Shown here one piece after another: positions 1 to 64,000 of a DNA stretch of 64,000 nucleotides. This DNA comes from Sneathiella limimaris. GTDB lineage: Bacteria > Pseudomonadota > Alphaproteobacteria > Sneathiellales > Sneathiellaceae. The DNA lies in NCBI RefSeq assembly GCF_012932565.1, contig NZ_JABBYJ010000001.1, positions 434,001 through 498,000 of the forward strand, written 5' to 3'. Made by a program: the position numbers and the translations under genes. Position 1 is the first letter of the stretch. Every line of letters starts with the position of its first letter. Below the pieces are notes generated by a model. That model was not told the DNA's origin, did no database searches, and saw only the letters and a list, made by a program, of their open reading frames with translations.

Positions 1-435
1 CTCCCTGCCGATCTGCGCCTGCCCTAGAAGGAGCTTTCCTTCGTTACGCCCCCATTTCACATAGGATTGCAATAAGGGCGTATCTATCCTCCGATCAGCC
101 GCATAGTTGCTTGCTGATGTCGGAAGAATTATGTCCCAGACAAATAGTGATGCCCCGCTTTGCAATACCTTATTTTGGACGTCTGCCATCTGTGGCGTCC
201 ACATTACTTTGGGAAGTCCTGCGAAGGGTGGTGATGCATAAGTCTGTTCATCTATCGCAATAACTGCAACTTCAGTTGAAACAGGGTCCGGGGGAAATGG
301 TAACAGGCTCTCAGTTAAATGCAGGAAATCCAGATCTAGACGATCCAGTTGGTCTAACTTAGGGACCTGCAACATAAATACAATAAGTGCTGATAGCCCG
401 ACGCTTGTCAGTATTTTGACAACTGGTTTACTCAC
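1..435 (-). CDS. CHASE2-domain protein, N-terminal part (cut by window edge)
   Basis: The minus-strand frame runs open from a GTG at 435 to the window edge (145 codons), so only the N-terminus is present. It opens with one hydrophobic segment (about residues 5-22) and continues with a CHASE2-type extracytoplasmic sensor region: a VAVIAIDEQTY stretch followed by a hydrophobic strand containing VWDI. CHASE2 is an extracellular sensor usually joined to cyclases, kinases or other signalling outputs; the output domain is off-window. An AAAGG lies about 11 bases before the GTG. It is the third gene of an operon with the CHAT protein and the small secreted protein upstream, which suggests the three act together at the envelope. 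The family call rests on motif resemblance only. Confidence 0.7.
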   Translation of the reverse strand, partial: MSKPVVKILTSVGLSALIVFMLQVPKLDQLDRLDLDFLHLTESLLPFPPDPVSTEVAVIAIDEQTYASPPFAGLPKVMWTPQMADVQNKVLQSGASLFVWDIILPTSASNYAADRRIDTPLLQSYVKWGRNEGKLLLGQAQIGRE

Positions 436-531
436 TGAAACTGGTACCTTTTAATTTCAACAAGATTGGAAGTTATTTGAATATTGTGAAGGTACTCAGG
501 ATCATAATTCGATCGTGCCCCCCGGAACATA

Positions 532-1227
532 TCAAAACACAATGAGTCTTACCAAATAGGGAGCTTTTCTGGAACGGTCCGCTTTTTCATCAACGATAAA
601 AACGTATTCTTTTTCTCCTGCGGTTACTCGATAGGTTACCCCTGATTTCAAAGCCAAATATTGTTTTCCAAGATCTGCTACTCCCTTTTGGACTGGCACG
701 GACAATGGCTCGTGAAAGCGATCCATATCTTGAATTGTGAAATTTCCCTCAAAATTTCCTGCCTTGAGAACCGGATAAATAGAAAACGCTTTTATAGGTT
801 TGGTCGATTGTTCAGTTTGGTTTGGCGCCCTAAATACAACGGCTGCAGCCTCATTGCTCTTGCTCGTCTGAGAGGAGGTATTGCACTTTAGTTTGCTACG
901 ACTGACCATGCCATTCTTTACGAGACTTTGCTTCTCACCAATTACGACACGCCCACCCGTTATCTTCTCCATGACACAAGAAGCCAAATAACTAAGGGTA
1001 AGTTGCTCATCATCTCTTAGCTCAATTTCAAAGCCGCTTTCCAAAAAATCCAAAACTTTAAGATCTGATCTTTCAGCAGATACATTTTCTACGAGCGCTT
1101 TGACTTCAAATGCGCTGGCAGGAGATAGAATGTATTGAGGAACCAAAATTGCGAAAAATCCAATAAACATCCAACGAGTAGGGAATAGAAGATCAGCCAA
1201 CCTTTTATGTCTTTTATCTCGGGACAT
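532..1227 (-). CDS. Secreted or membrane-anchored protein of unknown function in the CHAT-CHASE2 operon
   Basis: 231 residues. Basic N-terminus, hydrophobic segment at about 19-36 and an ASA signal-peptidase-like site near 37-39, so the rest should be periplasmic. The middle (about 68-115) resembles FecR/SH3-like regions that follow secreted TPR proteins: short beta strands with a cysteine pair (one in LASCVME, one in KLKC). The C-terminal half reads as further beta strands. The start ATG overlaps the stop of the CHAT gene by one base (TGATG), so the two are translationally coupled. I do not recognise the family firmly; the operon suggests a partner or substrate of the CHAT protease. Confidence 0.7.
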   Translation of the reverse strand: MSRDKRHKRLADLLFPTRWMFIGFFAILVPQYILSPASAFEVKALVENVSAERSDLKVLDFLESGFEIELRDDEQLTLSYLASCVMEKITGGRVVIGEKQSLVKNGMVSRSKLKCNTSSQTSKSNEAAAVVFRAPNQTEQSTKPIKAFSIYPVLKAGNFEGNFTIQDMDRFHEPLSVPVQKGVADLGKQYLALKSGVTYRVTAGEKEYVFIVDEKADRSRKAPYLVRLIVF

Positions 1228-4200
1228 CAGCTATTCCCCACGACCATGAACGGAGCCCAGAAAATTGGATGCGCATAAGAAAAAACAGATTTTCCGTCAA
1301 TCTCCATTACACCATTTTCAATTAATTCAATCTTTGTTTTCTGTAGGGCTCTAGCACGATTTTTCTGTTCACCGCTGGCATAAGTTGAAAAGAGCTGCGT
1401 TGTCAGACTTCGGGCACTCGTTGTCTCCACTGGCCATCCTGTTACAAGAAGAGATCTGGCACCAGCATAAAAGAATGCTCTTCCCAAACCGGAGATCGCC
1501 TCCGTACCAGCACCATTTCCAGCGCCAGTGTTGCAAGCTGACAAGATGATCCAATCCGCATCCAGCTTTAAGGACATAATCTCATCCATTGTCAGTAAAC
1601 CATCATTCTGCTCCCTAGTGATCGCCGGTGAAGACAATGCCAGGGCTGGCTGGGTCAAGCCGTTCAATTCACCAGGCACCAGTCCGTGGGTTGCGAAAGC
1701 GATTATTTTCCGATCCCGCAATTGTAACGACTTCACATTTTGCTCGGATGCCTTTGGCCCAAGAAATACATCTGTTTTTAGATCGGCCTTCACGGATTCA
1801 GCAATTGCCAATATTTCAGAATTCGTATCTGGAAGCGGTGGTAAGTCATCAATCTCGTAGCTATTGGTCCGATCTCCACCAGGAGCACTTCGACGATAAA
1901 TCGGTAATCCTCGGAAATTTGTCATGCCCCGTGCTGCAAGAACCGTTTCCGGTGCAGCTTGGCTTGCCTGTTCCGGCTTAAACCATGGATCTCCAAAACC
2001 AGCAAAGGTTAGAGAATTATCTTTCCGCTCAGGCAGTTTGCGAAGAGCGAGAAACGACTCAACACTTGGAATGACCGCTGTAGAATGTGTATTCACTAAC
2101 CAGGGTACAGATCGATAACTGGCAAAAAGTAGATTTTCATCCTTCGGCAACTTGACAGGTGATACAGGTAATGTGGCAAGCGGTATCTGTGCAATTGGGT
2201 TATTTGCAATCGTAAATATGTGATTGCCATTTTTCCAACCTCGCGCAACTGGATCCAACAGGTCCTTATACAAGCTATGAGCTATATCCAGGTCATATTC
2301 TGGGATATCACCCAAAACACTTGCTTTTGGATCCAACGCAGATCTGAGTTGATGCACCCTATCGCTCATCACTGAGCGAGATAAATCAAGCTTTGAAAAC
2401 TCAACTGAACCCTGCTGCTGAAATGCCCAGACGAATGTCTTTGTCTCTCCAACGTGGATCCTTACAATAGCCTCATCAGGCTTCAAAAACTGTTGTGTCT
2501 CTCTAATTGTTGCCGGTTTAGGGTTCACCAATGAAGCATAATCAGGAAAGCGCTTTTCAATCGCCTCCATCAAAGTAGCCCGCGCAGCTCTTAGATCACT
2601 TATTGATTTTCTGAGTTTTAATTCCTCCGCACTTTTTGCGCCGTTCACCAGCGTACTAGACAGCAAACCATAGAGAGCCGAGATTTGTTGTTGAGCGTCC
2701 TGTTCTTCTCTAACCAGACGTTTCAAGTCAGGGTCTTCGACTGATTTGCGCGCTGCCGAACTCGTAACGGCTGATTGAACATCGTGAATTCTCGCGGCAT
2801 TGATAATCTGAAAAGCCTTGGCAATAGATGATGCTGAACGTGTCTCCGTCAGAGCGTCAACATATCCTTCCACAATAAACTGAAAGCGTTTTCCACCTTT
2901 AAAACGAATTTCGTCTTTTTCCGTCTGTCGAGATTTTTGAACCAAAATTGGAAAGACCTGATCAAATATCTTGAGCGCACGGGCGGCTTTTCCTTCCTTC
3001 AACAAAGCTACGGCATAAAGACCCGTTGCCTCAGCAGTATCATAATGCCGCTCACCCAAACGATCCTTCAGGTTTCTAAAAACCTCAGAGGCTATGCCCT
3101 TGGCCGTGAAATAGTCGCCGGTTCCAATCAGCGCAACAGCCCTATCCAGATTATATTTATAGAAACGTCTGTTTTGAACAGGATGATAGGCAGTGAACTT
3201 GTCTATCTCTTCAAATACTTCAAGCGCACTGTTCCAGCGAGAAGCCTCAATAAGCACATTAGCAAGGTACAGTCGGGCCTTGTTGAACGTGATTTCATCT
3301 CTAGTGACTTCTAGATTACGATAGATCTTGAGGACTGTAGTTGCCAGTTTTTCAGCCTCTTTCAACCTGTTTGTCCGAGCTAATACAGGAATAAGGGCTG
3401 AGATCATTTTGGCCGTATAAACCGAATTCCCGCCAAACCTGCCAACTGCAACACGTACAGCATCGCGAGCGGCCACCTCAGCTTCTGCAAATTTATATTG
3501 TCTTAGATAGAGACGCGACATGGTTTCAAGAACATTCATCTTCACCAATTGCCGCGCAGTTCCAAGGTTATAAATTGCCAGTTTTTCGTTACTATCCCGA
3601 TTTTTGCGAATATCCTCGTCTATGATCTGCAGGGCGTTCAGAAGGAAAGCCTCAGAGTTAGAGTATAATCCCTCATCCAGATTTACCCGACTAGTCGCCC
3701 AAAGAACAATGGCTTCACTAAACGGCCCATATTTCTGTGCTGCCTGAGACGATCTAACAGAATTCAGGTAACTTTTAGCTTCACTAAGATTTTCACGGGC
3801 AGCTTCGAAGTCACCAATCTGACTGTGATAGGTCGCCATCGTCGCGTATCTGTTGCTTCTTGCAACCCGATACCCCCCGGGCAACAAATCGAGCGACCAT
3901 TGCCGATACCTGATTGCACTTTTGATATTACCAACTTCTGAGACTGCATGAGAGAGTGACGCAAGCACAGCAGACATTAAAATTTTGTCTTGAGGATTTT
4001 GAGATTTAGCGATCTCCAGATCCTTAACCATCTGGTTTAAACGACCCAGCTCTCCTGCCGCATCTGCACGGCTTTTCAAATTGGTAGCTATTCTGTCGGC
4101 ATTTCCAACCATCGAGATTTCATTGTCCGCGGCAGCTTCCAAGGCCTTCAGCTCGAACTGATTTCGGCTCTCCGAGCGTTCAATCAATTGCGTAAGGTCA

Positions 4201-4358
4201 TCAATAGTTCTTGGCGGTGATGCGAGTTGCTGACGATTATATGCCGCGGCGACCTGTCGGGCTTTTTGAACGTTCACGCTGTTGTCTGTGGAAGTCGTCT
4301 GACACGAAACTAGTAGCATTGCGGCAATTGCCAGCTTGGAAACAAGAAGTATTTTCAA
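1227..4358 (-). CDS. TPR-repeat lipoprotein with C-terminal CHAT caspase-like protease domain
   Basis: 1043 residues. The N-terminus is a lipoprotein signal with lipobox LVSC (lipidated Cys about 19), so the protein should sit on the periplasmic side of a membrane. Residues about 110-480 are helical TPR-like repeats, followed by a helical linker. The C-terminal third (about 700-1040) is a CHAT domain with the caspase-type dyad: His about 891 in FATHG and Cys about 942 in LSACNTGAG, followed by GLGRAFFYAGA. CHAT proteins are cysteine peptidases of the caspase/separase clan, often activated by partners sensed through TPRs. Most studied bacterial CHATs are cytoplasmic (for example the gRAMP/Craspase-associated TPR-CHAT), so lipoprotein export is notable. 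First gene of an operon with a secreted protein and a CHASE2 sensor. Peptidase activity is inferred. Confidence 0.9.
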   Translation of the reverse strand: MKILLVSKLAIAAMLLVSCQTTSTDNSVNVQKARQVAAAYNRQQLASPPRTIDDLTQLIERSESRNQFELKALEAAADNEISMVGNADRIATNLKSRADAAGELGRLNQMVKDLEIAKSQNPQDKILMSAVLASLSHAVSEVGNIKSAIRYRQWSLDLLPGGYRVARSNRYATMATYHSQIGDFEAARENLSEAKSYLNSVRSSQAAQKYGPFSEAIVLWATSRVNLDEGLYSNSEAFLLNALQIIDEDIRKNRDSNEKLAIYNLGTARQLVKMNVLETMSRLYLRQYKFAEAEVAARDAVRVAVGRFGGNSVYTAKMISALIPVLARTNRLKEAEKLATTVLKIYRNLEVTRDEITFNKARLYLANVLIEASRWNSALEVFEEIDKFTAYHPVQNRRFYKYNLDRAVALIGTGDYFTAKGIASEVFRNLKDRLGERHYDTAEATGLYAVALLKEGKAARALKIFDQVFPILVQKSRQTEKDEIRFKGGKRFQFIVEGYVDALTETRSASSIAKAFQIINAARIHDVQSAVTSSAARKSVEDPDLKRLVREEQDAQQQISALYGLLSSTLVNGAKSAEELKLRKSISDLRAARATLMEAIEKRFPDYASLVNPKPATIRETQQFLKPDEAIVRIHVGETKTFVWAFQQQGSVEFSKLDLSRSVMSDRVHQLRSALDPKASVLGDIPEYDLDIAHSLYKDLLDPVARGWKNGNHIFTIANNPIAQIPLATLPVSPVKLPKDENLLFASYRSVPWLVNTHSTAVIPSVESFLALRKLPERKDNSLTFAGFGDPWFKPEQASQAAPETVLAARGMTNFRGLPIYRRSAPGGDRTNSYEIDDLPPLPDTNSEILAIAESVKADLKTDVFLGPKASEQNVKSLQLRDRKIIAFATHGLVPGELNGLTQPALALSSPAITREQNDGLLTMDEIMSLKLDADWIILSACNTGAGNGAGTEAISGLGRAFFYAGARSLLVTGWPVETTSARSLTTQLFSTYASGEQKNRARALQKTKIELIENGVMEIDGKSVFSYAHPIFWAPFMVVGNS

Positions 4359-4697
4359 CGAATATCCCCAAAACCTTATTGTTCTTGCTAATTTAGGAAG
4401 TGATCGTATCAGATTTTTTAAATATTTTATAGCTTCAGCAATTAAGTTCTCTAATACACAGATCCATTTTGATTGCCATGCTGAACATAAAAAGGCACTG
4501 GGTATACAGTTACTGCCATCTCGTCATTTCTTGTTTTTATTCCCACGACACCGTTTTGAACAGTATTTTACCTCTGTCCAATCTCTTGACCATTTTCGTC
4601 GCCATGAAAAAGGCCTCCCACACACATCACATATTTTTTGAGGTAAATGTTCTTTCTTCATTCAATCTTAAAACCGCTCATTGAACTCTGCACGTTT
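4359..4697. other. Intergenic region upstream of the CHAT operon
   Basis: About 340 AT-rich bases between the CHAT gene start and the end of the photolyase gene. It must carry the minus-strand promoter of the CHAT operon. I saw no convincing sigma-70 box, terminator hairpin or small gene; the short open frames here have no ribosome binding site. Confidence 0.5.
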
Positions 4698-6236
4698 TCA
4701 AACGATGGCTCCACTTTCCACAGATTTAAAAAACCTTTGGCTATCATCACGAATAGCGTTTTGTTTCTCCGTCTCCATACGATCAAAAGTCTTATACATC
4801 ATTGCGATCCGATGATTATTTTGGAGTTTATCACGATTACGGTCCAGAAAATCCCAGTACAAATAGTTAAAAGGGCATGCGTCAGGACCATTCTTTTTGG
4901 TCACTTTGTAACTGCAGCCCTTACAATAATCGGACATTTTATTGATATAGCTACCTCCGGCCGCGTAAGGTTTACTGGCCAGATACCCACCATCTGCAAA
5001 TAAGATCATACCGGACACATTCGGTAGCTCGACCCATTCATAGGCATCCGCATAAACAATCAAGAACCATTCATTCACGTATTTAGGATCAATGCCAGCC
5101 AGCAAGGCAAAGTTTCCAAGTACCATGAGCCGTTGAATATGGTGGGCATAAGCATTCTGTTTTGTTTCGGAAACGCAACAACGCAGACAATTCATTTTTG
5201 TCTCTGATGTCCAGTAAAAATCCGGTAATTGACGCTTCGCCTGAAAGAAATTTTCCGATACATATGCGGGCATTTTGAACCAGTAGATCCCCCGCACATA
5301 TTCACGCCAACCGATAATCTGGCGAATAAAACCCTCAACGGCATTGAGCGGAGCCTTCTTGTTTTTATAGGCACTCTCAGCTGCTTGAACACATTCTAGG
5401 GGAAGCAACAAACCGCAATTTAAGTAAAAGCTGATGTGAGAGTGATACATCCAAGGTTCACCTTCAATCATTGCGTCTTGATAGTCTCCAAAATGATTTA
5501 GTCTTTGTTCGACAAAGCGATCCAATACCTTCAGTGCTTCTTTCCGGGTAACGGCAAAATTAAACGGCTCCAACTCGCCAAAATGCTCTTTGAAGCGATC
5601 CGAGACAAGAGAGAGAACCTCCTGTGTGATGTCATCTCCATCACAGGTATAAGGCGACGGAATGTTAAGCCCTTCTCTTGGTGGCTTACGGTTTTCGCTA
5701 TCATAGTTCCATTGTCCACCTTCCGGTTTATCGCCTTGCATTAGGATGTCGTGCATTTTTCGCATTTCGCGATAGAAATACTCCATGCGCAGATTTTTTC
5801 GGCCCTTTGCCCACTCTGCGAATTCATCCTGTGTGCATAAAAAGCGTGTATCCTCTCTTATCTCGACAGGTAGGCCAAACTCTTCCGACCAATTCTGTAT
5901 GTCTAGCAACACTCTGTATTCACTGGGGTGGGTAACGATAATCCGACTGATAGAGTGTCTTTGCAGAACTCGTCCAACTTCACCTTTGAAGGATCCGCAA
6001 TTCTCAGGGTCGTCTAATTTTGTATACTCAACTTCATACCCATTCTGCCTGAGCTCCCTGGCAAAATGCCTCATAGCGGAAAACAAAAAGGCAATTTTCT
6101 TCTTATGATGCCTCACATAAGAGGCTTCCTCCCATACCTCACACATTAAAATTAGATCCGTTTTAGGATTATGATCTTTAAGGCTGGAGATAGACTCCGA
6201 AAGCTGGTCCCCTAAAACCAATCTTAGTGTTTTCAT
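4698..6236 (-). CDS. phrB: Iron-sulfur cryptochrome/photolyase (PhrB/CryPro type, probable (6-4) photolyase)
   Basis: 512 residues, typical for the iron-sulfur bacterial cryptochrome/photolyase family. The N-terminus (LRLVLGDQLS) starts the Rossmann-like domain that binds the lumazine antenna; the helical FAD domain follows. Four cysteines fall at residues 350, 438, 441 and 454 by my count, the same numbers as the [4Fe-4S] ligands of Agrobacterium PhrB. The family repairs (6-4) pyrimidine photoproducts with light and FAD. The gene is 78 bases downstream of a short-chain reductase on the same strand, a likely operon. Confidence 0.92.
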   Translation of the reverse strand: MKTLRLVLGDQLSESISSLKDHNPKTDLILMCEVWEEASYVRHHKKKIAFLFSAMRHFARELRQNGYEVEYTKLDDPENCGSFKGEVGRVLQRHSISRIIVTHPSEYRVLLDIQNWSEEFGLPVEIREDTRFLCTQDEFAEWAKGRKNLRMEYFYREMRKMHDILMQGDKPEGGQWNYDSENRKPPREGLNIPSPYTCDGDDITQEVLSLVSDRFKEHFGELEPFNFAVTRKEALKVLDRFVEQRLNHFGDYQDAMIEGEPWMYHSHISFYLNCGLLLPLECVQAAESAYKNKKAPLNAVEGFIRQIIGWREYVRGIYWFKMPAYVSENFFQAKRQLPDFYWTSETKMNCLRCCVSETKQNAYAHHIQRLMVLGNFALLAGIDPKYVNEWFLIVYADAYEWVELPNVSGMILFADGGYLASKPYAAGGSYINKMSDYCKGCSYKVTKKNGPDACPFNYLYWDFLDRNRDKLQNNHRIAMMYKTFDRMETEKQNAIRDDSQRFFKSVESGAIV

Positions 6237-6314
6237 TGGAAGAGCATTCCTTTTTTATTCCTGCATGATATTTTCATCTCAGCGGAGAGAATTTTTAAAA
6301 CCCCCGACATCAAT

Positions 6315-7016
6315 TCAAGGAAAAATCTCCTCTCCATCCCATGCAAAGCATTTACCGGAGTTTTCTGGCTTTAAACTGTCAAGCACACTCAGCAGCTTTC
6401 CTGCGGAGTATTCCGGCGTAAATAGCTTGTCAGCAGGTACATTGCTTTGAAACGGTTTCGACAGATCACTGTCAACTGTTCCTGGATGAAGACCGACAAT
6501 AATGGCCTGTCTATTTTTCCTACCGATTTCAATCGCTGCATTTTTAATAATCATGTTCAGTGCTGCTTTTGAAGAACGATAAGCATACCAACCACCAAGC
6601 CGATTATCAGACACACTGCCGACCCGTGCTGAAAGAACAGCAAATCTGGAAGGTCCCTCTTTATTGAGTTTAGGCAGAAAATATTTAGCAATTAGAGCAG
6701 GAGTGACGGTGTTTACCTCAAAAATACGGTGAAACTTTTCAGCCGTTAACTCTCTCAACGACTTTTCTGGCATGATGTCGCCTTCATGCAATATTCCATT
6801 GGCCACAAAAACCATGTCCAAGGGCAAATTTTTTGAAGCCCTATAAGCCGCCTCAGCAAGGGAGTCCTCACAACTGTAATCGATGGGGTACTCTCCGTTT
6901 CGCGAAAATGAGCTCACTTTTGCAGCCGGATATTTTTCAATGAGTAATTTCGCCATGCTGCTGCCGATTGCTCCTGACCCACCAATAACCGCAATATTTT
7001 TCGGACTAAAACTCAT
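6315..7016 (-). CDS. Short-chain dehydrogenase/reductase (C-factor-like)
   Basis: 233 residues. Rossmann start GGSGAIGSS (about 12-20), then the SDR active-site series: catalytic Ser region (VLSARVGSVSD), YAYRSSK with catalytic Tyr and Lys, and a downstream HPGTVDS loop. This matches the short C-signal/CsgA-like subgroup of SDR enzymes; substrate unknown. It lies just upstream of the photolyase gene on the same strand, so co-transcription is likely. It could produce something needed in light or UV response, but nothing in the sequence proves that. Confidence 0.85.
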   Translation of the reverse strand: MSFSPKNIAVIGGSGAIGSSMAKLLIEKYPAAKVSSFSRNGEYPIDYSCEDSLAEAAYRASKNLPLDMVFVANGILHEGDIMPEKSLRELTAEKFHRIFEVNTVTPALIAKYFLPKLNKEGPSRFAVLSARVGSVSDNRLGGWYAYRSSKAALNMIIKNAAIEIGRKNRQAIIVGLHPGTVDSDLSKPFQSNVPADKLFTPEYSAGKLLSVLDSLKPENSGKCFAWDGEEIFP

Positions 7017-7327
7017 GAGGACAACCGTTCTCCATCATATTTTTAGGACATCAGGAAAAAGAGCCAACCCAATCAGAAGTATCGGTGCTCATAGGCCTTG
7101 ATCCGATACTTTTGATCAATTTATCGCGAACAAATTTCCATCTCAGCAGTATCGAAACAGCCCGATTTTGGAGAGGCTGAATATCCTGCAACACGACATT
7201 TATACGGCCCGTTCTCGGAATTGGATGTCGCAAACGAGCCTGACCAGAACCATTGCAGGGTTAGACTGCCCAACAACCGGAAAATGACTGGGAATATGCA
7301 GTGGGAGCGGTGATATTTCTAAAATTC
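7017..7327. other. Intergenic region without a supported gene
   Basis: About 310 bases between the ABC operon end and the SDR start. It should hold the promoter of the SDR-photolyase unit. A 60-codon minus-strand open frame (7051-7233) has no ribosome binding site or recognisable motif. A weak dyad (ATTTCTAA, 7315-7322, with TTAGAAAT, 7328-7335) spans the stop codon of the ABC operon and lacks a T-run on the transcribed side. Confidence 0.4.
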
Positions 7328-8323
7328 TTAGAAATTTGCCTCTGTGTAAAAACAGGCAGCTTTGCGGTCATCTCCAACCATTTCCAAAACAGGACTTTCG
7401 GAGCTGCACTTTTCTGTCGCATAAGGGCATCTCGGTGCGAAGTAGCATCCCGGCGGCGGCGATAGAGGAGATGGAATTTCCCCTTCGATTGCCTCAAATT
7501 GAACTAGTTCATCCTTATCCAAAACTAACTTGGGAACAGATGCTAGCAAAGCTTTCGTGTAGGGATGAGCCGGGTTTTCAAACACAGATTGCGTCTCTCC
7601 CTCTTCCACAATACGGCCAAGATACATCACAGCAACCCGGTCACTGACATGACGCACAACTGAGAGGTCATGACTAATAAATAGACATGTCAGGTTCAGA
7701 TCTTTCCGCAATTGTAGAAACAGATTGATGATCTGCGCTTGGATAGATACGTCCAACGAAGCGACAGGTTCATCGCAAATAAGAAGATCAGGCTGCATTG
7801 CCAAAGCCCTGGCAATAGCGATCCGCTGCCGCTGGCCACCCGAAAACTGATGAGGATAGCGATCTGTGAACGCTGGATCCAATCCCACTCTGGCAAACCA
7901 GTCCTTCACATAAGCGGTTGCCTCGGATTTACTCACAAGATTATTTGAGATGGGCCCTTCTGCAACAGCCTCACCAACCTTCATGCGTGGATCAAGAGAC
8001 GCAAACGGATCTTGGAAAACAGTTTGAATACGGGTGGTAGTTTTTTTGCCATCTTTCATAACCGGTTGATGGTCCAACATCACCGTACCACTCGATGTCT
8101 CCAGAATTCCTGCTGCCAGTTTTCCAAGCGTAGATTTCCCACAGCCGGACTCGCCAACAAGACCCAGGGTTTGTCCTTCCTCCAAAACAAAAGAGACGTC
8201 ATTCACAGCTTTGACAGAGCGAGTTTCGACAGTTGCGCCCAATTTAGCAGCAATTTTATCCCCCAAACTCACTTTGGGATGAAATAACCGGGTCACCTGA
8301 TCAACTTGAAAATACAAACTCAT
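7328..8323 (-). CDS. dppF: Dipeptide/oligopeptide-type ABC transporter ATP-binding protein (second ATPase)
   Basis: 331 residues from the ATG at 8323, which overlaps the stop of the upstream ATPase gene by one base (TAATG); a 14-residue longer start exists but would run back into that gene. Contains Walker A GESGCGKST, signature FSGGQRQR, Walker B LLICDEP, the switch His in ISHDLSVV, and the C-terminal oligopeptide-transporter domain with a CYFAPRCPYATEKC cysteine motif. Last gene of a five-gene importer operon. It should drive uptake together with the neighbouring DppD-type ATPase and two permeases. Confidence 0.92.
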   Translation of the reverse strand: MSLYFQVDQVTRLFHPKVSLGDKIAAKLGATVETRSVKAVNDVSFVLEEGQTLGLVGESGCGKSTLGKLAAGILETSSGTVMLDHQPVMKDGKKTTTRIQTVFQDPFASLDPRMKVGEAVAEGPISNNLVSKSEATAYVKDWFARVGLDPAFTDRYPHQFSGGQRQRIAIARALAMQPDLLICDEPVASLDVSIQAQIINLFLQLRKDLNLTCLFISHDLSVVRHVSDRVAVMYLGRIVEEGETQSVFENPAHPYTKALLASVPKLVLDKDELVQFEAIEGEIPSPLSPPPGCYFAPRCPYATEKCSSESPVLEMVGDDRKAACFYTEANF

Positions 8324-9297
8324 TACAGAACCTCTTGCTTCTGTAAAGGATGGTGGCATCGCCACATCCTTTCCTCAGTCCTATCAATCGGGGGCTCAGT
8401 ACTACATTTTTCTGTCGAAAAACTGCACCTTGGTGCAAAAGGACATCCTGCTGGCAACGACAATAAAGACGGTGTTGTTCCAGAAATCTGAACCAAAGGC
8501 TGACCTGGTTCCGCCATAGCTGGCAAGGATTCTATCAATCCTCGTGTATAGGGATGATGTGGATTTTTAAGGACTTGCGCAGTTGGGCCTTCTTCAACCA
8601 CACGTCCTGCATACATCACAAGCAACCGAGTGGCCAAACTAGATACGGTTGCCAAATCATGACTGATCCAAATCATCGCCGTGCCCGTTTCCCTTGCCAA
8701 CGTTCGCATCTCAGACAAAATTTGCGCCTGAATGGATACATCCAAAGCAGTCGTCGGCTCATCCGCAACTATCACACCCGGGGAATGCAGCAAAGTAATT
8801 GCTATCGCGACCCGCTGACGCATACCCCCAGAGAATTCATGAGGATAATTATCAAGACGGGCGGCAGGGTCTGGAATGCCTACTTTAGTTAGAACCTCTA
8901 TGCAACGCGCCTCTATCTCTTTTTTGGACATTCTTGCATGTGCTTCTAGAGCAAAAGACATTTGAGTCCGGATCGTGAGAAGAGGGTTTAATGTCGCAAT
9001 CGGGTCCTGAAAAATCATGGCAATGTCTTTACCCCGTTTTGAACGGAGCTTTCTCTCGGACAAACCGACCAAATTTTCGCCGTTCAGTCGGATTGTACCA
9101 CCGACAATTTCTCCGGGAGCATCCACAAGCCCGAGCAGCGAAAAACCCGTTACAGTCTTGCCTGAGCCAGACTCGCCGACAAGACCAAGAATTTCACCCT
9201 TCTCCAGAGAAAAACTAACGCCATCCACAGCCTTAACCACGCCATCACGGGTATGAAAATAGGTCTGCAAATCTTTTACATCCAAAACTTTTGTCAT
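8323..9297 (-). CDS. dppD: Dipeptide/oligopeptide-type ABC transporter ATP-binding protein (first ATPase)
   Basis: 324 residues. Walker A GESGSGKT, signature FSGGMRQR, Walker B VIVADEPTTALD, switch His in ISHDLATV, and the C-terminal oligo_HPY-type tail with a CPFAPRCSFSTEKC motif. Pairs with the DppF-type subunit to form the ATPase heterodimer. Its start overlaps the permease stop by four bases and its stop overlaps the next gene by one, consistent with coupled translation. Confidence 0.92.
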   Translation of the reverse strand: MTKVLDVKDLQTYFHTRDGVVKAVDGVSFSLEKGEILGLVGESGSGKTVTGFSLLGLVDAPGEIVGGTIRLNGENLVGLSERKLRSKRGKDIAMIFQDPIATLNPLLTIRTQMSFALEAHARMSKKEIEARCIEVLTKVGIPDPAARLDNYPHEFSGGMRQRVAIAITLLHSPGVIVADEPTTALDVSIQAQILSEMRTLARETGTAMIWISHDLATVSSLATRLLVMYAGRVVEEGPTAQVLKNPHHPYTRGLIESLPAMAEPGQPLVQISGTTPSLLSLPAGCPFAPRCSFSTEKCSTEPPIDRTEERMWRCHHPLQKQEVL

Positions 9298-10175
9298 TTA
9301 CGCAGCCTCGGATTGAACTGGTCTCTAATCTGATCACCAACAATATTAATTGCCACGATCAGGATAATTAGGGCTACTCCAGGATACACAGAAATCCAGT
9401 AGCGCCCGCTCATCATGTAAGGGAAACCATTTGATATCAGCATACCCAAACTCGGCTCAGTCACAGGTAACCCTAGCCCCAGAAAACTTAGCGTCGCTTC
9501 CAGAGATATTGCACTGGCAATCTGGACTGTAGCCACGACGATCAACGGCGGCATGCAGTTTGGGAGAAGATGTTTAAAAGCCACCTGAAAACCTGATAAC
9601 GGTGTAGCAAGGGCGGCCTCAACATAGTCTTTCTTACGCTCTCCTTTTGCTGCACCATACGCAGTACGAGCAAAATACGCGTATTGTGCGGCAACAAGGG
9701 CTGCGATCAACTGGAACTTGCCTTGACCTAGCAAGGCAACCAGAACCAACGCCAACAAGATTGCAGGAAATGACAGCTGCAGATCAACTATCCGCATCAA
9801 AAAATTTTCAATTTTTCCACCAACATAAGCCGCAAAAATGCCAACGGTAGTGCCAAGTACAAGCGCTATGCAGCCTGCTGCCAGTCCAATCATGATCGAA
9901 ATACGAAGGCCATAAAAAATGGCAGACAGCAGATCACGCCCTTGCGGATCTGTTCCAAGGTAATGGATATATCCGCCGGAGCCGACAAAGCCCGGAGCCC
10001 GTCTGGCGTCCATCAAAGACAGCGTTTCCAAATCATATGGATTTTGAGGAACAATATACGGTGCGAAAAGAGCCAGAACCATCAAAGCTAAGACAATTAT
10101 TAAAGCGATAACAGCCAGCTTATTCTCACTAAAATCGCGCCAGAAGCGAAACAGAGGAGACTGCGCATTAGTCAT
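9294..10175 (-). CDS. dppC: ABC transporter permease, DppC type
   Basis: 293 residues. N-terminal OppC-type segment (about residues 24-45 hydrophobic), a periplasmic stretch ending in LGTDPQGRDLLS, a family hallmark, then five membrane segments with the EAA coupling loop (EAALATPLSGFQVAFKHLLP). Inner-membrane half-channel of the importer. Start and stop overlap the neighbouring genes. Confidence 0.92.
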   Translation of the reverse strand: MTNAQSPLFRFWRDFSENKLAVIALIIVLALMVLALFAPYIVPQNPYDLETLSLMDARRAPGFVGSGGYIHYLGTDPQGRDLLSAIFYGLRISIMIGLAAGCIALVLGTTVGIFAAYVGGKIENFLMRIVDLQLSFPAILLALVLVALLGQGKFQLIAALVAAQYAYFARTAYGAAKGERKKDYVEAALATPLSGFQVAFKHLLPNCMPPLIVVATVQIASAISLEATLSFLGLGLPVTEPSLGMLISNGFPYMMSGRYWISVYPGVALIILIVAINIVGDQIRDQFNPRLRK

Positions 10176-11146
10176 TACTGTGCCCCCGCCCGAATTCGCG
10201 GATCAATCATTGCAAATACAAGGTCCACTGTGAGGTTTATTAAAACGAATAGAAGTGCTGTCAGGATCAGATATGCAACCATGACAGGCCGATCCAGCAC
10301 GGAAATACTGTCGATAATCAACTTTCCGATACCAGGCCAAGAAAAAATGGTTTCTGTGACAACTGCGAAAGCCAGGGTCGAGCCCAACTCCAACCCAAAC
10401 ACGGTGATAATCGGGACAGAAATAAGCTTCATAAGATGACGACGTAGTATCCGACCCTCTGAAATCCCTGCAGCTCGTGCAAATTTTATGGTGTCTGTCA
10501 GCATGATTTCTCGGGTACCCGCACGGGCCAGTCGGATCATCATCGCCAGCTTGAAGAAAGCAAGGTTCAATGCAGGCAGCAGAATATGCGAGAGACCATC
10601 CAACGTTAAGAAGCTCCAATCCATACCGAGGATCGTCACAACCTCACCACGTCCCCCAGCAGGCAGTACACCCATATTAACAGCAAATGTAAGGATCAAA
10701 ATGAGGCCAACCCAGAAGCTAGGCACCGAAAAGCCCAATACAGAAACTGCCATAATCAGCTTGGAGATGATGCTATTTGGTCGGTAACCGGCATAAACAC
10801 CAAGCGTCACGCCAATGACTGTCGCGGAAATTATGGAAATGAGAACCAGCTCTAAGGTTGCTGGCAAACGCCCGGCAATCAGCTCCAGAACTGGAAGGTT
10901 ATAGATATAAGACCGACCAAAATCACCCTGAACAAGGTTGGTCACAAAAATAAAATACTGTTGCCAAAGAGGCAGATCCAATCCCAATTTCTGAATAACT
11001 GCCTGACGGATCTCTTCCGTGGCTTCAGGTGGAATAATTATTTCAATCGGATTCCCGATTGCATACACACCCACGAAAACGATTATCGACATGGCTACCA
11101 TAACAAGAAAAGCCTGCAATAATCGCTGGATTACAAAACCTAACAT
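10175..11146 (-). CDS. dppB: ABC transporter permease, DppB type
   Basis: 323 residues, six membrane segments. The DppB start with a periplasmic loop (EEIRQAVIQKLGLDLPLWQQY, then GDFGRSY) and the EAA-like loop KFARAAGISEGRILRRH are both visible. Forms the channel with DppC. The one-base overlap with dppC (TAATG) supports translational coupling. Confidence 0.92.
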   Translation of the reverse strand: MLGFVIQRLLQAFLVMVAMSIIVFVGVYAIGNPIEIIIPPEATEEIRQAVIQKLGLDLPLWQQYFIFVTNLVQGDFGRSYIYNLPVLELIAGRLPATLELVLISIISATVIGVTLGVYAGYRPNSIISKLIMAVSVLGFSVPSFWVGLILILTFAVNMGVLPAGGRGEVVTILGMDWSFLTLDGLSHILLPALNLAFFKLAMMIRLARAGTREIMLTDTIKFARAAGISEGRILRRHLMKLISVPIITVFGLELGSTLAFAVVTETIFSWPGIGKLIIDSISVLDRPVMVAYLILTALLFVLINLTVDLVFAMIDPRIRAGAQ

Positions 11147-11170
11147 CCAATAATACCTAGCTCAGGAAAT

Positions 11171-11197
11171 TCGGGTGCCGAAATCTCCGGCACCCGA
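11171..11197 (-). promoter_or_regulatory. Perfect 10-bp hairpin between dppA and dppB
   Basis: TCGGGTGCCG (11171-11180) pairs perfectly with CGGCACCCGA (11188-11197) around a 7-base loop, in the 57-base gap after the binding-protein gene. No T-run follows on the transcribed strand, so it is probably a 3'-end stabiliser or partial attenuator that keeps the binding-protein mRNA more abundant than the permease mRNA, as in many ABC operons. Confidence 0.65.
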
Positions 11198-11203
11198 TTA
11201 GTC

Positions 11204-12793
11204 TTAGTTTTTCGGTTTGATGAAAAAGGCCAGTGTATCTTCATCGAAGCGTGGCTGGAAGGTCAATTTACCAGCTTTTGCCGCCCAAACAGTTTGCAAC
11301 TGAACAACTGGAATATACACGCGATCTTCCATGGTCAGAACCATTGCTTGCTCATAAAGTGCACGGCGTGCATCTGCATCCAAGGTCATTGCCCCCTTCT
11401 GCATCAGCTCATCCACCTTATCGTTCTTATAAGCAACACGGTTAAATGCGCCCATTTTCACTTCTGGGTTTTTGGAGTGAGCCAAAGCACCCAATGTGTA
11501 AGAGGCTTCACCTGTCAAAGTTCCCCAACCGTTCATGAATACAGAATATTCCAGACGGGATTGAGCAGGGAAGTAAACTGTTTTTGAAACAGCGTTCACG
11601 TTAGTTTTAATTCCAACCTGGCTGAACATCTGGCCAAGACCCTGACAGATTGCTCCGTCACCAGGCAAGCGATCAGATGTGCAATAAAGGTCAATTTCAA
11701 ATCCATCCGGATAACCAGCTTTTGCAAGCAGTTCTTTCGCTTTCGCTGCATCATGGACACGAGCAGGGATCGCTTCGCTTGAACCAAAGAACCCTGGAGG
11801 CATCATCTGGTTGGCAGGTTTTCCCAATCCTTCAAGAACGATTTCAACCATAGTTTCGCGGTCAATTGCCAAATCAATGGCTTCGCGTACCATTGGATTC
11901 TGAAGCGGGTTTTTGGCTAATTTTGAGCCATCTTTCGCACGTACCAGAGGCGTATCATCCCTCTGATCCAGTTGCAGGTTCATAATGTAAACACTGTCAC
12001 CAACGACAGCATCAACGCTGCTATCCCGTTGCAGAGCCAGATAATCAACAGAAGAGACGTAGTTGATCACGTCAACCTGACCGGCTTTCAAAGCTGCCAG
12101 ACGGGAACTATCATTTGGAATTTCTTTGCGGATGACTTTTTCCCAGGCACCTTTACCGCGCCAGTAATCATCGAACCGCTCAAGAACCAGATCACCTTTT
12201 GGCTCCCAGCTTACCAGTTTGTAAGGACCTGTACCAACAGCAGCAGGACCACCATTGAAACCTGCAGAAGCAGTTTCTGGTGTGGAGTAATCTTTGGCAG
12301 CTTCTGCACTTACGATGAAGAGACGGACAAAATCATACGGCAACGTTGCTGCAGGACCATTTGTTTTGATGTGAATTGTGTAGGGATCAATGATCTCAAC
12401 GTCCGCAACACGGCGAACATAGATAGTTGTAGTCGTTGGTCCACTAACCGCTGGAATACGCTCAATAGAGAATTTCACATCCTCAGCATCAAAGTCAGAC
12501 CCATCATGGAACTTAACGCCTTCGCGCAATTTAAATTCCCAAGTCAGGTCATCAATTGGCTTCCAGGAAGTCGCAAGACCTGGTTCAATCTGCAGATCAT
12601 CGCCAGACCAGACCAATGTGTCATAGATATGTTTTGCCGCTTCCGCATGACTTCCCAATGCAGAATAATGAGGATCCAGAGATTCTGGTCCACCCCGTAC
12701 CCCCATGGTAAGAGTCTGGGCGGCGGCAATGCCTGTGCTCAGTGTTACACCAAGGGCGACGGCCATTGATGCAATTAGTGTTTTTACCTTCAT
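11204..12793 (-). CDS. dppA: Dipeptide/nickel-type ABC transporter substrate-binding protein (SBP family 5)
   Basis: 529 residues with a Sec signal peptide (cut after the GIAAA region, near residue 25). Mature start LTMGVRGGPESLDPHYS and the W(E)FKLREGVKFHDGSDFDAEDVKFSIERI motif are typical of family 5 solute-binding proteins. Periplasmic; delivers peptide-like substrate to DppBC. The gene is divergent from a MarR-type gene and a catabolic operon encoding a creatininase and an M20 peptidase, so the ligand may be the amide or peptide degraded there. Confidence 0.92.
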   Translation of the reverse strand: MKVKTLIASMAVALGVTLSTGIAAAQTLTMGVRGGPESLDPHYSALGSHAEAAKHIYDTLVWSGDDLQIEPGLATSWKPIDDLTWEFKLREGVKFHDGSDFDAEDVKFSIERIPAVSGPTTTTIYVRRVADVEIIDPYTIHIKTNGPAATLPYDFVRLFIVSAEAAKDYSTPETASAGFNGGPAAVGTGPYKLVSWEPKGDLVLERFDDYWRGKGAWEKVIRKEIPNDSSRLAALKAGQVDVINYVSSVDYLALQRDSSVDAVVGDSVYIMNLQLDQRDDTPLVRAKDGSKLAKNPLQNPMVREAIDLAIDRETMVEIVLEGLGKPANQMMPPGFFGSSEAIPARVHDAAKAKELLAKAGYPDGFEIDLYCTSDRLPGDGAICQGLGQMFSQVGIKTNVNAVSKTVYFPAQSRLEYSVFMNGWGTLTGEASYTLGALAHSKNPEVKMGAFNRVAYKNDKVDELMQKGAMTLDADARRALYEQAMVLTMEDRVYIPVVQLQTVWAAKAGKLTFQPRFDEDTLAFFIKPKN

Positions 12794-12831
12794 CGGTACC
12801 CCCTGTCGGAGTTGAGAAATGATTTTTAATT

Positions 12832-12848
12832 AATTCCAAATGGAACTT
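12832..12848. promoter_or_regulatory. Inverted repeat, probable operator 1 of the MarR-type regulator
   Basis: AATTCCAAATGGAACTT contains the dyad TTCC-AAAT-GGAA. It lies 40 bases before the dppA start, in the divergent promoter region, and shares its half-sites with a second dyad at 12886-12901. The spacing puts one site beside each start, as expected for an autoregulated MarR controlling both directions. Regulator identity is inference. Confidence 0.55.
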
Positions 12849-12885
12849 GTACTCTTTACGATGTTATGAAATATATGATATGTCA

Positions 12886-12901
12886 AGTTCTATATGGAAC
12901 T
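12886..12901. promoter_or_regulatory. Inverted repeat, probable operator 2 of the MarR-type regulator
   Basis: AGTTCTATATGGAACT is a near-perfect 16-base palindrome (one mismatch) ending ten bases before the marR-type gene. It shares the TGGAACT half-site with the 12832-12848 dyad. Confidence 0.6.
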
Positions 12902-12910
12902 AATTGAGTT

Positions 12911-13495
12911 ATGAGCGAGGAACAAAACTCAATGCCTGTTACACAAAACTATCTATCCCCGCGCCATTCTGGCGGTGTGTCGGGGATGAACCAAATGACG
13001 GAAGCGAAACTGTGGCGCAATCCATGCCCTTTTTCCTTTCGAATGAACTTTCTGGCTATGCGCTACAACACGCCCTGCTATGACTGGGTTCAAAAAACTG
13101 AAGGTCTTAGCCGGATCGAATATGTAGTGATCTATTCGCTGGCCCTATGCGAGGGAGGTCAGGCAAAGGACATTGCTATTTCCTCAGGCTTTCCCAAAAA
13201 CAGCCTATCTCGGGCCATGGCAAAGCTAGAAAAAGCAGGCCTGATCATGCGTGAAACAGATAATCAAGATAAACGCAATCAGCCTCTCTACCTGACAGAG
13301 GAAGGTTGGAAACTCTTTAATAGAACCCTTCCGGTTTTTGAACGCCGGGAGCAGGAAATGTTAAATGGGCTAAACGACGAAGAAGTGAAGACACTGTCTA
13401 ACCTGATGGCAAAGGTAGTGCTCAATTCAGCCAATTTGACTGACGATATTCCAGCGGAAATAAAGCCGTCTAACACGGAGCAAAAAACCCCATGA
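12911..13495 (+). CDS. MarR-family transcriptional regulator
   Basis: 194 residues. A winged-helix MarR core sits at about 60-165: GQAKDIAISSGFPKNSLSRAMAKLEKAGL is the recognition region and NQDKRNQPLYLTEEG the wing. The N-terminal 45 residues are unusual for MarR, so the true start could be the ATG at 12932, which has GAGG upstream, or the one at 12986. First gene of the catabolic operon; its stop overlaps the creatininase start. Probably represses both divergent units until an effector from the imported substrate binds. Confidence 0.85.
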   Translation: MSEEQNSMPVTQNYLSPRHSGGVSGMNQMTEAKLWRNPCPFSFRMNFLAMRYNTPCYDWVQKTEGLSRIEYVVIYSLALCEGGQAKDIAISSGFPKNSLSRAMAKLEKAGLIMRETDNQDKRNQPLYLTEEGWKLFNRTLPVFERREQEMLNGLNDEEVKTLSNLMAKVVLNSANLTDDIPAEIKPSNTEQKTP

Positions 13496-14208
13496 TGATT
13501 TCGGAAATGAACTGGATGGACGTTGAGAAATACGTCGCCAAGGATAAACGCTGTATCTTGCCAATCGGATCTACAGAACAGCATGCGCAACTTTCTCTGT
13601 GTGTGGATGTTATCCTCGCTGAACGAGTCTCCAGGGAAGCTGCCGAACCCCTCGGAGTTCCAGTTTTTCCGGTTATTCCTTACGGATTGACCCCTTATTT
13701 CTCAGCCTTTCCCGGGACAGTTTCTCTCCGGGTTGAAACTCTGATGGCCTTAATGCGAGATGTTATTGGATCTCTTCGCAGATCCGGATTTCAGAACATT
13801 CTTCTCGTAAACGGCCACGGTGGAAACAATCCTATTGGCGCTCTCGGACAAGAATTAATGGCAGAATATGGCGATATCTCCGTTCGACTGCATAACTGGT
13901 GGGCAGCGCCAAAAACAATGGCAGCTGTTAAGGAAATTCATCCCATCGGTAGCCATGCAAACTGGATGGAAAACTTCCCTTGGACACGCCTCGCCCATGC
14001 GCCAGCGCCAGAGGGCGAGAAACCAGCACCAGATATGGATCGGATAAAAGCCTCAACTCCAGCTGAAGCCAAGGATCTTCTCGGTGACGGTAATTTTGGC
14101 GGACCATGGCAAATGCCAGATGAGGACGTCATAAAAGTTTGGAATGCAGGTGTTGAAGAAACCCGAGAAGCCCTTGAAGGACCTTGGCCTGATTGGAGTG
14201 CCAAATAA
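13492..14208 (+). CDS. Creatininase-family amidohydrolase
   Basis: 238 residues. The creatininase signature is visible: LPIGSTEQHAQLSLCVDVILAE (metal-binding Glu, His and Asp) and LLVNGHGGNNP, followed by GSHANWMENFP. The family hydrolyses cyclic or linear amides (creatinine, formamidopyrimidines, mycofactocin precursor) with divalent metals in the cytoplasm. Context (peptide importer, M20 peptidase, ketopantoate-reductase-like enzyme) suggests it opens or cuts an amide in an imported compound. Actual substrate unknown. Confidence 0.88.
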   Translation: MMISEMNWMDVEKYVAKDKRCILPIGSTEQHAQLSLCVDVILAERVSREAAEPLGVPVFPVIPYGLTPYFSAFPGTVSLRVETLMALMRDVIGSLRRSGFQNILLVNGHGGNNPIGALGQELMAEYGDISVRLHNWWAAPKTMAAVKEIHPIGSHANWMENFPWTRLAHAPAPEGEKPAPDMDRIKASTPAEAKDLLGDGNFGGPWQMPDEDVIKVWNAGVEETREALEGPWPDWSAK

Positions 14209-15236
14209 TGGAAAGTCGCCCAATTCTTGTATGGGGTGCTGGAGCTATCGGCGGAATCCTTGGTGCTTATTGGGCCCGGGCTGGCAAAGATGTGGTTATG
14301 GTCGATATTGACCAAGCCCATATTGAGGCATGTTCCACCAACGGCATTCGAATTGAAGGGCCTGCTACTGACGGGGATTTTCGCCAAGTCATTCCAACCT
14401 ACTCACCAGAAACGTTGGAAGGTAAATTCGATTGTGTTGTCCTTGCCGTAAAGGCCCAGGCAACAAAAACAGCCTTAACCCAGCTTCTCCCTCATCTCAC
14501 AGATGATGGGTTTATCTTATCTGCGCAAAATGGTCTCAATGAACGATTGATAGCCCAGATGGCTGGTCCGGATCGAACCATGGGCGCTTTCGTTAATTAT
14601 GGAAGTGACTGGCAAGAAGCTGGCCGCGTACTTTATGGAAACCGCGGGGCAGTTGTCATCGGTGAGATTGACGGCTCAATTCGCCAACGCACCAAAGACA
14701 TGCATCAATTGATGCAGATTTTTGAACCAGACGCCGTTTTGACAGACAACATTTGGGGATATCTCTGGGGTAAGCTTGGCTATGGCGCTATGTTATTCGC
14801 AACAGCACTTACCCCCGATAGCATGTCAGCCAATTTCGCAAACCCAAACCGTTCCCCTGCGCTGATCGGGCTGGCTAGAGAGGTCATGTCCGTCGCATTG
14901 GCAGAAAAAATCAAACCACTCGGATTTAATGGCTTCAATCCAGAAAGTTATTTCCCTGACAGTCCTCAGTCAGAAGCAGAAAAGTCAATTGCAGCCTTAG
15001 TCGAATTCACCGCTAAAACAGCCAAGACCCATTCTGGTATTTGGCGGGATCTGGCAGTTCGCAAACGCAAGACTGAGGTGGATCCCCAGATAGGAATCAT
15101 CACGCAAGTCGCCCAGGAGCATGGCATAGAAACACCCCTGCTGAGCAGACTTGTTGAGCTTATCCATGAGATTGAAGATGGCAAACGCCCTCAATCATCT
15201 GAAACCTTCGACGAACTTTTAAAAGCGATGAAATAG
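14208..15236 (+). CDS. Ketopantoate reductase family protein (PanE/ApbA-like)
   Basis: 342 residues from the ATG at 14208, coupled to the previous stop (TAATG). N-terminal Rossmann GAGAIGG, then the ApbA middle (VVLAVKAQ, LSAQNGL), the WGKLGYG segment with the catalytic-type Lys and a helical C-terminal domain. Such enzymes reduce 2-dehydropantoate with NADPH, but operon paralogues often act on other 2-keto or 3-hydroxy acids. Here a catabolic role is more likely than CoA biosynthesis. Confidence 0.88.
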   Translation: MESRPILVWGAGAIGGILGAYWARAGKDVVMVDIDQAHIEACSTNGIRIEGPATDGDFRQVIPTYSPETLEGKFDCVVLAVKAQATKTALTQLLPHLTDDGFILSAQNGLNERLIAQMAGPDRTMGAFVNYGSDWQEAGRVLYGNRGAVVIGEIDGSIRQRTKDMHQLMQIFEPDAVLTDNIWGYLWGKLGYGAMLFATALTPDSMSANFANPNRSPALIGLAREVMSVALAEKIKPLGFNGFNPESYFPDSPQSEAEKSIAALVEFTAKTAKTHSGIWRDLAVRKRKTEVDPQIGIITQVAQEHGIETPLLSRLVELIHEIEDGKRPQSSETFDELLKAMK

Positions 15237-15246
15237 GAAAACAACC

Positions 15247-15984
15247 ATGACTGTCGCCTTAGTAACAGGTGTCGTGGGTGGGATTGGTGCTGCAATTGCA
15301 AAACGCCTCGCCCAAGATGGATTTGAAGTCGTTGTGACCGATCGTCCAGGACCCTCATTCGAAAAAGCCTGTGCCAACCTCCAAATGCCAGGTTATCCGG
15401 CTGACCTCGGAAATCAAAGTGACGTTCGCGCACTTCATGAGATGATCAAAAAAAACCATACGGCACCCCTTATTCTGGTCAATGCAGCTGGCGGGGTTTG
15501 CCATCAGGTACACCAACCCGTCGAAAATGTTGAAGAGGCTGATTGGCGTGCCCTGTTCGCCGCAAACACAGACAGTGCCTTTTTTCTCGCACAAGCGTTC
15601 GCGCCGGAGATGAAAAAGCAAAAATCAGGCCGGATCATTACGATAAGTAGCGGTGCGGGATTGCGGCCAAGCCTGACAAAAATCCAAGGCTATACTGCGT
15701 CGAAACACGCTCTAGTGGGTTTGACGAAACAGCTTGCCTTAGAGTTGGGGCCTTTCGGAATTACAGTCAATTCAATTGCGCCTGGATTTGTTCTGTCCAA
15801 TGAAGCAACCCAAAAACAATGGGAAAGCTATCGAGAAGAAGGGCAAAAGCAGCTCATTGAAAATATTCATATGCGAAGGCTTGGCACTCCCGAAGATATC
15901 GCCAACGCCGCATCTTTTATCGCCAGTGATGCATCTAACTGGATTACTGGCCAAATTCTTTCCGTTGACGGAGGACACCGATGA
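15247..15984 (+). CDS. SDR-family oxidoreductase (FabG-like)
   Basis: 245 residues. GVVGGIGAA cofactor loop, NAAGG motif, catalytic Ser in ISSGAG, YTASK with Tyr and Lys, and the C-terminal WITGQILSVDGG typical of FabG-like reductases. Probably oxidises or reduces a hydroxy group of the substrate handled by this operon. The stop overlaps the next start by four bases (ATGA). Confidence 0.9.
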   Translation: MTVALVTGVVGGIGAAIAKRLAQDGFEVVVTDRPGPSFEKACANLQMPGYPADLGNQSDVRALHEMIKKNHTAPLILVNAAGGVCHQVHQPVENVEEADWRALFAANTDSAFFLAQAFAPEMKKQKSGRIITISSGAGLRPSLTKIQGYTASKHALVGLTKQLALELGPFGITVNSIAPGFVLSNEATQKQWESYREEGQKQLIENIHMRRLGTPEDIANAASFIASDASNWITGQILSVDGGHR

Positions 15985-17378
15985 GTTCCCCAAGCCCGCT
16001 TGAACAGCATGATCTTGAGGCATTTCTAAACCGTCTCAAAAACTACCTAGCCTGCCAATCTGTAAGTACTGATCCGGCCTACCGCGAAGAGATGAATAAA
16101 GCCCGGAGTTTTCTGAAAGAACATCTAATAGACATCGGGTTCAGCAATATTCAAGAACTGGATGGAGGTATTGGCGGGCATAACGCGCTTTATGCTGAAT
16201 GGTTGGCTAAACCTGGCAAACCAACGCTTTTGATTTATGGTCACTACGATGTTCAACCACCTGACCCACTGGACCAATGGATTTCAGATCCTTTCGATAT
16301 GCAGGAACGGGATGGAAGACTTTATGCGCGTGGCATATCAGATGACAAGGGCCCAACACTGATTGCCCTTGAAGCTCTACGCTGTCACATGGCTGCTCAG
16401 GGCGAACTTCCCTTTAACGTCAAAATTCTCCTGGAAGGAGAAGAAGAGACTGGCTCGCCATCACTTCCCAATATCCTCTCCCAAAATCGGGAATTGTTGG
16501 CCGCTAATGCCATCCTGTCGGCAGACGGGGCCAGATGGCGAGCCGATCTCACCGCCATAAATGTTGGATCCAGAGGGAATGGCGGATTTGAACTGTCCAT
16601 CAAAACTGCCGACCTGGATTTACACTCAGGACGTTACGGCGGCGCAGTCCCAAATGCCTTGCATGAAATGGCCCGTATTATTGCCTGTCTGCATGACGAC
16701 AAAAACAAGGTTACAATCCCCGGGTTTTATGATGATGTAATTATGCCGGATGCTGAAACTGAAGCAGATCTGCATGCCATTGAGTTTGATGGCCAAGGTT
16801 GGACTGCCAACATTGGTTCCGTTGAGTTCGGAGAAGAAGGCTATTCGACTTTGCAAAGACTTTGGGACCGGCCAACCTTAGAGGTCAATGGCCTTTGGGG
16901 CGGATACCAAGGAGCTGGCAGCAAGACTGTGATCCCCAACGAGGCACACGCTAAAATCACGATGCGCTTAGTTCCTGGACAAGACCCAGAAAAGATCAGA
17001 GCTTCCGCCAAAGCCTATATCCAGGGCCTTTGCCCTGATGGTGTAGAGCTTACCATTAGTGGTGATCGAGGTTGGACCCGCGCCTATGCGGTTCCTGCCA
17101 AGCACCCACTTTTACTCGCTGCAGAAACGGCGTTGGAAAAGACACTCGGTGAAAAACCACTTCGCGTTCGGGTAGGGGCAACACTACCACTATCAGACCT
17201 CGTTCTCGGGACTCTTGGGATTGATACTGTTATGTTCTCCTTCTCCACTGCGGATGAACAGTTCCATGCCCCCAATGAATTCCTGCGACTTTCTGCCGTC
17301 AAAGAAGGTGTTGAAGCCTGGATCAAACTTCTGGATCTGGTTGGCGAGCAAAGCCCATCTGATTATCAAGCAGCCTGA
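15981..17378 (+). CDS. M20-family metallopeptidase/dipeptidase
   Basis: 465 residues. M20 zinc-site motifs: YGHYDVQPPDP (His and Asp), ARGISDDKGP, EGEEETGSP (catalytic and metal Glu), then the dimerisation domain and a late metal His near FHAPNE. Closest in layout to CNDP/PepV-like dipeptidases. It should cleave a dipeptide or N-acyl amino acid in the cytoplasm, which fits the divergent peptide importer. Confidence 0.92.
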   Translation: MSSPSPLEQHDLEAFLNRLKNYLACQSVSTDPAYREEMNKARSFLKEHLIDIGFSNIQELDGGIGGHNALYAEWLAKPGKPTLLIYGHYDVQPPDPLDQWISDPFDMQERDGRLYARGISDDKGPTLIALEALRCHMAAQGELPFNVKILLEGEEETGSPSLPNILSQNRELLAANAILSADGARWRADLTAINVGSRGNGGFELSIKTADLDLHSGRYGGAVPNALHEMARIIACLHDDKNKVTIPGFYDDVIMPDAETEADLHAIEFDGQGWTANIGSVEFGEEGYSTLQRLWDRPTLEVNGLWGGYQGAGSKTVIPNEAHAKITMRLVPGQDPEKIRASAKAYIQGLCPDGVELTISGDRGWTRAYAVPAKHPLLLAAETALEKTLGEKPLRVRVGATLPLSDLVLGTLGIDTVMFSFSTADEQFHAPNEFLRLSAVKEGVEAWIKLLDLVGEQSPSDYQAA

Positions 17379-17380
17379 AC

Positions 17381-18274
17381 ATGGCAGAAGGTTCCATTAA
17401 TAATGTTAAAGGGGCAATGCTCTTAACCATTGCTGCTGTGATTTTTACTGGCGAAGTCATAGCCGTTCGATATCTTGGAACCTCAGCCAGCGACGGTCAG
17501 ATTGTCTTCGCTAGAGCCTTCGTCCAATTAGCCATTGTTGCAATCTGGATTTTTGTCAGAAACCCAACACTTATCCGGACCTCTCGCCCAGGTTTGCATT
17601 TCATTCGTGGAATAACCAGCCTCGTCTGCTGGTTTTTCTATTACAAAAGTTTTCAGCTCCTGGATTTAGCTTTAGCCACAACCCTTACATTCACAACGTC
17701 ACTGATTGTTGTCGCGCTAGCCGCACCATTATTAAAAGAAACAGTCTCTGCCCGGAGGTGGGGTTTCACAGCCCTTGGATTTGTTGGTGTTGCAATCGCA
17801 AGTAACGTTACCGGGCTTTCCAAGTCTAATTTTGATTTTAGTATTCTATTTGGGCTTCTTGCGGCAGTCGCCGCGGCAGCTCTTGTTTTCCAAAACCGCA
17901 TTCTGGCAAGAACCGAACATACCGCCACCATAATGCTCTATATCGGGTTAATTACAACTATCGGTGCCTCGCCAGGTTTGTTACTGGATTGGCAACCCCT
18001 AGAGGGTCACGCCATGTTATTGCTGATAATTGCAGGGTCCCTTGGAACCATCGGCATGATCCTGACTGTAGAAGCCTACCGAGTTGCCGAGGTGTCAGCA
18101 ATGGCTCCATTTCCGTATCTCAGGATCGTATTTGCTATTCTTTCAGGGTTTGTCATTTTTGGAGAATCTCCGACCTGGCAAACACTTGCCGGAAGCGCTT
18201 TGATCATTCTGTGCGCACTTGCTGTCCAGCGTGTCGAACCTAAACGTAGAGGTCTCTCTTCACCTTACAGATAA
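17381..18274 (+). CDS. DMT-superfamily transporter (EamA, two repeats)
   Basis: 297 residues, about ten membrane segments in two EamA halves, each ending in a conserved stretch (KETVSARRWGFTALGFVGVAI and FGESPTWQTLAGSALII). These are small-molecule exporters or permeases of the inner membrane. Begins three bases after the peptidase stop; last gene of the operon. May export an end product or toxic intermediate. Confidence 0.88.
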   Translation: MAEGSINNVKGAMLLTIAAVIFTGEVIAVRYLGTSASDGQIVFARAFVQLAIVAIWIFVRNPTLIRTSRPGLHFIRGITSLVCWFFYYKSFQLLDLALATTLTFTTSLIVVALAAPLLKETVSARRWGFTALGFVGVAIASNVTGLSKSNFDFSILFGLLAAVAAAALVFQNRILARTEHTATIMLYIGLITTIGASPGLLLDWQPLEGHAMLLLIIAGSLGTIGMILTVEAYRVAEVSAMAPFPYLRIVFAILSGFVIFGESPTWQTLAGSALIILCALAVQRVEPKRRGLSSPYR

Positions 18275-18301
18275 AGAGTGGACCTCAAACCTGTCCTATC
18301 C

Positions 18302-19081
18302 TTACAGTCGGATCACCGGATTACGAAGCGTACCAATACCGCTCAACTCCACCTCAACCACATCCCCATCTAACAAATTTGGTGACGTGCCTTCAGTGCC
18401 CATCCAAATTACGTCTCCAGGATATAGGGTCAGATATTTAGTCATGTGAACTAAATAGGGAACGATACCCGTTATCATGTCATTGGTTTTAAACTTGATC
18501 TGTTCTTGCCCATTTAAACGGACTGTGGTCGTCATTGCCTCAAGATTAACTTCCGTCTCAACCCAAGGGCCCATCGGTTTAAAAGTGTCAGTATTCTTGG
18601 AACGCCACATGGTCTTGTCAGATTTCTGCCAACTCCGCTCGGAAACATCGTTCCCAATGGTATAACCAAAAACCACATCCATTGCTGTTTCCGACGTCAG
18701 ATGTTTCCCTTCTTTACCGATTACAACAACTAGCTCACCTTCATAATGAACCTGATCAGTTGCATCCGCTGGAATAATGATAGGGCGCTCATGTGCAGTC
18801 AGCGCATTATTCGCTCGGTATCCGATATCAGGGGCATCTGGTGCACTAGCATCAAGCCCAACTGCAGCCGACATTTTTTCAAGGTGAGTTTGATAGTTTA
18901 AACCCGCCGCATAAAAGGTTCGGGGTACAACAGGAATATCCAATTCAACTCCATCCAGATCAAAAATTTCTCCCGTCCTTTTTGGCTGCGAGAATATAGA
19001 TCCTGTCAGCTCATAGACCTTTCGACCCTCAACCAAACCATGAACAATCTCATTGTCCTTTCTGAACCGGACAAAGCGCAT
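18302..19081 (-). CDS. Fumarylacetoacetate hydrolase family protein
   Basis: 259 residues. Short N-terminal FAH_N-like part (MRFVRFRKDN) and the FAH beta-roll with metal site motifs HYEGELVVVIGKEG and GYTIGNDVSERSWQ. Family members hydrolyse or decarboxylate acylpyruvates and 2-keto acids using Mg or Mn. Convergent with the EamA gene and on the same strand as, and downstream of, the TetR gene (221-base gap), so it may belong to either unit. Confidence 0.9.
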   Translation of the reverse strand: MRFVRFRKDNEIVHGLVEGRKVYELTGSIFSQPKRTGEIFDLDGVELDIPVVPRTFYAAGLNYQTHLEKMSAAVGLDASAPDAPDIGYRANNALTAHERPIIIPADATDQVHYEGELVVVIGKEGKHLTSETAMDVVFGYTIGNDVSERSWQKSDKTMWRSKNTDTFKPMGPWVETEVNLEAMTTTVRLNGQEQIKFKTNDMITGIVPYLVHMTKYLTLYPGDVIWMGTEGTSPNLLDGDVVEVELSGIGTLRNPVIRL

Positions 19082-19302
19082 AACTTAACCCCTAACTTTG
19101 CAAATATGAGCACTTATGGAAGAAAAAAGAATGTGCACTCTTGATAAAGGATTATAGACGGGATGAAAACAAACCATCCATGAAATTTCAGCTATTAGAC
19201 CAACGAAAAGTGCGCTTATGTCATAGGATAGGTCAAGCAGAAGAGACTTGACCGACATGATTAAAAAAGCAGCTGAGCAGTAAGAAGTTCCTGCCAGGCG
19301 GA

Positions 19303-19872
19303 TCACTCGGTCGCGAACTCAGCCTCTATAATTCGCTCTGCTGTTCTTTTAGCGTCTCGAGCAAGATTTTCAGGGGTAAAGAGATGCGCCAGGACTATGG
19401 CGCCCTCCTTGGCAATAAGGAGTTCACATGCCAACCGATCCGGATCCTTTGCACCCGCTTCTCTCGCCAAATCAGTAAAATATTGCAGCAACAGTCTTTT
19501 ATGTTCCGCAGAAGTCGCATGAATCGCGCTTGAGCGATCCTGGTATTCCGAAGATGCCTTGATAAACATACAGCTTTTGAAATCTGACTCCAGAAACCAC
19601 TCTCCCAGAGCATCAAAAATTGCAAGTAACCGCTCTTTTGGCTCCTTTGCTAACTCACTCACCCTACGCATCAGCCAGTTCCGAAACTGCTCATCTCGCA
19701 ATCTCAGTGTCGCAAGTATCAGCTCTTCTTTAGTTCTGAAATGTTTATAGATAGCGGTTTTGGAAACCCCTGTTTCCTTAGCGAGCTTATCCATTCCAAT
19801 GGCGTGGAACCCACCTTGATAGAAGGTTTTTAGAGCTCTTTGTACCAGCTCATCACGCTTAGAAGCACTCAT
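19303..19872 (-). CDS. TetR-family transcriptional regulator
   Basis: 189 residues. N-terminal HTH: GFHAIGMDKLAKETGVSKTAIYKHFRTKEELI is the classic TetR_N pattern. The C-terminal ligand domain resembles the AcrR/YxaF-type group. Two large palindromes lie between this gene and the divergent bufferin operon (20015-20036, 20046-20069) and are the best candidate operators. Ligand unknown; a metal or oxidative signal would fit the neighbour, but this is inference. Confidence 0.9.
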   Translation of the reverse strand: MSASKRDELVQRALKTFYQGGFHAIGMDKLAKETGVSKTAIYKHFRTKEELILATLRLRDEQFRNWLMRRVSELAKEPKERLLAIFDALGEWFLESDFKSCMFIKASSEYQDRSSAIHATSAEHKRLLLQYFTDLAREAGAKDPDRLACELLIAKEGAIVLAHLFTPENLARDAKRTAERIIEAEFATE

Positions 19873-20014
19873 AAAATTACATTCCTCTCAAAAAAACCAT
19901 TACAGAATGGTTTCGAACTGAATATTCCTCACCTCGCACCATTCTGCAGTAAACAGCCATTTTTTTCAATAGAGTCTGTCAAAAATCATAATTTCTCGTA
20001 ATTTATTTATTTTA

Positions 20015-20036
20015 ACATTGACCGTTCGGTTAATGT
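20015..20036. promoter_or_regulatory. TetR-type palindrome 1 upstream of the bufferin operon
   Basis: A 22-base dyad. The left half is ACATTGACCGT; the right half reversed-complemented reads ACATTAACCGA, so 9 of 11 positions match. It sits between the divergent tetR gene and the YHS gene. Confidence 0.65.
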
Positions 20037-20045
20037 ACCTTATCT

Positions 20046-20069
20046 AACATTTACTGATCTGTTAATGTT
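20046..20069. promoter_or_regulatory. TetR-type palindrome 2 upstream of the bufferin operon
   Basis: A 24-base dyad: AACATTTACTGA against a reversed-complemented right half AACATTAACAGA, matching 10 of 12 positions. Same ACATT arms as palindrome 1 with centres about 32 bases apart, roughly three helical turns, as expected for cooperative dimers. Confidence 0.6.
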
Positions 20070-20219
20070 GTGTTGATGTCTAGCAGGATCGAAAAACCCG
20101 ATTCAATGTATTGGCTGTGAGATCAAACAGTTGGAAGTGGGACTTTCTCGACATCCGGACGAAACAGCAGACGTTAGCTTCAGGCCCTAAAACTGATTTT
20201 TGAAATTGGAGATATGAAA

Positions 20220-20723
20220 ATGAGCAAACTGACCAGACGTTCTGTGTTAACCGCAATCGGTCTCACCCTGGCTGCTACCACCATCACCTTAAGCACCCCA
20301 AGCTACGCTGTCGTCGACAACGCAACATCAGCCGTAAATACCGATGAACAATTCTTGGCTTTGCGCGGCTATGACCCAGTTGCCTACTTCACTTCAGGCG
20401 CCCCTGAAAAAGGGATGAAGAAATTTGCTGTGCAGCACACCGGCGGCACCTACTATTTTTCAAGTGCCGAAAACATGAAAACCTTTATCGCAGACCCTGA
20501 CCGTTACCTTCCACAGTTTGGTGGTTTCTGCGCAATGGGCGTTGCACTTGGCAAGAAATTGGACGGTGACCCAAATGTCTGGAAAATCGTCGACGGTAAA
20601 CTCTATCTAAACGTCAACAAAGATGTGTCTGTTGCCTGGAACCGCAACCTGACAGGCAACATTGAGCAAGCCAACGAAATCTGGCCAGACCTTAAACACC
20701 AGACACCGGCATCGCTGAACTAA
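20220..20723 (+). CDS. YHS-domain protein with twin-arginine-like signal
   Basis: 167 residues from the ATG at 20220, chosen because GGAG lies 8 bases upstream; the ATG at 20214 is only 2 bases from it. The signal has KLTRRSVL, a possible Tat motif, then a hydrophobic stretch to SYA. The YHS region spans DEQFLALRGYDPVAYF to the GGTYYFSS and DPDRYLPQFGGFCA motifs. YHS domains bind copper or other metals in several transport proteins. It heads the operon with the bufferin precursor, so a copper-related role is plausible. Exported protein. Confidence 0.85.
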   Translation: MSKLTRRSVLTAIGLTLAATTITLSTPSYAVVDNATSAVNTDEQFLALRGYDPVAYFTSGAPEKGMKKFAVQHTGGTYYFSSAENMKTFIADPDRYLPQFGGFCAMGVALGKKLDGDPNVWKIVDGKLYLNVNKDVSVAWNRNLTGNIEQANEIWPDLKHQTPASLN

Positions 20724-20744
20724 ACCCGCGATGACCGCTCTGGA

Positions 20745-20764
20745 CCGGTCTTGAGAAAGACCGG
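20745..20764 (+). promoter_or_regulatory. 8-bp hairpin between the YHS gene and bufA
   Basis: CCGGTCTT and AAGACCGG form a perfect stem around GAGA. No T-run follows, so it is probably a processing or stabilising element, or a partial terminator, that tunes the amount of bufA mRNA. Confidence 0.5.
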
Positions 20765-20804
20765 CCACCTCCACTCAAATTATGAGAATTGAAAGGATAT
20801 CAAT

Positions 20805-21101
20805 ATGTCCATCAAGCAAAAGGTCGTTATTTCAGCAGCCCTCGCCACTGTAGCAAGTGGGCTTCTTACTACTGACCCAGCCGAGGCACGTGAGCCGAAG
20901 GAGAAATGCTTCGGCATTTCATTAGCGGGATATAACGATTGTGCCGCCGGTCCCGGAACGTCCTGCGCGGGAAGTTCCAAAAAGGATTATCAGGGAAATG
21001 CCTGGAAATTGGTCCCGAAGGGAACTTGCACAACTATTGAGTCTCCAAGCTCCCCAACAGGCTTCGGCCAGCTAAAAGAGTATAAAGAAGTAGGCAATTA
21101 A
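20805..21101 (+). CDS. bufA: Bufferin-1 precursor peptide (BufA1, DUF2282)
   Basis: 98 residues with a Sec signal (AEA site at about 26-28). The mature part carries four cysteines (35, 46, 54, 75) in the DUF2282 pattern: [17 protein letters not shown], and WKLVPKGTC. In described bufferins some of these cysteines are modified by the BufB/BufC enzymes to copper-binding heterocycles and the peptide protects against copper in the periplasm. AAAGGA lies upstream of the ATG. Followed two bases later by bufB. Family assignment is strong; the modification in this organism is inferred. Confidence 0.93.
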
Positions 21102-21103
21102 CC

Positions 21104-21997
21104 ATGGCAGGCATGCCTTCGGATACCAGTTATCTAAACCTCGCCCCCACCGACTGGCCGAGGCTGCCCCTTGGTGTCGGGGTTGGTTTGAAGCGAGAAT
21201 ACCTCTCTGGGCTTCGAGCCAATCCCAAATCCATCAATTTTCTTGAAGTCCACGCTGAAAACTTTATGGATAATGGACCACGTCTTGAGCTCCTCAAGGA
21301 TCTATCAAAGATCTGGCCTATCTCTATTCACGGTGTCGCCTTATCCCTCGGCGGTGAAGACCCCCTTAACCCAAGTCATCTCAAGCGCCTGAAGTTTCTG
21401 ATAGATAAAATTCAGCCCGCCTGTTTTTCTGAACATCTTGCCTGGTCTAGTCACAACGGGATTTATTTCAATGATCTGCTGCCAATCCCCTATAACAAAC
21501 AAAGCTTGCATCATCTGACCGACAGAATTGATCATGTTCAGCAGTTCCTCGGCAAGCGTATGCTGATTGAAAACCCAGCCAGCTATGTCAGGTTTCAATC
21601 CGACAGATTATTCGAAGCCGACTTTATTGCCGAACTTATTCATCGCACATCATGCGGGCTCCTTCTCGACGTCAATAATCTATACGTTTCAACACAAAAC
21701 CATGGCTGGCAAACAACAGATTGGCTTTCGCGGATCCCCCTTGAGGATGTCGGTGAAATCCACCTCGCCGGGTATGAGCGATCAGATGATGATAATGGCA
21801 ATCCAGTCTTATTGGACACACATGGTATGGAAGTCGATGAAGCTGTCTGGTCACTATACTGTGATCTTCTCTCCAAGATCGGCCCACGCCCAACACTGAT
21901 AGAACGTGACAACAACGTTCCGCCATTTCACGTCCTTCTTCAAGAAGTTTCACATGCTCAATTTTTGATGACTTCAGTGAGGAATAAATCCCTGTGA
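21104..21997 (+). CDS. bufB: Bufferin-modifying MNIO-family iron enzyme (BufB, DUF692)
   Basis: 297 residues, a TIM-barrel DUF692 protein of the MbnB-like multinuclear non-heme iron oxidase family. Candidate metal ligands follow the family pattern: His50 and Glu52 (VHAENF), His76 (SIHG), Glu110-His111, Glu156-Asn157 (IENPAS), Asp189, Asn191 and His200, His220 (EIHLAGY), Asp238 and His240 (LDTHG), Glu267. These enzymes oxidise cysteines of a precursor peptide to heterocycles using iron and oxygen. The next gene overlaps by four bases. Confidence 0.93.
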   Translation: MAGMPSDTSYLNLAPTDWPRLPLGVGVGLKREYLSGLRANPKSINFLEVHAENFMDNGPRLELLKDLSKIWPISIHGVALSLGGEDPLNPSHLKRLKFLIDKIQPACFSEHLAWSSHNGIYFNDLLPIPYNKQSLHHLTDRIDHVQQFLGKRMLIENPASYVRFQSDRLFEADFIAELIHRTSCGLLLDVNNLYVSTQNHGWQTTDWLSRIPLEDVGEIHLAGYERSDDDNGNPVLLDTHGMEVDEAVWSLYCDLLSKIGPRPTLIERDNNVPPFHVLLQEVSHAQFLMTSVRNKSL

Positions 21998-22728
21998 TTA
22001 AAGACTTTGCCAATGCGATAAGGGACCACGAAGCAGCCCTTCCAAACGACATTCTCAATGCTGGTGGTCGGTTTAATGTCTATAGACGCAACTATTTTTC
22101 GCGGCTGATTGATGTTCTGGGCGAAGTATTTCCTGTCGTAAAACAGCTGGTTGGACAGGAATTTTTCGATGCTATGGCGCAAGAATATGCGACGCTCTTT
22201 CCTCCAACATCTCCTCTCTTAGTGGAGTATGGAAAACACTTTTCAGAGTTTCTAGAGGATTTCGAGCCCGCTCATCAAGTTCCATATCTACCTGACATGG
22301 CTCGACTGGAATGGGCCAGATCCACTTCCCAAAATGGATCCTTTTTGCCATCCAATCACATATCGACCGCTGAGGACATCCTTCGAGCCCTCAATCGCCC
22401 GGTGATGCGCGCACCAAACGCGACATTAGTCAAATCATTTTACCCTGTTGGAACCATCTGGACCCACCATCAGCGAGAGGTGCCTGAACCGGTGTCCAAC
22501 TGGAGTGGAGAAACCGTAGCGATATGGCATGTAAATGGAGACCTCCATCAGGTGGTTATTCAAGGCCAGGAGCAAGAAATCTTCAGTGCAATCCGAGATG
22601 GCACACCTTTCATCAATGACCTGGAGAAAATTGAAGATGAACAAAAAGCCACCTTCATGATCGAGGTTTTCGTCAAATACATAAACCTGGGTCTTCTCAT
22701 CATTGCCAATCCAGAAACGGAGAAATAG
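21994..22728 (+). CDS. bufC: Bufferin partner protein BufC (DUF2063)
   Basis: 244 residues from a GTG overlapping bufB (GTGA). N-terminal DUF2063 region: RFNVYRRNYFSRLIDVLGEVFPVVKQLVGQEFF. C-terminal half is a distinct alpha/beta domain. BufC/MbnC-like proteins form a complex with the DUF692 enzyme and present the precursor peptide. Confidence 0.9.
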   Translation: MIKDFANAIRDHEAALPNDILNAGGRFNVYRRNYFSRLIDVLGEVFPVVKQLVGQEFFDAMAQEYATLFPPTSPLLVEYGKHFSEFLEDFEPAHQVPYLPDMARLEWARSTSQNGSFLPSNHISTAEDILRALNRPVMRAPNATLVKSFYPVGTIWTHHQREVPEPVSNWSGETVAIWHVNGDLHQVVIQGQEQEIFSAIRDGTPFINDLEKIEDEQKATFMIEVFVKYINLGLLIIANPETEK

Positions 22729-22732
22729 CAAC

Positions 22733-23251
22733 ATGACATCCACAAACTTAATCTATTCGACTGCCGCCAACTCAACTGCGTTAATGTCAAGAATTCCCGA
22801 TAACCTCGTTAAACTCACCCTACGTTTGGGTCTTGCTGGAATATTCTGGATGTCCGCCCGCACAAAGGTCACAGATCTACTGACCATCAGCGACAGTACC
22901 TATTACTTGTTTGAGGAAGAATATAAGTTGCCATTTTTTTCGGCTGACTTTCTTGCACCACTCACAACATATGCAGAACATATCCTACCGCTGATGCTTC
23001 TGGCTGGTTTTGCCACTCGATTTGCCGCCGCTGGCCTGCTAATCATGACCTTGGTTATCCAGATTTTTGTCTACCCTGATGCCTTTTTGTCGACTCATCT
23101 TGGCTGGATGGCCCTCTCTCTCGCTATCATGCGGCAAGGGTCGGGTTCTTGGTCATTGGATCATCTGATTTTCATGCTGACCAATGAGGATAAGCACAAG
23201 ACGTTTGTCGAAAGAGATAGAGTCAAAAACACTGTTTTTCAGAGAAGATAA
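22733..23251 (+). CDS. DoxX-family membrane protein
   Basis: 172 residues from the ATG at 22733, with GGAG about 10 bases upstream. Four membrane segments, with LGLAGIFWMSARTKV in the first and GFATRFAAAGLLIMT in the third, as in DoxX proteins. DoxX genes commonly follow DUF2282-DUF692-DUF2063 genes and are thought to serve quinone-linked electron transfer or oxidative protection. Last gene of the bufferin operon. Confidence 0.88.
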   Translation: MTSTNLIYSTAANSTALMSRIPDNLVKLTLRLGLAGIFWMSARTKVTDLLTISDSTYYLFEEEYKLPFFSADFLAPLTTYAEHILPLMLLAGFATRFAAAGLLIMTLVIQIFVYPDAFLSTHLGWMALSLAIMRQGSGSWSLDHLIFMLTNEDKHKTFVERDRVKNTVFQRR

Positions 23252-23497
23252 GTATGCGGATCCGGGAACTGCTACTTGTCCACACAGGCCGACCTCTAGG
23301 GATATTCGAAAGCCAGAGATCTGAACCGTGTCATATTTGAAACTCGATTTTGCAGAATACTTAGGCCTGCGGACTAAGTTCTCATTTTTACCCAAGTCTC
23401 AAAAAACCAGTTTATAAAACCAGTGCCTGACGGCTAGACTGATCCATTGGATCCTAAATTGCGCGGTTTATAAGGTCTGGGATGAAGGTAAATTTTC

Positions 23498-25030
23498 ATG
23501 ACTGGTAAAACACTGGAGACTGACGCGGCTACAAACTCCCTGACCGTTGTCGATATCGGTATCGAGACTAACCAGGAGCTGGTTATCTATATGCGCAGCG
23601 ACTGCCACGTATGTCGCTCTGAAGGTTTTACGGCAAAAAGCCGTGTTCAGGTTCAGCATCAGGAACTCAGCATTATTGCCACCCTTAATGTTGTGGATGA
23701 AAAAGTAATCCCAGCTGGCAGCATAGGTTTTTCAAAAATTGCGATGCAACAGCTGAATGTGGCCGAAGGAAATTCGGTCACACTCAGTCATGCTCCAATC
23801 GTATCTTCACTCACAGCCGTTCACAAAAAGGTCTTTGGCCACAAATTGAAGGGCTCAGAAATATCGAATATTATTACGGACATCAGCGCTCACCGCTATT
23901 CTGATATTGAGATAGCTTGTTTCCTGAGTATTTGCGCAGGCAGCCGATTGGATGTGGATGAGATCATAGATCTAACCCAAGCAATGGTGAACAATGGAAA
24001 GCGGCTCAGTTGGCCCGATCTCCCAATGGTACTGGATAAGCATTGTGTGGGAGGGTTACCGGGAAACCGAACGACACCAATTGTCGTTTCAATTGTCAGT
24101 GCAGCAGGGTTGACCATTCCCAAAACCTCATCACGCGCGATCACCTCCCCAGCGGGAACAGCTGATACTATGGAAGTGCTAACCACTGTTGATCTCAATT
24201 TACCAGATATACAACAAGTTGTTGCTTCAACACATGCTTGCCTAACGTGGGGAGGCGCCGTCAATCTGAGTCCAGCCGATGATCTGATGATCCGTGTCGA
24301 GCGGGCACTTGATCTGGACGGGGAAGGTCAGTTAATCGCTTCAGTACTTTCCAAGAAAGTCTCTGCAGGCTCTACACATGTGGTGATCGATATCCCGGTG
24401 GGTCCCACCGCAAAAGTTCGCTCGCAAAAAGACGCCGAGCGACTTTCCTCCCTCTTTACGCATGTGGGTCTGGCTTGCGGCTTAGAAGTTCGCTGTGTCA
24501 TAACAGACGGCACTCAACCGGTCGGGCGCGGTATTGGCCCAGCTGAGGAAGCCAGAGATGTCTTAGCTGTCCTGCAGGGCCAAGAAGACGCACCAAAGGA
24601 CCTCAGGGAACGAGCCCTGCTTTTAGCATCTCATTTGTTTTCTCTCGCATATCAGGAAGATCAGGACAAGCTTACAAAAAAGGCAGCCGAAATCGTAGAT
24701 AACGGCGAAGCTTGGCGCCAATTTCAACGTATTCTAAGGGCTCAGGGTGGCATGAAAACCTTGCCAGAAGCAAAGTACCAGCACACCGAAACTTCTCCTG
24801 TAACTGGCACACTCTTGGAAATTGATAATCGAAAACTCGCACGTTTGGCAAAGCTCGCAGGAGCGCCTGGAATACCCACGGCAGGATTAAGGCTCCATGC
24901 TCAGCCGGGGTCAGTTTTGAAGAAAGGTGAACCCCTGTTTACCCTGTACAGTGATAGTCCAGGAGAGCGTGACTACGCGCTAGCTTTCTATAACCAGCAA
25001 GCATCTCTGTTTTCATTCAAAGAACAATAG
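23498..25030 (+). CDS. AMP phosphorylase / archaeal-type thymidine phosphorylase family
   Basis: 510 residues, close to archaeal AMP phosphorylase (about 500) and longer than DeoA (about 440) because of an extra N-terminal domain (about 1-95). Phosphorylase core: DKHCVGGLPGNRTTPIVVSIVSAAGL, the phosphate/nucleoside loop region, followed by SPADDLMIRVERALD and the C-terminal domain. Archaeal homologues split NMP plus phosphate into base and ribose 1,5-bisphosphate. The PRPP synthetase gene begins 10 bases later, so both form an operon. Substrate preference (AMP or thymidine) cannot be read from sequence. Confidence 0.88.
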   Translation: MTGKTLETDAATNSLTVVDIGIETNQELVIYMRSDCHVCRSEGFTAKSRVQVQHQELSIIATLNVVDEKVIPAGSIGFSKIAMQQLNVAEGNSVTLSHAPIVSSLTAVHKKVFGHKLKGSEISNIITDISAHRYSDIEIACFLSICAGSRLDVDEIIDLTQAMVNNGKRLSWPDLPMVLDKHCVGGLPGNRTTPIVVSIVSAAGLTIPKTSSRAITSPAGTADTMEVLTTVDLNLPDIQQVVASTHACLTWGGAVNLSPADDLMIRVERALDLDGEGQLIASVLSKKVSAGSTHVVIDIPVGPTAKVRSQKDAERLSSLFTHVGLACGLEVRCVITDGTQPVGRGIGPAEEARDVLAVLQGQEDAPKDLRERALLLASHLFSLAYQEDQDKLTKKAAEIVDNGEAWRQFQRILRAQGGMKTLPEAKYQHTETSPVTGTLLEIDNRKLARLAKLAGAPGIPTAGLRLHAQPGSVLKKGEPLFTLYSDSPGERDYALAFYNQQASLFSFKEQ

Positions 25031-25040
25031 CTCACATAAA

Positions 25041-25982
25041 ATGACAAAATCTGCCGCTGAGAAATCTACCGTTCCTGTTATTTTTGCTTTGGAGCCCCAT
25101 CCACTTCAAGCTGCTCTGGCCCAACAATTGAATGCGGTATCCGGAAAACTGGAAATTCGTTCCTTCCCAGACAAAGAAACCTATCTGCGAGTTGAAACAG
25201 CCATCAAGGGGCGCCCATGTATCGTGATTGCTGATCTGACTAACCCAAATGAAAAATACCTGCCCCTTGTGTTTCTATTGGAAACCTTAAGGGAGCTTGG
25301 GGCAACGTCAGTTGGCTTGGTTGCGCCCTATCTAAGCTATATGCGACAGGATTGCCGCTTTCGTATCGGAGAAGCTATCACCTCCAGAATATTTGCAAAA
25401 AACATGTCTCTTCATATCGACTGGCTCGTAACAATTGACCCGCACCTTCATCGGTATAACTCCTTGGACGAAATATACACTGTGCCATCTAGGGTCATTC
25501 AGGGAGCTCCTGCTTTGGTAGGTTGGCTGAAAACCCATCAGAAACTGGTTTTGATCGGGCCAGATGAAGAAAGTGAACAATGGGTATCTGAAATTGCCCA
25601 GCTAAGTGGCCATCCATATGTTATCGGCGAGAAGCAGCGTTTTGGCGACCGAGAAGTGACAGTCACTCTTCCGGATTTAAAAACTTACCAGTCTTATACA
25701 GCCGTTATCATTGATGACATTATTTCCAGCGGCCAGACCATTCTTCGATGTGTCGACGAGGTCAAAAAACATACCATCAATCATATCTTGTGCATTGCGG
25801 TACATGGAATATTTGCGGATAACAGTGATGCCAAGCTTTTGTCCTCCGGCATAGAGACACTGGTGACAACAAATACCATCAGGCATAGCTCTAATGCCAT
25901 CGATATTGCGCCGCTTCTGGTGGAACCTATCTCAGATTGCATCAGCCAGTTTGCTTCAGAAGGGTCTCATTCGAGAGATTAA
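25041..25982 (+). CDS. Ribose-phosphate pyrophosphokinase (PRPP synthetase)
   Basis: 313 residues. Metal/ATP loop VTIDPHLHRY, flexible loop region APYLSYMRQDCRFRIGEAITSR, and PRPP-binding signature VIIDDIISSGQTI. It converts ribose 5-phosphate and ATP to PRPP and AMP. Divergent from the housekeeping bacterial Prs: it lacks the usual N-terminal KLFSGNA stretch. Paired with the AMP phosphorylase gene, it may take part in ribose or AMP recycling rather than general nucleotide synthesis. Confidence 0.9.
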   Translation: MTKSAAEKSTVPVIFALEPHPLQAALAQQLNAVSGKLEIRSFPDKETYLRVETAIKGRPCIVIADLTNPNEKYLPLVFLLETLRELGATSVGLVAPYLSYMRQDCRFRIGEAITSRIFAKNMSLHIDWLVTIDPHLHRYNSLDEIYTVPSRVIQGAPALVGWLKTHQKLVLIGPDEESEQWVSEIAQLSGHPYVIGEKQRFGDREVTVTLPDLKTYQSYTAVIIDDIISSGQTILRCVDEVKKHTINHILCIAVHGIFADNSDAKLLSSGIETLVTTNTIRHSSNAIDIAPLLVEPISDCISQFASEGSHSRD

Positions 25983-26066
25983 AAAAATTCTCCGCAGCCT
26001 TAACTAAACTCGTATGTTGAGGGCGTAAAAACTTCAGGTTTTATAAATCCACCTCAAAATATTGCG

Positions 26067-26094
26067 TTGCACAAATAATTTTGCACATGCACAA
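26067..26094. promoter_or_regulatory. TTGCAC-rich repeat at the nasT start, shared with the nrtA promoter region
   Basis: TTGCAC at 26067 and again at 26081, then TGCACAA at 26088. The GCACAAAT core and the final TGCACAA recur in the same order at 27955-27986 upstream of nrtA. Resembles nitrogen-regulator (NtrC-type) half-sites, but the protein is unproven. It ends eight bases before the nasT ATG, an odd place for an enhancer. Confidence 0.5.
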
Positions 26095-26101
26095 TAACGA
26101 C

Positions 26102-26692
26102 ATGACCACTGTGGATGTCAAAATACTTGTTATTGACGAGAACCGCATCCGGGCCTCCATCATCAAGGATGGCCTGGAGGATGCGGGTCATTCTTTAGTG
26201 ACTGTCCTTAATGAGATCCGCGGTGTCGCCGGACAGATCGAAAGCCTTGATCCCGACGTCATCATCATCGACCTTGAAAACCCAAACAGGGATATGCTGG
26301 AGGCTATGTTTGCCCTTTCTAAAAGTGTCAAGCGGCCTATTGCCATGTTTGTTGACAACTCGGACCAGCAATCTATCGAAGCTGCTGTTGAGGCCGGTGT
26401 GTCGTCTTATATTGTGGATGGTCTGCGTCAGGATCGAGTAAAACCAATTATGGATATGGCCATAACACGTTACCGGGCTTTCTCGAAAATGGAGAGGGAG
26501 CTTGAAACCGCTAGAAACGAGCTTGCCGAGCGCAAAACCATAGATCGTGCCAAAACCATCCTGATGCGGACCAAAGGCATAGACGAGGAGCAGGCCTATA
26601 ATCTGATGCGTAAAACTGCCATGAACCGAAGCCAGAAAATCTTCGAAATCGCTGACAGCATCATCATGACCGCATCTCTGATGGACGAGTAG
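26102..26692 (+). CDS. nasT: ANTAR-domain antiterminator NasT
   Basis: 196 residues from the ATG at 26102, in register with other NasT proteins; an upstream TTG at 26081 lies inside the repeat and is less likely. N-terminal receiver-like domain (KILVIDENRIRASIIKDGL; acidic site region IIIDLENP) and C-terminal ANTAR domain (about 140-190: AERKTIDRAKTILMRTKG, then EEQAYNLMRKTAMNRSQK). NasT binds two-hairpin RNA motifs to stop transcription termination upstream of nitrate genes when NasS releases it in nitrate or nitrite. Target hairpins are found at 28111-28144. Confidence 0.93.
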   Translation: MTTVDVKILVIDENRIRASIIKDGLEDAGHSLVTVLNEIRGVAGQIESLDPDVIIIDLENPNRDMLEAMFALSKSVKRPIAMFVDNSDQQSIEAAVEAGVSSYIVDGLRQDRVKPIMDMAITRYRAFSKMERELETARNELAERKTIDRAKTILMRTKGIDEEQAYNLMRKTAMNRSQKIFEIADSIIMTASLMDE

Positions 26693-26703
26693 GAGAAAGC
26701 CCG

Positions 26704-27939
26704 ATGGACGATAAGAGCCCGAATACAGTCTGTGCCGGTTTCCTGCCACTCTTGGATGCGGCAATTCTGATTGCCGCTAAAGAAAAAGGATTTGCTGAGG
26801 CCGAGGATATTGATCTTTTGCTTGTGAAAGAAAGCTCCTGGGCTAATATCAGAGACCGCATGGCAATTGGCCATTTCGATGTCGCCCATATGCTCGCCCC
26901 AATGCCGGTTGCATCGTTATTAGGACTTATGCCCTTACCTCTTAAAATCATCGCACCAATGGCGCTAGGACTCGGTGGTAATGCCATTACAATTTCAAAT
27001 GCCATTGCAGCTGATATTGCCAGCCCGAAGCCCTTGGCTGAAATGACTGCTCGAGAAGCGGGCGACCAGCTGTCCCACTTAATCAAAGACCGCCAAAAGC
27101 AAGGTAAAGATGCTCTGGTTTTTGGCGTTGTTCACCCTTTCTCCGGCCATAATTACGAGCTTAGATACTGGTTGGCTGCCTGCGGAATTCATCCAGACAC
27201 CGATGTGGAAATTGTGGTCATCCCGCCACCACTGATGCCAGATGCCCTCTCATCGGGCATGCTGGATGGGTTTTGCGTCGGAGAACCCTGGAACAGCATC
27301 GCCATAGAGGACGGCGCAGGAACTCTTCTGACAACCAAATCCAAAATCTGGAGAAATAGCCCAGAGAAAGTTTTGGGTGCCAGCGACACATTTGCCGCCA
27401 ATCACCCCACAACCCTTTCGGCTACAATCCGCGCCCTCTACAAGGCAGCAGAATGGTGTGGGTCATCAGAAAATACAGAAGAACTGGCTCATCTTCTTTC
27501 CGATAGCAACTATATTGGGGTGCCCGCTGAAATCCTTGAAAAGCCACTTCGCGGCCAGTTTAAAACTGAGAACGGCGAGATTTCCCAAATCCAGGATTTC
27601 TTCATTCCTTTCGAGCGCGCTGCAACCTTTCCCTGGTTCAGTCACGGACTCTGGTTTTACAGTCAAATGGTGCGATGGGGTCACACAGACTGGTCCCCGG
27701 AGCATGCGGAACAGCTGAAATCCTGTTATCGACCGGATTTATATCGAGCTGCACTTGCAGACCTCCAGGTGCCAATCCCTTCTGCCAATGCAAAGGTAGA
27801 AGGAGCACTTGAGCACACTCAGTTTGTCGGCACGATGAAAGGCCAGTTAGCCCTTGGTCCAGATGGTTTCTTTGATGGGCAAGTTTTTGATCCGGACAAT
27901 CTTGAGACATATATCAGGGCTCAAGCTGATCAAAAATAG
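26704..27939 (+). CDS. nasS: NasS nitrate/nitrite sensor (NrtA-like, cytoplasmic)
   Basis: 411 residues, homologous to NrtA/CmpA binding proteins but with no signal peptide (it begins MDDKSPNTVCAGFLPLLDAA), as expected for cytoplasmic NasS. Conserved ligand-domain stretches: [14 protein letters not shown], and DGFCVGEPWN, matching those in the downstream NrtA. NasS holds NasT inactive until nitrate or nitrite binds. Eleven bases separate it from nasT. Confidence 0.93.
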   Translation: MDDKSPNTVCAGFLPLLDAAILIAAKEKGFAEAEDIDLLLVKESSWANIRDRMAIGHFDVAHMLAPMPVASLLGLMPLPLKIIAPMALGLGGNAITISNAIAADIASPKPLAEMTAREAGDQLSHLIKDRQKQGKDALVFGVVHPFSGHNYELRYWLAACGIHPDTDVEIVVIPPPLMPDALSSGMLDGFCVGEPWNSIAIEDGAGTLLTTKSKIWRNSPEKVLGASDTFAANHPTTLSATIRALYKAAEWCGSSENTEELAHLLSDSNYIGVPAEILEKPLRGQFKTENGEISQIQDFFIPFERAATFPWFSHGLWFYSQMVRWGHTDWSPEHAEQLKSCYRPDLYRAALADLQVPIPSANAKVEGALEHTQFVGTMKGQLALGPDGFFDGQVFDPDNLETYIRAQADQK

Positions 27940-27954
27940 TGCTTTCAACATCTG

Positions 27955-27986
27955 TTGCACCGCACAAATTTTATGCATCTGCACAA
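27955..27986. promoter_or_regulatory. Repeat matching the nasT-start motif, likely upstream activator site of the nrt promoter
   Basis: TTGCAC (27955-27960), GCACAAAT (27962-27969), ATGCAT (27973-27978) and TGCACAA (27980-27986). It sits about 85 bases upstream of the sigma-54 promoter at 28072, a normal distance for an NtrC-type enhancer. Protein identity is inferred. Confidence 0.55.
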
Positions 27987-28071
27987 CTAATAATCTGCCT
28001 GCTCAAAAATCATAAAAGTAACATTTCTTATAAAATATTGAATTTTAAAGAGTTTTTAAATTAACAAAAAT

Positions 28072-28087
28072 TGGCACAGTGCTTGCT
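28072..28087 (+). promoter_or_regulatory. Sigma-54 promoter of the nrtA operon
   Basis: TGGCAC, five bases, then TTGCT: the conserved GG and GC are spaced as in the -24/-12 consensus. Predicted start near 28098, just before the ANTAR leader. The match to TGGCAC-N5-TTGC is complete. Confidence 0.85.
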
Positions 28088-28110
28088 ACTGTAAGGCCAT
28101 ACACATTTAA

Positions 28111-28144
28111 GTGCCCAGCGACGGGTACACTGGCAAAGCTGCCA
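28111..28144 (+). promoter_or_regulatory. Two-hairpin ANTAR (NasT) RNA target in the nrtA leader
   Basis: Hairpin 1: GTGCCC/GGGTAC stem with hexaloop AGCGAC. Hairpin 2: TGGC/GCCA stem with hexaloop AAAGCT. Both loops have A at position 1 and G at position 4, the defining feature of ANTAR targets. The second hairpin shares bases 28135-28142 with the terminator stem, so the two structures exclude each other. Confidence 0.88.
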
Positions 28145-28200
28145 TGCTGTTTCGACGGTCAGAAATGACCGCTGCGGAGCCGCATAGCAGCTTTTTTTTT
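28135..28200 (+). terminator. Leader terminator (attenuator) upstream of nrtA
   Basis: AAAGCTGC (28135-28142) pairs with GCAGCTTT (28187-28194), extended by ATGC/GCAT inside, and ends in a run of nine T (28192-28200). An inner GAAA-loop stem (GGTCA/TGACC, 28157-28170) is present. Its 5' arm overlaps ANTAR hairpin 2, so NasT binding would block it. Confidence 0.88.
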
Positions 28201-28239
28201 GGTCAAATTTGATCACAGGTTAATAACAGGAGGCTCAAA

Positions 28240-29640
28240 ATGGGTGCTTTAAAATTTGCAAGACGGACCGTTCTGGCCATGAGTGCGGCACTCCTTGCAG
28301 CAGCAGCAACAGTTTCACTATCCAAAGCGGACATGCTGGATGTGGAAAAGGATGAACTGAAGTTTGGTTTTATTAAGCTGACAGATATGGCACCCCTCGC
28401 CATTGCCTATGAAAAAGGTTACTTCGAGGATGAGGGCCTCTTCGTCACACTGGAGCCACAGGCAAACTGGAAAGTTCTTTTGGACCGGGTAATAACGGGC
28501 GAACTAGACGGGGCTCATATGTTGGCCGGGCAGCCACTTGCAGCGACAATCGGCTTTGGTACCAAGGCTCATATCGTCACCCCATTTTCTATGGATCTCA
28601 ACGGCAACGGGATTACTGTTTCCAATGAAATCTGGGAAATGATGAGAGAACATATTCCCTCAGGCCCTGATGGTAAACCTGTCCACCCCATCAAGGCCGA
28701 CGCCCTAAAGCCAGTCGTGGATAAGTTCAAGGCAGAAGGTAAGCCGTTTAATATGGGTATGGTCTTCCCTGTGTCCACCCATAACTACGAACTTCGCTAT
28801 TGGCTGGCTTCGGGCGGTATTCACCCCGGCTTTTATAGTTCTGAAAATGTATCCGGTCAGATCAAAGCAGATGCTTTGTTATCTGTAACGCCTCCCCCAC
28901 AAATGCCCGCAACTTTGGAAGCCGGTACAATTTATGGCTACTGCGTGGGTGAGCCATGGAACCAACAAGCCGTGTTTAAAGGCATTGGTGTTCCAGTTGT
29001 TACCGACTATGAAATCTGGAAAAACAATCCAGAAAAAGTCTTTGGTCTAACCAAAGAGTTCACTGAACAAAATCCAAACACAACCCTTGCCTTGACCAAG
29101 GCTCTGATCCGGGCGGCAAAATGGTTGGATGAAAATAACAATGCCAACCGGATGGAAGCTGTTGAGATCCTATCCCGTTCCGAATATGTGGGTGCAGACA
29201 AAGAAGTGATCGCCAACTCCATGACTGGAACCTTCGAGTACGAAAAAGGCGACAAGCGTGATGTTCCAGACTTCAACGTCTTCTATCGTCATTTCGCAAC
29301 CTACCCATTTTATTCGGATGCAGTTTGGTACCTCACTCAGATGCGCCGGTGGGGCCAAATCGGCGAGCACAAAAGCGATGCCTGGTATGACGAAGTCGCC
29401 AAATCTGTTTACCGCCCCGATATCTACCTGAAAGCGGCTGAAATGCTTGTGGACGAAGGCTATGTAGAAAAAGCTGACTTTCCTTGGGGAACTGATGGTT
29501 ACCGGGAACCTACACCCGCAGCCGATATCATTGATGGCATCCCCTACGATGGCAAAAAACCAAACGCCTATATCGACTCCCTCAATATTGGTCTGAAGTC
29601 AAAACAGATGATCAAGGGCGATGCTCTGGTCGAAGGGTAA
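28240..29640 (+). CDS. nrtA: Nitrate ABC transporter substrate-binding protein
   Basis: 466 residues with an RR-containing N-terminus ([16 protein letters not shown]) compatible with Tat or Sec export. Mature part is CmpA/NrtA-like: [26 protein letters not shown] near the start, [18 protein letters not shown], and [12 protein letters not shown]. It binds nitrate (or nitrite) in the periplasm. AGGAGG precedes the ATG. First structural gene behind the attenuator. Confidence 0.93.
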
Positions 29641-29646
29641 ACCAGC

Positions 29647-29676
29647 AAGGGTGGCCGCTCTTGCGGCCCCTACCTT
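29647..29676 (+). promoter_or_regulatory. Hairpin between nrtA and nrtB
   Basis: GGCCGC (29653-29658), TCTT, GCGGCC (29663-29668), extended outward by AAGG/CCTT pairing. No T-run. Placement after a binding-protein gene suggests 3'-end stabilisation of nrtA mRNA. Confidence 0.6.
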
Positions 29677-29697
29677 CCCAAATTAAGGACCCGAAAT

Positions 29698-30777
29698 ATG
29701 ACAAATACTTCTGAAGTTATAACAGCTGGTAAGGCTAGTCAGAGAAAAGAGAAGCTATTCACCATTATTAACAGTGCGTCCGGTTGGCTGAACGCCCTCG
29801 GGTTCTCCTGGTTAGTTCCTATTCTCAAAATGTTAGCGGGTGATAACCCGCAAGAGCAGCTAACTGAGCTCAGAAAAGTTCTACTTTATCCGCTTATGGG
29901 GATTGCGATTTTTCTTATTGCTTGGGCTGTGTTAGCGCCTCGCGTCCAAACCTCTCTCGGTGCAATTCCAGGACCCTCTCAGGTTTGGGAGCAAACTGTA
30001 AATCTTTGGGGGGATCACATACGAGAAAGAGAAAAAGCGGATGCATTTTATGAACGGCAAGATAAACGCAATGAAAAACTGATTGCAGCTGGCAAGGCAG
30101 ACAAAGTTAAACATCGCTCCTACACAGGCGCCCCAACCTATATTGATCAGATTTTCACCTCCCTTGGTACAGTGGGGCTTGGCTTTCTGATCGCGACGAT
30201 TTTTGCTGTTCCCCTTGGAATTGCGTCGGGTCTTTCTAAAGCTGTGAACGGTGCGATCAATCCATTGATCCAAATTTTCAAACCGGTCTCTCCGCTTGCC
30301 TGGCTTCCGATTGTAACAATGGTTGTGTCAGCCCTTTATATCGAGCCCTGGGACTGGATGCCCAAATCGATGATGATATCAGCGGTGACCGTAACGCTTT
30401 GTTCCCTCTGGCCAACCCTTATCAATACGGCCCTTGGTGTCGCCTCCATTGACAAAGATCTGATGAATGTCAGTCGAGTTCTGCAACTCCCGACTGCGAA
30501 AACAATTACAAAACTGGTTCTACCTTCCTCTCTCCCCCTTATCTTCACTGGATTGCGACTTTCCCTTGGTGTTGGGTGGATGGTGCTGATTGCTGCAGAA
30601 ATGCTAGCGCAGAACCCTGGCCTTGGAAAATTTGTCTGGGATGAGTTTCAGAATGGATCTTCTCAATCCCTTGCCAAAATCATGGTCGCCGTTCTGACCA
30701 TCGGCATCATTGGCTTCATTCTGGACCGTATCATGTATGCGCTGCAGACGGCCTTTACGTTCTCTTCAAACCGATAG
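29698..30777 (+). CDS. nrtB: Nitrate ABC transporter permease
   Basis: 359 residues, longer than typical NrtB (about 280) because of an N-terminal cytoplasmic stretch and a hydrophilic insert (about 95-140) after the first membrane segment. The TauC/NrtB-type core has six segments and the EAA loop (KDLMNVSRVLQLPTAKTITKLVLPSSLP). Forms the membrane channel. Confidence 0.92.
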   Translation: MTNTSEVITAGKASQRKEKLFTIINSASGWLNALGFSWLVPILKMLAGDNPQEQLTELRKVLLYPLMGIAIFLIAWAVLAPRVQTSLGAIPGPSQVWEQTVNLWGDHIREREKADAFYERQDKRNEKLIAAGKADKVKHRSYTGAPTYIDQIFTSLGTVGLGFLIATIFAVPLGIASGLSKAVNGAINPLIQIFKPVSPLAWLPIVTMVVSALYIEPWDWMPKSMMISAVTVTLCSLWPTLINTALGVASIDKDLMNVSRVLQLPTAKTITKLVLPSSLPLIFTGLRLSLGVGWMVLIAAEMLAQNPGLGKFVWDEFQNGSSQSLAKIMVAVLTIGIIGFILDRIMYALQTAFTFSSNR

Positions 30778-30786
30778 GGCAAGCGA

Positions 30787-32559
30787 ATGTCATTTTTAGA
30801 AATATCAGGAATGTCCAAGCATTACGGTGAAGGCGCAAACCGAACCGAAGTGTTGGATAATATCAACCTGAAGGTTGAAGAAGGTGAATTCATCGCTATC
30901 GTCGGCTTCTCGGGATCCGGAAAAACAACACTAATTTCTGCATTGGCTGGTCTTATTACACCAGACACTGGCGGTGTCATTTTCCGCGGCAAACAAGTGA
31001 CAGGTCCCGGACCAGAGCGTGGGCTGGTGTTTCAGTCCTATTCGCTAATGCCATGGCTAACGGTCTTTGGAAATGTGTCTCTCGCAGTTAATGCAGTTCA
31101 CAAATCCAAATCACGTAAAGAGAAAGCAGAGATCACACAAACCTATATCGACATGGTTGGGCTCTCCCACGCGGTTGATAGACGACCTGCGGAACTGTCT
31201 GGTGGTATGCGTCAGCGTGTAGCTGTAGCACGGGCACTTGCCATGCAGCCGGAAGTCCTTCTGATGGATGAGCCCTTGTCTGCACTGGATGCGCTGACCC
31301 GCGCTAAATTACAGGATGAGTTTGCTGATATCTCCCAGAAAGAGGAAAAAACCATCATCCTCATCACTAACGATGTTGATGAGGCCATTCTGCTAGCGGA
31401 TCGGGTAATTGCCCTGACACCAGCGCCGAACGCGACTTTAGGCCGAGAATTCAAAGTAAATCTTCCCCGGCCAAGGGATCGCGCAGAGATTAACAGTAGC
31501 GAGGAATTTATCCGCCTCAGAGGTGAGATTACTCAATACTTGATGGACATCGGTGCAGAACGCGGTGTGTATACCGAAAAGGAAATAAACCTTCCCGATA
31601 TTGTGCCCATCACCCAACGGGAAAAAGTGCCAACAGCTTACGTCAAAGCCGCAGAATCTGTTCATGAGGATCGCTATTTGGAACTCAGCCAGGTCAAAAA
31701 GGTTTATCCAACATCTAAAGGCCCCCTAACCGTAGTTGATGGGTTCGATCTGAAAATGAACAAGGGCGAGTTTATCACCCTAATCGGTCATTCCGGATGC
31801 GGAAAATCAACTGTCCTTTCGATGGTCTCAGGCCTCAATGATATTTCTGAAGGTGGGATTATTCTCGACGGAACCCATATCGAGGGAGCGGGTCCAGACC
31901 GTGCCGTTGTTTTCCAGGCCCCATCCCTTCTGCCTTGGCTCACCGCCTATGAGAACGTCTGTCTGGGTGTAGATAAGGTCTACCCAGATGCGGACAAGTT
32001 AGAACGTAAAGATGTGGTCGAATATTATCTCTCTAAAGTTGGCCTTGCCGACTCTATGGATAAGCTGGCGGCGGATCTTTCCAACGGAATGAAACAACGG
32101 GTTGGAATTGCGCGGGCTTTTGCACTTTCACCCAAATTACTTCTGCTGGATGAACCTTTTGGCATGCTGGACAGCTTAACTCGCTGGGAGTTGCAAGATG
32201 TACTGATGGACGTTTGGAAACGCACCCAGGTTACCGCCATATGTGTCACCCATGATGTGGATGAAGCGATCCTATTGGCTGATCGGGTTGTGATGATGTC
32301 AAACGGTCCTAACGCAAAAATAGGCAACATCATGGAAGTTGATCTTCCCCGTCCGCGGTCACGCAAGGCCCTTTTGGAACATCCGGATTACTACGCATAT
32401 CGCGAAGAATTACTGGAGTTCCTGGATGCCTATGAAGGCGGCGCCAATCCCACCCCAGAACAACTGGCTGGGATTACAGCAAAACGCAAGGAAAGGGTTG
32501 CCCGCCAAACGCAGCAATCCAAACCCGAAGAGCTCTTATCGGCAGGGTGTGCATCATGA
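30787..32559 (+). CDS. Fused nitrate ABC transporter ATPase with two nucleotide-binding domains (NrtCD)
   Basis: 590 residues with two complete ABC domains (about 1-265 and 295-560). Domain 1: Walker A GFSGSGKTT, signature LSGGMRQR, Walker B VLLMDEP, but the switch His position reads ITNDVDEA (Asn). Domain 2: Walker A GHSGCGKST, degenerate signature LSNGMKQR, Walker B LLLLDEP, normal switch His (VTHDVDEA). In the sandwich one ATP site is therefore consensus and the other degenerate. A single fused chain replaces separate NrtC and NrtD; the NrtA-like regulatory tail of cyanobacterial NrtC is absent. Confidence 0.93.
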   Translation: MSFLEISGMSKHYGEGANRTEVLDNINLKVEEGEFIAIVGFSGSGKTTLISALAGLITPDTGGVIFRGKQVTGPGPERGLVFQSYSLMPWLTVFGNVSLAVNAVHKSKSRKEKAEITQTYIDMVGLSHAVDRRPAELSGGMRQRVAVARALAMQPEVLLMDEPLSALDALTRAKLQDEFADISQKEEKTIILITNDVDEAILLADRVIALTPAPNATLGREFKVNLPRPRDRAEINSSEEFIRLRGEITQYLMDIGAERGVYTEKEINLPDIVPITQREKVPTAYVKAAESVHEDRYLELSQVKKVYPTSKGPLTVVDGFDLKMNKGEFITLIGHSGCGKSTVLSMVSGLNDISEGGIILDGTHIEGAGPDRAVVFQAPSLLPWLTAYENVCLGVDKVYPDADKLERKDVVEYYLSKVGLADSMDKLAADLSNGMKQRVGIARAFALSPKLLLLDEPFGMLDSLTRWELQDVLMDVWKRTQVTAICVTHDVDEAILLADRVVMMSNGPNAKIGNIMEVDLPRPRSRKALLEHPDYYAYREELLEFLDAYEGGANPTPEQLAGITAKRKERVARQTQQSKPEELLSAGCAS

Positions 32560-32580
32560 AAGCAAAGAAGAGGTAGCTGC

Positions 32581-35238
32581 GTGACCAGAGCTGGAGAGTG
32601 CAAGACCACTTGCCCCTACTGCGGGGTGGGATGCGGGATTATCGCAAAGTTTGACGATAGCGGACTGATATCAGTTGAAGGCGACCCAGATCATCCCGCA
32701 AACTATGGCGGGCTCTGCTCGAAGGGTTCTGCACTCGCTGAAACCATGTCGGTCGATGGTAGATTGCTTAAACCAACCATCAATGGAAAACACTCAACCT
32801 GGGATGAAGCACTTGATCTTGTAACCTCACAATTCAAAGACGCCATTTCCAAATTCGGACCTGACTCAGTTGCCTTCTATGTTTCAGGACAACTTCTCAC
32901 CGAAGATTACTATGTTGCCAACAAACTGATGAAAGGCTTCATTGGTTCGGCAAACATCGATACAAATTCCCGACTTTGCATGGCTTCCAGTGTTGCTGGC
33001 CATAAACGCGCCTTTGGCAGTGATACTGTTCCCGTATCATATGAAGATCTGGAAAACGCGGACCTTGTTGTTCTGGTTGGCAGCAATCTTGCCTGGTGCC
33101 ACCCGGTCTTGTACCAGCGCCTAGCAGTCGCGAAAGACCAACGGCCTGATTTGAAAGTTGTGGTTATTGACCCCCGAAGGACCATGACGACCGATATTGC
33201 TGATCTTCATCTACCAATTGATCCTGACGGTGATGTTGCACTGTTCATGGGCTTATTTACTCATCTCGTAAAAACCGGGGCACATGACCAAGACTATATT
33301 GCGAACCACACTCAAGGTTTCAACGACGCTCTGGCCCATTGCGAGGCCCTGACCTTTGAATCAATATCGGCAAAAACTGGACTGGAGCTAGATCTTCTTC
33401 AGCAATTCTATGCGCTTTTCCAGAAGACCGAAAAAACGATCACTGTTTATAGCCAGGGCGTAAACCAGTCCCGCATCGGTACGGATAAAGTTAATGCAAT
33501 CCTCAATTGCCACCTGATTACCGGGCGCATTGGGAAGCCGGGAACCGGTCCTTTTTCTATCACTGGCCAGCCCAATGCCATGGGTGGACGGGAAGTTGGC
33601 GGCCTTGCGAACATGCTGGCTGCCCATATGGATCTGGATAATAAGGAGCACCAGCATATAGTCCAATCCTTCTGGAACTCCCCAACAATCGCAACCAACC
33701 AAGGACTGAAGGCCGTTGATCTCTTCAATGCCGTCGATCGCGGAGATATCAAGGCCCTGTGGATCATGTCTACTAACCCTGTAGACAGCTTGCCAAATTC
33801 CAACTTCATTAAGAACGCTCTATCGAAATGTCCGTTTGTTGTCGTATCCGACATTTACGAGAATACTGATACCAACCGATATGCCCATGTCCTCCTCCCT
33901 GCGACCGGATGGGGCGAAAAGAACGGGACCGTCACAAATTCTGAACGGCGAATTTCTCGGCAACGCGCCTTTTTGCCTGCTCCTGGAGAAGCCAAACCAG
34001 ACTGGTGGCAATTGGCGGAAATGGGTAAAAGACTGGGATTTAGAGATGCCTTTTCCTATTCGTCTGCGGCTGACATTTATCGAGAGCATGCTGCTTTGTC
34101 TGCAGAAAATAACAATGGATCCCGAGATTTTGATATCGGTGCCCATTCGAACCTATCCCAATCTGAATATGACGATTTGAATCCCGTTCGCTGGCCCATT
34201 ACTGAAAATAAGGAAACTTCCTCAACCCCATTTTTCTCAAACGGAAACTATTTCACATCAGATGGAAAGGCGCGGGTTATCTCGATAGAGTCGCCAGAGA
34301 CAAAACTTAAAACCAATCTCTATCAACTTAACTCCGGACGGATTAGAGACCAATGGCATACCATGACCCGGACAGGCCGATCTACTCGCCTTTCTGCCCA
34401 TTTATCTGAACCGTTTGCAGAAATCCATCCCCACGATGCAGAAGCGCTGAATATTGAAGCTGGTGATATTGTCGAGTTGAAAAACGATTTTGGACGTATT
34501 TTAGTGCGAGCCCTACTCACCTCCCGACAGAAAAGAGGGCAAATCTATGTGCCCATGCACTGGACAGATCAGTTTGCGTCAAATGCAAGGGTAAACAGTC
34601 TTTTCCCCCCCATAGCCGATCCCATTTCTGGACAGCCCGCATCCAAAAACACAACCATTTCATTGCAGAAATTTGATGCAGAGATCTATATGTTCCTGCT
34701 AACCCGTAACAAACCTACCCTGCCAGACGACGCCTATTGGGCAAGCGTTGAAACGGAAGGCGGTTGGAGAACAGAATTCGCTGGTTACGCAACTTATCAG
34801 AAAGATCTGACAACCTTAAAAAATTGTCTGTCAATTCGCTCAGGATCAGAGCCTCTCTTTTATGAGGACAATACCAAAGGTCAAACCCGGTACGCCTGGT
34901 TTAAAGGAACCAGAATAGAAGCCGTTCTATACGTGGGTCCGTCCCCTGTCTCTGTATCGCGAAGTTGGTTATGCGCAAAGTTTGAAGAAGATTTTTCAGA
35001 TCCCGTTGAGCGGTACAAACTGATAGCGGGCAGGGCCCCAGTTAATGAAATAGATAAAGGCGCCATTGTCTGCTCATGCTTAAGTGTCGGCGCAAACGAG
35101 ATAGCCGCTGCCGTTCAGGCTGGCTACTGCAATGTTGGTGCTATTGGGAAAAAGACAAAAGCCGGCACCAACTGTGGATCCTGCCGCTCTGAAATAGCAG
35201 AAATAATCAAAAAAAATATGCTCGTCGCAGCACAATGA
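32581..35238 (+). CDS. nasA: Assimilatory nitrate reductase, molybdopterin catalytic subunit with C-terminal BFD-like 2Fe-2S domain
   Basis: 885 residues from a GTG with AAGAGG upstream. N-terminal [4Fe-4S] motif CPYCGVGCG with the distal Cys in GGLCSKGS; molybdopterin oxidoreductase domains through about residue 560; dinucleotide-binding domain (LYQLNSGRIRDQWHTMTRTG); C-terminal BFD-like region with CSC and later CGSC, a [2Fe-2S] site. Cytoplasmic; reduces nitrate to nitrite. No nitrite reductase or NasB-like reductase follows, so those are elsewhere. Confidence 0.94.
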   Translation: MTRAGECKTTCPYCGVGCGIIAKFDDSGLISVEGDPDHPANYGGLCSKGSALAETMSVDGRLLKPTINGKHSTWDEALDLVTSQFKDAISKFGPDSVAFYVSGQLLTEDYYVANKLMKGFIGSANIDTNSRLCMASSVAGHKRAFGSDTVPVSYEDLENADLVVLVGSNLAWCHPVLYQRLAVAKDQRPDLKVVVIDPRRTMTTDIADLHLPIDPDGDVALFMGLFTHLVKTGAHDQDYIANHTQGFNDALAHCEALTFESISAKTGLELDLLQQFYALFQKTEKTITVYSQGVNQSRIGTDKVNAILNCHLITGRIGKPGTGPFSITGQPNAMGGREVGGLANMLAAHMDLDNKEHQHIVQSFWNSPTIATNQGLKAVDLFNAVDRGDIKALWIMSTNPVDSLPNSNFIKNALSKCPFVVVSDIYENTDTNRYAHVLLPATGWGEKNGTVTNSERRISRQRAFLPAPGEAKPDWWQLAEMGKRLGFRDAFSYSSAADIYREHAALSAENNNGSRDFDIGAHSNLSQSEYDDLNPVRWPITENKETSSTPFFSNGNYFTSDGKARVISIESPETKLKTNLYQLNSGRIRDQWHTMTRTGRSTRLSAHLSEPFAEIHPHDAEALNIEAGDIVELKNDFGRILVRALLTSRQKRGQIYVPMHWTDQFASNARVNSLFPPIADPISGQPASKNTTISLQKFDAEIYMFLLTRNKPTLPDDAYWASVETEGGWRTEFAGYATYQKDLTTLKNCLSIRSGSEPLFYEDNTKGQTRYAWFKGTRIEAVLYVGPSPVSVSRSWLCAKFEEDFSDPVERYKLIAGRAPVNEIDKGAIVCSCLSVGANEIAAAVQAGYCNVGAIGKKTKAGTNCGSCRSEIAEIIKKNMLVAAQ

Positions 35239-35565
35239 GAGCGGAACTAGGACGTGGAAGATTTTGGTGACCCTGGGTGTATATAAACTTGTAAAAGTCC
35301 CCGAATACCCTTTTCCGCTATATTCAAGACAGGTTTTTATTAATTTTATTTCATGTTAATGCGGATTTCAGTTGCTATTAATCCTAAAGTGTGAGCATGT
35401 GTCCACCTGCGCTGGGCGTAGTTGATATTTTATGTATCACCAACAGCGCAATATTCTCGCAATTAGTCGTATTGATAGTGTTGCCTGAAAGATCCTATTG
35501 GATCCAATTTAACAAGGCAGCTCTCCTACGCAAGCTTCCATAAAACAGACCTTCATGCCGCACGG
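35239..35565. other. Intergenic region upstream of the DEAD-box helicase, with an extended hairpin
   Basis: About 327 AT-rich bases. TGCGCTG (35408-35414) pairs with CAGCGCA (35444-35450), and the inner TTGATA and TATCA segments can extend the stem. No T-run. It could be part of a structured 5' leader of the helicase mRNA, as seen for cold-responsive genes. No other feature seen. Confidence 0.4.
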
Positions 35566-36969
35566 ATGATATGTGCTGAGCTGCAGGTGTATGAAAGTGA
35601 CGACTTGATCAAGTTTACAGACCTCGCTCTCGACGAGGCTTTACTTCGCGCAATCGATGCCGAAGGCTATACAAACCCGACCCCAATTCAAACAGATGTT
35701 ATTCCAGCCATGTTGGCCGGACATGATGTGTTAGGTATTGCTCAAACAGGAACCGGAAAAACGGCTTCTTTTGTTTTGCCGCTGCTCCAGAAAATTTTAG
35801 TTGATGGGAACCGGGCAGAGGCAAAGACATGCCACGCTTTGATTATGGCGCCAACTCGTGAATTGGCTGCTCAAATTGCAGAAAATATTGAAAATTATGC
35901 AAAATTCACAAAGATTTCTGTTGCGGTCGTTGTTGGCGGCGTAAAACCGAAGCCACAAATTCGGGCTCTTGCTTCAGGGGTTGATATCATTGTGGCGACC
36001 CCTGGACGATTACTGGATCACATAACTGCAGATGCAGTCTCCCTGAAACATACAAGTGCAATCGTTCTAGATGAGGCAGATCAGATGCTGGATCTAGGAT
36101 TTATGCCAACCATCCGAAAAATTATGAGGCAATTACCACAAACAAGACAAACGGTAATGATGTCTGCGACAATGCCTCGGGAAATTCGTAAACTGGCAAC
36201 TGATTTTCAAACCAATCCGGTTGAAATAGCCGTGACAGCCGTATCAAAACCGATCGAGAGAATTGTCCAGTCAGTCCAGCATGTCCCGGCGGAAAGAAAA
36301 CGAGCCGCATTAACAGAGATCTTGTTGGGGCAAGACCGATCTATTGTGTTTACCCGGACAAAGCGCGGTGCCGATAAAGTAAGCCGTCATCTGGAAGGCG
36401 CCGGACTATCGGCTGCTGCCATTCATGGCAATAAAAGCCAATCTCAAAGGGAACGGGCTCTCTCTGCTTTTCGGAATGGAGATATTGCCATTCTTGTCGC
36501 AACAGACATCGCAGCACGCGGTATTGATGTAGACGATGTGGCTTTAGTGGTGAATTATGAACTCCCAAATGTTTCTGAATCCTATGTTCACCGAATTGGG
36601 AGAACAGCTCGCGCAGGACGGACCGGCAAGGCCATCTCGTTATGTGCTCCGGCAGAGCAAGATCTTCTCAAAGATATCGAAAAACTGATTGGAACCCGCC
36701 TTGAGAGTACTAATCAACCTTTGACGGAAGCAGAAAAGCCAGCTGGAGCGGTTAAAAAAGTAAACTCAAATGGTCCAAGTTTTAAAAAATCAAAGGATCA
36801 AGATGGCGCGAAACGCCGCCGTCGCCGGTTTAAATCAACTGCTGGAAAAACCTCTCAATCTAAGGATACGCCATCAAGTTCAAAAGACTCGATGGCAGGA
36901 CTGAACCGTATGCTCGCAAACGCGGGCTCGGGCAAACGAAATAAACCGCATCGTAGCGGTAAGAGATAA
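35566..36969 (+). CDS. DEAD-box RNA helicase (RhlE/DeaD-like)
   Basis: 467 residues from the longest start. Homology to the family begins about residue 16 (FTDLALDEALLRAI), so a TTG at 35605 may be the true start. All motifs present: Q motif PTPIQTDVIP, AQTGTGKT, PTRELAAQ, DEAD, SAT, and HRIGRTARAG. Basic, low-complexity tail (about 395-467, KRRRRRF and GKRNKPHRSGKR) for RNA binding. Remodels structured RNA, often in cold. Followed by cspA. Confidence 0.92.
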   Translation: MICAELQVYESDDLIKFTDLALDEALLRAIDAEGYTNPTPIQTDVIPAMLAGHDVLGIAQTGTGKTASFVLPLLQKILVDGNRAEAKTCHALIMAPTRELAAQIAENIENYAKFTKISVAVVVGGVKPKPQIRALASGVDIIVATPGRLLDHITADAVSLKHTSAIVLDEADQMLDLGFMPTIRKIMRQLPQTRQTVMMSATMPREIRKLATDFQTNPVEIAVTAVSKPIERIVQSVQHVPAERKRAALTEILLGQDRSIVFTRTKRGADKVSRHLEGAGLSAAAIHGNKSQSQRERALSAFRNGDIAILVATDIAARGIDVDDVALVVNYELPNVSESYVHRIGRTARAGRTGKAISLCAPAEQDLLKDIEKLIGTRLESTNQPLTEAEKPAGAVKKVNSNGPSFKKSKDQDGAKRRRRRFKSTAGKTSQSKDTPSSSKDSMAGLNRMLANAGSGKRNKPHRSGKR

Positions 36970-37013
36970 GTCAATTGTGACTTGTAAAGATCAAACTTAA
37001 AGGAACGATCAAA

Positions 37014-37223
37014 ATGGCAAATGGTACAGTAAAATGGTTCAACGGAACTAAAGGTTATGGCTTTATTGCTCCAACAGATGGCAGCTCAGATGTGTTTGTA
37101 CATATCAGCGCTGTTGAACGGGCAGGCCTGAACGGCTTGAACGAGGGAGATTCTATCAGTTTTGATTTGGAAGTTGATAAAGCTCGTAATAAATCTTCTG
37201 CAGTAAACCTGCAGGTAAGATAA
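37014..37223 (+). CDS. cspA: Cold-shock protein, CspA family
   Basis: 69 residues, one OB fold. RNP1 KGYGFI and RNP2 VFVHIS present; N-terminus NGTVKWFNGTKGYGF. Single-stranded RNA/DNA chaperone. AAAGGA is 9 bases upstream of the ATG. Located 44 bases after the helicase; likely co-expressed, with a strong terminator after it. Confidence 0.95.
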   Translation: MANGTVKWFNGTKGYGFIAPTDGSSDVFVHISAVERAGLNGLNEGDSISFDLEVDKARNKSSAVNLQVR

Positions 37224-37253
37224 GGCTTTAACAGCTCTATTTTAGTATCTGAG

Positions 37254-37292
37254 AAGGCGCATTCCGCATAAGTGAAGGGGTGCGCCTTTTTT
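37254..37292 (+). terminator. Rho-independent terminator after cspA
   Basis: AAGGCGCA (37254-37261) pairs with TGCGCCTT (37281-37288), followed by a T-rich run to 37292. Confidence 0.85.
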
Positions 37293-37385
37293 GTTATTCG
37301 GTAGGTCAAACCGGTACGAATTTAATTTTACCCACTTAAAGGGATCCAAAATCGGTGTGGAAGTAACAAAGGTCTCTCCACAAGC

Positions 37386-38099
37386 CTAAGGTCCACCTAA
37401 ACAGGTGCTATCTAACTTTTCTCCATCGCGGGCCGCTTCTATCATGTGGCGAAATAACGCCTGCTGGCGTGTGTCAAAGACGAGCAATTCAGGGTGCCAC
37501 TGTACCCCGATAAAAAACCGTTTGTCTGCACGTTCTAACGCTTGAACAAAATCGCCGCGGTCATGCCCTGACACTGTGATCCCATTCCCGACTTTGTCTA
37601 CAGCCTGGTGGTGTAGGCTATTTACACGCACCGTTTCCAGACCAAATACAGCACGCACTTTAGTACCCGGTTCAAGGGTTACAATTTTACGAGCCAAGAC
37701 GGTCCGGATATTTGTTTTCTCACGCGGCATACCGCGAATATCACTGTATAAAGTGCCGCCATAAAATACATTCATCATTTGTGCACCGCGGCAAATACCG
37801 AGAACTGGCACATCTTTATCTGCGATACACCGAAGCAACTCCATTTCCAATGCATCACGCTCGGGATCGATACGTACGTCCATGTTGATTTCAGAGCCAT
37901 ACAACTCGGCGCCGATATCGTCACCACCACCAATAATCAGACCGTCCAAATATTCTGACGGGTATGCCCGCCCTGGAGCTAAAAACACGGCTTTTCCGCC
38001 AGCCCGCCATACCGCCAACCAGTCGAAGAAACGCATGATTTTGCTTTTATGGTTAGATATCGTAATCCCAATCACGGGCTTGCGAGATTTTCGAGCCAT
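37386..38099 (-). CDS. Class I glutamine amidotransferase-like hydrolase (peptidase C26 / gamma-glutamyl-GABA hydrolase family)
   Basis: 237 residues from the ATG at 38099, preceded by a strong GAGGTGAG; a 7-residue longer start is possible. Catalytic triad visible: Cys about 103 in LGICRGAQ, His about 202 and Glu 204 in GVQWHPE. The C26/PuuD family hydrolyses gamma-glutamyl amides. Its start lies inside the 3' end of the amidoligase gene (28-base overlap), so the two are coupled. Likely supplies ammonia to, or trims gamma-glutamyl products of, that amidoligase. Confidence 0.9.
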   Translation of the reverse strand: MARKSRKPVIGITISNHKSKIMRFFDWLAVWRAGGKAVFLAPGRAYPSEYLDGLIIGGGDDIGAELYGSEINMDVRIDPERDALEMELLRCIADKDVPVLGICRGAQMMNVFYGGTLYSDIRGMPREKTNIRTVLARKIVTLEPGTKVRAVFGLETVRVNSLHHQAVDKVGNGITVSGHDRGDFVQALERADKRFFIGVQWHPELLVFDTRQQALFRHMIEAARDGEKLDSTCLGGP

Positions 38100-39103
38100 A
38101 CGCTCACCTCTTTCAACCATGCGGAAACGGGATTGTCTGCGGTTTCAAGATAGCGATCTGACAAGCGCCGCAGTTTTTCTTTGTCTGAGGCAAGACGTTC
38201 CACGACAACCCAACGATTCCATTCTTGAGAGATAGTCCAGTCCGGATCAGATAGGCGCGTATCAGGTAGTCGGTAATGTAAGGTCGGTCGTGCCTTGATC
38301 CGTTCATCAGTGGTCAAATCCGCCAATGTATCTGGCGCTAAATGTTTAAAAAGCGGCAACATATCGAGCTCTCGATTCCGGGTTGGATTCATCGAGAAAT
38401 AATCCGTGATCAAGGTTTCTAGATCTGGCGCGTAATCACGTGCTAAAATCATGACCGCGTATTTTTTGGGAAATGGATCAATGTGCGGCAAAATTCTTCG
38501 GGTCGCGTTGACCTGAATTTGTTCACGTAGCCAATCAGATAGTAAAATATACGCCCTTAAGATACTCAAGACATGATCGACACTCTCACTTGCAACTTCG
38601 GGATTTAGATGAACGCCAAAACCATATACGGGGCTGTCATCTGTTCCCTTAGCGCCACGCGCACGCAAACCTTCAATAAGCTCATCTAGGTCACCCAATT
38701 CATTCCAAGGTATCGGTGGCGAGACAATTTCGGTAGGGACCACGCTAGATGATGCTTTGCCAATCCACTCACGGACTTGAGCGTCAACTTTGTGTACTTC
38801 ACGCAGCCCCTCATCACTTACTGGCAAACCGCTGTCTTCTAGAACATCGCCAAAATCTCTTTCAGGGTGGGCAAAACGCGTATCAAGCTCAACGCGAAAA
38901 TCACCCCACCGCGTATCGCTCACAGAAAACACAAACGATGAGTTACTTGCCTCCACATTGCCGCCAAAACAAATTTGTATCAATTCTGCGGCTTGCTTTG
39001 AGGATACTTCAGCAAACTCGATCTCAATACCCACGCAGCGAATTTTGCCAGCGGTATTCCGGTCAATTGGAGGCGTAAGTATGTTTTCTTTCTTTTCGGT
39101 CAC
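38072..39103 (-). CDS. Amidoligase-family enzyme (COOH-NH2 ligase, Amidoligase_2 type)
   Basis: 343 residues from a GTG at 39103, chosen because GGAG lies 10 bases upstream; a longer frame to 39244 has no such site and encodes an unlikely N-terminus. Fold motifs of the glutamine-synthetase-like amidoligases are visible: VGIEIEF near the N-terminus, RVELDTRF, YGFGVHLNPEV, and NPTRNRELDMLPLF. Such enzymes join an amine to a carboxylate using ATP. Amidoligase plus glutamine-amidotransferase pairs are a described genomic association whose products are mostly unknown. Confidence 0.85.
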   Translation of the reverse strand: MTEKKENILTPPIDRNTAGKIRCVGIEIEFAEVSSKQAAELIQICFGGNVEASNSSFVFSVSDTRWGDFRVELDTRFAHPERDFGDVLEDSGLPVSDEGLREVHKVDAQVREWIGKASSSVVPTEIVSPPIPWNELGDLDELIEGLRARGAKGTDDSPVYGFGVHLNPEVASESVDHVLSILRAYILLSDWLREQIQVNATRRILPHIDPFPKKYAVMILARDYAPDLETLITDYFSMNPTRNRELDMLPLFKHLAPDTLADLTTDERIKARPTLHYRLPDTRLSDPDWTISQEWNRWVVVERLASDKEKLRRLSDRYLETADNPVSAWLKEVSVWLENLASP

Positions 39104-39368
39104 TATCGCTTTTCTCCAAATCAAGTGCTTAGCTATAAATACTAAGGTATTTATCGTCACTACGACACTATGCCGAAAGCGCCACATAAACAATGTGGCA
39201 AACGAGTTAGCGATAAGCCAATCTCTTTTAAAGAAAAATGCCATGATTTAGCGGTGTGGTTAGACTATCAGAAACACAACAGAGTTACATCGACTCTAAA
39301 ATCATCTTGATGAGAAAAACCGCAAACAACCGCGCTTCAAAACCGCACGCATTAATATTGCGATATTA

Positions 39369-39659
39369 TTGAGCGCCTGCCCGAACAATATCAGCCCAAT
39401 ATTTGCAATGAATTGGCAAGGGCAATTCATTATCGACTTTACCGCCTATTTAGTGCTGTCTGGTATCTGGATGGTTTGGCGCAGTGGCTACTCCCGAAAC
39501 GGCATCTTCCTTGGCATCTGCACTCCACCGTTCGGTATTCTCTTCTTCGCTCCATATCTCATTTATCTAATCAGTAAGACCCAAGGGGATCCCCCCACAA
39601 GTTACTCCTTGGTGTTCACGCCAAGGAGTAGCCACTCAGACATCATCCGCGCCACCTGA
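39369..39659 (+). CDS. Small membrane protein of unknown family (possible N-terminally truncated gene)
   Basis: Frame open from 39369 (TTG) or ATG 39408, stop at 39659. From 39408 it encodes two membrane segments separated by a basic loop (MVWRSGYSRNG): FIIDFTAYLVLSGIWM and LGICTPPFGILFFAPYLIYLI. The composition is protein-like, but there is no clear ribosome binding site and the part upstream of 39369 reads as coding without a start, so it may be a remnant. An inverted repeat lies within its C-terminal end. Function unknown. Confidence 0.4.
   Translation: MSACPNNISPIFAMNWQGQFIIDFTAYLVLSGIWMVWRSGYSRNGIFLGICTPPFGILFFAPYLIYLISKTQGDPPTSYSLVFTPRSSHSDIIRAT
39604..39629. repeat. Inverted repeat with 9-bp arms
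   Basis: ACTCCTTGG (39604-39612) and CCAAGGAGT (39621-39629) form a perfect stem around an 8-base loop. No T-run follows. Could be a terminator stem for the LysR gene on the opposite strand, or a mobile repeat. Confidence 0.55.
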
Positions 39660-39716
39660 ATGTCAAACAAGATCCAGACTGCCATACATGGAGACTCTAA
39701 AAAAAACCTAGTAAAT

Positions 39717-40640
39717 TCAGACAATCTGCGCCGACCACCGACCAGAATCCACCTCTTCAAAAATCAAGTGAAGGATTAATTCAGTCATTGCTTCCATCAG
39801 TCGTGTGGAGGGTCGTTCTTTCAGATTGCCAAAATAAAGCCGGCGCGTCGGTGTCGGTCCCACAAGTTTACGAGAATGCAATTCACCTTTTTCAAGATCT
39901 TCAGCCACAAATACCTGCGGCGCAAGGGTGCAACCAAGACCAGCCTTTAAGCCAGTCATAATACCGTTAATCGAATTGAGCTGCAGTGGGATCCTCGCCT
40001 CCAGCTTATTCAATAACCCTGGCCGATCAACGACAGCCCGTGTCGATAATCCTTCACGTAACAAAAGAACCGGTAGGTTTGCTAGCTCATCAAACGCAAG
40101 GGGCTTGTCACTATTGCCTATGATCTCTCTTTTTCCGACGCAAAGAACCTCCTCTTGCAAGAGGGCGCGCATTGAAATCCGTTCATCACTTTGGGGGTTA
40201 TAAAACAACGCCAAATCCACCTCAGAAGATAGAAGATTAGCAAAGGTACCACCCGATAGACTCTCCACAACAGATAGACGAACTTTCGGGAAATCCCGAA
40301 GAACTGATTGCATAAGGGAAAGCCCGATAGCCCGCATCACAGAATGAGGTAGACCAATCGCTATATCCCCACTGATTTCCTCGCTTTCATTTCGAACATC
40401 CTGTTCTGCCAGTTGGACAGCCCGCAAAATCGATTTCACATGCTCATATAACTTAATGCCGGCCGCAGTTGGCTCCATCCCTCGAGGCTTGCGAATGAAC
40501 AAGGGAACACCCAGTTCCTCTTCCAAATTGGCAAGATGGTGGCTGATCGCAGACTGGGCCAAATTCAGCCTTGAAGCGGCGTGAGACAGATTTTTGAGTT
40601 CAAATATTGCCTGATAACAGGCCATTTGACGAAGATTCAT
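39717..40640 (-). CDS. LysR-family transcriptional regulator
   Basis: 307 residues. N-terminal HTH (MNLRQMACYQAIFELKNLSHAASRLNLAQSAISHHLANLEEELG) and effector-binding domain. Divergent from the CoA-transferase/HMG-CoA lyase/TRAP operon, which it most likely activates in response to the imported acid. A perfect dyad at 40661-40673 sits between the two starts. Confidence 0.92.
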   Translation of the reverse strand: MNLRQMACYQAIFELKNLSHAASRLNLAQSAISHHLANLEEELGVPLFIRKPRGMEPTAAGIKLYEHVKSILRAVQLAEQDVRNESEEISGDIAIGLPHSVMRAIGLSLMQSVLRDFPKVRLSVVESLSGGTFANLLSSEVDLALFYNPQSDERISMRALLQEEVLCVGKREIIGNSDKPLAFDELANLPVLLLREGLSTRAVVDRPGLLNKLEARIPLQLNSINGIMTGLKAGLGCTLAPQVFVAEDLEKGELHSRKLVGPTPTRRLYFGNLKERPSTRLMEAMTELILHLIFEEVDSGRWSAQIV

Positions 40641-40660
40641 ACTTTTCCATCTAAATTTTA

Positions 40661-40673
40661 GAATGCAGCATTC
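40661..40673. promoter_or_regulatory. Palindrome in the LysR/CoA-transferase divergent promoter
   Basis: GAATGCAGCATTC is a perfect 13-base dyad 21 bases upstream of the LysR start and about 80 before the CoA-transferase gene, suitable as an autoregulatory LysR site. Confidence 0.6.
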
Positions 40674-40753
40674 AAAAGATTATATTTTTAAGATGGCATT
40701 TGAGGCAATACAGTATCAACCTATAAAATAATAAAACTCTGACTGGTGTGTTA

Positions 40754-41902
40754 ATGACAGATCCGCTTCCGCTTGAAGGTATCCGTGTAATTGAGATGAG
40801 CCATATGGTTATGGGTCCGGCTTGCGGTATGATTCTTGTGCAATTGGGCGCTGAGGTTATCAAGGTTGAGCCTCCCACTGGTGATAAAACACGGGACTTG
40901 CGAGGCATGGGAACCTCCTTCTTTCCCCTGTTCAATCGCGGCAAAAAAAGCGTCACACTTGATCTGAAAAAGGAAGACGATCTTAAAACACTTCACAAGC
41001 TAATCGGGACTGCGGATGTGTTTCTTGAAAACTTCCGGGATCAAACCCTGGAAAAACAGGCTTTGGATGCAGACAGCCTGCAAACAGAATTCCCAAGCTT
41101 GATTATTGCAGGCCATAAAGGATTTTTATCTGGTCCTTACGAAGCCCGCCCTGCCCTTGATGAAGTGGTTCAAATGATGTCTGGCCTTGCAATGATGACA
41201 GGCTCACGCGAAAAACCCCTTCGGGTTGGCTCCTCCGCCAATGATATTATGGGAGGTATGTTTGGGGTTATTGGGATTATAGCCGCTCTTTGGGAGCGTG
41301 AAAAAACTGGCAAGGGTAAAAATATCCGGATTGGACTATTTGAAAATGCGCTGTTTATGGTGGCCCAGCATATGGTGCAGTTTGATCTAACAGGTGTTCC
41401 ATCAACCCCGATGCCGCAAAGAACACATGCTTGGCCTGTCTATGATATCTTCGATACTAGTGATGGTGAAAAAGTCTTTATCGGTGTTGTCACCGAGGGA
41501 CACTGGAACATTTTCTGTAAAAGCTTTGATCTGCCGGAACTGTTGGAAGATGCCAATCTCAAAACTGCAACTGATCGGATTGAAGCTCGCAATTGGACTA
41601 TTCCGCTAATCCGCAAGAAACTGGCACCGTTTTCGTCCTCTGATCTTCTGACAAAACTGGAAGCACTTTCTCTTCCTTTCGCCCGGATCAATGCACCGGA
41701 AGACTTATTTGACGATCCACATGTTCTGCGTCCTGGTGGCCTCGTGACCTCCCACCACCCGGAAGGTGGAACTTTCCGGTCTCCCGTTCTGCCACTTGAA
41801 TTGGATGGGCATCACTTAGGTGATAACCTTGATGTGCCAATTCTGGGTGCGGATAACGAAGACATTCTGGCTCAACTTGAACAGTCTGAGAAACTGCCAT
41901 GA
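40754..41902 (+). CDS. CaiB/BaiF-family CoA-transferase
   Basis: 382 residues from the ATG at 40754. Family III CoA-transferase features: N-terminal LEGIRVIEMSHMVMGPACGMILVQLGAEVIKVEPP, then SVTLDLKKEDD, and the central RPALDEVVQMMSGL region. Moves CoA from succinyl-CoA or another donor to a dicarboxylic hydroxy-acid. Overlaps the HMG-CoA lyase gene by four bases, so its product is probably the lyase substrate. Confidence 0.92.
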   Translation: MTDPLPLEGIRVIEMSHMVMGPACGMILVQLGAEVIKVEPPTGDKTRDLRGMGTSFFPLFNRGKKSVTLDLKKEDDLKTLHKLIGTADVFLENFRDQTLEKQALDADSLQTEFPSLIIAGHKGFLSGPYEARPALDEVVQMMSGLAMMTGSREKPLRVGSSANDIMGGMFGVIGIIAALWEREKTGKGKNIRIGLFENALFMVAQHMVQFDLTGVPSTPMPQRTHAWPVYDIFDTSDGEKVFIGVVTEGHWNIFCKSFDLPELLEDANLKTATDRIEARNWTIPLIRKKLAPFSSSDLLTKLEALSLPFARINAPEDLFDDPHVLRPGGLVTSHHPEGGTFRSPVLPLELDGHHLGDNLDVPILGADNEDILAQLEQSEKLP

Positions 41903-42846
41903 CACAACTGTCGGAAATATATCCCACTGGCAAAGTCATACTTCGTGAGGTTGGTCTTAGGGATGGTTTGCAGATGGTAAAGCAACACCCTACAACTTCT
42001 GAAAAACTAGCCTGGATCCAGCGGGAATATAATGCGGGAGTACGCTGCTTTGAATTAGGATCGTTTCTTCCCACTCATCGATATCCGCAGTTTGCAGACA
42101 TTCTGGACCTGATTGCCTTTTTGAAAACCCTTAAAGGCACACATGGATCTGCCCTTGCATTAAATCGCAAAGGAGCCGAAGCCGCTGTTCGCAGCAATGT
42201 TGCAGAGGTTACCGCCGTCCTTTCTGCGAGCGAGGCCCATAGCAAAGCCAACATTAATCGAAGCCAGGATCAAGCGATCACCGAGATAGAATATCTGGTT
42301 GAATTGGCTGCAAATGCAGAGCAGCCGCCAATTGTTTCAGTTGGAATTGCCATGGCATTTGGATGTTCCATCAGTGGCCAAGTTGATCCAGAAAAAGTCT
42401 TAGAACTTGCAAGACGCTGCTTTGATGTGGGCGTTGATGTGGTCAGTCTTGCGGATACGGTAGGCTATGCTGGCCCAAGCGAGGTCGCGGCCCTATGCCG
42501 TGCCTTTTCTGAAACCTTCCCCGATCAGGTTTTTGGTATTCATTTACATGATACTCGTGGCCTTGGCCTTGCCAACGCCATCACCGCCATGCAGAACGGC
42601 GCCACGATCATTGATGGGGCCATGGCAGGACTTGGCGGCTGTCCCTTTGCACCGAACGCTACGGGAAATATCGTATTCGAAGATCTTGTTTATCTCTGCC
42701 AGAAAGAAGGCATTGATACCGGGATCCAGATTGAAGACCTTCTGGGGGTGCGCGATGTCATCCAGAGGTCTATGCCTGAAGAGGCATTGTATGGTTCCAT
42801 CGCGAAAGCAGGATTACCCCGTCTCACACAAATCGGCGAGGAATAA
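41899..42846 (+). CDS. Hydroxymethylglutaryl-CoA lyase family protein
   Basis: 315 residues. EVGLRDGLQ with the catalytic Arg-Asp, HLHDTRGLGLANA with the metal-binding HxH, and GGCPFAPNATGN with the active-site Cys. Cleaves HMG-CoA to acetoacetate and acetyl-CoA, or related 3-hydroxy-3-methyl CoA esters such as citramalyl-CoA. With the CoA-transferase and TRAP importer it forms a complete uptake-activate-cleave route. Confidence 0.93.
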   Translation: MTQLSEIYPTGKVILREVGLRDGLQMVKQHPTTSEKLAWIQREYNAGVRCFELGSFLPTHRYPQFADILDLIAFLKTLKGTHGSALALNRKGAEAAVRSNVAEVTAVLSASEAHSKANINRSQDQAITEIEYLVELAANAEQPPIVSVGIAMAFGCSISGQVDPEKVLELARRCFDVGVDVVSLADTVGYAGPSEVAALCRAFSETFPDQVFGIHLHDTRGLGLANAITAMQNGATIIDGAMAGLGGCPFAPNATGNIVFEDLVYLCQKEGIDTGIQIEDLLGVRDVIQRSMPEEALYGSIAKAGLPRLTQIGEE

Positions 42847-42868
42847 TAAATTTTTGAGGGAGAGAAAC

Positions 42869-43867
42869 ATGAAAAAGCTATTGGCATTTGCCGTTGGTCT
42901 TGGCGCCCTAACAGGCGTTATGTCCACAACTACAGCAGCGACCGCCGCCACCGAAATGCGCTGCAGTCACCAACTACCACCTGCACACCATATCGCGAAG
43001 GTTATTGATCGCTGGGCAGCTGAAATCGAAACCTTGTCAGGCGGTGAGATCGATGTGCAGATCTTTGGCGCAAACAGCCTTACACCTGCCAAACAGAATG
43101 CAATTGCCGTTGCCAAAGGTGACATTGATTGCGCATTCTCGATTAACCCACAGTGGGGTAAAACTCTGCCAATCATGAACGTGACTTTAGGCCCGTTTGC
43201 TGTTAGTAGCCTTGACGCCTTGCAGAAATGGGAAGGTTCAGAAGCCGCAAAATTCCTTGAAGAAAAACTTCTCACCAAAGGGGTTAAAAACGCTGTCTGG
43301 CTGTTCACAACCCGAAGCACAGCAATTACGTCCAAGGGGTCACCGCTGATCAAACCCTCTGATTTTGAAGGGGTAAAAATTCGGGGACTTGGCCCTGTAC
43401 CTGATGCTGGATTTATTGCCATGGGTGCAGTTCCATCAGCCATGTCAGGCAGCAAAGTATATCAAGCGCTTTCCACAGGCGTAATCGACGCGGGCCTAAC
43501 AGATGTTTCTGCTGCTGTTTCGCGTAAGTATTTTGAAGTTCAAGATCATGTCACTGTCCTGCCACTGTTCAGCATCTACTTCCACGGATACGTTAATCCG
43601 AAATGGTATGATGGTCTTACTGATAAGGGTAAAGCGGCTGTAGATGAGGCTGGTGTTAAAGCAGCTAAATGGGCCATTGAAGCATCCGAAGAGTCTGCGT
43701 CCAACGCACCAGAGCAACTTGCGGAAAAAGGCATGAAAGTCCATATTGCGACCGATGCAGAGATTGACGTTCTGAAAGGGATCATGAGCCCTGCGTTTGA
43801 TAAATCTTTCGGTGAAGCAACTGGCGATGACGGCAAAAAACTGCTTGAGCTGATCAACAAACTTTAA
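42869..43867 (+). CDS. dctP: TRAP transporter substrate-binding protein (DctP family)
   Basis: 332 residues from the ATG at 42869, with GAGGGAGAG upstream. Sec signal peptide (AATA region at about 22-27). DctP fold: MRCSHQLPPAHHIAKVIDRWAAEI and VKIRGLGPVPDAGFIAMGAVPSAM, carrying the conserved Arg that clamps the carboxylate. Periplasmic receptor for an organic acid, probably the C5/C6 hydroxy-acid cleaved by the neighbouring lyase. Confidence 0.92.
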   Translation: MKKLLAFAVGLGALTGVMSTTTAATAATEMRCSHQLPPAHHIAKVIDRWAAEIETLSGGEIDVQIFGANSLTPAKQNAIAVAKGDIDCAFSINPQWGKTLPIMNVTLGPFAVSSLDALQKWEGSEAAKFLEEKLLTKGVKNAVWLFTTRSTAITSKGSPLIKPSDFEGVKIRGLGPVPDAGFIAMGAVPSAMSGSKVYQALSTGVIDAGLTDVSAAVSRKYFEVQDHVTVLPLFSIYFHGYVNPKWYDGLTDKGKAAVDEAGVKAAKWAIEASEESASNAPEQLAEKGMKVHIATDAEIDVLKGIMSPAFDKSFGEATGDDGKKLLELINKL

Positions 43868-43882
43868 AGAGGATTAGCGGGA

Positions 43883-44416
43883 ATGAACCGTGATTCCGGA
43901 CTACTGGAGGAGGTGCCTGGCACCTCCTCTCTTGCGTCTCGCCTTGCAGGATATTTGTCTTTTGTAGCTGCGATTATTGCCGCCTGCCTGGTAATTTTTA
44001 CACTCTTCATGACAGGGTACAGTGTCTTCCAAAGGTATGTATTGGGCACTCCACTAACTTGGACAGATGAGCTTTCCGGTTTCCTGGTCGTGGCGATTGT
44101 CATGTTGGGAATGGCTGAAGCCCTTCGTCGCGGCGATCATATCAGCGTTGATCTCCTGTCGACCAAAGCCAAAGGCCGTAACAGGTATATACTGGACCTC
44201 TGGTACTATCTGGCAACTGCATTCGTTGCGGGCGTAATCATGCTGAGTGCCTGGAACAGTGTTATGTTCTCTATTGATTTTGGTGTTTTCTCGGATGGCT
44301 ATCTGGAGGCACCATTGTGGATCCCTCAATCGACTATGGTCGTCGGGTCAGCTCTATGCCTACTCATCGCATCACTTAAATTTATCGATGTGGTACTGAA
44401 TGGGAGGCGGACATGA
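43883..44416 (+). CDS. dctQ: TRAP transporter small permease (DctQ)
   Basis: 177 residues, four membrane segments. The conserved small-subunit stretch TWTDELSGFLVVAIVMLGMAEALRRGDHISVDLL is present. Works with DctM. Starts 15 bases after dctP and overlaps dctM by four bases. Confidence 0.92.
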   Translation: MNRDSGLLEEVPGTSSLASRLAGYLSFVAAIIAACLVIFTLFMTGYSVFQRYVLGTPLTWTDELSGFLVVAIVMLGMAEALRRGDHISVDLLSTKAKGRNRYILDLWYYLATAFVAGVIMLSAWNSVMFSIDFGVFSDGYLEAPLWIPQSTMVVGSALCLLIASLKFIDVVLNGRRT

Positions 44417-45699
44417 CGACGCTTCTGATTTTAGCCCTGCTAATTATTCTTTTGCTGACAGGGATCCCAATCTTTGTGGGCTTAGGTCTGACATCCATCA
44501 TTATCATGCTGGTGACTGAAGGCAGCATCTCCAGTGCTGCCGATACAGTTTTTGGTAAATTGGACAATGGCTTGCTAACTGCCATTCCAATGTTTGCTTT
44601 TATGGCGCATGTAATGATCAAGTCGAAAGTTGTGGATGATCTCTACGAAGCTGCAAATGCCATGGTTGGTCATTTAAAGGGCGGGCTGGGCGTTGCCACG
44701 GTTCTATCATGCACTATTTTCGCAGCGATTTCGGGTTCATCTGTCGCAACTGCACTAACAATCGGCTCAAGCGCCATACCGCAGATGAAGAAGTTTGGCT
44801 ATCGCCCGCATGAATCCTATGGTGTGATTGCGGCTGGCGGCACACTTGGAATTTTGATTCCACCTTCTGGTCCCCTAATCCTCTATGCCATCGTCACGGA
44901 AACCTCCATTGGGGCACTGTTTCTTGCCGGCCTGATCCCAGGTATTCTGATGGCCCTGATTTTTGCAATTTGGTGTGTGTGGCAGGCTTATTCCAATAAA
45001 AATATCCGCGATAATAATTGGGTGGGTTGGAAAGAATGTACAGCTGCCATGCGCCGTTCCTTCTGGGCACTCATGATGCCCCCGATCGTGCTAGGCGGCA
45101 TCTATTTTGGAATTTTCACAGCCTCAGAGGCTGCATCTATCGGCTGTATCTATGCATTATTAGTTGGTGCCTTGGTATACAGAAATTTTGGATTTAGAGA
45201 GCTGTATGAAACAGCATTTGAAACAGTTCGGACCACAGCAATGCTGTTTATGATCCTGGCAGCAGCAGCGCTTTTTGGTCATGCGGTAACCATTATTCGA
45301 TTGCCAATTGAGCTAGTTGAAAATGTACTCACTCTTGGACTTTCACCGATGGCTTTTATTCTGGTGGTGATGGCAGTGATTTTTGTGCTAGGCATGTTTA
45401 TGGAAACCATTTCCATTATCCTTATTACCACTCCAATCATCTTACCCGCTCTAGTCCAGTTTGATATTGATCTGATCTGGTATGGCATTCTTCTGATGAT
45501 CAATCTGGAGCTGGCATTGATCACCCCGCCTGTTGGAATGAACCTCTTTGTGATCAAGGGAATTGCTGATGCACCGCTCGCTGAAGTTATTCGCGGCGCT
45601 TTGCCCTATGTGGTGCTGATGATCATCGGTCTTACCATTACACTGGTCTTTCCATCACTCGCCACCTGGCTTCCAGAAGTTGCAGGATATGGGCGCTAA
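44413..45699 (+). CDS. dctM: TRAP transporter large permease (DctM)
   Basis: 428 residues, about 12-13 hydrophobic segments. Motifs FAAISGSSVATALTIGSSAIPQMKKFGY and GTLGILIPPSGPLILYAI match the DctM core. Sodium-coupled importer subunit. Last gene before a strong terminator. Confidence 0.93.
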   Translation: MTTLLILALLIILLLTGIPIFVGLGLTSIIIMLVTEGSISSAADTVFGKLDNGLLTAIPMFAFMAHVMIKSKVVDDLYEAANAMVGHLKGGLGVATVLSCTIFAAISGSSVATALTIGSSAIPQMKKFGYRPHESYGVIAAGGTLGILIPPSGPLILYAIVTETSIGALFLAGLIPGILMALIFAIWCVWQAYSNKNIRDNNWVGWKECTAAMRRSFWALMMPPIVLGGIYFGIFTASEAASIGCIYALLVGALVYRNFGFRELYETAFETVRTTAMLFMILAAAALFGHAVTIIRLPIELVENVLTLGLSPMAFILVVMAVIFVLGMFMETISIILITTPIILPALVQFDIDLIWYGILLMINLELALITPPVGMNLFVIKGIADAPLAEVIRGALPYVVLMIIGLTITLVFPSLATWLPEVAGYGR

Positions 45700-45774
45700 C
45701 TAGAAGGTATGCAGTTGTAATTTCAACTATTTAACGTACCTAAAATCGGGGAGCTTTCTAAATTTTTAACCCAT

Positions 45775-45810
45775 ACAGCAAGCCTAATATAAAGGCTTGC
45801 TGTAGTTTTA
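45775..45810 (+). terminator. Rho-independent terminator of the TRAP operon
   Basis: ACAGCAAGCCT (45775-45785) pairs perfectly with AGGCTTGCTGT (45793-45803), then a T-rich tail. Confidence 0.88.
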
Positions 45811-45865
45811 TTTCTTATTCAATCGAACATATCCCCTCAGGAACATAATTTGAGCCACAGTAACA

Positions 45866-45881
45866 CTAGTCGACCGACTAG
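45866..45881. repeat. Perfect dyad in the region after the TRAP terminator
   Basis: CTAGTCG-AC-CGACTAG, a 16-base perfect palindrome. Resembles operators of TetR-type proteins, but no regulator gene is nearby. The remainder of the 45811-46246 gap shows only a weak minus-strand frame. Confidence 0.5.
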
Positions 45882-45926
45882 CGGCCGAATTTGAGGGAGC
45901 CGCTACCCCCATAAAGCCCCCCTCTC

Positions 45927-46121
45927 TCACATTTTTTCAAATTCTTCATATGTCAAACGCGTGGACACCTCGACGTAATCAATTGCATCCCGAGCTGCTA
46001 GTGCAAATTGAAAGAGTTCTTCTAACAGTCTTTCTTTAATAGCTTTTTTGCGAGCATCACACTCTATTCCCCAGCAGCTCCTATTGCACAGAAGGGGAAC
46101 AAGAAAGCCGCATAAAGACAA
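45927..46121 (-). CDS. Possible small protein, unknown function
   Basis: 64 codons. The second half (RKKAIKERLLEELFQFALAARDAIDYVE) reads like a helical coiled-coil segment, which is why it is listed. No clear ribosome binding site, and the first 20 residues look non-coding, so this may be chance or a remnant. Confidence 0.25.
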   Translation of the reverse strand: MSLCGFLVPLLCNRSCWGIECDARKKAIKERLLEELFQFALAARDAIDYVEVSTRLTYEEFEKM

Positions 46122-46246
46122 GCATTTTTGCCCCAGAAGAGCTCTGTAGGAATCACAGGGCTTTTTTTATCAGAACATTTTCATGTTTATGCCCTGCTCT
46201 TGACGGAGTTTCATGTTTTCCTCATCTCTTATATAAAAGAGGTAAG

Positions 46247-46999
46247 ATGATGTTTCGAATTATCAAAAGACTGTTTCTGGTGACTATAATTGCGCTTTTG
46301 CCTTTCATCGCGCCGCAAATTATTTCCTATGCCAGCACCTATGGGGAACAGTGGGCCCATTGGTCACGGGCTCGCTATGATCGGACTTTTCAATCACCAG
46401 ATCCACAAACTGTCTCGGATGCTGTTGTGCAGGTTTTGGGGGCACGCACCTGGGGGTGGCGCGGCAGTTTTGCCATTCATACCTGGATTTCCGCAAAACC
46501 AGCCGGGGCAAATGAATATATCCGATATGAGGTGATCGGATGGAGATCCCCCCATTTAACCATTCGAAAAAATATTCCAGATAATTATTGGGCTGGAAAC
46601 CGCCCTTATGTCATTCAGGATATTCGGGGAAAAACAGCGGAAGATATTATCCGGAAATTGCCAAAAGTGGTAGCTTCATATCCTTATAAAAATGCCTATA
46701 CGGTGTGGCCGGGCCCAAATTCAAACAGCTTTATCGCCTATATCGGGCGTGAAATTCCTGAACTAAAACTGGATTTACCGCCCACCGCTATTGGAAAAGA
46801 TTACCTTGTGGGCGGCAATATCCTTGGGCCAGCCATCAGTGGGACCGGATATCAGTTTTCCCTGCGCGGATATGGGGGATTAACCTTTGCCGCAGAAGAA
46901 GGATTAGAATTTCATATGCTAGGACTCACAGCCGGGTTTGATTTCAATGATCTGACCCTCAAAATGCCGGGCTTTGGTAGGGTTTCTTTGATCCAGTGA
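46247..46999 (+). CDS. DUF3750-family membrane-anchored protein
   Basis: 250 residues. N-terminal hydrophobic anchor (about 9-28) followed by an extracytoplasmic domain with the family stretch ARTWGWRGSFAIHTWISAKP and YEVIGWRSPH. Two ATGs start in tandem; GAGG lies just upstream. Function of DUF3750 is unknown; neighbours give no clue. Confidence 0.85.
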   Translation: MMFRIIKRLFLVTIIALLPFIAPQIISYASTYGEQWAHWSRARYDRTFQSPDPQTVSDAVVQVLGARTWGWRGSFAIHTWISAKPAGANEYIRYEVIGWRSPHLTIRKNIPDNYWAGNRPYVIQDIRGKTAEDIIRKLPKVVASYPYKNAYTVWPGPNSNSFIAYIGREIPELKLDLPPTAIGKDYLVGGNILGPAISGTGYQFSLRGYGGLTFAAEEGLEFHMLGLTAGFDFNDLTLKMPGFGRVSLIQ

Positions 47000-47313
47000 T
47001 GGCGATGCCTCGTTTCTCACTTCCAGAAAAAATTAGAAGAATTCCCAGGGACAAGCACAAGACTCATGCCAACAGGCCCTAATCAGGCATGGCGGTCCAA
47101 CCCGCAAAGCCAGCGAAGGGCACAGATCGGTACCAGGCATAAAACCTTAGGAGGGGTATCACGCTATATCCATATAACCGACTGATGAGCAGCCCCCGTC
47201 CCGGCAGATTTCCAGTCCCTTCCGAAGATGCGTTTGTAATGCTCTGAAAGGGTAAAACCACCTGAATTTTCATCAGCAAAACATGTATGCTGCCGGCTAG
47301 GTCATTGATTTTA

Positions 47314-47362
47314 TGGTGCCGCTGATAGGATTTGAACCTACGACCTACGCATTACGAATGCA
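47314..47362 (-). repeat. tRNA-Thr(CGT) 3' half: attachment-site remnant
   Basis: Read on the minus strand it runs from an anticodon loop TTCGTAA through the variable loop and a T-arm (GGTTCAAATCC) to the acceptor end GCGGCACCA. The 5' half of a tRNA is absent, so this is not a gene. Such 3' halves starting at the anticodon loop are the usual att cores of tyrosine-integrase elements. The integrated side would be at higher coordinates. Confidence 0.85.
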
Positions 47363-47823
47363 CATGGATATCAATAATTTCAATAGGTTAGAACGTCTAA
47401 AAATCGGAAAATGGCCCAATTTTACCCATTTTGAGGGATTAATTGTCTAAAAATCACTGCATACAAAAGCGTCACTTTAGCTATTAAACTCCTCTCTATC
47501 TGTAACTTCAAACAGATACCCAAATTATTTAAAACAAAAACCCGCTGATTAGGAGGTTTTGACGTATTGGTTGCGGGGGCTCGCAACCATCTTTATTTGC
47601 TGTTTTCCATGGTCTAATTTTGGCGTGGATTATGTCCTTGCACGTGGGCTTACCTCCAGGTGCATCTCTTTACAAGGATAATTTTTTCAGCCGTTAATTC
47701 CTGGCTTCAAAAATAGGATCGGAATTAACAGTTCATTTTAGCACAGTCCTATATTGTACACCCTAGTCCAAGGATCTTTCTTAAAGACTTACTAGTAAAA
47801 AGAATGAACAAACGCAAATTGGC
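47363..47823. other. Intergenic region without a supported gene
   Basis: Beyond the direct repeats I see only AT-rich sequence. The region before the tRNA fragment, 47000-47313, also has no supported gene. Confidence 0.4.
47395..47455. repeat. 11-bp direct repeats beside the tRNA fragment
   Basis: GTCTAAAAATC at 47395-47405 and again at 47445-47455. The 50-base spacing beside an att-like core resembles integrase arm sites. A 22-base stretch between them (47418-47439) recurs with 19 matches at 37324-37345. Confidence 0.45.
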
Positions 47824-50475
47824 CTAATAAAGGATTGCCTGTTTGGAACGGAACATCGCTAAGCCATGAGCCAAATCCTTACCATCCGCATGTTCAAAAA
47901 AATGCTCAAGCTCTCTCTCCATTCGAGCTCTTCGATCATCATTTCGATTTTTGGGATATATCAATGCTTTTGTGTGTCTGATCGCTTCCGGACTACATTT
48001 ACAGATTTGTATGGCAATATCTCTGGCCTTATCCATCAGTTTCTCGCCAGGCACTATCTCACTTATCAGTCCCCATTGCTGTAACGTTTCAACCGGCTCC
48101 AGCTGAGCCGTATAAAAAAGCTGTGCGGCATGACCGGGTGACAATTTTTCCATCAGACGAACTGTTGCCCCGCCAGCCGGCACGATGCCGTATTTGGTGT
48201 GACCATCTCCAACTTGCGCCCCTTCTGCAGCGATCAGAATATCGCAACATAAAAGCAGCTCCAATCCGCCGGCCACGGCCACCCCATTTATGGCTCCAAT
48301 CACGGGAATGGGAAGATCCTCAACCATTTGAAGGACCTCCTGATTATATCGCAGGTAATCAATAAGAGTTTGCTTGTCTGATTGGAGCGCTTCTTCAAAT
48401 TCAAGTAAATCTCCTCCCGCACAGAACGCCTTGCCCTCACCTGTTATTATGACGGCCCTCAAGTCTGTCATATCCGCAATAACCACCAGATGCTTTTTAA
48501 GGCAGCGCATCAGATCTTGAGAAACCGCATTAAAGTTTTCAGGCCTGTTCAGTTTCAGCACAGCGATATGGCCATCTACTGACAATTTGACAGGATCTGA
48601 GTTCTTAATGCGATACGTTTGCGGAAGAGGTTTAAGTGCAGTTTCCAGCGCCGAAGCTAGATCTGGCTGTCCATTTCGCAACTCGACCTCGACAACAGTT
48701 TTAAGTTGATGGTCAACGCCAACCGTTATTTTAGCCTCAATATCTGTCCCGCCAAGCTCCAGGAGTTCCATTTCAACCTTTTTCTTGACCGCTAATTCCC
48801 GTAAAGCGGGTTTAAAGATTTTACCAACCGCTGTGGTTGGAAGTTCCTCAATAATTTCAATTATTCTTGGGCGAGCGGGCCCTTCATGAACATTTATCTC
48901 AAGATATTTCTGCAAAGCTGCCAGATCGATCTTCGCGCCGGACTTTTCAACAACAAACAAAGCCGGCACTTCACCCGCATACTGGTCAGGCATACCAACA
49001 GCAGCTGAAATCTCCACATTCTCAAAACGATTTGCGACATTCTCAATAGCTGCAGGATCAATGTTGTGACCACTTCTCACAATGAGGTCTTTTTCGCGTC
49101 CTGTCAGGAAAAGTCGTTGATCCCGGCTCATATATCCAACATCGCCAGTCGTCAGCCATCCTTCAGGATCCAATGTTCCCTCATTATGTTCAACTTCCAG
49201 ATATCCTGGAAAAACTTGCGGTCCGCGAACCTGAACCAACCCACTTTCTTCCGCCTTGCACATTTCCATCCCGAAAGAAGTTGGCTTAACGATACGAGTT
49301 TCTGAAAAGGGTGCCCGAAACCCTACACTTCCTGATACAGGCTCCCCATATCCTGGATTGAAGGCAATCGCGGCAGCAGTCTCCGTCATTCCATAAGTTT
49401 CAAACAGTTGAATTCCAGTTGTCTGCTCAAAACGGCGGCCCACCTCTTCAGGAAGGACTGCCCCACCTGTTACCGCCATCCTTACTGAAGACGTATCAAA
49501 ATCGTTAGTCCAGGAGTTTGTTATCGAGCCGATGGAAGTTGGCACACCTCCGACAACAGTCACCTTAAAATGGTCAACTATTTTCCAGTAATTTTGGATG
49601 GCTGCAGGTGAACGCAAGCCGTAAGGAGAGGGTACGATAATATGGCCACCCGCAGCCAAAACAGACAATCCAACGGTCATGGTGCCGCCAACATGGAAAA
49701 AGGGGAACCCATTAATAACTACGTCATTTTCGTTATACCCAAACACCTGAGCAAATCCAAAGGCCGCGTGAATTTGGTTACCATGTGTCAGTTGGACGAG
49801 TTTAGGTCTTCCTGTCGTTCCGCCCGTATGAAACAGCGCACAGACGGTATTTCGATCCGCAGTCAGATCAAATTCCAGCATATCTGATGAGTGCTTCTGA
49901 ACAGCATCCACAAAATTTAGATATTCAGAACCCAGCTCTGACTTATCGCCAATCACAATGATATTTTGAAGTGTTGGAACTTCTTCAAACGCGCCTGCCG
50001 CTTTCGACCAGCACATGTCATCCAGGGATTGCGCGGGAATTACAAGAATTGTTGCACCCTCAGCGTTCAACAATTCGAAAATGGTTTCCTTATTCAGCAA
50101 ATAATTAATCGAGCTTGCAACCCCGGCAACCTGAGCTCCCAATAGTAAGAGAGGCAGATACGGAAGTGTCGGTGCTAAAAAGGCAACAACAGGCTGACTA
50201 TTCGGACCAGCTAATCCTTTAAACATGTTGGCTGACCTTGTCACTTCAGCCAGCAATTCCCGATGCGTCCAAGATCCCCCAACATCGGACGGATCTGCTG
50301 AGTTCAATACTGTAACCGCTTTGGAATTTCCGACGTCCTTGGCAGTTGCCACGAGAAGATCAAATAGGTTATGAGCGGTTACCAGTCCATCATAAGGCTG
50401 GTCCTCCAGCGATCGAATATCTTCTATTGTTCTGACGGTTTTAACCGGCCGCGTTGTTTTCAGTTTGCGTTCCAT
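47824..50475 (-). CDS. Fused acyl-CoA ligase (AMP-forming) and enoyl-CoA hydratase
   Basis: 883 residues, two enzymes in one chain. Residues about 20-590 form an ANL-type ligase: P-loop LFHTGGTTGRPK, YGMTETAA, GWLTTGDVGY, and the late catalytic Lys in VGKIFKPALREL. About 625-883 is a crotonase: VIITGEGKAFCAGGDL and VAGGLELLLCCDILIAAEGAQVGDGHTKYGIVP. The pair would activate a carboxylic acid to a CoA thioester and hydrate or cleave it, as in hydroxycinnamate breakdown. Translation is coupled to the ABC ATPase (TGATG). Substrate unknown. Confidence 0.92.
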   Translation of the reverse strand: MERKLKTTRPVKTVRTIEDIRSLEDQPYDGLVTAHNLFDLLVATAKDVGNSKAVTVLNSADPSDVGGSWTHRELLAEVTRSANMFKGLAGPNSQPVVAFLAPTLPYLPLLLLGAQVAGVASSINYLLNKETIFELLNAEGATILVIPAQSLDDMCWSKAAGAFEEVPTLQNIIVIGDKSELGSEYLNFVDAVQKHSSDMLEFDLTADRNTVCALFHTGGTTGRPKLVQLTHGNQIHAAFGFAQVFGYNENDVVINGFPFFHVGGTMTVGLSVLAAGGHIIVPSPYGLRSPAAIQNYWKIVDHFKVTVVGGVPTSIGSITNSWTNDFDTSSVRMAVTGGAVLPEEVGRRFEQTTGIQLFETYGMTETAAAIAFNPGYGEPVSGSVGFRAPFSETRIVKPTSFGMEMCKAEESGLVQVRGPQVFPGYLEVEHNEGTLDPEGWLTTGDVGYMSRDQRLFLTGREKDLIVRSGHNIDPAAIENVANRFENVEISAAVGMPDQYAGEVPALFVVEKSGAKIDLAALQKYLEINVHEGPARPRIIEIIEELPTTAVGKIFKPALRELAVKKKVEMELLELGGTDIEAKITVGVDHQLKTVVEVELRNGQPDLASALETALKPLPQTYRIKNSDPVKLSVDGHIAVLKLNRPENFNAVSQDLMRCLKKHLVVIADMTDLRAVIITGEGKAFCAGGDLLEFEEALQSDKQTLIDYLRYNQEVLQMVEDLPIPVIGAINGVAVAGGLELLLCCDILIAAEGAQVGDGHTKYGIVPAGGATVRLMEKLSPGHAAQLFYTAQLEPVETLQQWGLISEIVPGEKLMDKARDIAIQICKCSPEAIRHTKALIYPKNRNDDRRARMERELEHFFEHADGKDLAHGLAMFRSKQAILY

Positions 50476-51971
50476 CAGTGCACCGCCGCATACATAATCG
50501 TTTCTTCATTCGCTTTCGATCTGTCAAACTCTTCGACGACACGCCCCTGCCTGCAGACTAAAACACGATCAGATAACTGAAGTATTTCTGGCAAATACGA
50601 GGATATAACAAGGACAGCAATTCCCTCTTCAGCTAACCGCTCAATCAACTGGTGGATTTCAACAATTGCACCCACATCCACGCCTCGGGTGGGTTCGTCA
50701 AAAATAATAAATTTTGGCTTCTGAACCAAAGCCTTAGCAATGACCACCTTCTGTTGATTGCCACCGGACAGTTCAATAACACGGGCATCGCCATTTATGG
50801 CTTTAACATTCAGAGCTTCGGTCCAGGTTTTGGCGATTTCTTTCATCTCGCGCATATTGACGAGCTTGGCCTTTGTCTGTTTCCCCGCCAAAGCCCCCAT
50901 ATAGATATTTTCTGAGATCGACATCGTCTCAAAAAATCCTTCGATCTTCCTGTCCTCAGTCACATAGATTATACCATCACGGACAGCGGGACGCGGGACC
51001 CGATACCGGACAGAACGACCATTTAGACGAACCTGTCCACCATGAAAGAAGTTTCGTTTAAATACGCCAGCTATGATTTTTGCCATTTCTGTGCGGCCAG
51101 AACCGATTAACCCGAACATACCCGTGACCTGACCTGCAAATACAGAAAACGACGAGTTCCGCACAATATTCTGCATAGATAAGTTCTGAACACTGATGAC
51201 CTTTTCTCCTGGAGGACGAGAGGCACGCTTGCTATTTGAGCCATGCAACTCAGATGTGAGAGACCGACCGACCATTGCCTGGATTATGCTATCTCTATCG
51301 AAATTTGAAGTCTCATCAGTAATGACATGCTGACCGTCACGCATAACGGTGATGCGATCAGAAATTTGCAAAGCCTCTTCCAGTGCATGAGAAATAAATA
51401 CAATTGAAACGCCTTGCTTCTTTAGCCGCTCAACCAACTGGAAGAACTGATATTTCTCTTCTGGAGTCAGAGTAGAAGTCGGCTCATCAAAAATAATCAC
51501 TTTAGCATTATTATGAACAGCCCTTGCGATCTCGACCATTTGCTTTTGTCCAGCGCCGAGCGTGGTTACCTGCGCTGTCGGATCAACATGGAAATTCAAA
51601 GATTGCAGAAATTGCTGACCTGCGATGTAGGCTCCACGAAGCCTGTGGAAATGCTTTTTATCTGTAAGGTATAAATTCTGAGCTACCGTTAAGGAAGGCA
51701 CCAAGCTGGTTTCTTGATAAACCATGGCAATGCCCATATCGAGCGCTTGTGACGGTGATTTTAAAGTCAACTCTTGACCATCCATAAGCACCTGACCACT
51801 GGTTGGCTCAACAACACCAGCCAACATTTTGGTTAGTGTCGATTTACCCGCCCCATTTTCTCCGAGAAGAGCATGCACTTCGCCTTTAAGAAGCGTAAAG
51901 GTAACCTCTTTTACTGCGGGAATTCCCCTATATTCCTTTGTGCCATTCTTGAGTTCAAGTATTGGGGTCAT
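50475..51971 (-). CDS. Sugar-type ABC transporter ATP-binding protein (RbsA-like, two ABC domains)
   Basis: 498 residues with two ABC domains. Domain 1: GENGAGKST and LGAGQKQMVEIARA (divergent signature), IIFDEPTSTL. Domain 2 lacks a canonical Walker A (GLIGSGRTE) but has LSGGNQQKVVIAKAL and FIIFDEPTRGVD. This is the usual RbsA/MglA arrangement. Energises the two permeases in this operon. Confidence 0.93.
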   Translation of the reverse strand: MTPILELKNGTKEYRGIPAVKEVTFTLLKGEVHALLGENGAGKSTLTKMLAGVVEPTSGQVLMDGQELTLKSPSQALDMGIAMVYQETSLVPSLTVAQNLYLTDKKHFHRLRGAYIAGQQFLQSLNFHVDPTAQVTTLGAGQKQMVEIARAVHNNAKVIIFDEPTSTLTPEEKYQFFQLVERLKKQGVSIVFISHALEEALQISDRITVMRDGQHVITDETSNFDRDSIIQAMVGRSLTSELHGSNSKRASRPPGEKVISVQNLSMQNIVRNSSFSVFAGQVTGMFGLIGSGRTEMAKIIAGVFKRNFFHGGQVRLNGRSVRYRVPRPAVRDGIIYVTEDRKIEGFFETMSISENIYMGALAGKQTKAKLVNMREMKEIAKTWTEALNVKAINGDARVIELSGGNQQKVVIAKALVQKPKFIIFDEPTRGVDVGAIVEIHQLIERLAEEGIAVLVISSYLPEILQLSDRVLVCRQGRVVEEFDRSKANEETIMYAAVH

Positions 51972-53056
51972 CCTTCACCTCCAAATTCCTGATGAGAAAT
52001 TGAAACAACAACATCATCTCCACGAGCAGCCACATATAGGTTGCCACTTATTTCCACCATGTCTGTAACCCCGTGGGTATGCCCATCGGCGCGACTGTGA
52101 AATGCATAGATCGGTTGAAAATTACTGTTTAGTCTGACGCAGAGGCCGAAAGACATTGTTGGCGCCCAAGGTTTCAGGACCCCCAACTGCTTAACGCCAC
52201 CGCCTTGCAAAGGTTCATAAAAATGCTGCCCGGATCGCAATTTTGGCGCAATCCAACATGAGGGGGAAATTTCGGACATCATTCGGCTCCGATATTTTTT
52301 TTCCCGGAGTACATACTCAACAAGCTGCGACCGTGGTGCGAAAACAGCCAACCAATACCCATCATTTGCATGAGCCAGTCTGCCTGGATATCCAGGTAAG
52401 TCCGAATAAAGGATTTCATGGAACTCAGGGTCCTTAAGGCTTACCCGAACAAGCCGATGCCGCCATGCTTCTGAGAAAACCAGGGCGTCTTCTTCAACAA
52501 TTAAACCTGCGGGGTAGGCCAGTTTATTCGCCAAAAGAGTTTTTTCTCCCGAAAGTTTATTTATGCGCCAAATACTTCCGGATGCCCTGCGCTCCAACAA
52601 ATCCCGTTGCCATTCATCAAAAGCGTTATCTTCAGAGCCATGTGCAACAAATATATCTGTCTCAGAGACGACCACTGCAGTTATGCAATTATACTTTTCT
52701 CCGAGCTGGTAACTTGAGCCATCAAAATTCCCGCCTTCGATATAAACTTCACCAGTCACCAAAGCGACAACCAACCCACCGTCGTTCGTTGCCGCGATAC
52801 TCGCGATATCCGCATAAAATTGTTTATATCTATGCCAACCTCTATTGCTTTGAAATTTGAAAATTTCTTTACCAGAGGACGCATACAACTCATTTCCCAA
52901 GGTCACCAAACTATCAACATCAACTAACGGATAGCGAGAAGACGTCTCATCAAGCTGATGATTTGGCTGCAATGCTCCATCGAGAGGGGGAACCGTCACA
53001 GCTGCTTCACCGTGACCAAGCAAATTATCCCACAACTGAAATAACTTGGTTCTCAT
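51968..53056 (-). CDS. Strictosidine-synthase/SMP-30-like beta-propeller protein
   Basis: 362 residues. Repeated beta-propeller blades; the segment YPAGLIVEEDALVFSEAWRHRLVRVSL, then PGYPGRLAHANDGYWLAVFAP, closely follows the strictosidine-synthase-like/arylesterase pattern, and the same pattern is found in the C-terminal part of the neighbouring permease. No signal peptide is evident, so it may be cytoplasmic. Probably a lactonase or esterase acting on the imported compound. The 4-base overlaps with its neighbours support one operon. Confidence 0.8.
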   Translation of the reverse strand: MRTKLFQLWDNLLGHGEAAVTVPPLDGALQPNHQLDETSSRYPLVDVDSLVTLGNELYASSGKEIFKFQSNRGWHRYKQFYADIASIAATNDGGLVVALVTGEVYIEGGNFDGSSYQLGEKYNCITAVVVSETDIFVAHGSEDNAFDEWQRDLLERRASGSIWRINKLSGEKTLLANKLAYPAGLIVEEDALVFSEAWRHRLVRVSLKDPEFHEILYSDLPGYPGRLAHANDGYWLAVFAPRSQLVEYVLREKKYRSRMMSEISPSCWIAPKLRSGQHFYEPLQGGGVKQLGVLKPWAPTMSFGLCVRLNSNFQPIYAFHSRADGHTHGVTDMVEISGNLYVAARGDDVVVSISHQEFGGEG

Positions 53057-55167
53057 TCGCGCCCCCTGTATGACTTAAGACCGGTCCATTCTGGATCAGT
53101 ATTCTCAAGCTTTAGTTTTCCAATTCGATTGTTGTTAATGCCGCCAATATAAAGATGCCCCTTATGCTCGCGCATCGAAGTGATCATGGGATGATTTTCT
53201 CCACCTTGATCCCATAGAGTTTCCAGTATTCTTCCCTCGTCATCAAAACGGACGACACAGCCTGTATTAATATTGGGATAAAGCCATTCGTCTGGCGCAA
53301 TTCGACGCGCCATCCGCCTTCTGAAACCTGGCATCTTCAACGCCAAATCAACAGAAGGTGTCCGCATTCCAACCAATGCCAGCCAATAGGTGCCATCAGA
53401 TGCTCTGTTAATGTTATCTGGATATCCAGGCAAATTCGGGATAACAGGTTCAACGGTCCCTGTCTTTGGTCCAGCAAAATAGTACCGTGAGATCCGACAG
53501 GCCCATGTTTCAGCAAATAAAAACGACTGACCATCATGGGACATGCAAATCCCGTTAGGGAAAACTAGGTTCTTTAAGACGGTATGGGTAGATTTATCCT
53601 TAGGATCATAACAAATGATCCTGCCATTCCCACGAGATTCAAGACTATCAACCGGCCATTCGTGCATTTCATATCGAACGGTCGCTTCGCTAAAGAAAAT
53701 CTTTCCATCCGGTGCAACATCGAGATCATCAGCAAGGCGCAAACGGGAATCATCAATAATGGAGAACAAAGACCGATTAGTCTCATCTGTCAGCTTCTCA
53801 ATTGTTCGATCCTTTGCGACGCGATAAAGACCCATTCCCCCAATACAGCAAAGAAGTGATCCATCGGATGCAAAGGCGAGGCCCAGCGGACGTCCTCCAA
53901 TATGTGCATAAACCTCTTGCTCAGAATAATCAGGAGCTAGAAAGCGAATGATATCGCCTGTCCGATTACCGGTATAAATATTGTCGTTGTCGTCCAGAAT
54001 GACATCTTCTGGACCATCAATCTCACCTAACCCAATTTGCTCAACAGGTCTTAGCCGATCATTCACCGCATATGGCGAAGGCGCCTGTGTGCTGGGAGCT
54101 AGAGGTAAATTTGCAAAAGTCGGCGAAACATAAATATTGGACAAGAGTTTATGGCGATTTTTCAGCCACCTTACATCGATGGCAACGGCTAACAGTAGAA
54201 CCATACCGAGCAGAAGGGAGTTTGCACCACTCGTGACCCCAAGGCGCACAAGGCCATTTACCATTAACATAACGGTTATGGACCCAAGGATCGCCTTAGC
54301 TGCCGATCCCCGACCGCCACCTAGGCTATTGCCGCCGACTACTGCCGCAGTAAGGGCCATGATTTCTAGCCCCAGTCCAGTATCTGCTCCTGCACCACCT
54401 AGACGGGATGCGAAGAGCAAACCAGCGAGAGAACTCAACATCCCAGATACGATATAAGTGGAACAAACAACTTTGCGCACTGATATACCGACATTATGAG
54501 CAGATTTACGAGATCCACCAATTGCTAGAATATGCCAACCAATGCGGGAACGGCTAAGAACGATATGAATTATGAGAGCCACAAGAAGTGTCACAACAAC
54601 ACTGAACGGGATTGAGGCAATTGATCCTTCTCCCAGAAAATACCAAGGATCTGAGTCGATAAAGGATCCAGCGATTTTGACTGAGTATTTCAGCAGCAGC
54701 ATATCTACGATTGCACGCACAATGATCAATGTTACAAGCGTCGTCAGAAATGCCCGAAGCCTCAAGTAACCAACAAGAAATCCGTTGATCAGCCCAACGA
54801 ATGCTCCAGCGGCAAGCGTTCCAACAACTACCGCTGGCATGGACCAACCCGCAACATTCAGCAGAGCAAGAGCAACTATATTCCCCAATGCAAATGTGGA
54901 GCCAACACTCAGATCAATACCGCCTGCAACTATGACAATGGTCAGTGCCAGTACCAGTAAGCTGAATTCACCCCATTGCCGGGTCAGATTTATCAATTGA
55001 GACGCACTGAAGAAATCCGGAATAGCTGACCCGAAGACCGCGATCACGGCAATAAGGAAAAACAGGGGAATGACATTATCGACCCAGTTTTTAGTTAGGA
55101 TTTCACCTAGCAGATGATCGGGCACAAGTCGATAACGCCAACGCGTAATAGTGTCGGCTAAATTCAT
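53053..55167 (-). CDS. ABC transporter permease fused to a C-terminal SMP-30/strictosidine-synthase-like beta-propeller
   Basis: 704 residues from the ATG at 55167, which has AAAGGT upstream; a start 7 codons earlier is less likely. Residues about 25-335 are an RbsC-type permease: LTIVIVAGGIDLSVGS, then GALAVVGGNSLGGGRGS-like core. About 370-704 is a six-bladed propeller with PNGICMSHDGQSFLFAETWACRISRY and LPGYPDNINRASDGTYWLA. The propeller is a near relative of the next gene's product. Fusion would place the enzyme at the membrane exit, depending on which side the C-terminus lies. Confidence 0.92.
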   Translation of the reverse strand: MNLADTITRWRYRLVPDHLLGEILTKNWVDNVIPLFFLIAVIAVFGSAIPDFFSASQLINLTRQWGEFSLLVLALTIVIVAGGIDLSVGSTFALGNIVALALLNVAGWSMPAVVVGTLAAGAFVGLINGFLVGYLRLRAFLTTLVTLIIVRAIVDMLLLKYSVKIAGSFIDSDPWYFLGEGSIASIPFSVVVTLLVALIIHIVLSRSRIGWHILAIGGSRKSAHNVGISVRKVVCSTYIVSGMLSSLAGLLFASRLGGAGADTGLGLEIMALTAAVVGGNSLGGGRGSAAKAILGSITVMLMVNGLVRLGVTSGANSLLLGMVLLLAVAIDVRWLKNRHKLLSNIYVSPTFANLPLAPSTQAPSPYAVNDRLRPVEQIGLGEIDGPEDVILDDNDNIYTGNRTGDIIRFLAPDYSEQEVYAHIGGRPLGLAFASDGSLLCCIGGMGLYRVAKDRTIEKLTDETNRSLFSIIDDSRLRLADDLDVAPDGKIFFSEATVRYEMHEWPVDSLESRGNGRIICYDPKDKSTHTVLKNLVFPNGICMSHDGQSFLFAETWACRISRYYFAGPKTGTVEPVIPNLPGYPDNINRASDGTYWLALVGMRTPSVDLALKMPGFRRRMARRIAPDEWLYPNINTGCVVRFDDEGRILETLWDQGGENHPMITSMREHKGHLYIGGINNNRIGKLKLENTDPEWTGLKSYRGRE

Positions 55168-55237
55168 AATGATTACCTTTATCCACAAGAAAACGCGGCA
55201 CGGGCCAGTAACTCAGCCCGTGCCCAGAGGAGATGGA

Positions 55238-56233
55238 TCAGCCGTTTGACGGCAAACTCCAGCAGGAACCAGGCTTCATATTTTCTTTGGTTAGAAATTC
55301 AAGCTGCGTGAATAAAGTTGTCTTCATGGAGCCTGGCTCCTGTTTCAACTGTAAATACTGCTTGATCATATTTGCCATATCACGTGCCTGGCCAGGAACA
55401 TTATAGACAACGACCTCGGAATAGGTACCGTTGGACAAACCGTCACAGGCAGCCTGATTTCCGCCACCCTGTGTGATTAAATAAACATTCTTCCCAGACT
55501 CTTTGATAGCAGCCCCAGTTCCCACATCCATCACGTCCCAGAAACCCGCAATACCACACAGGTCAGGATGTTGTTGTAATACGGTGGCTGCAATATTCTT
55601 GGCCTTTGTGCCATCCCAATCCGCGGCCTGGTTTGAAACAAGCTTCATATCAGGATGCTTTTCTAAAACTCTGGTAATGCCCTGCATCTGATACACACTG
55701 GCTGCCGCAGTCAAAACACCTTGAGTTACGGCAATTTTTCCATTTCCCCCATTTTTCGGGGAACATTTATCGACCAATCTTTGAGCTATCTTTTCTCCTA
55801 AGCCCACGTAATCGACCCCGACAAAAGCATCAGTCGAGTAACTGGATCGCATGTTGACCTGAACCACATAGATGCCGGCATTTTCAGCCTTTTTGAGAAG
55901 CCGGGCATAAGATTGAACATCTGGGTTATGGACGACAATCACATCCGGTTTTTCAGTAATCAAAGAGGTTAGAGCCTGTGCCCCGACATCTGTACTCCAG
56001 TTCGGGTCTCGAACTTCAAACTTTACGCCTAATGGCTCAAGCGCCTGACGGAGACCTGCGGCCCAACCCTCCGTCAAGTCAAAGCCCATGGCAACCGGAA
56101 CATAGGCCACCGTCTTCCCCTTAAACGCTTCATAGTATGGTGCCCTTGTCGGATCATCCAGACCTTGTGCTGATACCGAGCTAACACCAATTGCTAAGGC
56201 AAGTGTCAGTAATATAGACTTGAATTTACGCAT
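55238..56233 (-). CDS. Sugar-type ABC transporter substrate-binding protein (periplasmic binding protein, RbsB-like)
   Basis: 331 residues with a Sec signal (about 1-23, SVSAQG). Type I periplasmic binding fold: TVAYVPVAMGFDLTEGWAAGL, VIVVHNPDVQSYARLLKKAENAGIYVVQVN, and GFWDVMDVGTGAAI. Receptor for the operon's substrate, which is not necessarily a sugar, given the ligase and hydratase. Confidence 0.92.
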   Translation of the reverse strand: MRKFKSILLTLALAIGVSSVSAQGLDDPTRAPYYEAFKGKTVAYVPVAMGFDLTEGWAAGLRQALEPLGVKFEVRDPNWSTDVGAQALTSLITEKPDVIVVHNPDVQSYARLLKKAENAGIYVVQVNMRSSYSTDAFVGVDYVGLGEKIAQRLVDKCSPKNGGNGKIAVTQGVLTAAASVYQMQGITRVLEKHPDMKLVSNQAADWDGTKAKNIAATVLQQHPDLCGIAGFWDVMDVGTGAAIKESGKNVYLITQGGGNQAACDGLSNGTYSEVVVYNVPGQARDMANMIKQYLQLKQEPGSMKTTLFTQLEFLTKENMKPGSCWSLPSNG

Positions 56234-56259
56234 ATTTTCCTCCCAAAAAAAATATATGT

Positions 56260-57255
56260 TTAGATGTCACCTTGTTGAGCAGTCTGCTCATCGCGCGGAT
56301 TGAGAATTGTGTCGATCACAATGGCCAGCAGAAGAATGATGCCCTTGATCACATTTTGTACTGTGTATTGAAGGTCCATGATCGTCATACCGTTGAGCAA
56401 AATTCCAATGAGCAACGTCCCAACAATGACATTTCGAACCCTGCCGCGCCCTCCAGACAGGCCTATTCCTCCGAGCACCACGACAAGAATAACGTCATAT
56501 ACAAAGGTGGAATTTGCGACACGTGTATTCATGCTCGCCACAGAGGCAGCTGTAACGATGCCTGCGACAAAGCCAATCAAGGACGAAATCATATATTGGA
56601 AAACAATCATGGGCCGTACAGGCACACCTGTAATTCGAGCCGCCAACTGGTTGTCGCCGACAGCCCTTAGATACCGGCCTGATTTGGTGTATTGCAGAAA
56701 CAGAAACGCTATCAGGCAGACGACAGCGAATAAATAAATAGGAACGGGAATACCCAAAAGTGTTCCTTGGCCAATCCAAGTGAGATAAGGCAGTCCATCC
56801 GGCATGTAGACAACGTCTAATTTCAACAGGAAATAACGACCAAAACCATAGATGAGTGTCCCCATTGCCAAGGTTGCAAATATCGCGGGTATCTCAACAT
56901 AGGCAACTAGGATCCCATTGATCATCCCAACAATAAGACAGAACACAAGTCCAAGCAGTATTGACTGGTAAAGTGGCATTCCATCTGCGGTTAGTTGCAA
57001 AGCCCAGGCGACTGAAACAGCCATTACCGCCACCAACGAAAGGTCTATTCCCCGCCCGATAACAACAAGCCCCATGGCAACGCCGAGAATACCAAGAATT
57101 GACACACTCCGGATCAGGTTCAGAAGATTACTGGTTGTTAAAAAGCCTTCCAATCCAACTGCGAAGCCAACACAAAGGAAGACTGCCAATCCAAAGACGA
57201 TCTGCTCCTGACTTAGCTGCCAACTCAGCGGCAACCCCTTTTTTCCTCCCAGCAT
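56260..57255 (-). CDS. Sugar-type ABC transporter permease (RbsC-like)
   Basis: 331 residues from the ATG at 57255, with a GGGGG stretch about 8 bases upstream. A longer frame to 57381 has a non-membrane, poorly encoded N-terminus and would overlap the promoter region. About eight to ten membrane segments with GRGIDLSLVAVMAVSVA and VLGGIGLSGGRGRVR motifs. First gene of the operon, divergent from the AraC gene. Confidence 0.9.
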   Translation of the reverse strand: MLGGKKGLPLSWQLSQEQIVFGLAVFLCVGFAVGLEGFLTTSNLLNLIRSVSILGILGVAMGLVVIGRGIDLSLVAVMAVSVAWALQLTADGMPLYQSILLGLVFCLIVGMINGILVAYVEIPAIFATLAMGTLIYGFGRYFLLKLDVVYMPDGLPYLTWIGQGTLLGIPVPIYLFAVVCLIAFLFLQYTKSGRYLRAVGDNQLAARITGVPVRPMIVFQYMISSLIGFVAGIVTAASVASMNTRVANSTFVYDVILVVVLGGIGLSGGRGRVRNVIVGTLLIGILLNGMTIMDLQYTVQNVIKGIILLLAIVIDTILNPRDEQTAQQGDI

Positions 57256-57476
57256 TCTGTTCCCCCATTGCAAATGGCCGGAAACAAAATCTAATCGTTT
57301 CAGCAGGTCGGTTCTTGCCTGAGAATGTAGAAAACTTGTCTGAGCGTGCAATCTACAGGCGACTTGCGAGAAACACCCCACATGAGATATAATTCATAAA
57401 CCATTACAAATTGATCACACGGAAAAGCGGCTAACGCCCGTAAAAAAGATCAAAAAAAATGGTATGGGAGGAGCCT

Positions 57477-58430
57477 ATGAATGTCGTTTTTTCGACGAAG
57501 GATTTGGCACGTGCAAATCGATATAACGCTTGGCGGGACGCCATTTGCGAGTCCTACGTAAATGTTGAAGTCAAAGCTACGCACCCTGAAGATTATCGCG
57601 GATTTATAAGAGAAGCTGAGTTTGGAGATATCGTCTTAACGGATATCCTTATCTCTGAACAACGCATACACCGAAACAAGCAACATATCGCTCGTCTAGA
57701 TAAAGAATGCTTCTATGTTCAACTTCTTCACCGCGGTAATGTAAATGTACTCCAGAAAGGGAAAACATGCATTTCCAACACAGCAAGAGGAGCGATTTTT
57801 GACGCGACTGAACCTTATGAGCTTGAATGTGTTGGTGAAGTTCATTCCTACTATCTTGAAATTCCGCGAGATAAATTTGCAGAGCGCTTCCCAAAAGACC
57901 AAATACCAGTTTCTCAAACCATCAACACCACTCTAGGCTTAGGAAGAATAGCTACAGAATTCTGTACTATGCTCGCCAAAGAAGATGAACGCTTAAAGAG
58001 CGAACAGCGCCATCTTCTCGGCAACCAGCTTCTGGATGTCCTCGCTTTCTCACTGATGTCGCAAGGAGCAGACGCTCCAGAAGCGGAAAGCTCCATCCAA
58101 CAAGCTCGCCTTCGATCTATTATGAACTGGATCGAAGCTCATATATCTGAGCCCAATTTGTCACTTGAGCGAGTGGCGCGTGCAAATAACATATCATTGC
58201 GCTATCTACATCTTCTCTTTCAGCAAAATGAAATGAGCGTTTCTGAGTGGATATGGAACCGACGACTTGAACTATGTTATGACGTGCTCGCAAGTGACGG
58301 CACAAGATCCATCACCTCTACCGCTTTTGATTTTGGTTTCAATAGCTCGGCACATTTCAGCACCCTGTTTAAACGCAAATTTGGGATGTCTCCAAGAGAT
58401 GTCTTGAAGCCCTCTAGGTCTGCGAAATAA
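57477..58430 (+). CDS. AraC-family transcriptional regulator
   Basis: 317 residues from the ATG at 57477, preceded by GGGAGGAG. The N-terminal half resembles the AraC-binding-domain-like region of NPSR-type regulators; the C-terminal pair of HTHs is LERVARANNISLRYLHLLFQQNEMSVSEWIWNRRLE and STAFDFGFNSSAHFSTLFKRKFGMSPRDV. Divergent from the ABC operon, so probably its activator. A second partial copy of its 3' end occurs at 63596-63775. Confidence 0.93.
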   Translation: MNVVFSTKDLARANRYNAWRDAICESYVNVEVKATHPEDYRGFIREAEFGDIVLTDILISEQRIHRNKQHIARLDKECFYVQLLHRGNVNVLQKGKTCISNTARGAIFDATEPYELECVGEVHSYYLEIPRDKFAERFPKDQIPVSQTINTTLGLGRIATEFCTMLAKEDERLKSEQRHLLGNQLLDVLAFSLMSQGADAPEAESSIQQARLRSIMNWIEAHISEPNLSLERVARANNISLRYLHLLFQQNEMSVSEWIWNRRLELCYDVLASDGTRSITSTAFDFGFNSSAHFSTLFKRKFGMSPRDVLKPSRSAK

Positions 58431-58551
58431 CTTAAACTAAGTAACCTTACTGTCTTCAATTTGATTTTAAGGAAAGCAATTAGTGTTGGTTGCGGGTGGT
58501 ATAAATTTCAGTGTTAAGCTACTGTAATAGCATATATTTTCTTTAACGTTT
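58431..58551. other. Intergenic region between the AraC gene and the initiator-tRNA fragment
   Basis: AT-rich, no supported gene. 58598-58779 is similar. Confidence 0.35.
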
Positions 58552-58597
58552 TGGATGCGGGGGCAGGATTTGAACCTGCAGTCTTCAGGCTATGATC
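58552..58597 (-). repeat. Initiator tRNA (fMet-like) 3' half: attachment-site remnant
   Basis: On the minus strand it reads anticodon loop ATCATAG, stem CCTGA, variable loop AGACT, T-arm GCAGG-TTCAAAT-CCTGC, acceptor CCCCGCA then TCCA. This matches the 3' half of alphaproteobacterial initiator tRNA with small changes (A to T at the discriminator). The 5' half is absent. As with the tRNA-Thr fragment, this suggests an integrase att site; the integrated side would lie to the right. Confidence 0.75.
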
Positions 58598-58779
58598 TTG
58601 ATTAGACCAAAATCAAATAATCAAAATAGATAATTTTTAAAGAGCAGCCTGTCTACCCACCATATCCGAAGAACTCCAATCCTTGACGGAAACGGGTACA
58701 TGCTTTAAATATAATGATGCAATTACATCATATTCGATAACATTGTAGCCAAAGCATCTTTTTATATGAGGGCGGTGTT

Positions 58780-59139
58780 ATGACACTACAGCAGCAGGCG
58801 ATAGACACGGATGATAAAGTAATCCTGGCCAAAGCCGCCAAGAATGCCGCCTCTAATCTGGGGATCCCGCTTGAGGAACTGGCCAAGATCATTGGACGGG
58901 ATCGGACAGCCATCAATCGCGGCATTGACCCTGCAACCAAGGCAGGGGAATTGGCTCTTCTCTTTGTCCGCTGCTATCGCGCCCTGCATACGCTGGTCGG
59001 CGGAGATCCCAAAAACATGAAGCACTGGTTTGGGACACGCAACAAACATCTAAACGGTGTTCCAAGAGAGCTCGTAAAGACCGTGCAGGGACTGAATAGC
59101 GTCCTCATTTACCTGGACGGCATGCGTGGAAAGGTCTGA
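58780..59139 (+). CDS. Antitoxin of the Xre/MbcA/ParS family
   Basis: 119 residues. N-terminal Xre-like helical part (NAASNLGIPLEELAKIIGRDRTAINRG) and C-terminal MbcA/ParS toxin-binding domain (LALLFVRCYRALHTLVGGDPKNMKHWFGTRNKHLNGVPRELV). Such antitoxins neutralise RES-domain NAD-consuming toxins, and the start of one follows immediately but is broken. The antitoxin reads intact, perhaps kept as an orphan. Confidence 0.88.
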   Translation: MTLQQQAIDTDDKVILAKAAKNAASNLGIPLEELAKIIGRDRTAINRGIDPATKAGELALLFVRCYRALHTLVGGDPKNMKHWFGTRNKHLNGVPRELVKTVQGLNSVLIYLDGMRGKV

Positions 59140-59266
59140 GTGGAAAGAGGTTCTGAGCCAGGCTCATCCCGAGACCCTTACTGGTCTCTTATGGCGCGTT
59201 GTTGAAGACCAGTCAGAAATAGCCAGGGCCCTAAGCAGATACTCAACGCTCACCGCAGTTCCATAA
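59126..59266 (+). pseudogene. RES-domain toxin, truncated remnant
   Basis: Frame +1 to the antitoxin, starting with a GTG inside its 3' end and reading WKEVLSQAHPETLTGLLWRV and then VEDQSEIA, the typical RES N-terminus, before a stop at 59264-59266 after about 46 codons. Full toxins have about 200-230 residues; the NAD-binding core is missing. Overlap with the antitoxin's stop is the normal arrangement. Confidence 0.75.
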
Positions 59267-59331
59267 CTGAAGAACATTTGAAAGATAAAATTTTGTAGCG
59301 GTAAATAGAGCTAGACAGTAATCAAAATGAA

Positions 59332-59684
59332 CTACGGACAGTGAACAAAACTAAATTGCTCTTGATTTGCCTGGTTTATGGTGACAGAGATATCCTTAAA
59401 GTAATGGCCAATAATGAACTGCAATAACTGTTGGAGAGCACTCTCAACATTAACTAAATGCAGTGAAATACCAGTCTCTCTCAAGTCTTCTGAAAGCAAC
59501 CAACCAGTCCATAGGTCAACATCCGATTTGACTCGATCATTGTCTGACCATCCACAAATATTTCAGAGATTTCTTCCTTTTGGGCGAGTTCCATGACTCT
59601 GTTCCAACGCTCTTTAACGATACACAAGTCATCAAAAGCAAACACACTGGATTCCGATTTGATAAAAACAGCAGGCTTCTTCAT
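59332..59684 (-). pseudogene. Small gene split by a frameshift
   Basis: Frame A starts at ATG 59684 (AAGGTG upstream) and reads protein-like to about 59540 (KPAVFIKSESSVFAFDDLCI, then RWNRVMELAQKEEISEIFVDG). Frame B continues protein-like (WTGWLLSEDLRETGISLHLV, VESALQQLLQFIIGHYFKDI) to a stop at 59332. Together about 117 residues. I do not recognise the family. A sequencing error or a real decay event would look the same. Confidence 0.45.
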
Positions 59685-59907
59685 TTACGGCACCTTAATC
59701 AAGAAACTCTTGTTAAGTTTCGAGATCCTTCACTACTCAATACAAATAAAAACTCTCGCTTTTCCTTATTAAAACGCAAGGCCAAACAAGAGGTATTTTC
59801 AGCGCCCCTCAAAATGTGAAAAAGTTTCTACTTTAGGAATGTTTCAGTTGCAACAAATTTTATTTTCGTAAAATTTAATATATAAACTGCCTGTTGATTG
59901 AAGAAGA

Positions 59908-61281
59908 TCAACGCATTGATACAACATTGGAAACTTGATTTTCAGACTGCTCTATATTTGGAAGATATAGCTTAATTGTCGTCCCCTTACCCAATTCAGA
60001 ATTAATATCTATGTGGCCTTGAGATTCTTTCACAAACCCATACACCATACTTAAACCCAATCCCGTCCCTTTTCCGGCCTCCTTGGTCGTGAAGAACGGC
60101 TCAAAGACCTTCTTGACCGTCTCGGGGCTCATACCTGACCCAGTATCAGAGATTGACAGCTCCAAATATGAGCCAGGAGACAACTCTTCCATAAGTAGAC
60201 TTTCAGGTTCAGTAGCCTCATACCGTCTAAGACCCAAAGTAACAGAACCCCCATATGGCATTGCATCTCGCGCATTGACCACCATGTTAATGAGTGCATT
60301 TTCAAGCATCACCCGGTCAACCTTGCAATGGCCAGTGTTCGGTTCAATGTCAGTTCTTAACTCAATCGTTTCATCAATAGTTCGCCGCAAGATGGAAACT
60401 GTATTCTTAATTTCCTCCTCTAGAGCGGTAATTGTTGGCTCTAATTTTTGTCGACGGGCAAAGGTCAACATACTCCGCGTTAATTTTGCCCCCTTTTCTG
60501 TCGCCATCAGGATTGTATCCAGCATGCGACGATTTTGACCGTCCTCAAACTCGTCTTTTTCTGAAAGGAGTTCCGCATTTCCTTGAATGATGGCCAACAA
60601 ATTGTTGAAGTCATGTGCCGCTCCACTTGTTAACTGACCAAAAGCTTCCATCTTTTGAGATTGGCGAAGTTTATCTTCCATCAGGCGCTGTTCTGTTACA
60701 TCCTGCGCCACACCAAACAGAGTAGAAACACTTCCCTCTCCATCGACGTTAGGGACAATTTTACCCGCCACCCATATTTTCTTGCCGGTATCAAGAGTGA
60801 GCGTAACTTCATAAGGTTTCTCCGCTCGACTTAGAATGGCCGCCTGCTGAATAGATTGGAAATTCTCCAGATCCTCAGACCCCATTAAATCAAATACGGA
60901 TTGAGGCGTATATCCCTTGGTATTCGGAGAAAAATTCAACAATTTTAAGATGGACTGTGAAAAATGAACGCGATCCTCTTGACTGTCTTCATTTAGATTA
61001 GTCCGCCAATGACCTGCCTTGGAGATTGACTGAGCAAGCTCCAGTTCTTTCTCTTTCTGCAGCAGGAGGTCCTTGTCTCTGTTTGTTCTTATTTCAAAAC
61101 GTCTAATTAAGAAGTAGATGATACCAGCCGTTGCCAGAACAAAAAATGAACCCTTGAAGTTCTGAGCGATGTCTTTGTAGTCGTGAAGGAGGACCTCTAC
61201 GGCTCGGTCGGATCCAAAAATCCAGATGAGAGAAATCAAGAGGTATAAAAGCGCAACCTTTGCCGCAAAGCTGAGTTTCAT
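59908..61281 (-). CDS. Membrane-anchored PAS-domain sensor histidine kinase
   Basis: 457 residues. Two membrane segments (about 6-22 and 44-60), a PAS region (about 90-200), the H-box with His 223 (SGAAHDFNNLLAII), and a HATPase with N (ALINMVVNARDAM), G1 (ISDTGSGM), F and G2 (GTGLGLSMVYGFV) boxes. No receiver domain. HKs with HDFNN usually signal to a response regulator; none lies nearby. The upstream intergenic region (61282-61656) has no other gene. Confidence 0.92.
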   Translation of the reverse strand: MKLSFAAKVALLYLLISLIWIFGSDRAVEVLLHDYKDIAQNFKGSFFVLATAGIIYFLIRRFEIRTNRDKDLLLQKEKELELAQSISKAGHWRTNLNEDSQEDRVHFSQSILKLLNFSPNTKGYTPQSVFDLMGSEDLENFQSIQQAAILSRAEKPYEVTLTLDTGKKIWVAGKIVPNVDGEGSVSTLFGVAQDVTEQRLMEDKLRQSQKMEAFGQLTSGAAHDFNNLLAIIQGNAELLSEKDEFEDGQNRRMLDTILMATEKGAKLTRSMLTFARRQKLEPTITALEEEIKNTVSILRRTIDETIELRTDIEPNTGHCKVDRVMLENALINMVVNARDAMPYGGSVTLGLRRYEATEPESLLMEELSPGSYLELSISDTGSGMSPETVKKVFEPFFTTKEAGKGTGLGLSMVYGFVKESQGHIDINSELGKGTTIKLYLPNIEQSENQVSNVVSMR

Positions 61282-61656
61282 TTCATTTTCTCTGTCAAGA
61301 ACTCCGGAACATTTGCATAAGAATATGCTTAAAAGTATATAGAAAACAACAAGTCGGCGATAATTTTATAAACCTACAGCTTCAATTCAGGACCCTTGAT
61401 TAAGCTACTCCTGAGCCAATGGCTCTCTGTGACAAACTCTACATTGTTCCTTTCAAGCAGATCTCTTCCCAAAAATTGGCTGGATTTTAAACTCAAGGAT
61501 TCGTTCCAATACACGCCCCACTAATTTAAAAGGCACCCGGACCCCAAAATATTAAAGTTTAGTTACCTTATATGAAAAATGTGCTAATATTTCACTAGTT
61601 AGAATATAAAATTTATGTCTGTTTTTTGAGACTCATACATGTCGTGGAGTATCAAG
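61282..61656. other. Intergenic region, promoters of the histidine kinase and VPLPA-CTERM genes
   Basis: AT-rich, divergent starts on either side. I did not see a clear terminator or operator. Confidence 0.35.
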
Positions 61657-62331
61657 ATGGCTTTACTAAGATTGAATATAATCCTGCAGATCATACTCTC
61701 TGTAATTCTGATAACATTTATTGTTGCTCCTGCTAACGCCGCCACGCTTCTCACCTTAACAGCTGAAACCGCCCCGGGTATCCAGCAAAACGACCAAGGA
61801 CCATGTGTCATAGGAGAGCCGTCTTGCGGTTCAAATCCAGAAATTTTTCCAGGGTGGACGGATCTACCAACAATAGGAAACCCAAGCTCATACGGAATAC
61901 CTTCGCCTATTGAGTCACCTGAGTATTTGGTTTCTGATTTTCGAGACTATTTGACCGGGGACTTGTTTGATATTGGTGTCGATGTAAATGTTGCAAAAGG
62001 CGACGGCGACCAAACCTTGAGCTATTTTTCCATGAACCTCGTCGGAGGTCCTATACTGTTTGAGTTCTCAGACCAGAACGGAGCGGCTTTAACGGAAACT
62101 AATGCAGGTAATGGTTTCTCTGACTGGCGTTTCTCAGAGTTTTCTTTGGAAGGCTTAAACGATAGCGACAAAATCTATTTTACGCTTGTTATGCCGATAA
62201 ATTCAGGTGGCCGAGAACAATTCTTTGTTATTGATACGATCTCTTCTGTTCCTTTGCCGGCGGCCCTGCCTCTATTCGCTTCAGCGCTACTCGCATTCGG
62301 GCTCATCAAAAAGCGGGCGATAAGAGAATGA
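61657..62331 (+). CDS. VPLPA-CTERM sorting-domain surface protein
   Basis: 224 residues from the ATG at 61657, chosen because GGAG lies 8 bases upstream. N-terminal signal (to PANAA), a beta-rich extracellular middle with GDQTLSYFSMNLVGG, and a C-terminal tag: VPLPAALPLF, a hydrophobic stretch and the basic end KKRAIRE. VPLPA-CTERM is a variant of PEP-CTERM processed by exosortase, so the genome should encode one. Probably exported with exopolysaccharide or to the cell surface. Confidence 0.88.
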   Translation: MALLRLNIILQIILSVILITFIVAPANAATLLTLTAETAPGIQQNDQGPCVIGEPSCGSNPEIFPGWTDLPTIGNPSSYGIPSPIESPEYLVSDFRDYLTGDLFDIGVDVNVAKGDGDQTLSYFSMNLVGGPILFEFSDQNGAALTETNAGNGFSDWRFSEFSLEGLNDSDKIYFTLVMPINSGGREQFFVIDTISSVPLPAALPLFASALLAFGLIKKRAIRE

Positions 62332-62539
62332 TTAGTCTACCATTCCCCCAACGACCTGCGGCCAGTCGAAGGAGTGGTTCGCGGCAACTGCTACCTAGCA
62401 AAGACGGCTTTGCGGGCTATCCTGCCATTCGCTGCGACTGAGCGAATGGCGGCTTTCAGCGCTGGACGCAGTAATGAAGCAACCAAACATAAACCGAACG
62501 AGGTTGTGAATTCACGCAGGCATAATCGACGCGAGGATG
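62332..62539. other. Intergenic stretch resembling that of other alphaproteobacteria
   Basis: Higher GC than the surroundings, with GCCATTCGCTGC and GAATGGCGGCTTTCAGCGC, phrases that I associate (from memory, not checked) with Rhodobacteraceae intergenic DNA. No gene supported. Confidence 0.35.
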
Positions 62540-63331
62540 CTATTTGCGTCCTGTCACGACATTCACGGCGTCAGGGTAAACAAGTCTATCTCCCACAACA
62601 AACTCATCGAGTTCTTCCGCAACCTCTTGGATCAAAGCATTTTGTGCATCTTCATCGAGTGCGAGAAACGCGCCTGCAATTGGCATAGATGCTAGATGCA
62701 TGGGCACAAACTTGGGCGCTAGCGGAACATCGATCATCAGCACTTGCCGCCGAACGGCTACATCCGAAAACCCTTGATCCGCAACCTGTTGTTTCAATTC
62801 CTCCGCCGCTGGCGTCTGCCTTTGGGATCTCTGCTTTTCTGCAATCTCGGGGGATATGTGGCGGGCGACAGCGGCGCAGAGGGCTTTTGTGTAGGGGCTA
62901 TGTCCATCCCAGATTGAGAAGACCAAACGCCCGCCTGGAACTAAAAGCCGCAAGAACTCACTCAGAGCTTTGGGCTTTTCTGGAAAGTAATGGTAGCCAT
63001 GCTGAGAAAGAATGACATCGTAAGACTGTGAAGGCAGTCCGCTACCGCATACATCGCTCTCAATCCATTGAATATCCAGATCGCCAGCTAAGTCTTTTGC
63101 CTTGGCAAGCATTGGCGTATTGATGTCCAGACCAGTGACCTTCCCGCTTGGTCCAACCTTTGACTTCACCAGTCGGGTCGTCACCCCTGTTCCGCAAGCA
63201 ACATCCAAGACGCGTTCCGAAGTGCGTGGCGAAACCTGCTCAACAAGCGCCTCAGCCCAACGGCCAAACCAAAGGGGCACCATAACTTCTTCGTAAATCT
63301 TGGGGCCGTTACCTGCCAATTGAAATGTCAT
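62540..63331 (-). CDS. Class I SAM-dependent methyltransferase
   Basis: 263 residues. Motif I VLDVACGTGVTTRLV, then VTGLDINTPML, and VILSQHGYHYFPEKPKALSEFLRLLVPGGRLVFSIWD, typical of UbiE/COQ5-like methyltransferases. Substrate unknown. Higher GC and a different codon style from its neighbours suggest horizontal acquisition. Confidence 0.9.
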   Translation of the reverse strand: MTFQLAGNGPKIYEEVMVPLWFGRWAEALVEQVSPRTSERVLDVACGTGVTTRLVKSKVGPSGKVTGLDINTPMLAKAKDLAGDLDIQWIESDVCGSGLPSQSYDVILSQHGYHYFPEKPKALSEFLRLLVPGGRLVFSIWDGHSPYTKALCAAVARHISPEIAEKQRSQRQTPAAEELKQQVADQGFSDVAVRRQVLMIDVPLAPKFVPMHLASMPIAGAFLALDEDAQNALIQEVAEELDEFVVGDRLVYPDAVNVVTGRK

Positions 63332-63595
63332 GGAAAAACCCTTTTGTCGCTTGTCGTACTATGAACAGTCTATGCGTTTGCCATGTCTCAGGTCAAACAC
63401 GGTCTGCCTAGGGAACTTTGGTGACATAACTGATGGTCAAGCCGTCTAAGATCGTGTCGTGTTTTGGCTTGCTCTGTAGTTCAGACATTCGAGCATTCTG
63501 CAGCGTCGGTCACTCTGGGCTTAAAGTGGAATTAGCAAGTCTTTCTAAGGAGATGAAGAGTGTATTGCTGAACGTCTCAGTGTTGAGGATGGGGT
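63332..63595. other. Intergenic region
   Basis: Only an unconvincing 60-codon frame (63433-63615) is open. No gene supported. Confidence 0.3.
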
Positions 63596-63775
63596 ATATG
63601 GAACCGGCGACTTGAGTTCTGTTATGACGTGCTCGCGAATGGCACTACAAGATCCATCACCTCTACCGCTTTTAATTTTGGATTCAATAGCTCGGCACAT
63701 TTCAGTACCCTGTTCAAACGCAAATTTGGAATGTCTCCAAGAGAAGTATTGAAGCCCTCCAGATCTGCGAAATAA
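63596..63775 (+). pseudogene. Partial second copy of the AraC-family gene (C-terminal HTH)
   Basis: Sixty codons in frame match the C-terminal helix-turn-helix end of the AraC gene at 57477 (its last 60 codons). Protein: WNRRLEFCYDVLANGTTRSI, then TSTAFNFGFNSSAHFSTLFK, RKFGMSPREVLKPSRSAK, stop. Most differences are single bases, several silent. Upstream of it the frame is lost, so it cannot make a regulator. Confidence 0.85.
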
Positions 63776-64000
63776 TTTATGAGCATTAATCTTATCAATA
63801 ATTGTAAGTGAAGACCGATTTCTTGCTCATATCGCTGGCGGGGGAAACGATTCTCATTGGCATAGGGCATCATGAGCTTTCTTCCTAGCTAAGGGAAAAA
63901 GAAGCAACGTTCCAGTCCACTGGCAAAGAGTGTATTGAATTCCTATTACTTGGGTCCCCTAAACTTCATGCTCAAAGATTACAGCCTAGCCTTGAAGCCC
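63776..64000. other. Window end without a supported gene
   Basis: I saw no convincing frame, hairpin or RNA in these 225 bases. Confidence 0.3.

What the first reader, a model, noticed from the sequence alone, without database searches (positions are those of the whole stretch)
1..4358. Exported CHAT-protease lipoprotein in an operon with a CHASE2 sensor
The CHAT protein has a lipobox and TPR-like repeats, and the two following genes encode a secreted protein and a CHASE2 sensor. Known CHAT systems studied in detail are cytoplasmic. A caspase-like protease outside the cytoplasm, coupled by TGATG overlap to a secreted partner and followed by an extracellular sensor, would be an undescribed envelope signalling or defence module. 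Function is inference; the domains are seen.
Basis: partly seen in the sequence, partly recalled or inferred. Interest (0 to 1): 0.7.

Follow-up and report, generated by a model that had tools for sequence, protein, structure and literature searches.

The report
Exported CHAT protease with cyclase receptor
A bacterial operon encodes a caspase-like protease that appears to be sent outside the cytoplasm, a small secreted partner, and a membrane receptor with a cyclic-nucleotide-making domain; the set recurs in other bacteria, sometimes with another protease type, which points to a protein-cutting step linked to a receptor in the cell envelope.

Summary
On the minus strand lie a 1043-aa TPR-CHAT lipoprotein (4358..1227), a 231-aa apparently secreted protein ('MID', 1227..532, TGATG overlap) and a CHASE2 gene that leaves the window; read on in the genome, it is a 696-aa CHASE2 receptor with a class III nucleotide-cyclase domain. 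CHAT lies within 6 kb of 13 of 57 MID genes (0.20 expected); a CHASE2 cyclase lies by MID in 36 of 48 loci. New here: MID is a family with two invariant cysteines and no Pfam match, and its neighbourhoods repeatedly hold an exported-looking peptidase of another type: CHAT (12 of 48 loci), caspase C14 (9) or M48 (6). His891/Cys942 are invariant in 57 of 57 homologues; the model resembles Craspase TPR-CHAT and separase. Best reading: an envelope signalling module in which a protease acts on or through MID to tune the receptor. Cleavage, substrate and sign are inferred; in two known systems with a similar partner, deleting the partner did not disturb signalling. Secreted-partner-plus-CHASE2 operons are known; no paper found here describes the exported CHAT member. 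Defence has no support.

The parts
1227..4358 (-). TPR-CHAT lipoprotein, 1043 aa, TTG start
   Evidence: model pLDDT 86.8, pTM 0.86
4302..4313 (-). lipobox LVSC (residues 16-19), Cys19, +2 Gln (outer-membrane sorting by the E. coli +2 rule, recalled)
   Evidence: read directly; rule-based survey of homologues
2940..4205 (-). helical TPR array, about residues 52-473
   Evidence: TPR_12; helices in the model
1233..2285 (-). CHAT domain, residues 692-1042
   Evidence: PF12770 148.3 bits
1686..1688 (-). codon of His891 (ATHG)
   Evidence: invariant in 57 of 57
1533..1535 (-). codon of Cys942 (LSACNT)
   Evidence: invariant in 57 of 57
532..1227 (-). MID: apparently secreted two-domain beta protein, 231 aa, TGATG-coupled to CHAT
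   Evidence: model
976..978 (-). MID Cys84
   Evidence: 34 of 34 aligned members
883..885 (-). MID Cys115
   Evidence: 34 of 34 aligned members
829..831 (-). MID Arg133, in the low-confidence linker 118-141; candidate cleavage site (inference)
   Evidence: 33 of 34; pLDDT below 50 for 118-141
1..435 (-). N-terminal 145 aa of the CHASE2 receptor cyclase; the gene continues 1656 bases beyond the window (L002 10435..8345, 696 aa)

Best explanation
An envelope signalling module. Shown by sequence: a TPR-CHAT protein with an export signal (lipobox, probably outer membrane) and conserved His/Cys dyad; a translationally coupled, apparently secreted partner (MID: two predicted beta domains, two invariant cysteines); and an inner-membrane CHASE2 receptor with a class III cyclase domain. 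Inferred: MID is the hub between protease and receptor. The TPR array recognises MID or a ligand, the CHAT protease (in other species an exported C14 or M48 peptidase) cuts it in the periplasm, most plausibly in the linker near conserved Arg133, and the changed MID alters CHASE2 and thereby cyclic-nucleotide synthesis. Sign, stimulus and downstream regulator are unknown.
For: Domains and dyad; model like Csx29/TPR-CHAT (7y9x_B Z 27.5, rmsd 8.5, 518 aligned) and, over residues 505-1043, separase (5fby_A Z 24.2, rmsd 3.5, 326 aligned). CHAT within 6 kb of 13 of 57 MID genes, 0.20 expected; C14 of 6 of 51, 0.39 expected. CHASE2 cyclase at 36 of 48 MID loci, one of them cut at a contig end. Peptidase swap: CHAT 12, C14 9, M48 6 of 48 loci. 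MID with C14 but without cyclase in L040, L051, L054, and MID with cyclase but no peptidase seen in others, so MID is the shared part. MID-linked CHATs (15 rows) need at least 10 label changes on a tree of 84 CHATs, 7 forced by starred branches. CHAT also near a CHASE2 cyclase where no MID was found: L154, L158, L220. By analogy: S. meliloti CyaD1 without CHASE2 makes cAMP constitutively (PMC5498481 passage); its CHASE2 cyclases respond to a plant protein through an outer-membrane protein (PMC13001267 passage).
Against: No biochemical data; dyad geometry not measured. In both genetic precedents the partner was dispensable for what was tested: smc02177 mutants kept plant-signal perception (PMC5498481 section 17) and the mtxA deletion was indistinguishable from wild type (PMC4439547 section 16). 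Most CHAT relatives have no MID seen: 73 of 80 loci. In 21 of 48 MID loci no peptidase was seen. Arg133 is conserved also in MID proteins without a peptidase seen, so it may be structural. CHAT and MID are in 1 of 24 genomes of the own genus. The own cyclase has Arg where 40 of the 42 other aligned cyclases have Lys. Pure TPR proteins also reach Z 20-25 against the model, so part of the Craspase score is the TPR array. The peptidase swap was noticed post hoc.
Confidence: 0.45

Rival explanations
1. The module signals, but CHAT acts as a binding scaffold or sensor, not by cutting: the TPR-CHAT shell binds MID and holds CHASE2 in one state.
For: The model also matches the transmembrane anti-sigma factor DdvA (8rw5, Foldseek E 2.5e-10), a regulator. 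TPR arrays are binding surfaces.
Against: His891/Cys942 invariant in 57 of 57. The neighbour is in other loci a peptidase of another type with its motifs: C14 His and Cys motifs in 5 of 6 checked (the sixth, L057, is a fragment without them), M48 HExxH in 5 of 5 checked.
Confidence: 0.22
2. CHAT is merely a neighbour; MID and the CHASE2 cyclase form the functional pair.
For: The pair without CHAT is the commoner form: 36 of 48 loci have MID with the cyclase, 12 have CHAT.
Against: 13 of 57 against 0.20 expected (a simple density null that ignores contig ends and shared ancestry), in several gene orders, and other peptidases in the same place.
Confidence: 0.16
3. The proteins serve secretion or maturation of surface proteins: CHAT processes an exported adhesin and the cyclase coordinates its expression.
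For: MID and the CHASE2 cyclase are followed by ShlB/FhaC in Azospirillum and by ShlB plus a 1832-aa TPS-domain protein in L047.
Against: Nothing of that kind was recognised by eye beside the window's operon; only these two loci were seen with it.
Confidence: 0.12
4. An anti-phage or abortive-infection system (caspase plus cyclase, Pycsar-like).
For: The cyclase domain matches PADLOC PycC models (best E 4.4e-28).
Against: The match covers only the class III catalytic domain; CHAT and MID match no PADLOC model at E up to 1; no viral relative confirmed; the protease appears exported.
Confidence: 0.05

Closest known systems
Craspase TPR-CHAT (Csx29) of type III-E CRISPR
   Same: TPR array plus CHAT protease; best structural match (7y9x_B Z 27.5)
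   Different: Csx29 works with Cas7-11 and crRNA (recalled and paper listings); this one has an export signal, with MID and a CHASE2 cyclase beside it
Separase
   Same: Protease-half fold (5fby_A Z 24.2, rmsd 3.5 over 326 residues, 14% identity)
   Different: Eukaryotic, cleaves cohesin (5fc3 title)
S. meliloti cyaD1 region (Clr cascade)
   Same: CHASE2 adenylate cyclase near genes for a predicted non-cytoplasmic FecR-domain protein (SMc02177) and a periplasmic protein (SMc02178) (PMC5498481: passages, sections 16, 17, 20)
   Different: No CHAT mentioned there; MID does not pass as FecR; smc02177 was not needed for signal perception
Magnetospirillum mtxA and the following CHASE2 cyclase gene
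   Same: Gene for a protein with signal peptide, beta region and Ig-like domain followed by a CHASE2 cyclase gene (PMC4439547: abstract, passages, sections 15, 16); MID C-domain is also Ig/FnIII-like
   Different: MtxA has a C-terminal TPR; no sequence link to MID found; no protease mentioned; deletion without phenotype
Burkholderia BiofilmReg operon
   Same: Secreted LysM-FecR protein followed by a CHASE2 receptor (PMC5192318, passages)
   Different: Histidine-kinase output, FecR partner, no protease
Metacaspase-CHASE2 fusion of Trichodesmium erythraeum
   Same: A caspase-fold domain joined to a CHASE2 receptor (PMC3501461, passages)
   Different: One fused protein with the metacaspase predicted in the cytoplasm; C14, not CHAT; no cyclase
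DdvA transmembrane anti-sigma factor
   Same: Structural match to the CHAT model (8rw5, Foldseek E 2.5e-10)
   Different: An anti-sigma factor; that it carries a periplasmic TPR-CHAT-like part is recalled, only PDB titles were seen

Membership tests
CHAT (PF12770) | profile match above curated cut-off | tested here: met
   148.3 bits, cut-off 24
CHAT (PF12770) | His/Cys catalytic dyad | tested here: met
   His891, Cys942 in 57 of 57; geometry not measured
CHAT (PF12770) | peptidase activity | not testable with these tools
   needs an assay
Craspase / type III-E | Cas7-11 and Csx30 partners | not tested
   no Cas model was run on the neighbours
CHASE2 receptor cyclase | CHASE2 and class III cyclase domains in one protein | tested here: met
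   57.4 and 83 bits, both over cut-off
CHASE2 receptor cyclase | catalytic residues of the cyclase | tested here: inconclusive
   FSD, GD and YT..GD motifs present; Arg in place of the usual Lys
Lipoprotein (signal peptidase II) | basic and hydrophobic region, then lipobox with Cys | tested here: met
   LVSC, home-made rule; no dedicated predictor available
FecR (PF04773) | profile match of MID | tested here: not met
   no FecR match in 34 members at E up to 1; hhalign with the N-domain alone 4% probability
MtxA | sequence similarity of MID to MtxA (PDB 4Z29) | tested here: inconclusive
   not among the 7 PDB sequences matched by the A1 profile at E up to 10; MtxA itself was not aligned
Pycsar | PycC cyclase | tested here: inconclusive
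   PADLOC PycC models match only the catalytic domain
Pycsar | adjacent effector gene | not tested
   genes beyond the three were not scanned with PADLOC

The most novel reading that the evidence does not exclude
A bacterial regulated-proteolysis pathway in the periplasm: an outer-membrane caspase-like (separase-fold) protease cuts a dedicated secreted messenger, and the product gates a receptor cyclase, turning an envelope event into a cyclic-nucleotide signal. Unrelated exported proteases (CHAT, C14, M48) have been plugged into the same messenger-receptor pair.
Probability: 0.27. Interest if true: 0.82.

Novelty: new variant of a known kind. Interest (0 to 1): 0.56.

Why it matters
Signals recognised by CHASE2 domains are described as unknown (PMC5192318, passage). 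A dedicated secreted messenger with a dedicated exported protease would make the activation mechanism directly testable. It would also place caspase-like proteases in bacterial envelope signalling, a role different from CRISPR defence or cell death.

Tried and rejected
Defence reading: PADLOC gave only cyclase-domain matches; a viral-contig scan gave 21 pattern matches and no confirmed relative.

MID as a FecR protein: hhalign gave 25.9% (9 FecR rows) and 75.9%, the latter over signal peptide and a short stretch; the N-domain alone gave 4.0%, the C-domain 0.15%. FecR proteins do sit by CHASE2 in other loci: 5 of 47 FecR places lie within 1 kb of a CHASE2 place listed (that list was cut, so a lower bound).

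MID by structure: no Foldseek match at E 0.001 or below; C-domain Ig/FnIII-like, Z at most 6.7, a common arrangement; rows covered residues 143-231, so the N-domain is barely tested and was not folded alone.

SMb20495 of S. meliloti as a CHAT protein: no PF12770 match on pSymB (record unannotated).

DdvA: the one paper looked into mentions it as an anti-sigma factor (PMC4374960, passages); searches; it is not among the rows shown by the PDB sequence searches (one search showed 60 of 77).

Promoter/terminator scan: no excess over shuffles (9 against mean 10.1; 7 against 7.0).

Literature: no paper holds both 'CHAT domain' and 'CHASE2'. Other searches. Only open-licence PMC papers are held.

Full report
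WHAT IS THERE. The finding is real. Three minus-strand genes run from 4358 to beyond the left end of the window. The first encodes a 1043-aa protein with a lipobox (LVSC, Cys19, +2 Gln), a TPR array and a C-terminal CHAT domain (PF12770 148.3 bits, cut-off 24). Its stop codon shares a base with the start of the second gene (TGATG), a 231-aa protein with an N-terminal hydrophobic signal, called MID here. After 96 bases comes the third gene. Only 145 residues of it are in the window; in the genome (window = G000:C1:434001-498000) it is 696 aa with CHASE2 (57.4 bits, cut-off 26.3) followed by a class III cyclase domain (83 bits, cut-off 21.9). The CHAT gene is the only PF12770 match in the genome at E 0.001.

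IS CHAT A PROTEASE, AND IS IT EXPORTED? His891 and Cys942 are invariant in 57 of 57 aligned relatives (56 of 69 ORFs of 1000-1200 aa were kept by an identity filter, plus the window protein). The model (pLDDT 86.8, pTM 0.86) matches Craspase TPR-CHAT (7y9x_B Z 27.5, rmsd 8.5, 518 residues) and separase (5fby_A Z 24.2, rmsd 3.5, 326 residues, model 505-1043). Pure TPR proteins also score Z 20-25 there, so the separase match is the better pointer to the protease half. Foldseek ranks separase first (E 2.6e-11) and the transmembrane anti-sigma factor DdvA sixth (E 2.5e-10). Dyad distances were not measured. Export: of 89 CHAT ORFs over 800 aa, my rules called 23 lipobox, 55 signal-peptide-like and 11 none. 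Five of the 11 run off the contig end, and L144 has an evident lipobox that the rule missed; on the other side L190, also cut at its start, was called signal-like. The same rules on residues 300-430 of the same proteins gave 0 lipobox, 9 signal-like, 1 membrane-like; shuffled N-termini gave on average 0.25, 21.9 and 5.0. So the lipobox calls are specific and the signal-peptide calls loose. Some loci occur twice under two ids (L036/L142, L052/L146).

THE SECRETED PARTNER. MID homologues were found in 48 of 385 genomes of the class by profile (41 by single sequence). In 34 aligned members Cys84 and Cys115 are invariant and Arg133 is in 33. No Pfam family matches reproducibly: nine families hit one member each, best E 0.024. 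The model has two beta domains (about 44-112 and 145-231) joined by a linker with pLDDT below 50 (mean pLDDT 76.2, pTM 0.42, 8 sequences); the second domain is Ig/FnIII-like (Z up to 6.7). MID is not shown to be FecR.

CO-OCCURRENCE. I took 48 MID loci: the own one and the 47 fetched, i.e. the hits; places found only by profile were not fetched. A CHASE2 cyclase is by MID in 36 of 48, one of them (L070) cut at the contig end; some of the other 12 are cut or broken (L038, L073 short contigs; L068 with an internal stop). CHAT is by MID in 12: L002, L036, L037, L039, L043, L044, L045, L048, L052, L053, L055, L061. Gene order varies: CHAT upstream, downstream, convergent or divergent. Over all 57 MID places, CHAT lies within 6 kb of 13, expected 0.20 from CHAT density (a simple null that ignores contig ends and common descent). 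In the other direction, of 80 CHAT loci from named genomes (best 80 of 556), 7 have MID and a CHASE2 cyclase, and 3 more a CHASE2 cyclase where no MID was found (L154, L158, L220); several of these contigs are only a few kb. On a tree of 84 CHAT rows (quick method, simple model) the 15 MID-linked rows need at least 10 label changes, 7 forced by starred branches; shuffled labels average 14.0. Rows on short contigs may hide a MID, which would inflate that number. Still, the link was gained or lost more than once.

PEPTIDASE SWAP. Nine of the 48 loci have a C14 caspase-domain protein within a few genes (L035, L040, L051, L054, L080; WD40-C14 proteins in L060, L062, L063, L065, all of one genus code). 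In L054 the MID frame is only half length (111 aa). C14 lies within 6 kb of 6 of 51 MID places, 0.39 expected; five of the six are the first five named, the sixth is G031 (L073, 5.9 kb away); the WD40-C14 ones were not listed by that genome search. Six loci have an M48 peptidase directly after the cyclase (L069, L071, L072, L074, L077, L079). N-termini show signal peptides, a lipobox (L054) or Tat-like RR motifs by eye. C14 His and Cys motifs were present in 5 of 6 checked, not in the fragment L057, which is not counted among the nine; HExxH in 5 of 5 M48 checked; the WD40-C14 motifs were not checked. Together 27 of 48 loci have a peptidase nearby; in 21 none was seen, but not every neighbour was scanned. 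The pattern was noticed post hoc and no M48 background rate was computed. In L040, L051 and L054 MID sits with a caspase but no cyclase was seen, so MID is the common part.

A SECOND CONTEXT. In 24-25 of the 80 CHAT loci (Polynucleobacter, Bradyrhizobium, Afipia and others) CHAT is followed by an apparently secreted protein of about 145 aa and a membrane protein of about 260 aa with an N-terminal CxxC...CxxC ribbon; one of each was scanned and neither matched Pfam. The layout (exported CHAT, secreted partner, membrane protein) is parallel.

MECHANISM. Shown: export signals, domains, conservation, linkage. Inferred: that CHAT cuts MID, that Arg133 in the flexible linker marks the site, and that MID controls CHASE2. 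By analogy: S. meliloti CyaD1 lacking CHASE2 produces cAMP constitutively (PMC5498481, passage), and its CHASE2 cyclases respond to a plant protein via an outer-membrane protein (PMC13001267, passage). Against: the FecR-domain neighbour smc02177 was not needed for that perception (PMC5498481 section 17), deletion of mtxA had no visible phenotype (PMC4439547 section 16), most CHAT loci show no MID, Arg133 is conserved also where no peptidase was seen, and the own cyclase has Arg where 40 of 42 others have Lys (L049 has Arg, L056 Glu), so its substrate and activity need testing.

KNOWN OR NEW. Secreted-partner-plus-CHASE2-receptor operons are known: mtxA (PMC4439547: abstract, passages, sections 15 and 16), the S. 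meliloti cyaD1 region (PMC5498481: passages, sections 16, 17, 20), Burkholderia BiofilmReg (PMC5192318, passages). PMC3501461 (passages) reports bacterial metacaspases with N-terminal helices that may be signal peptides, and one metacaspase-CHASE2 fusion in Trichodesmium. I found no paper holding both 'CHAT domain' and 'CHASE2'. Hence: a new variant of a known kind. CHAT and MID are in 1 of 24 genomes of the own genus (some of these genomes are incomplete), so the module was acquired or lost there.

Noticed in passing
L162 13109-14337, and 24-25 of the 80 loci L142-L221: Second CHAT context: exported CHAT, then a 145-aa secreted-looking protein and a 260-aa zinc-ribbon-like membrane protein; one of each scanned, no Pfam match.
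   Followed up: partly
L002 8155..4711 (left of the window): A same-strand run after the cyclase: thermostable-hemolysin family protein (PF12261), then AMP-ligase-like, TenA-like and SDR-like proteins (by eye); looks like a biosynthetic cluster.
   Followed up: no
window 4698-6236 minus strand: A 512-aa protein that looks by eye like a photolyase-related protein, next to the operon.
   Followed up: no
L060 6024-8384, L062 11532-13862, L063 6101-8473, L065 5926-8265: Proteins with WD40 repeats and a C14 caspase domain near MID and the CHASE2 cyclase, with signal-like N-termini by eye.
   Followed up: partly
L220 8146-10011: A papain-family (PF00112) protein with DUF4384 between CHAT and a CHASE2 cyclase.
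   Followed up: no
L047 12264-19499 and L223 8692-12569: Two-partner secretion genes (ShlB; in L047 also a TPS-domain protein) directly after MID and the CHASE2 cyclase.
   Followed up: partly
L041, L046, L050, L058: MID copies with no cyclase or peptidase recognised nearby, in conserved synteny beside ABC-transporter and P-type-ATPase-like genes (by eye) in one genus code; these genomes hold a second MID with a CHASE2 cyclase.
   Followed up: no
L225 1111-9356 (Pseudosulfitobacter plasmid): A CHAT gene in a run with a caspase-family and a serine-protease gene, as annotated.
   Followed up: no
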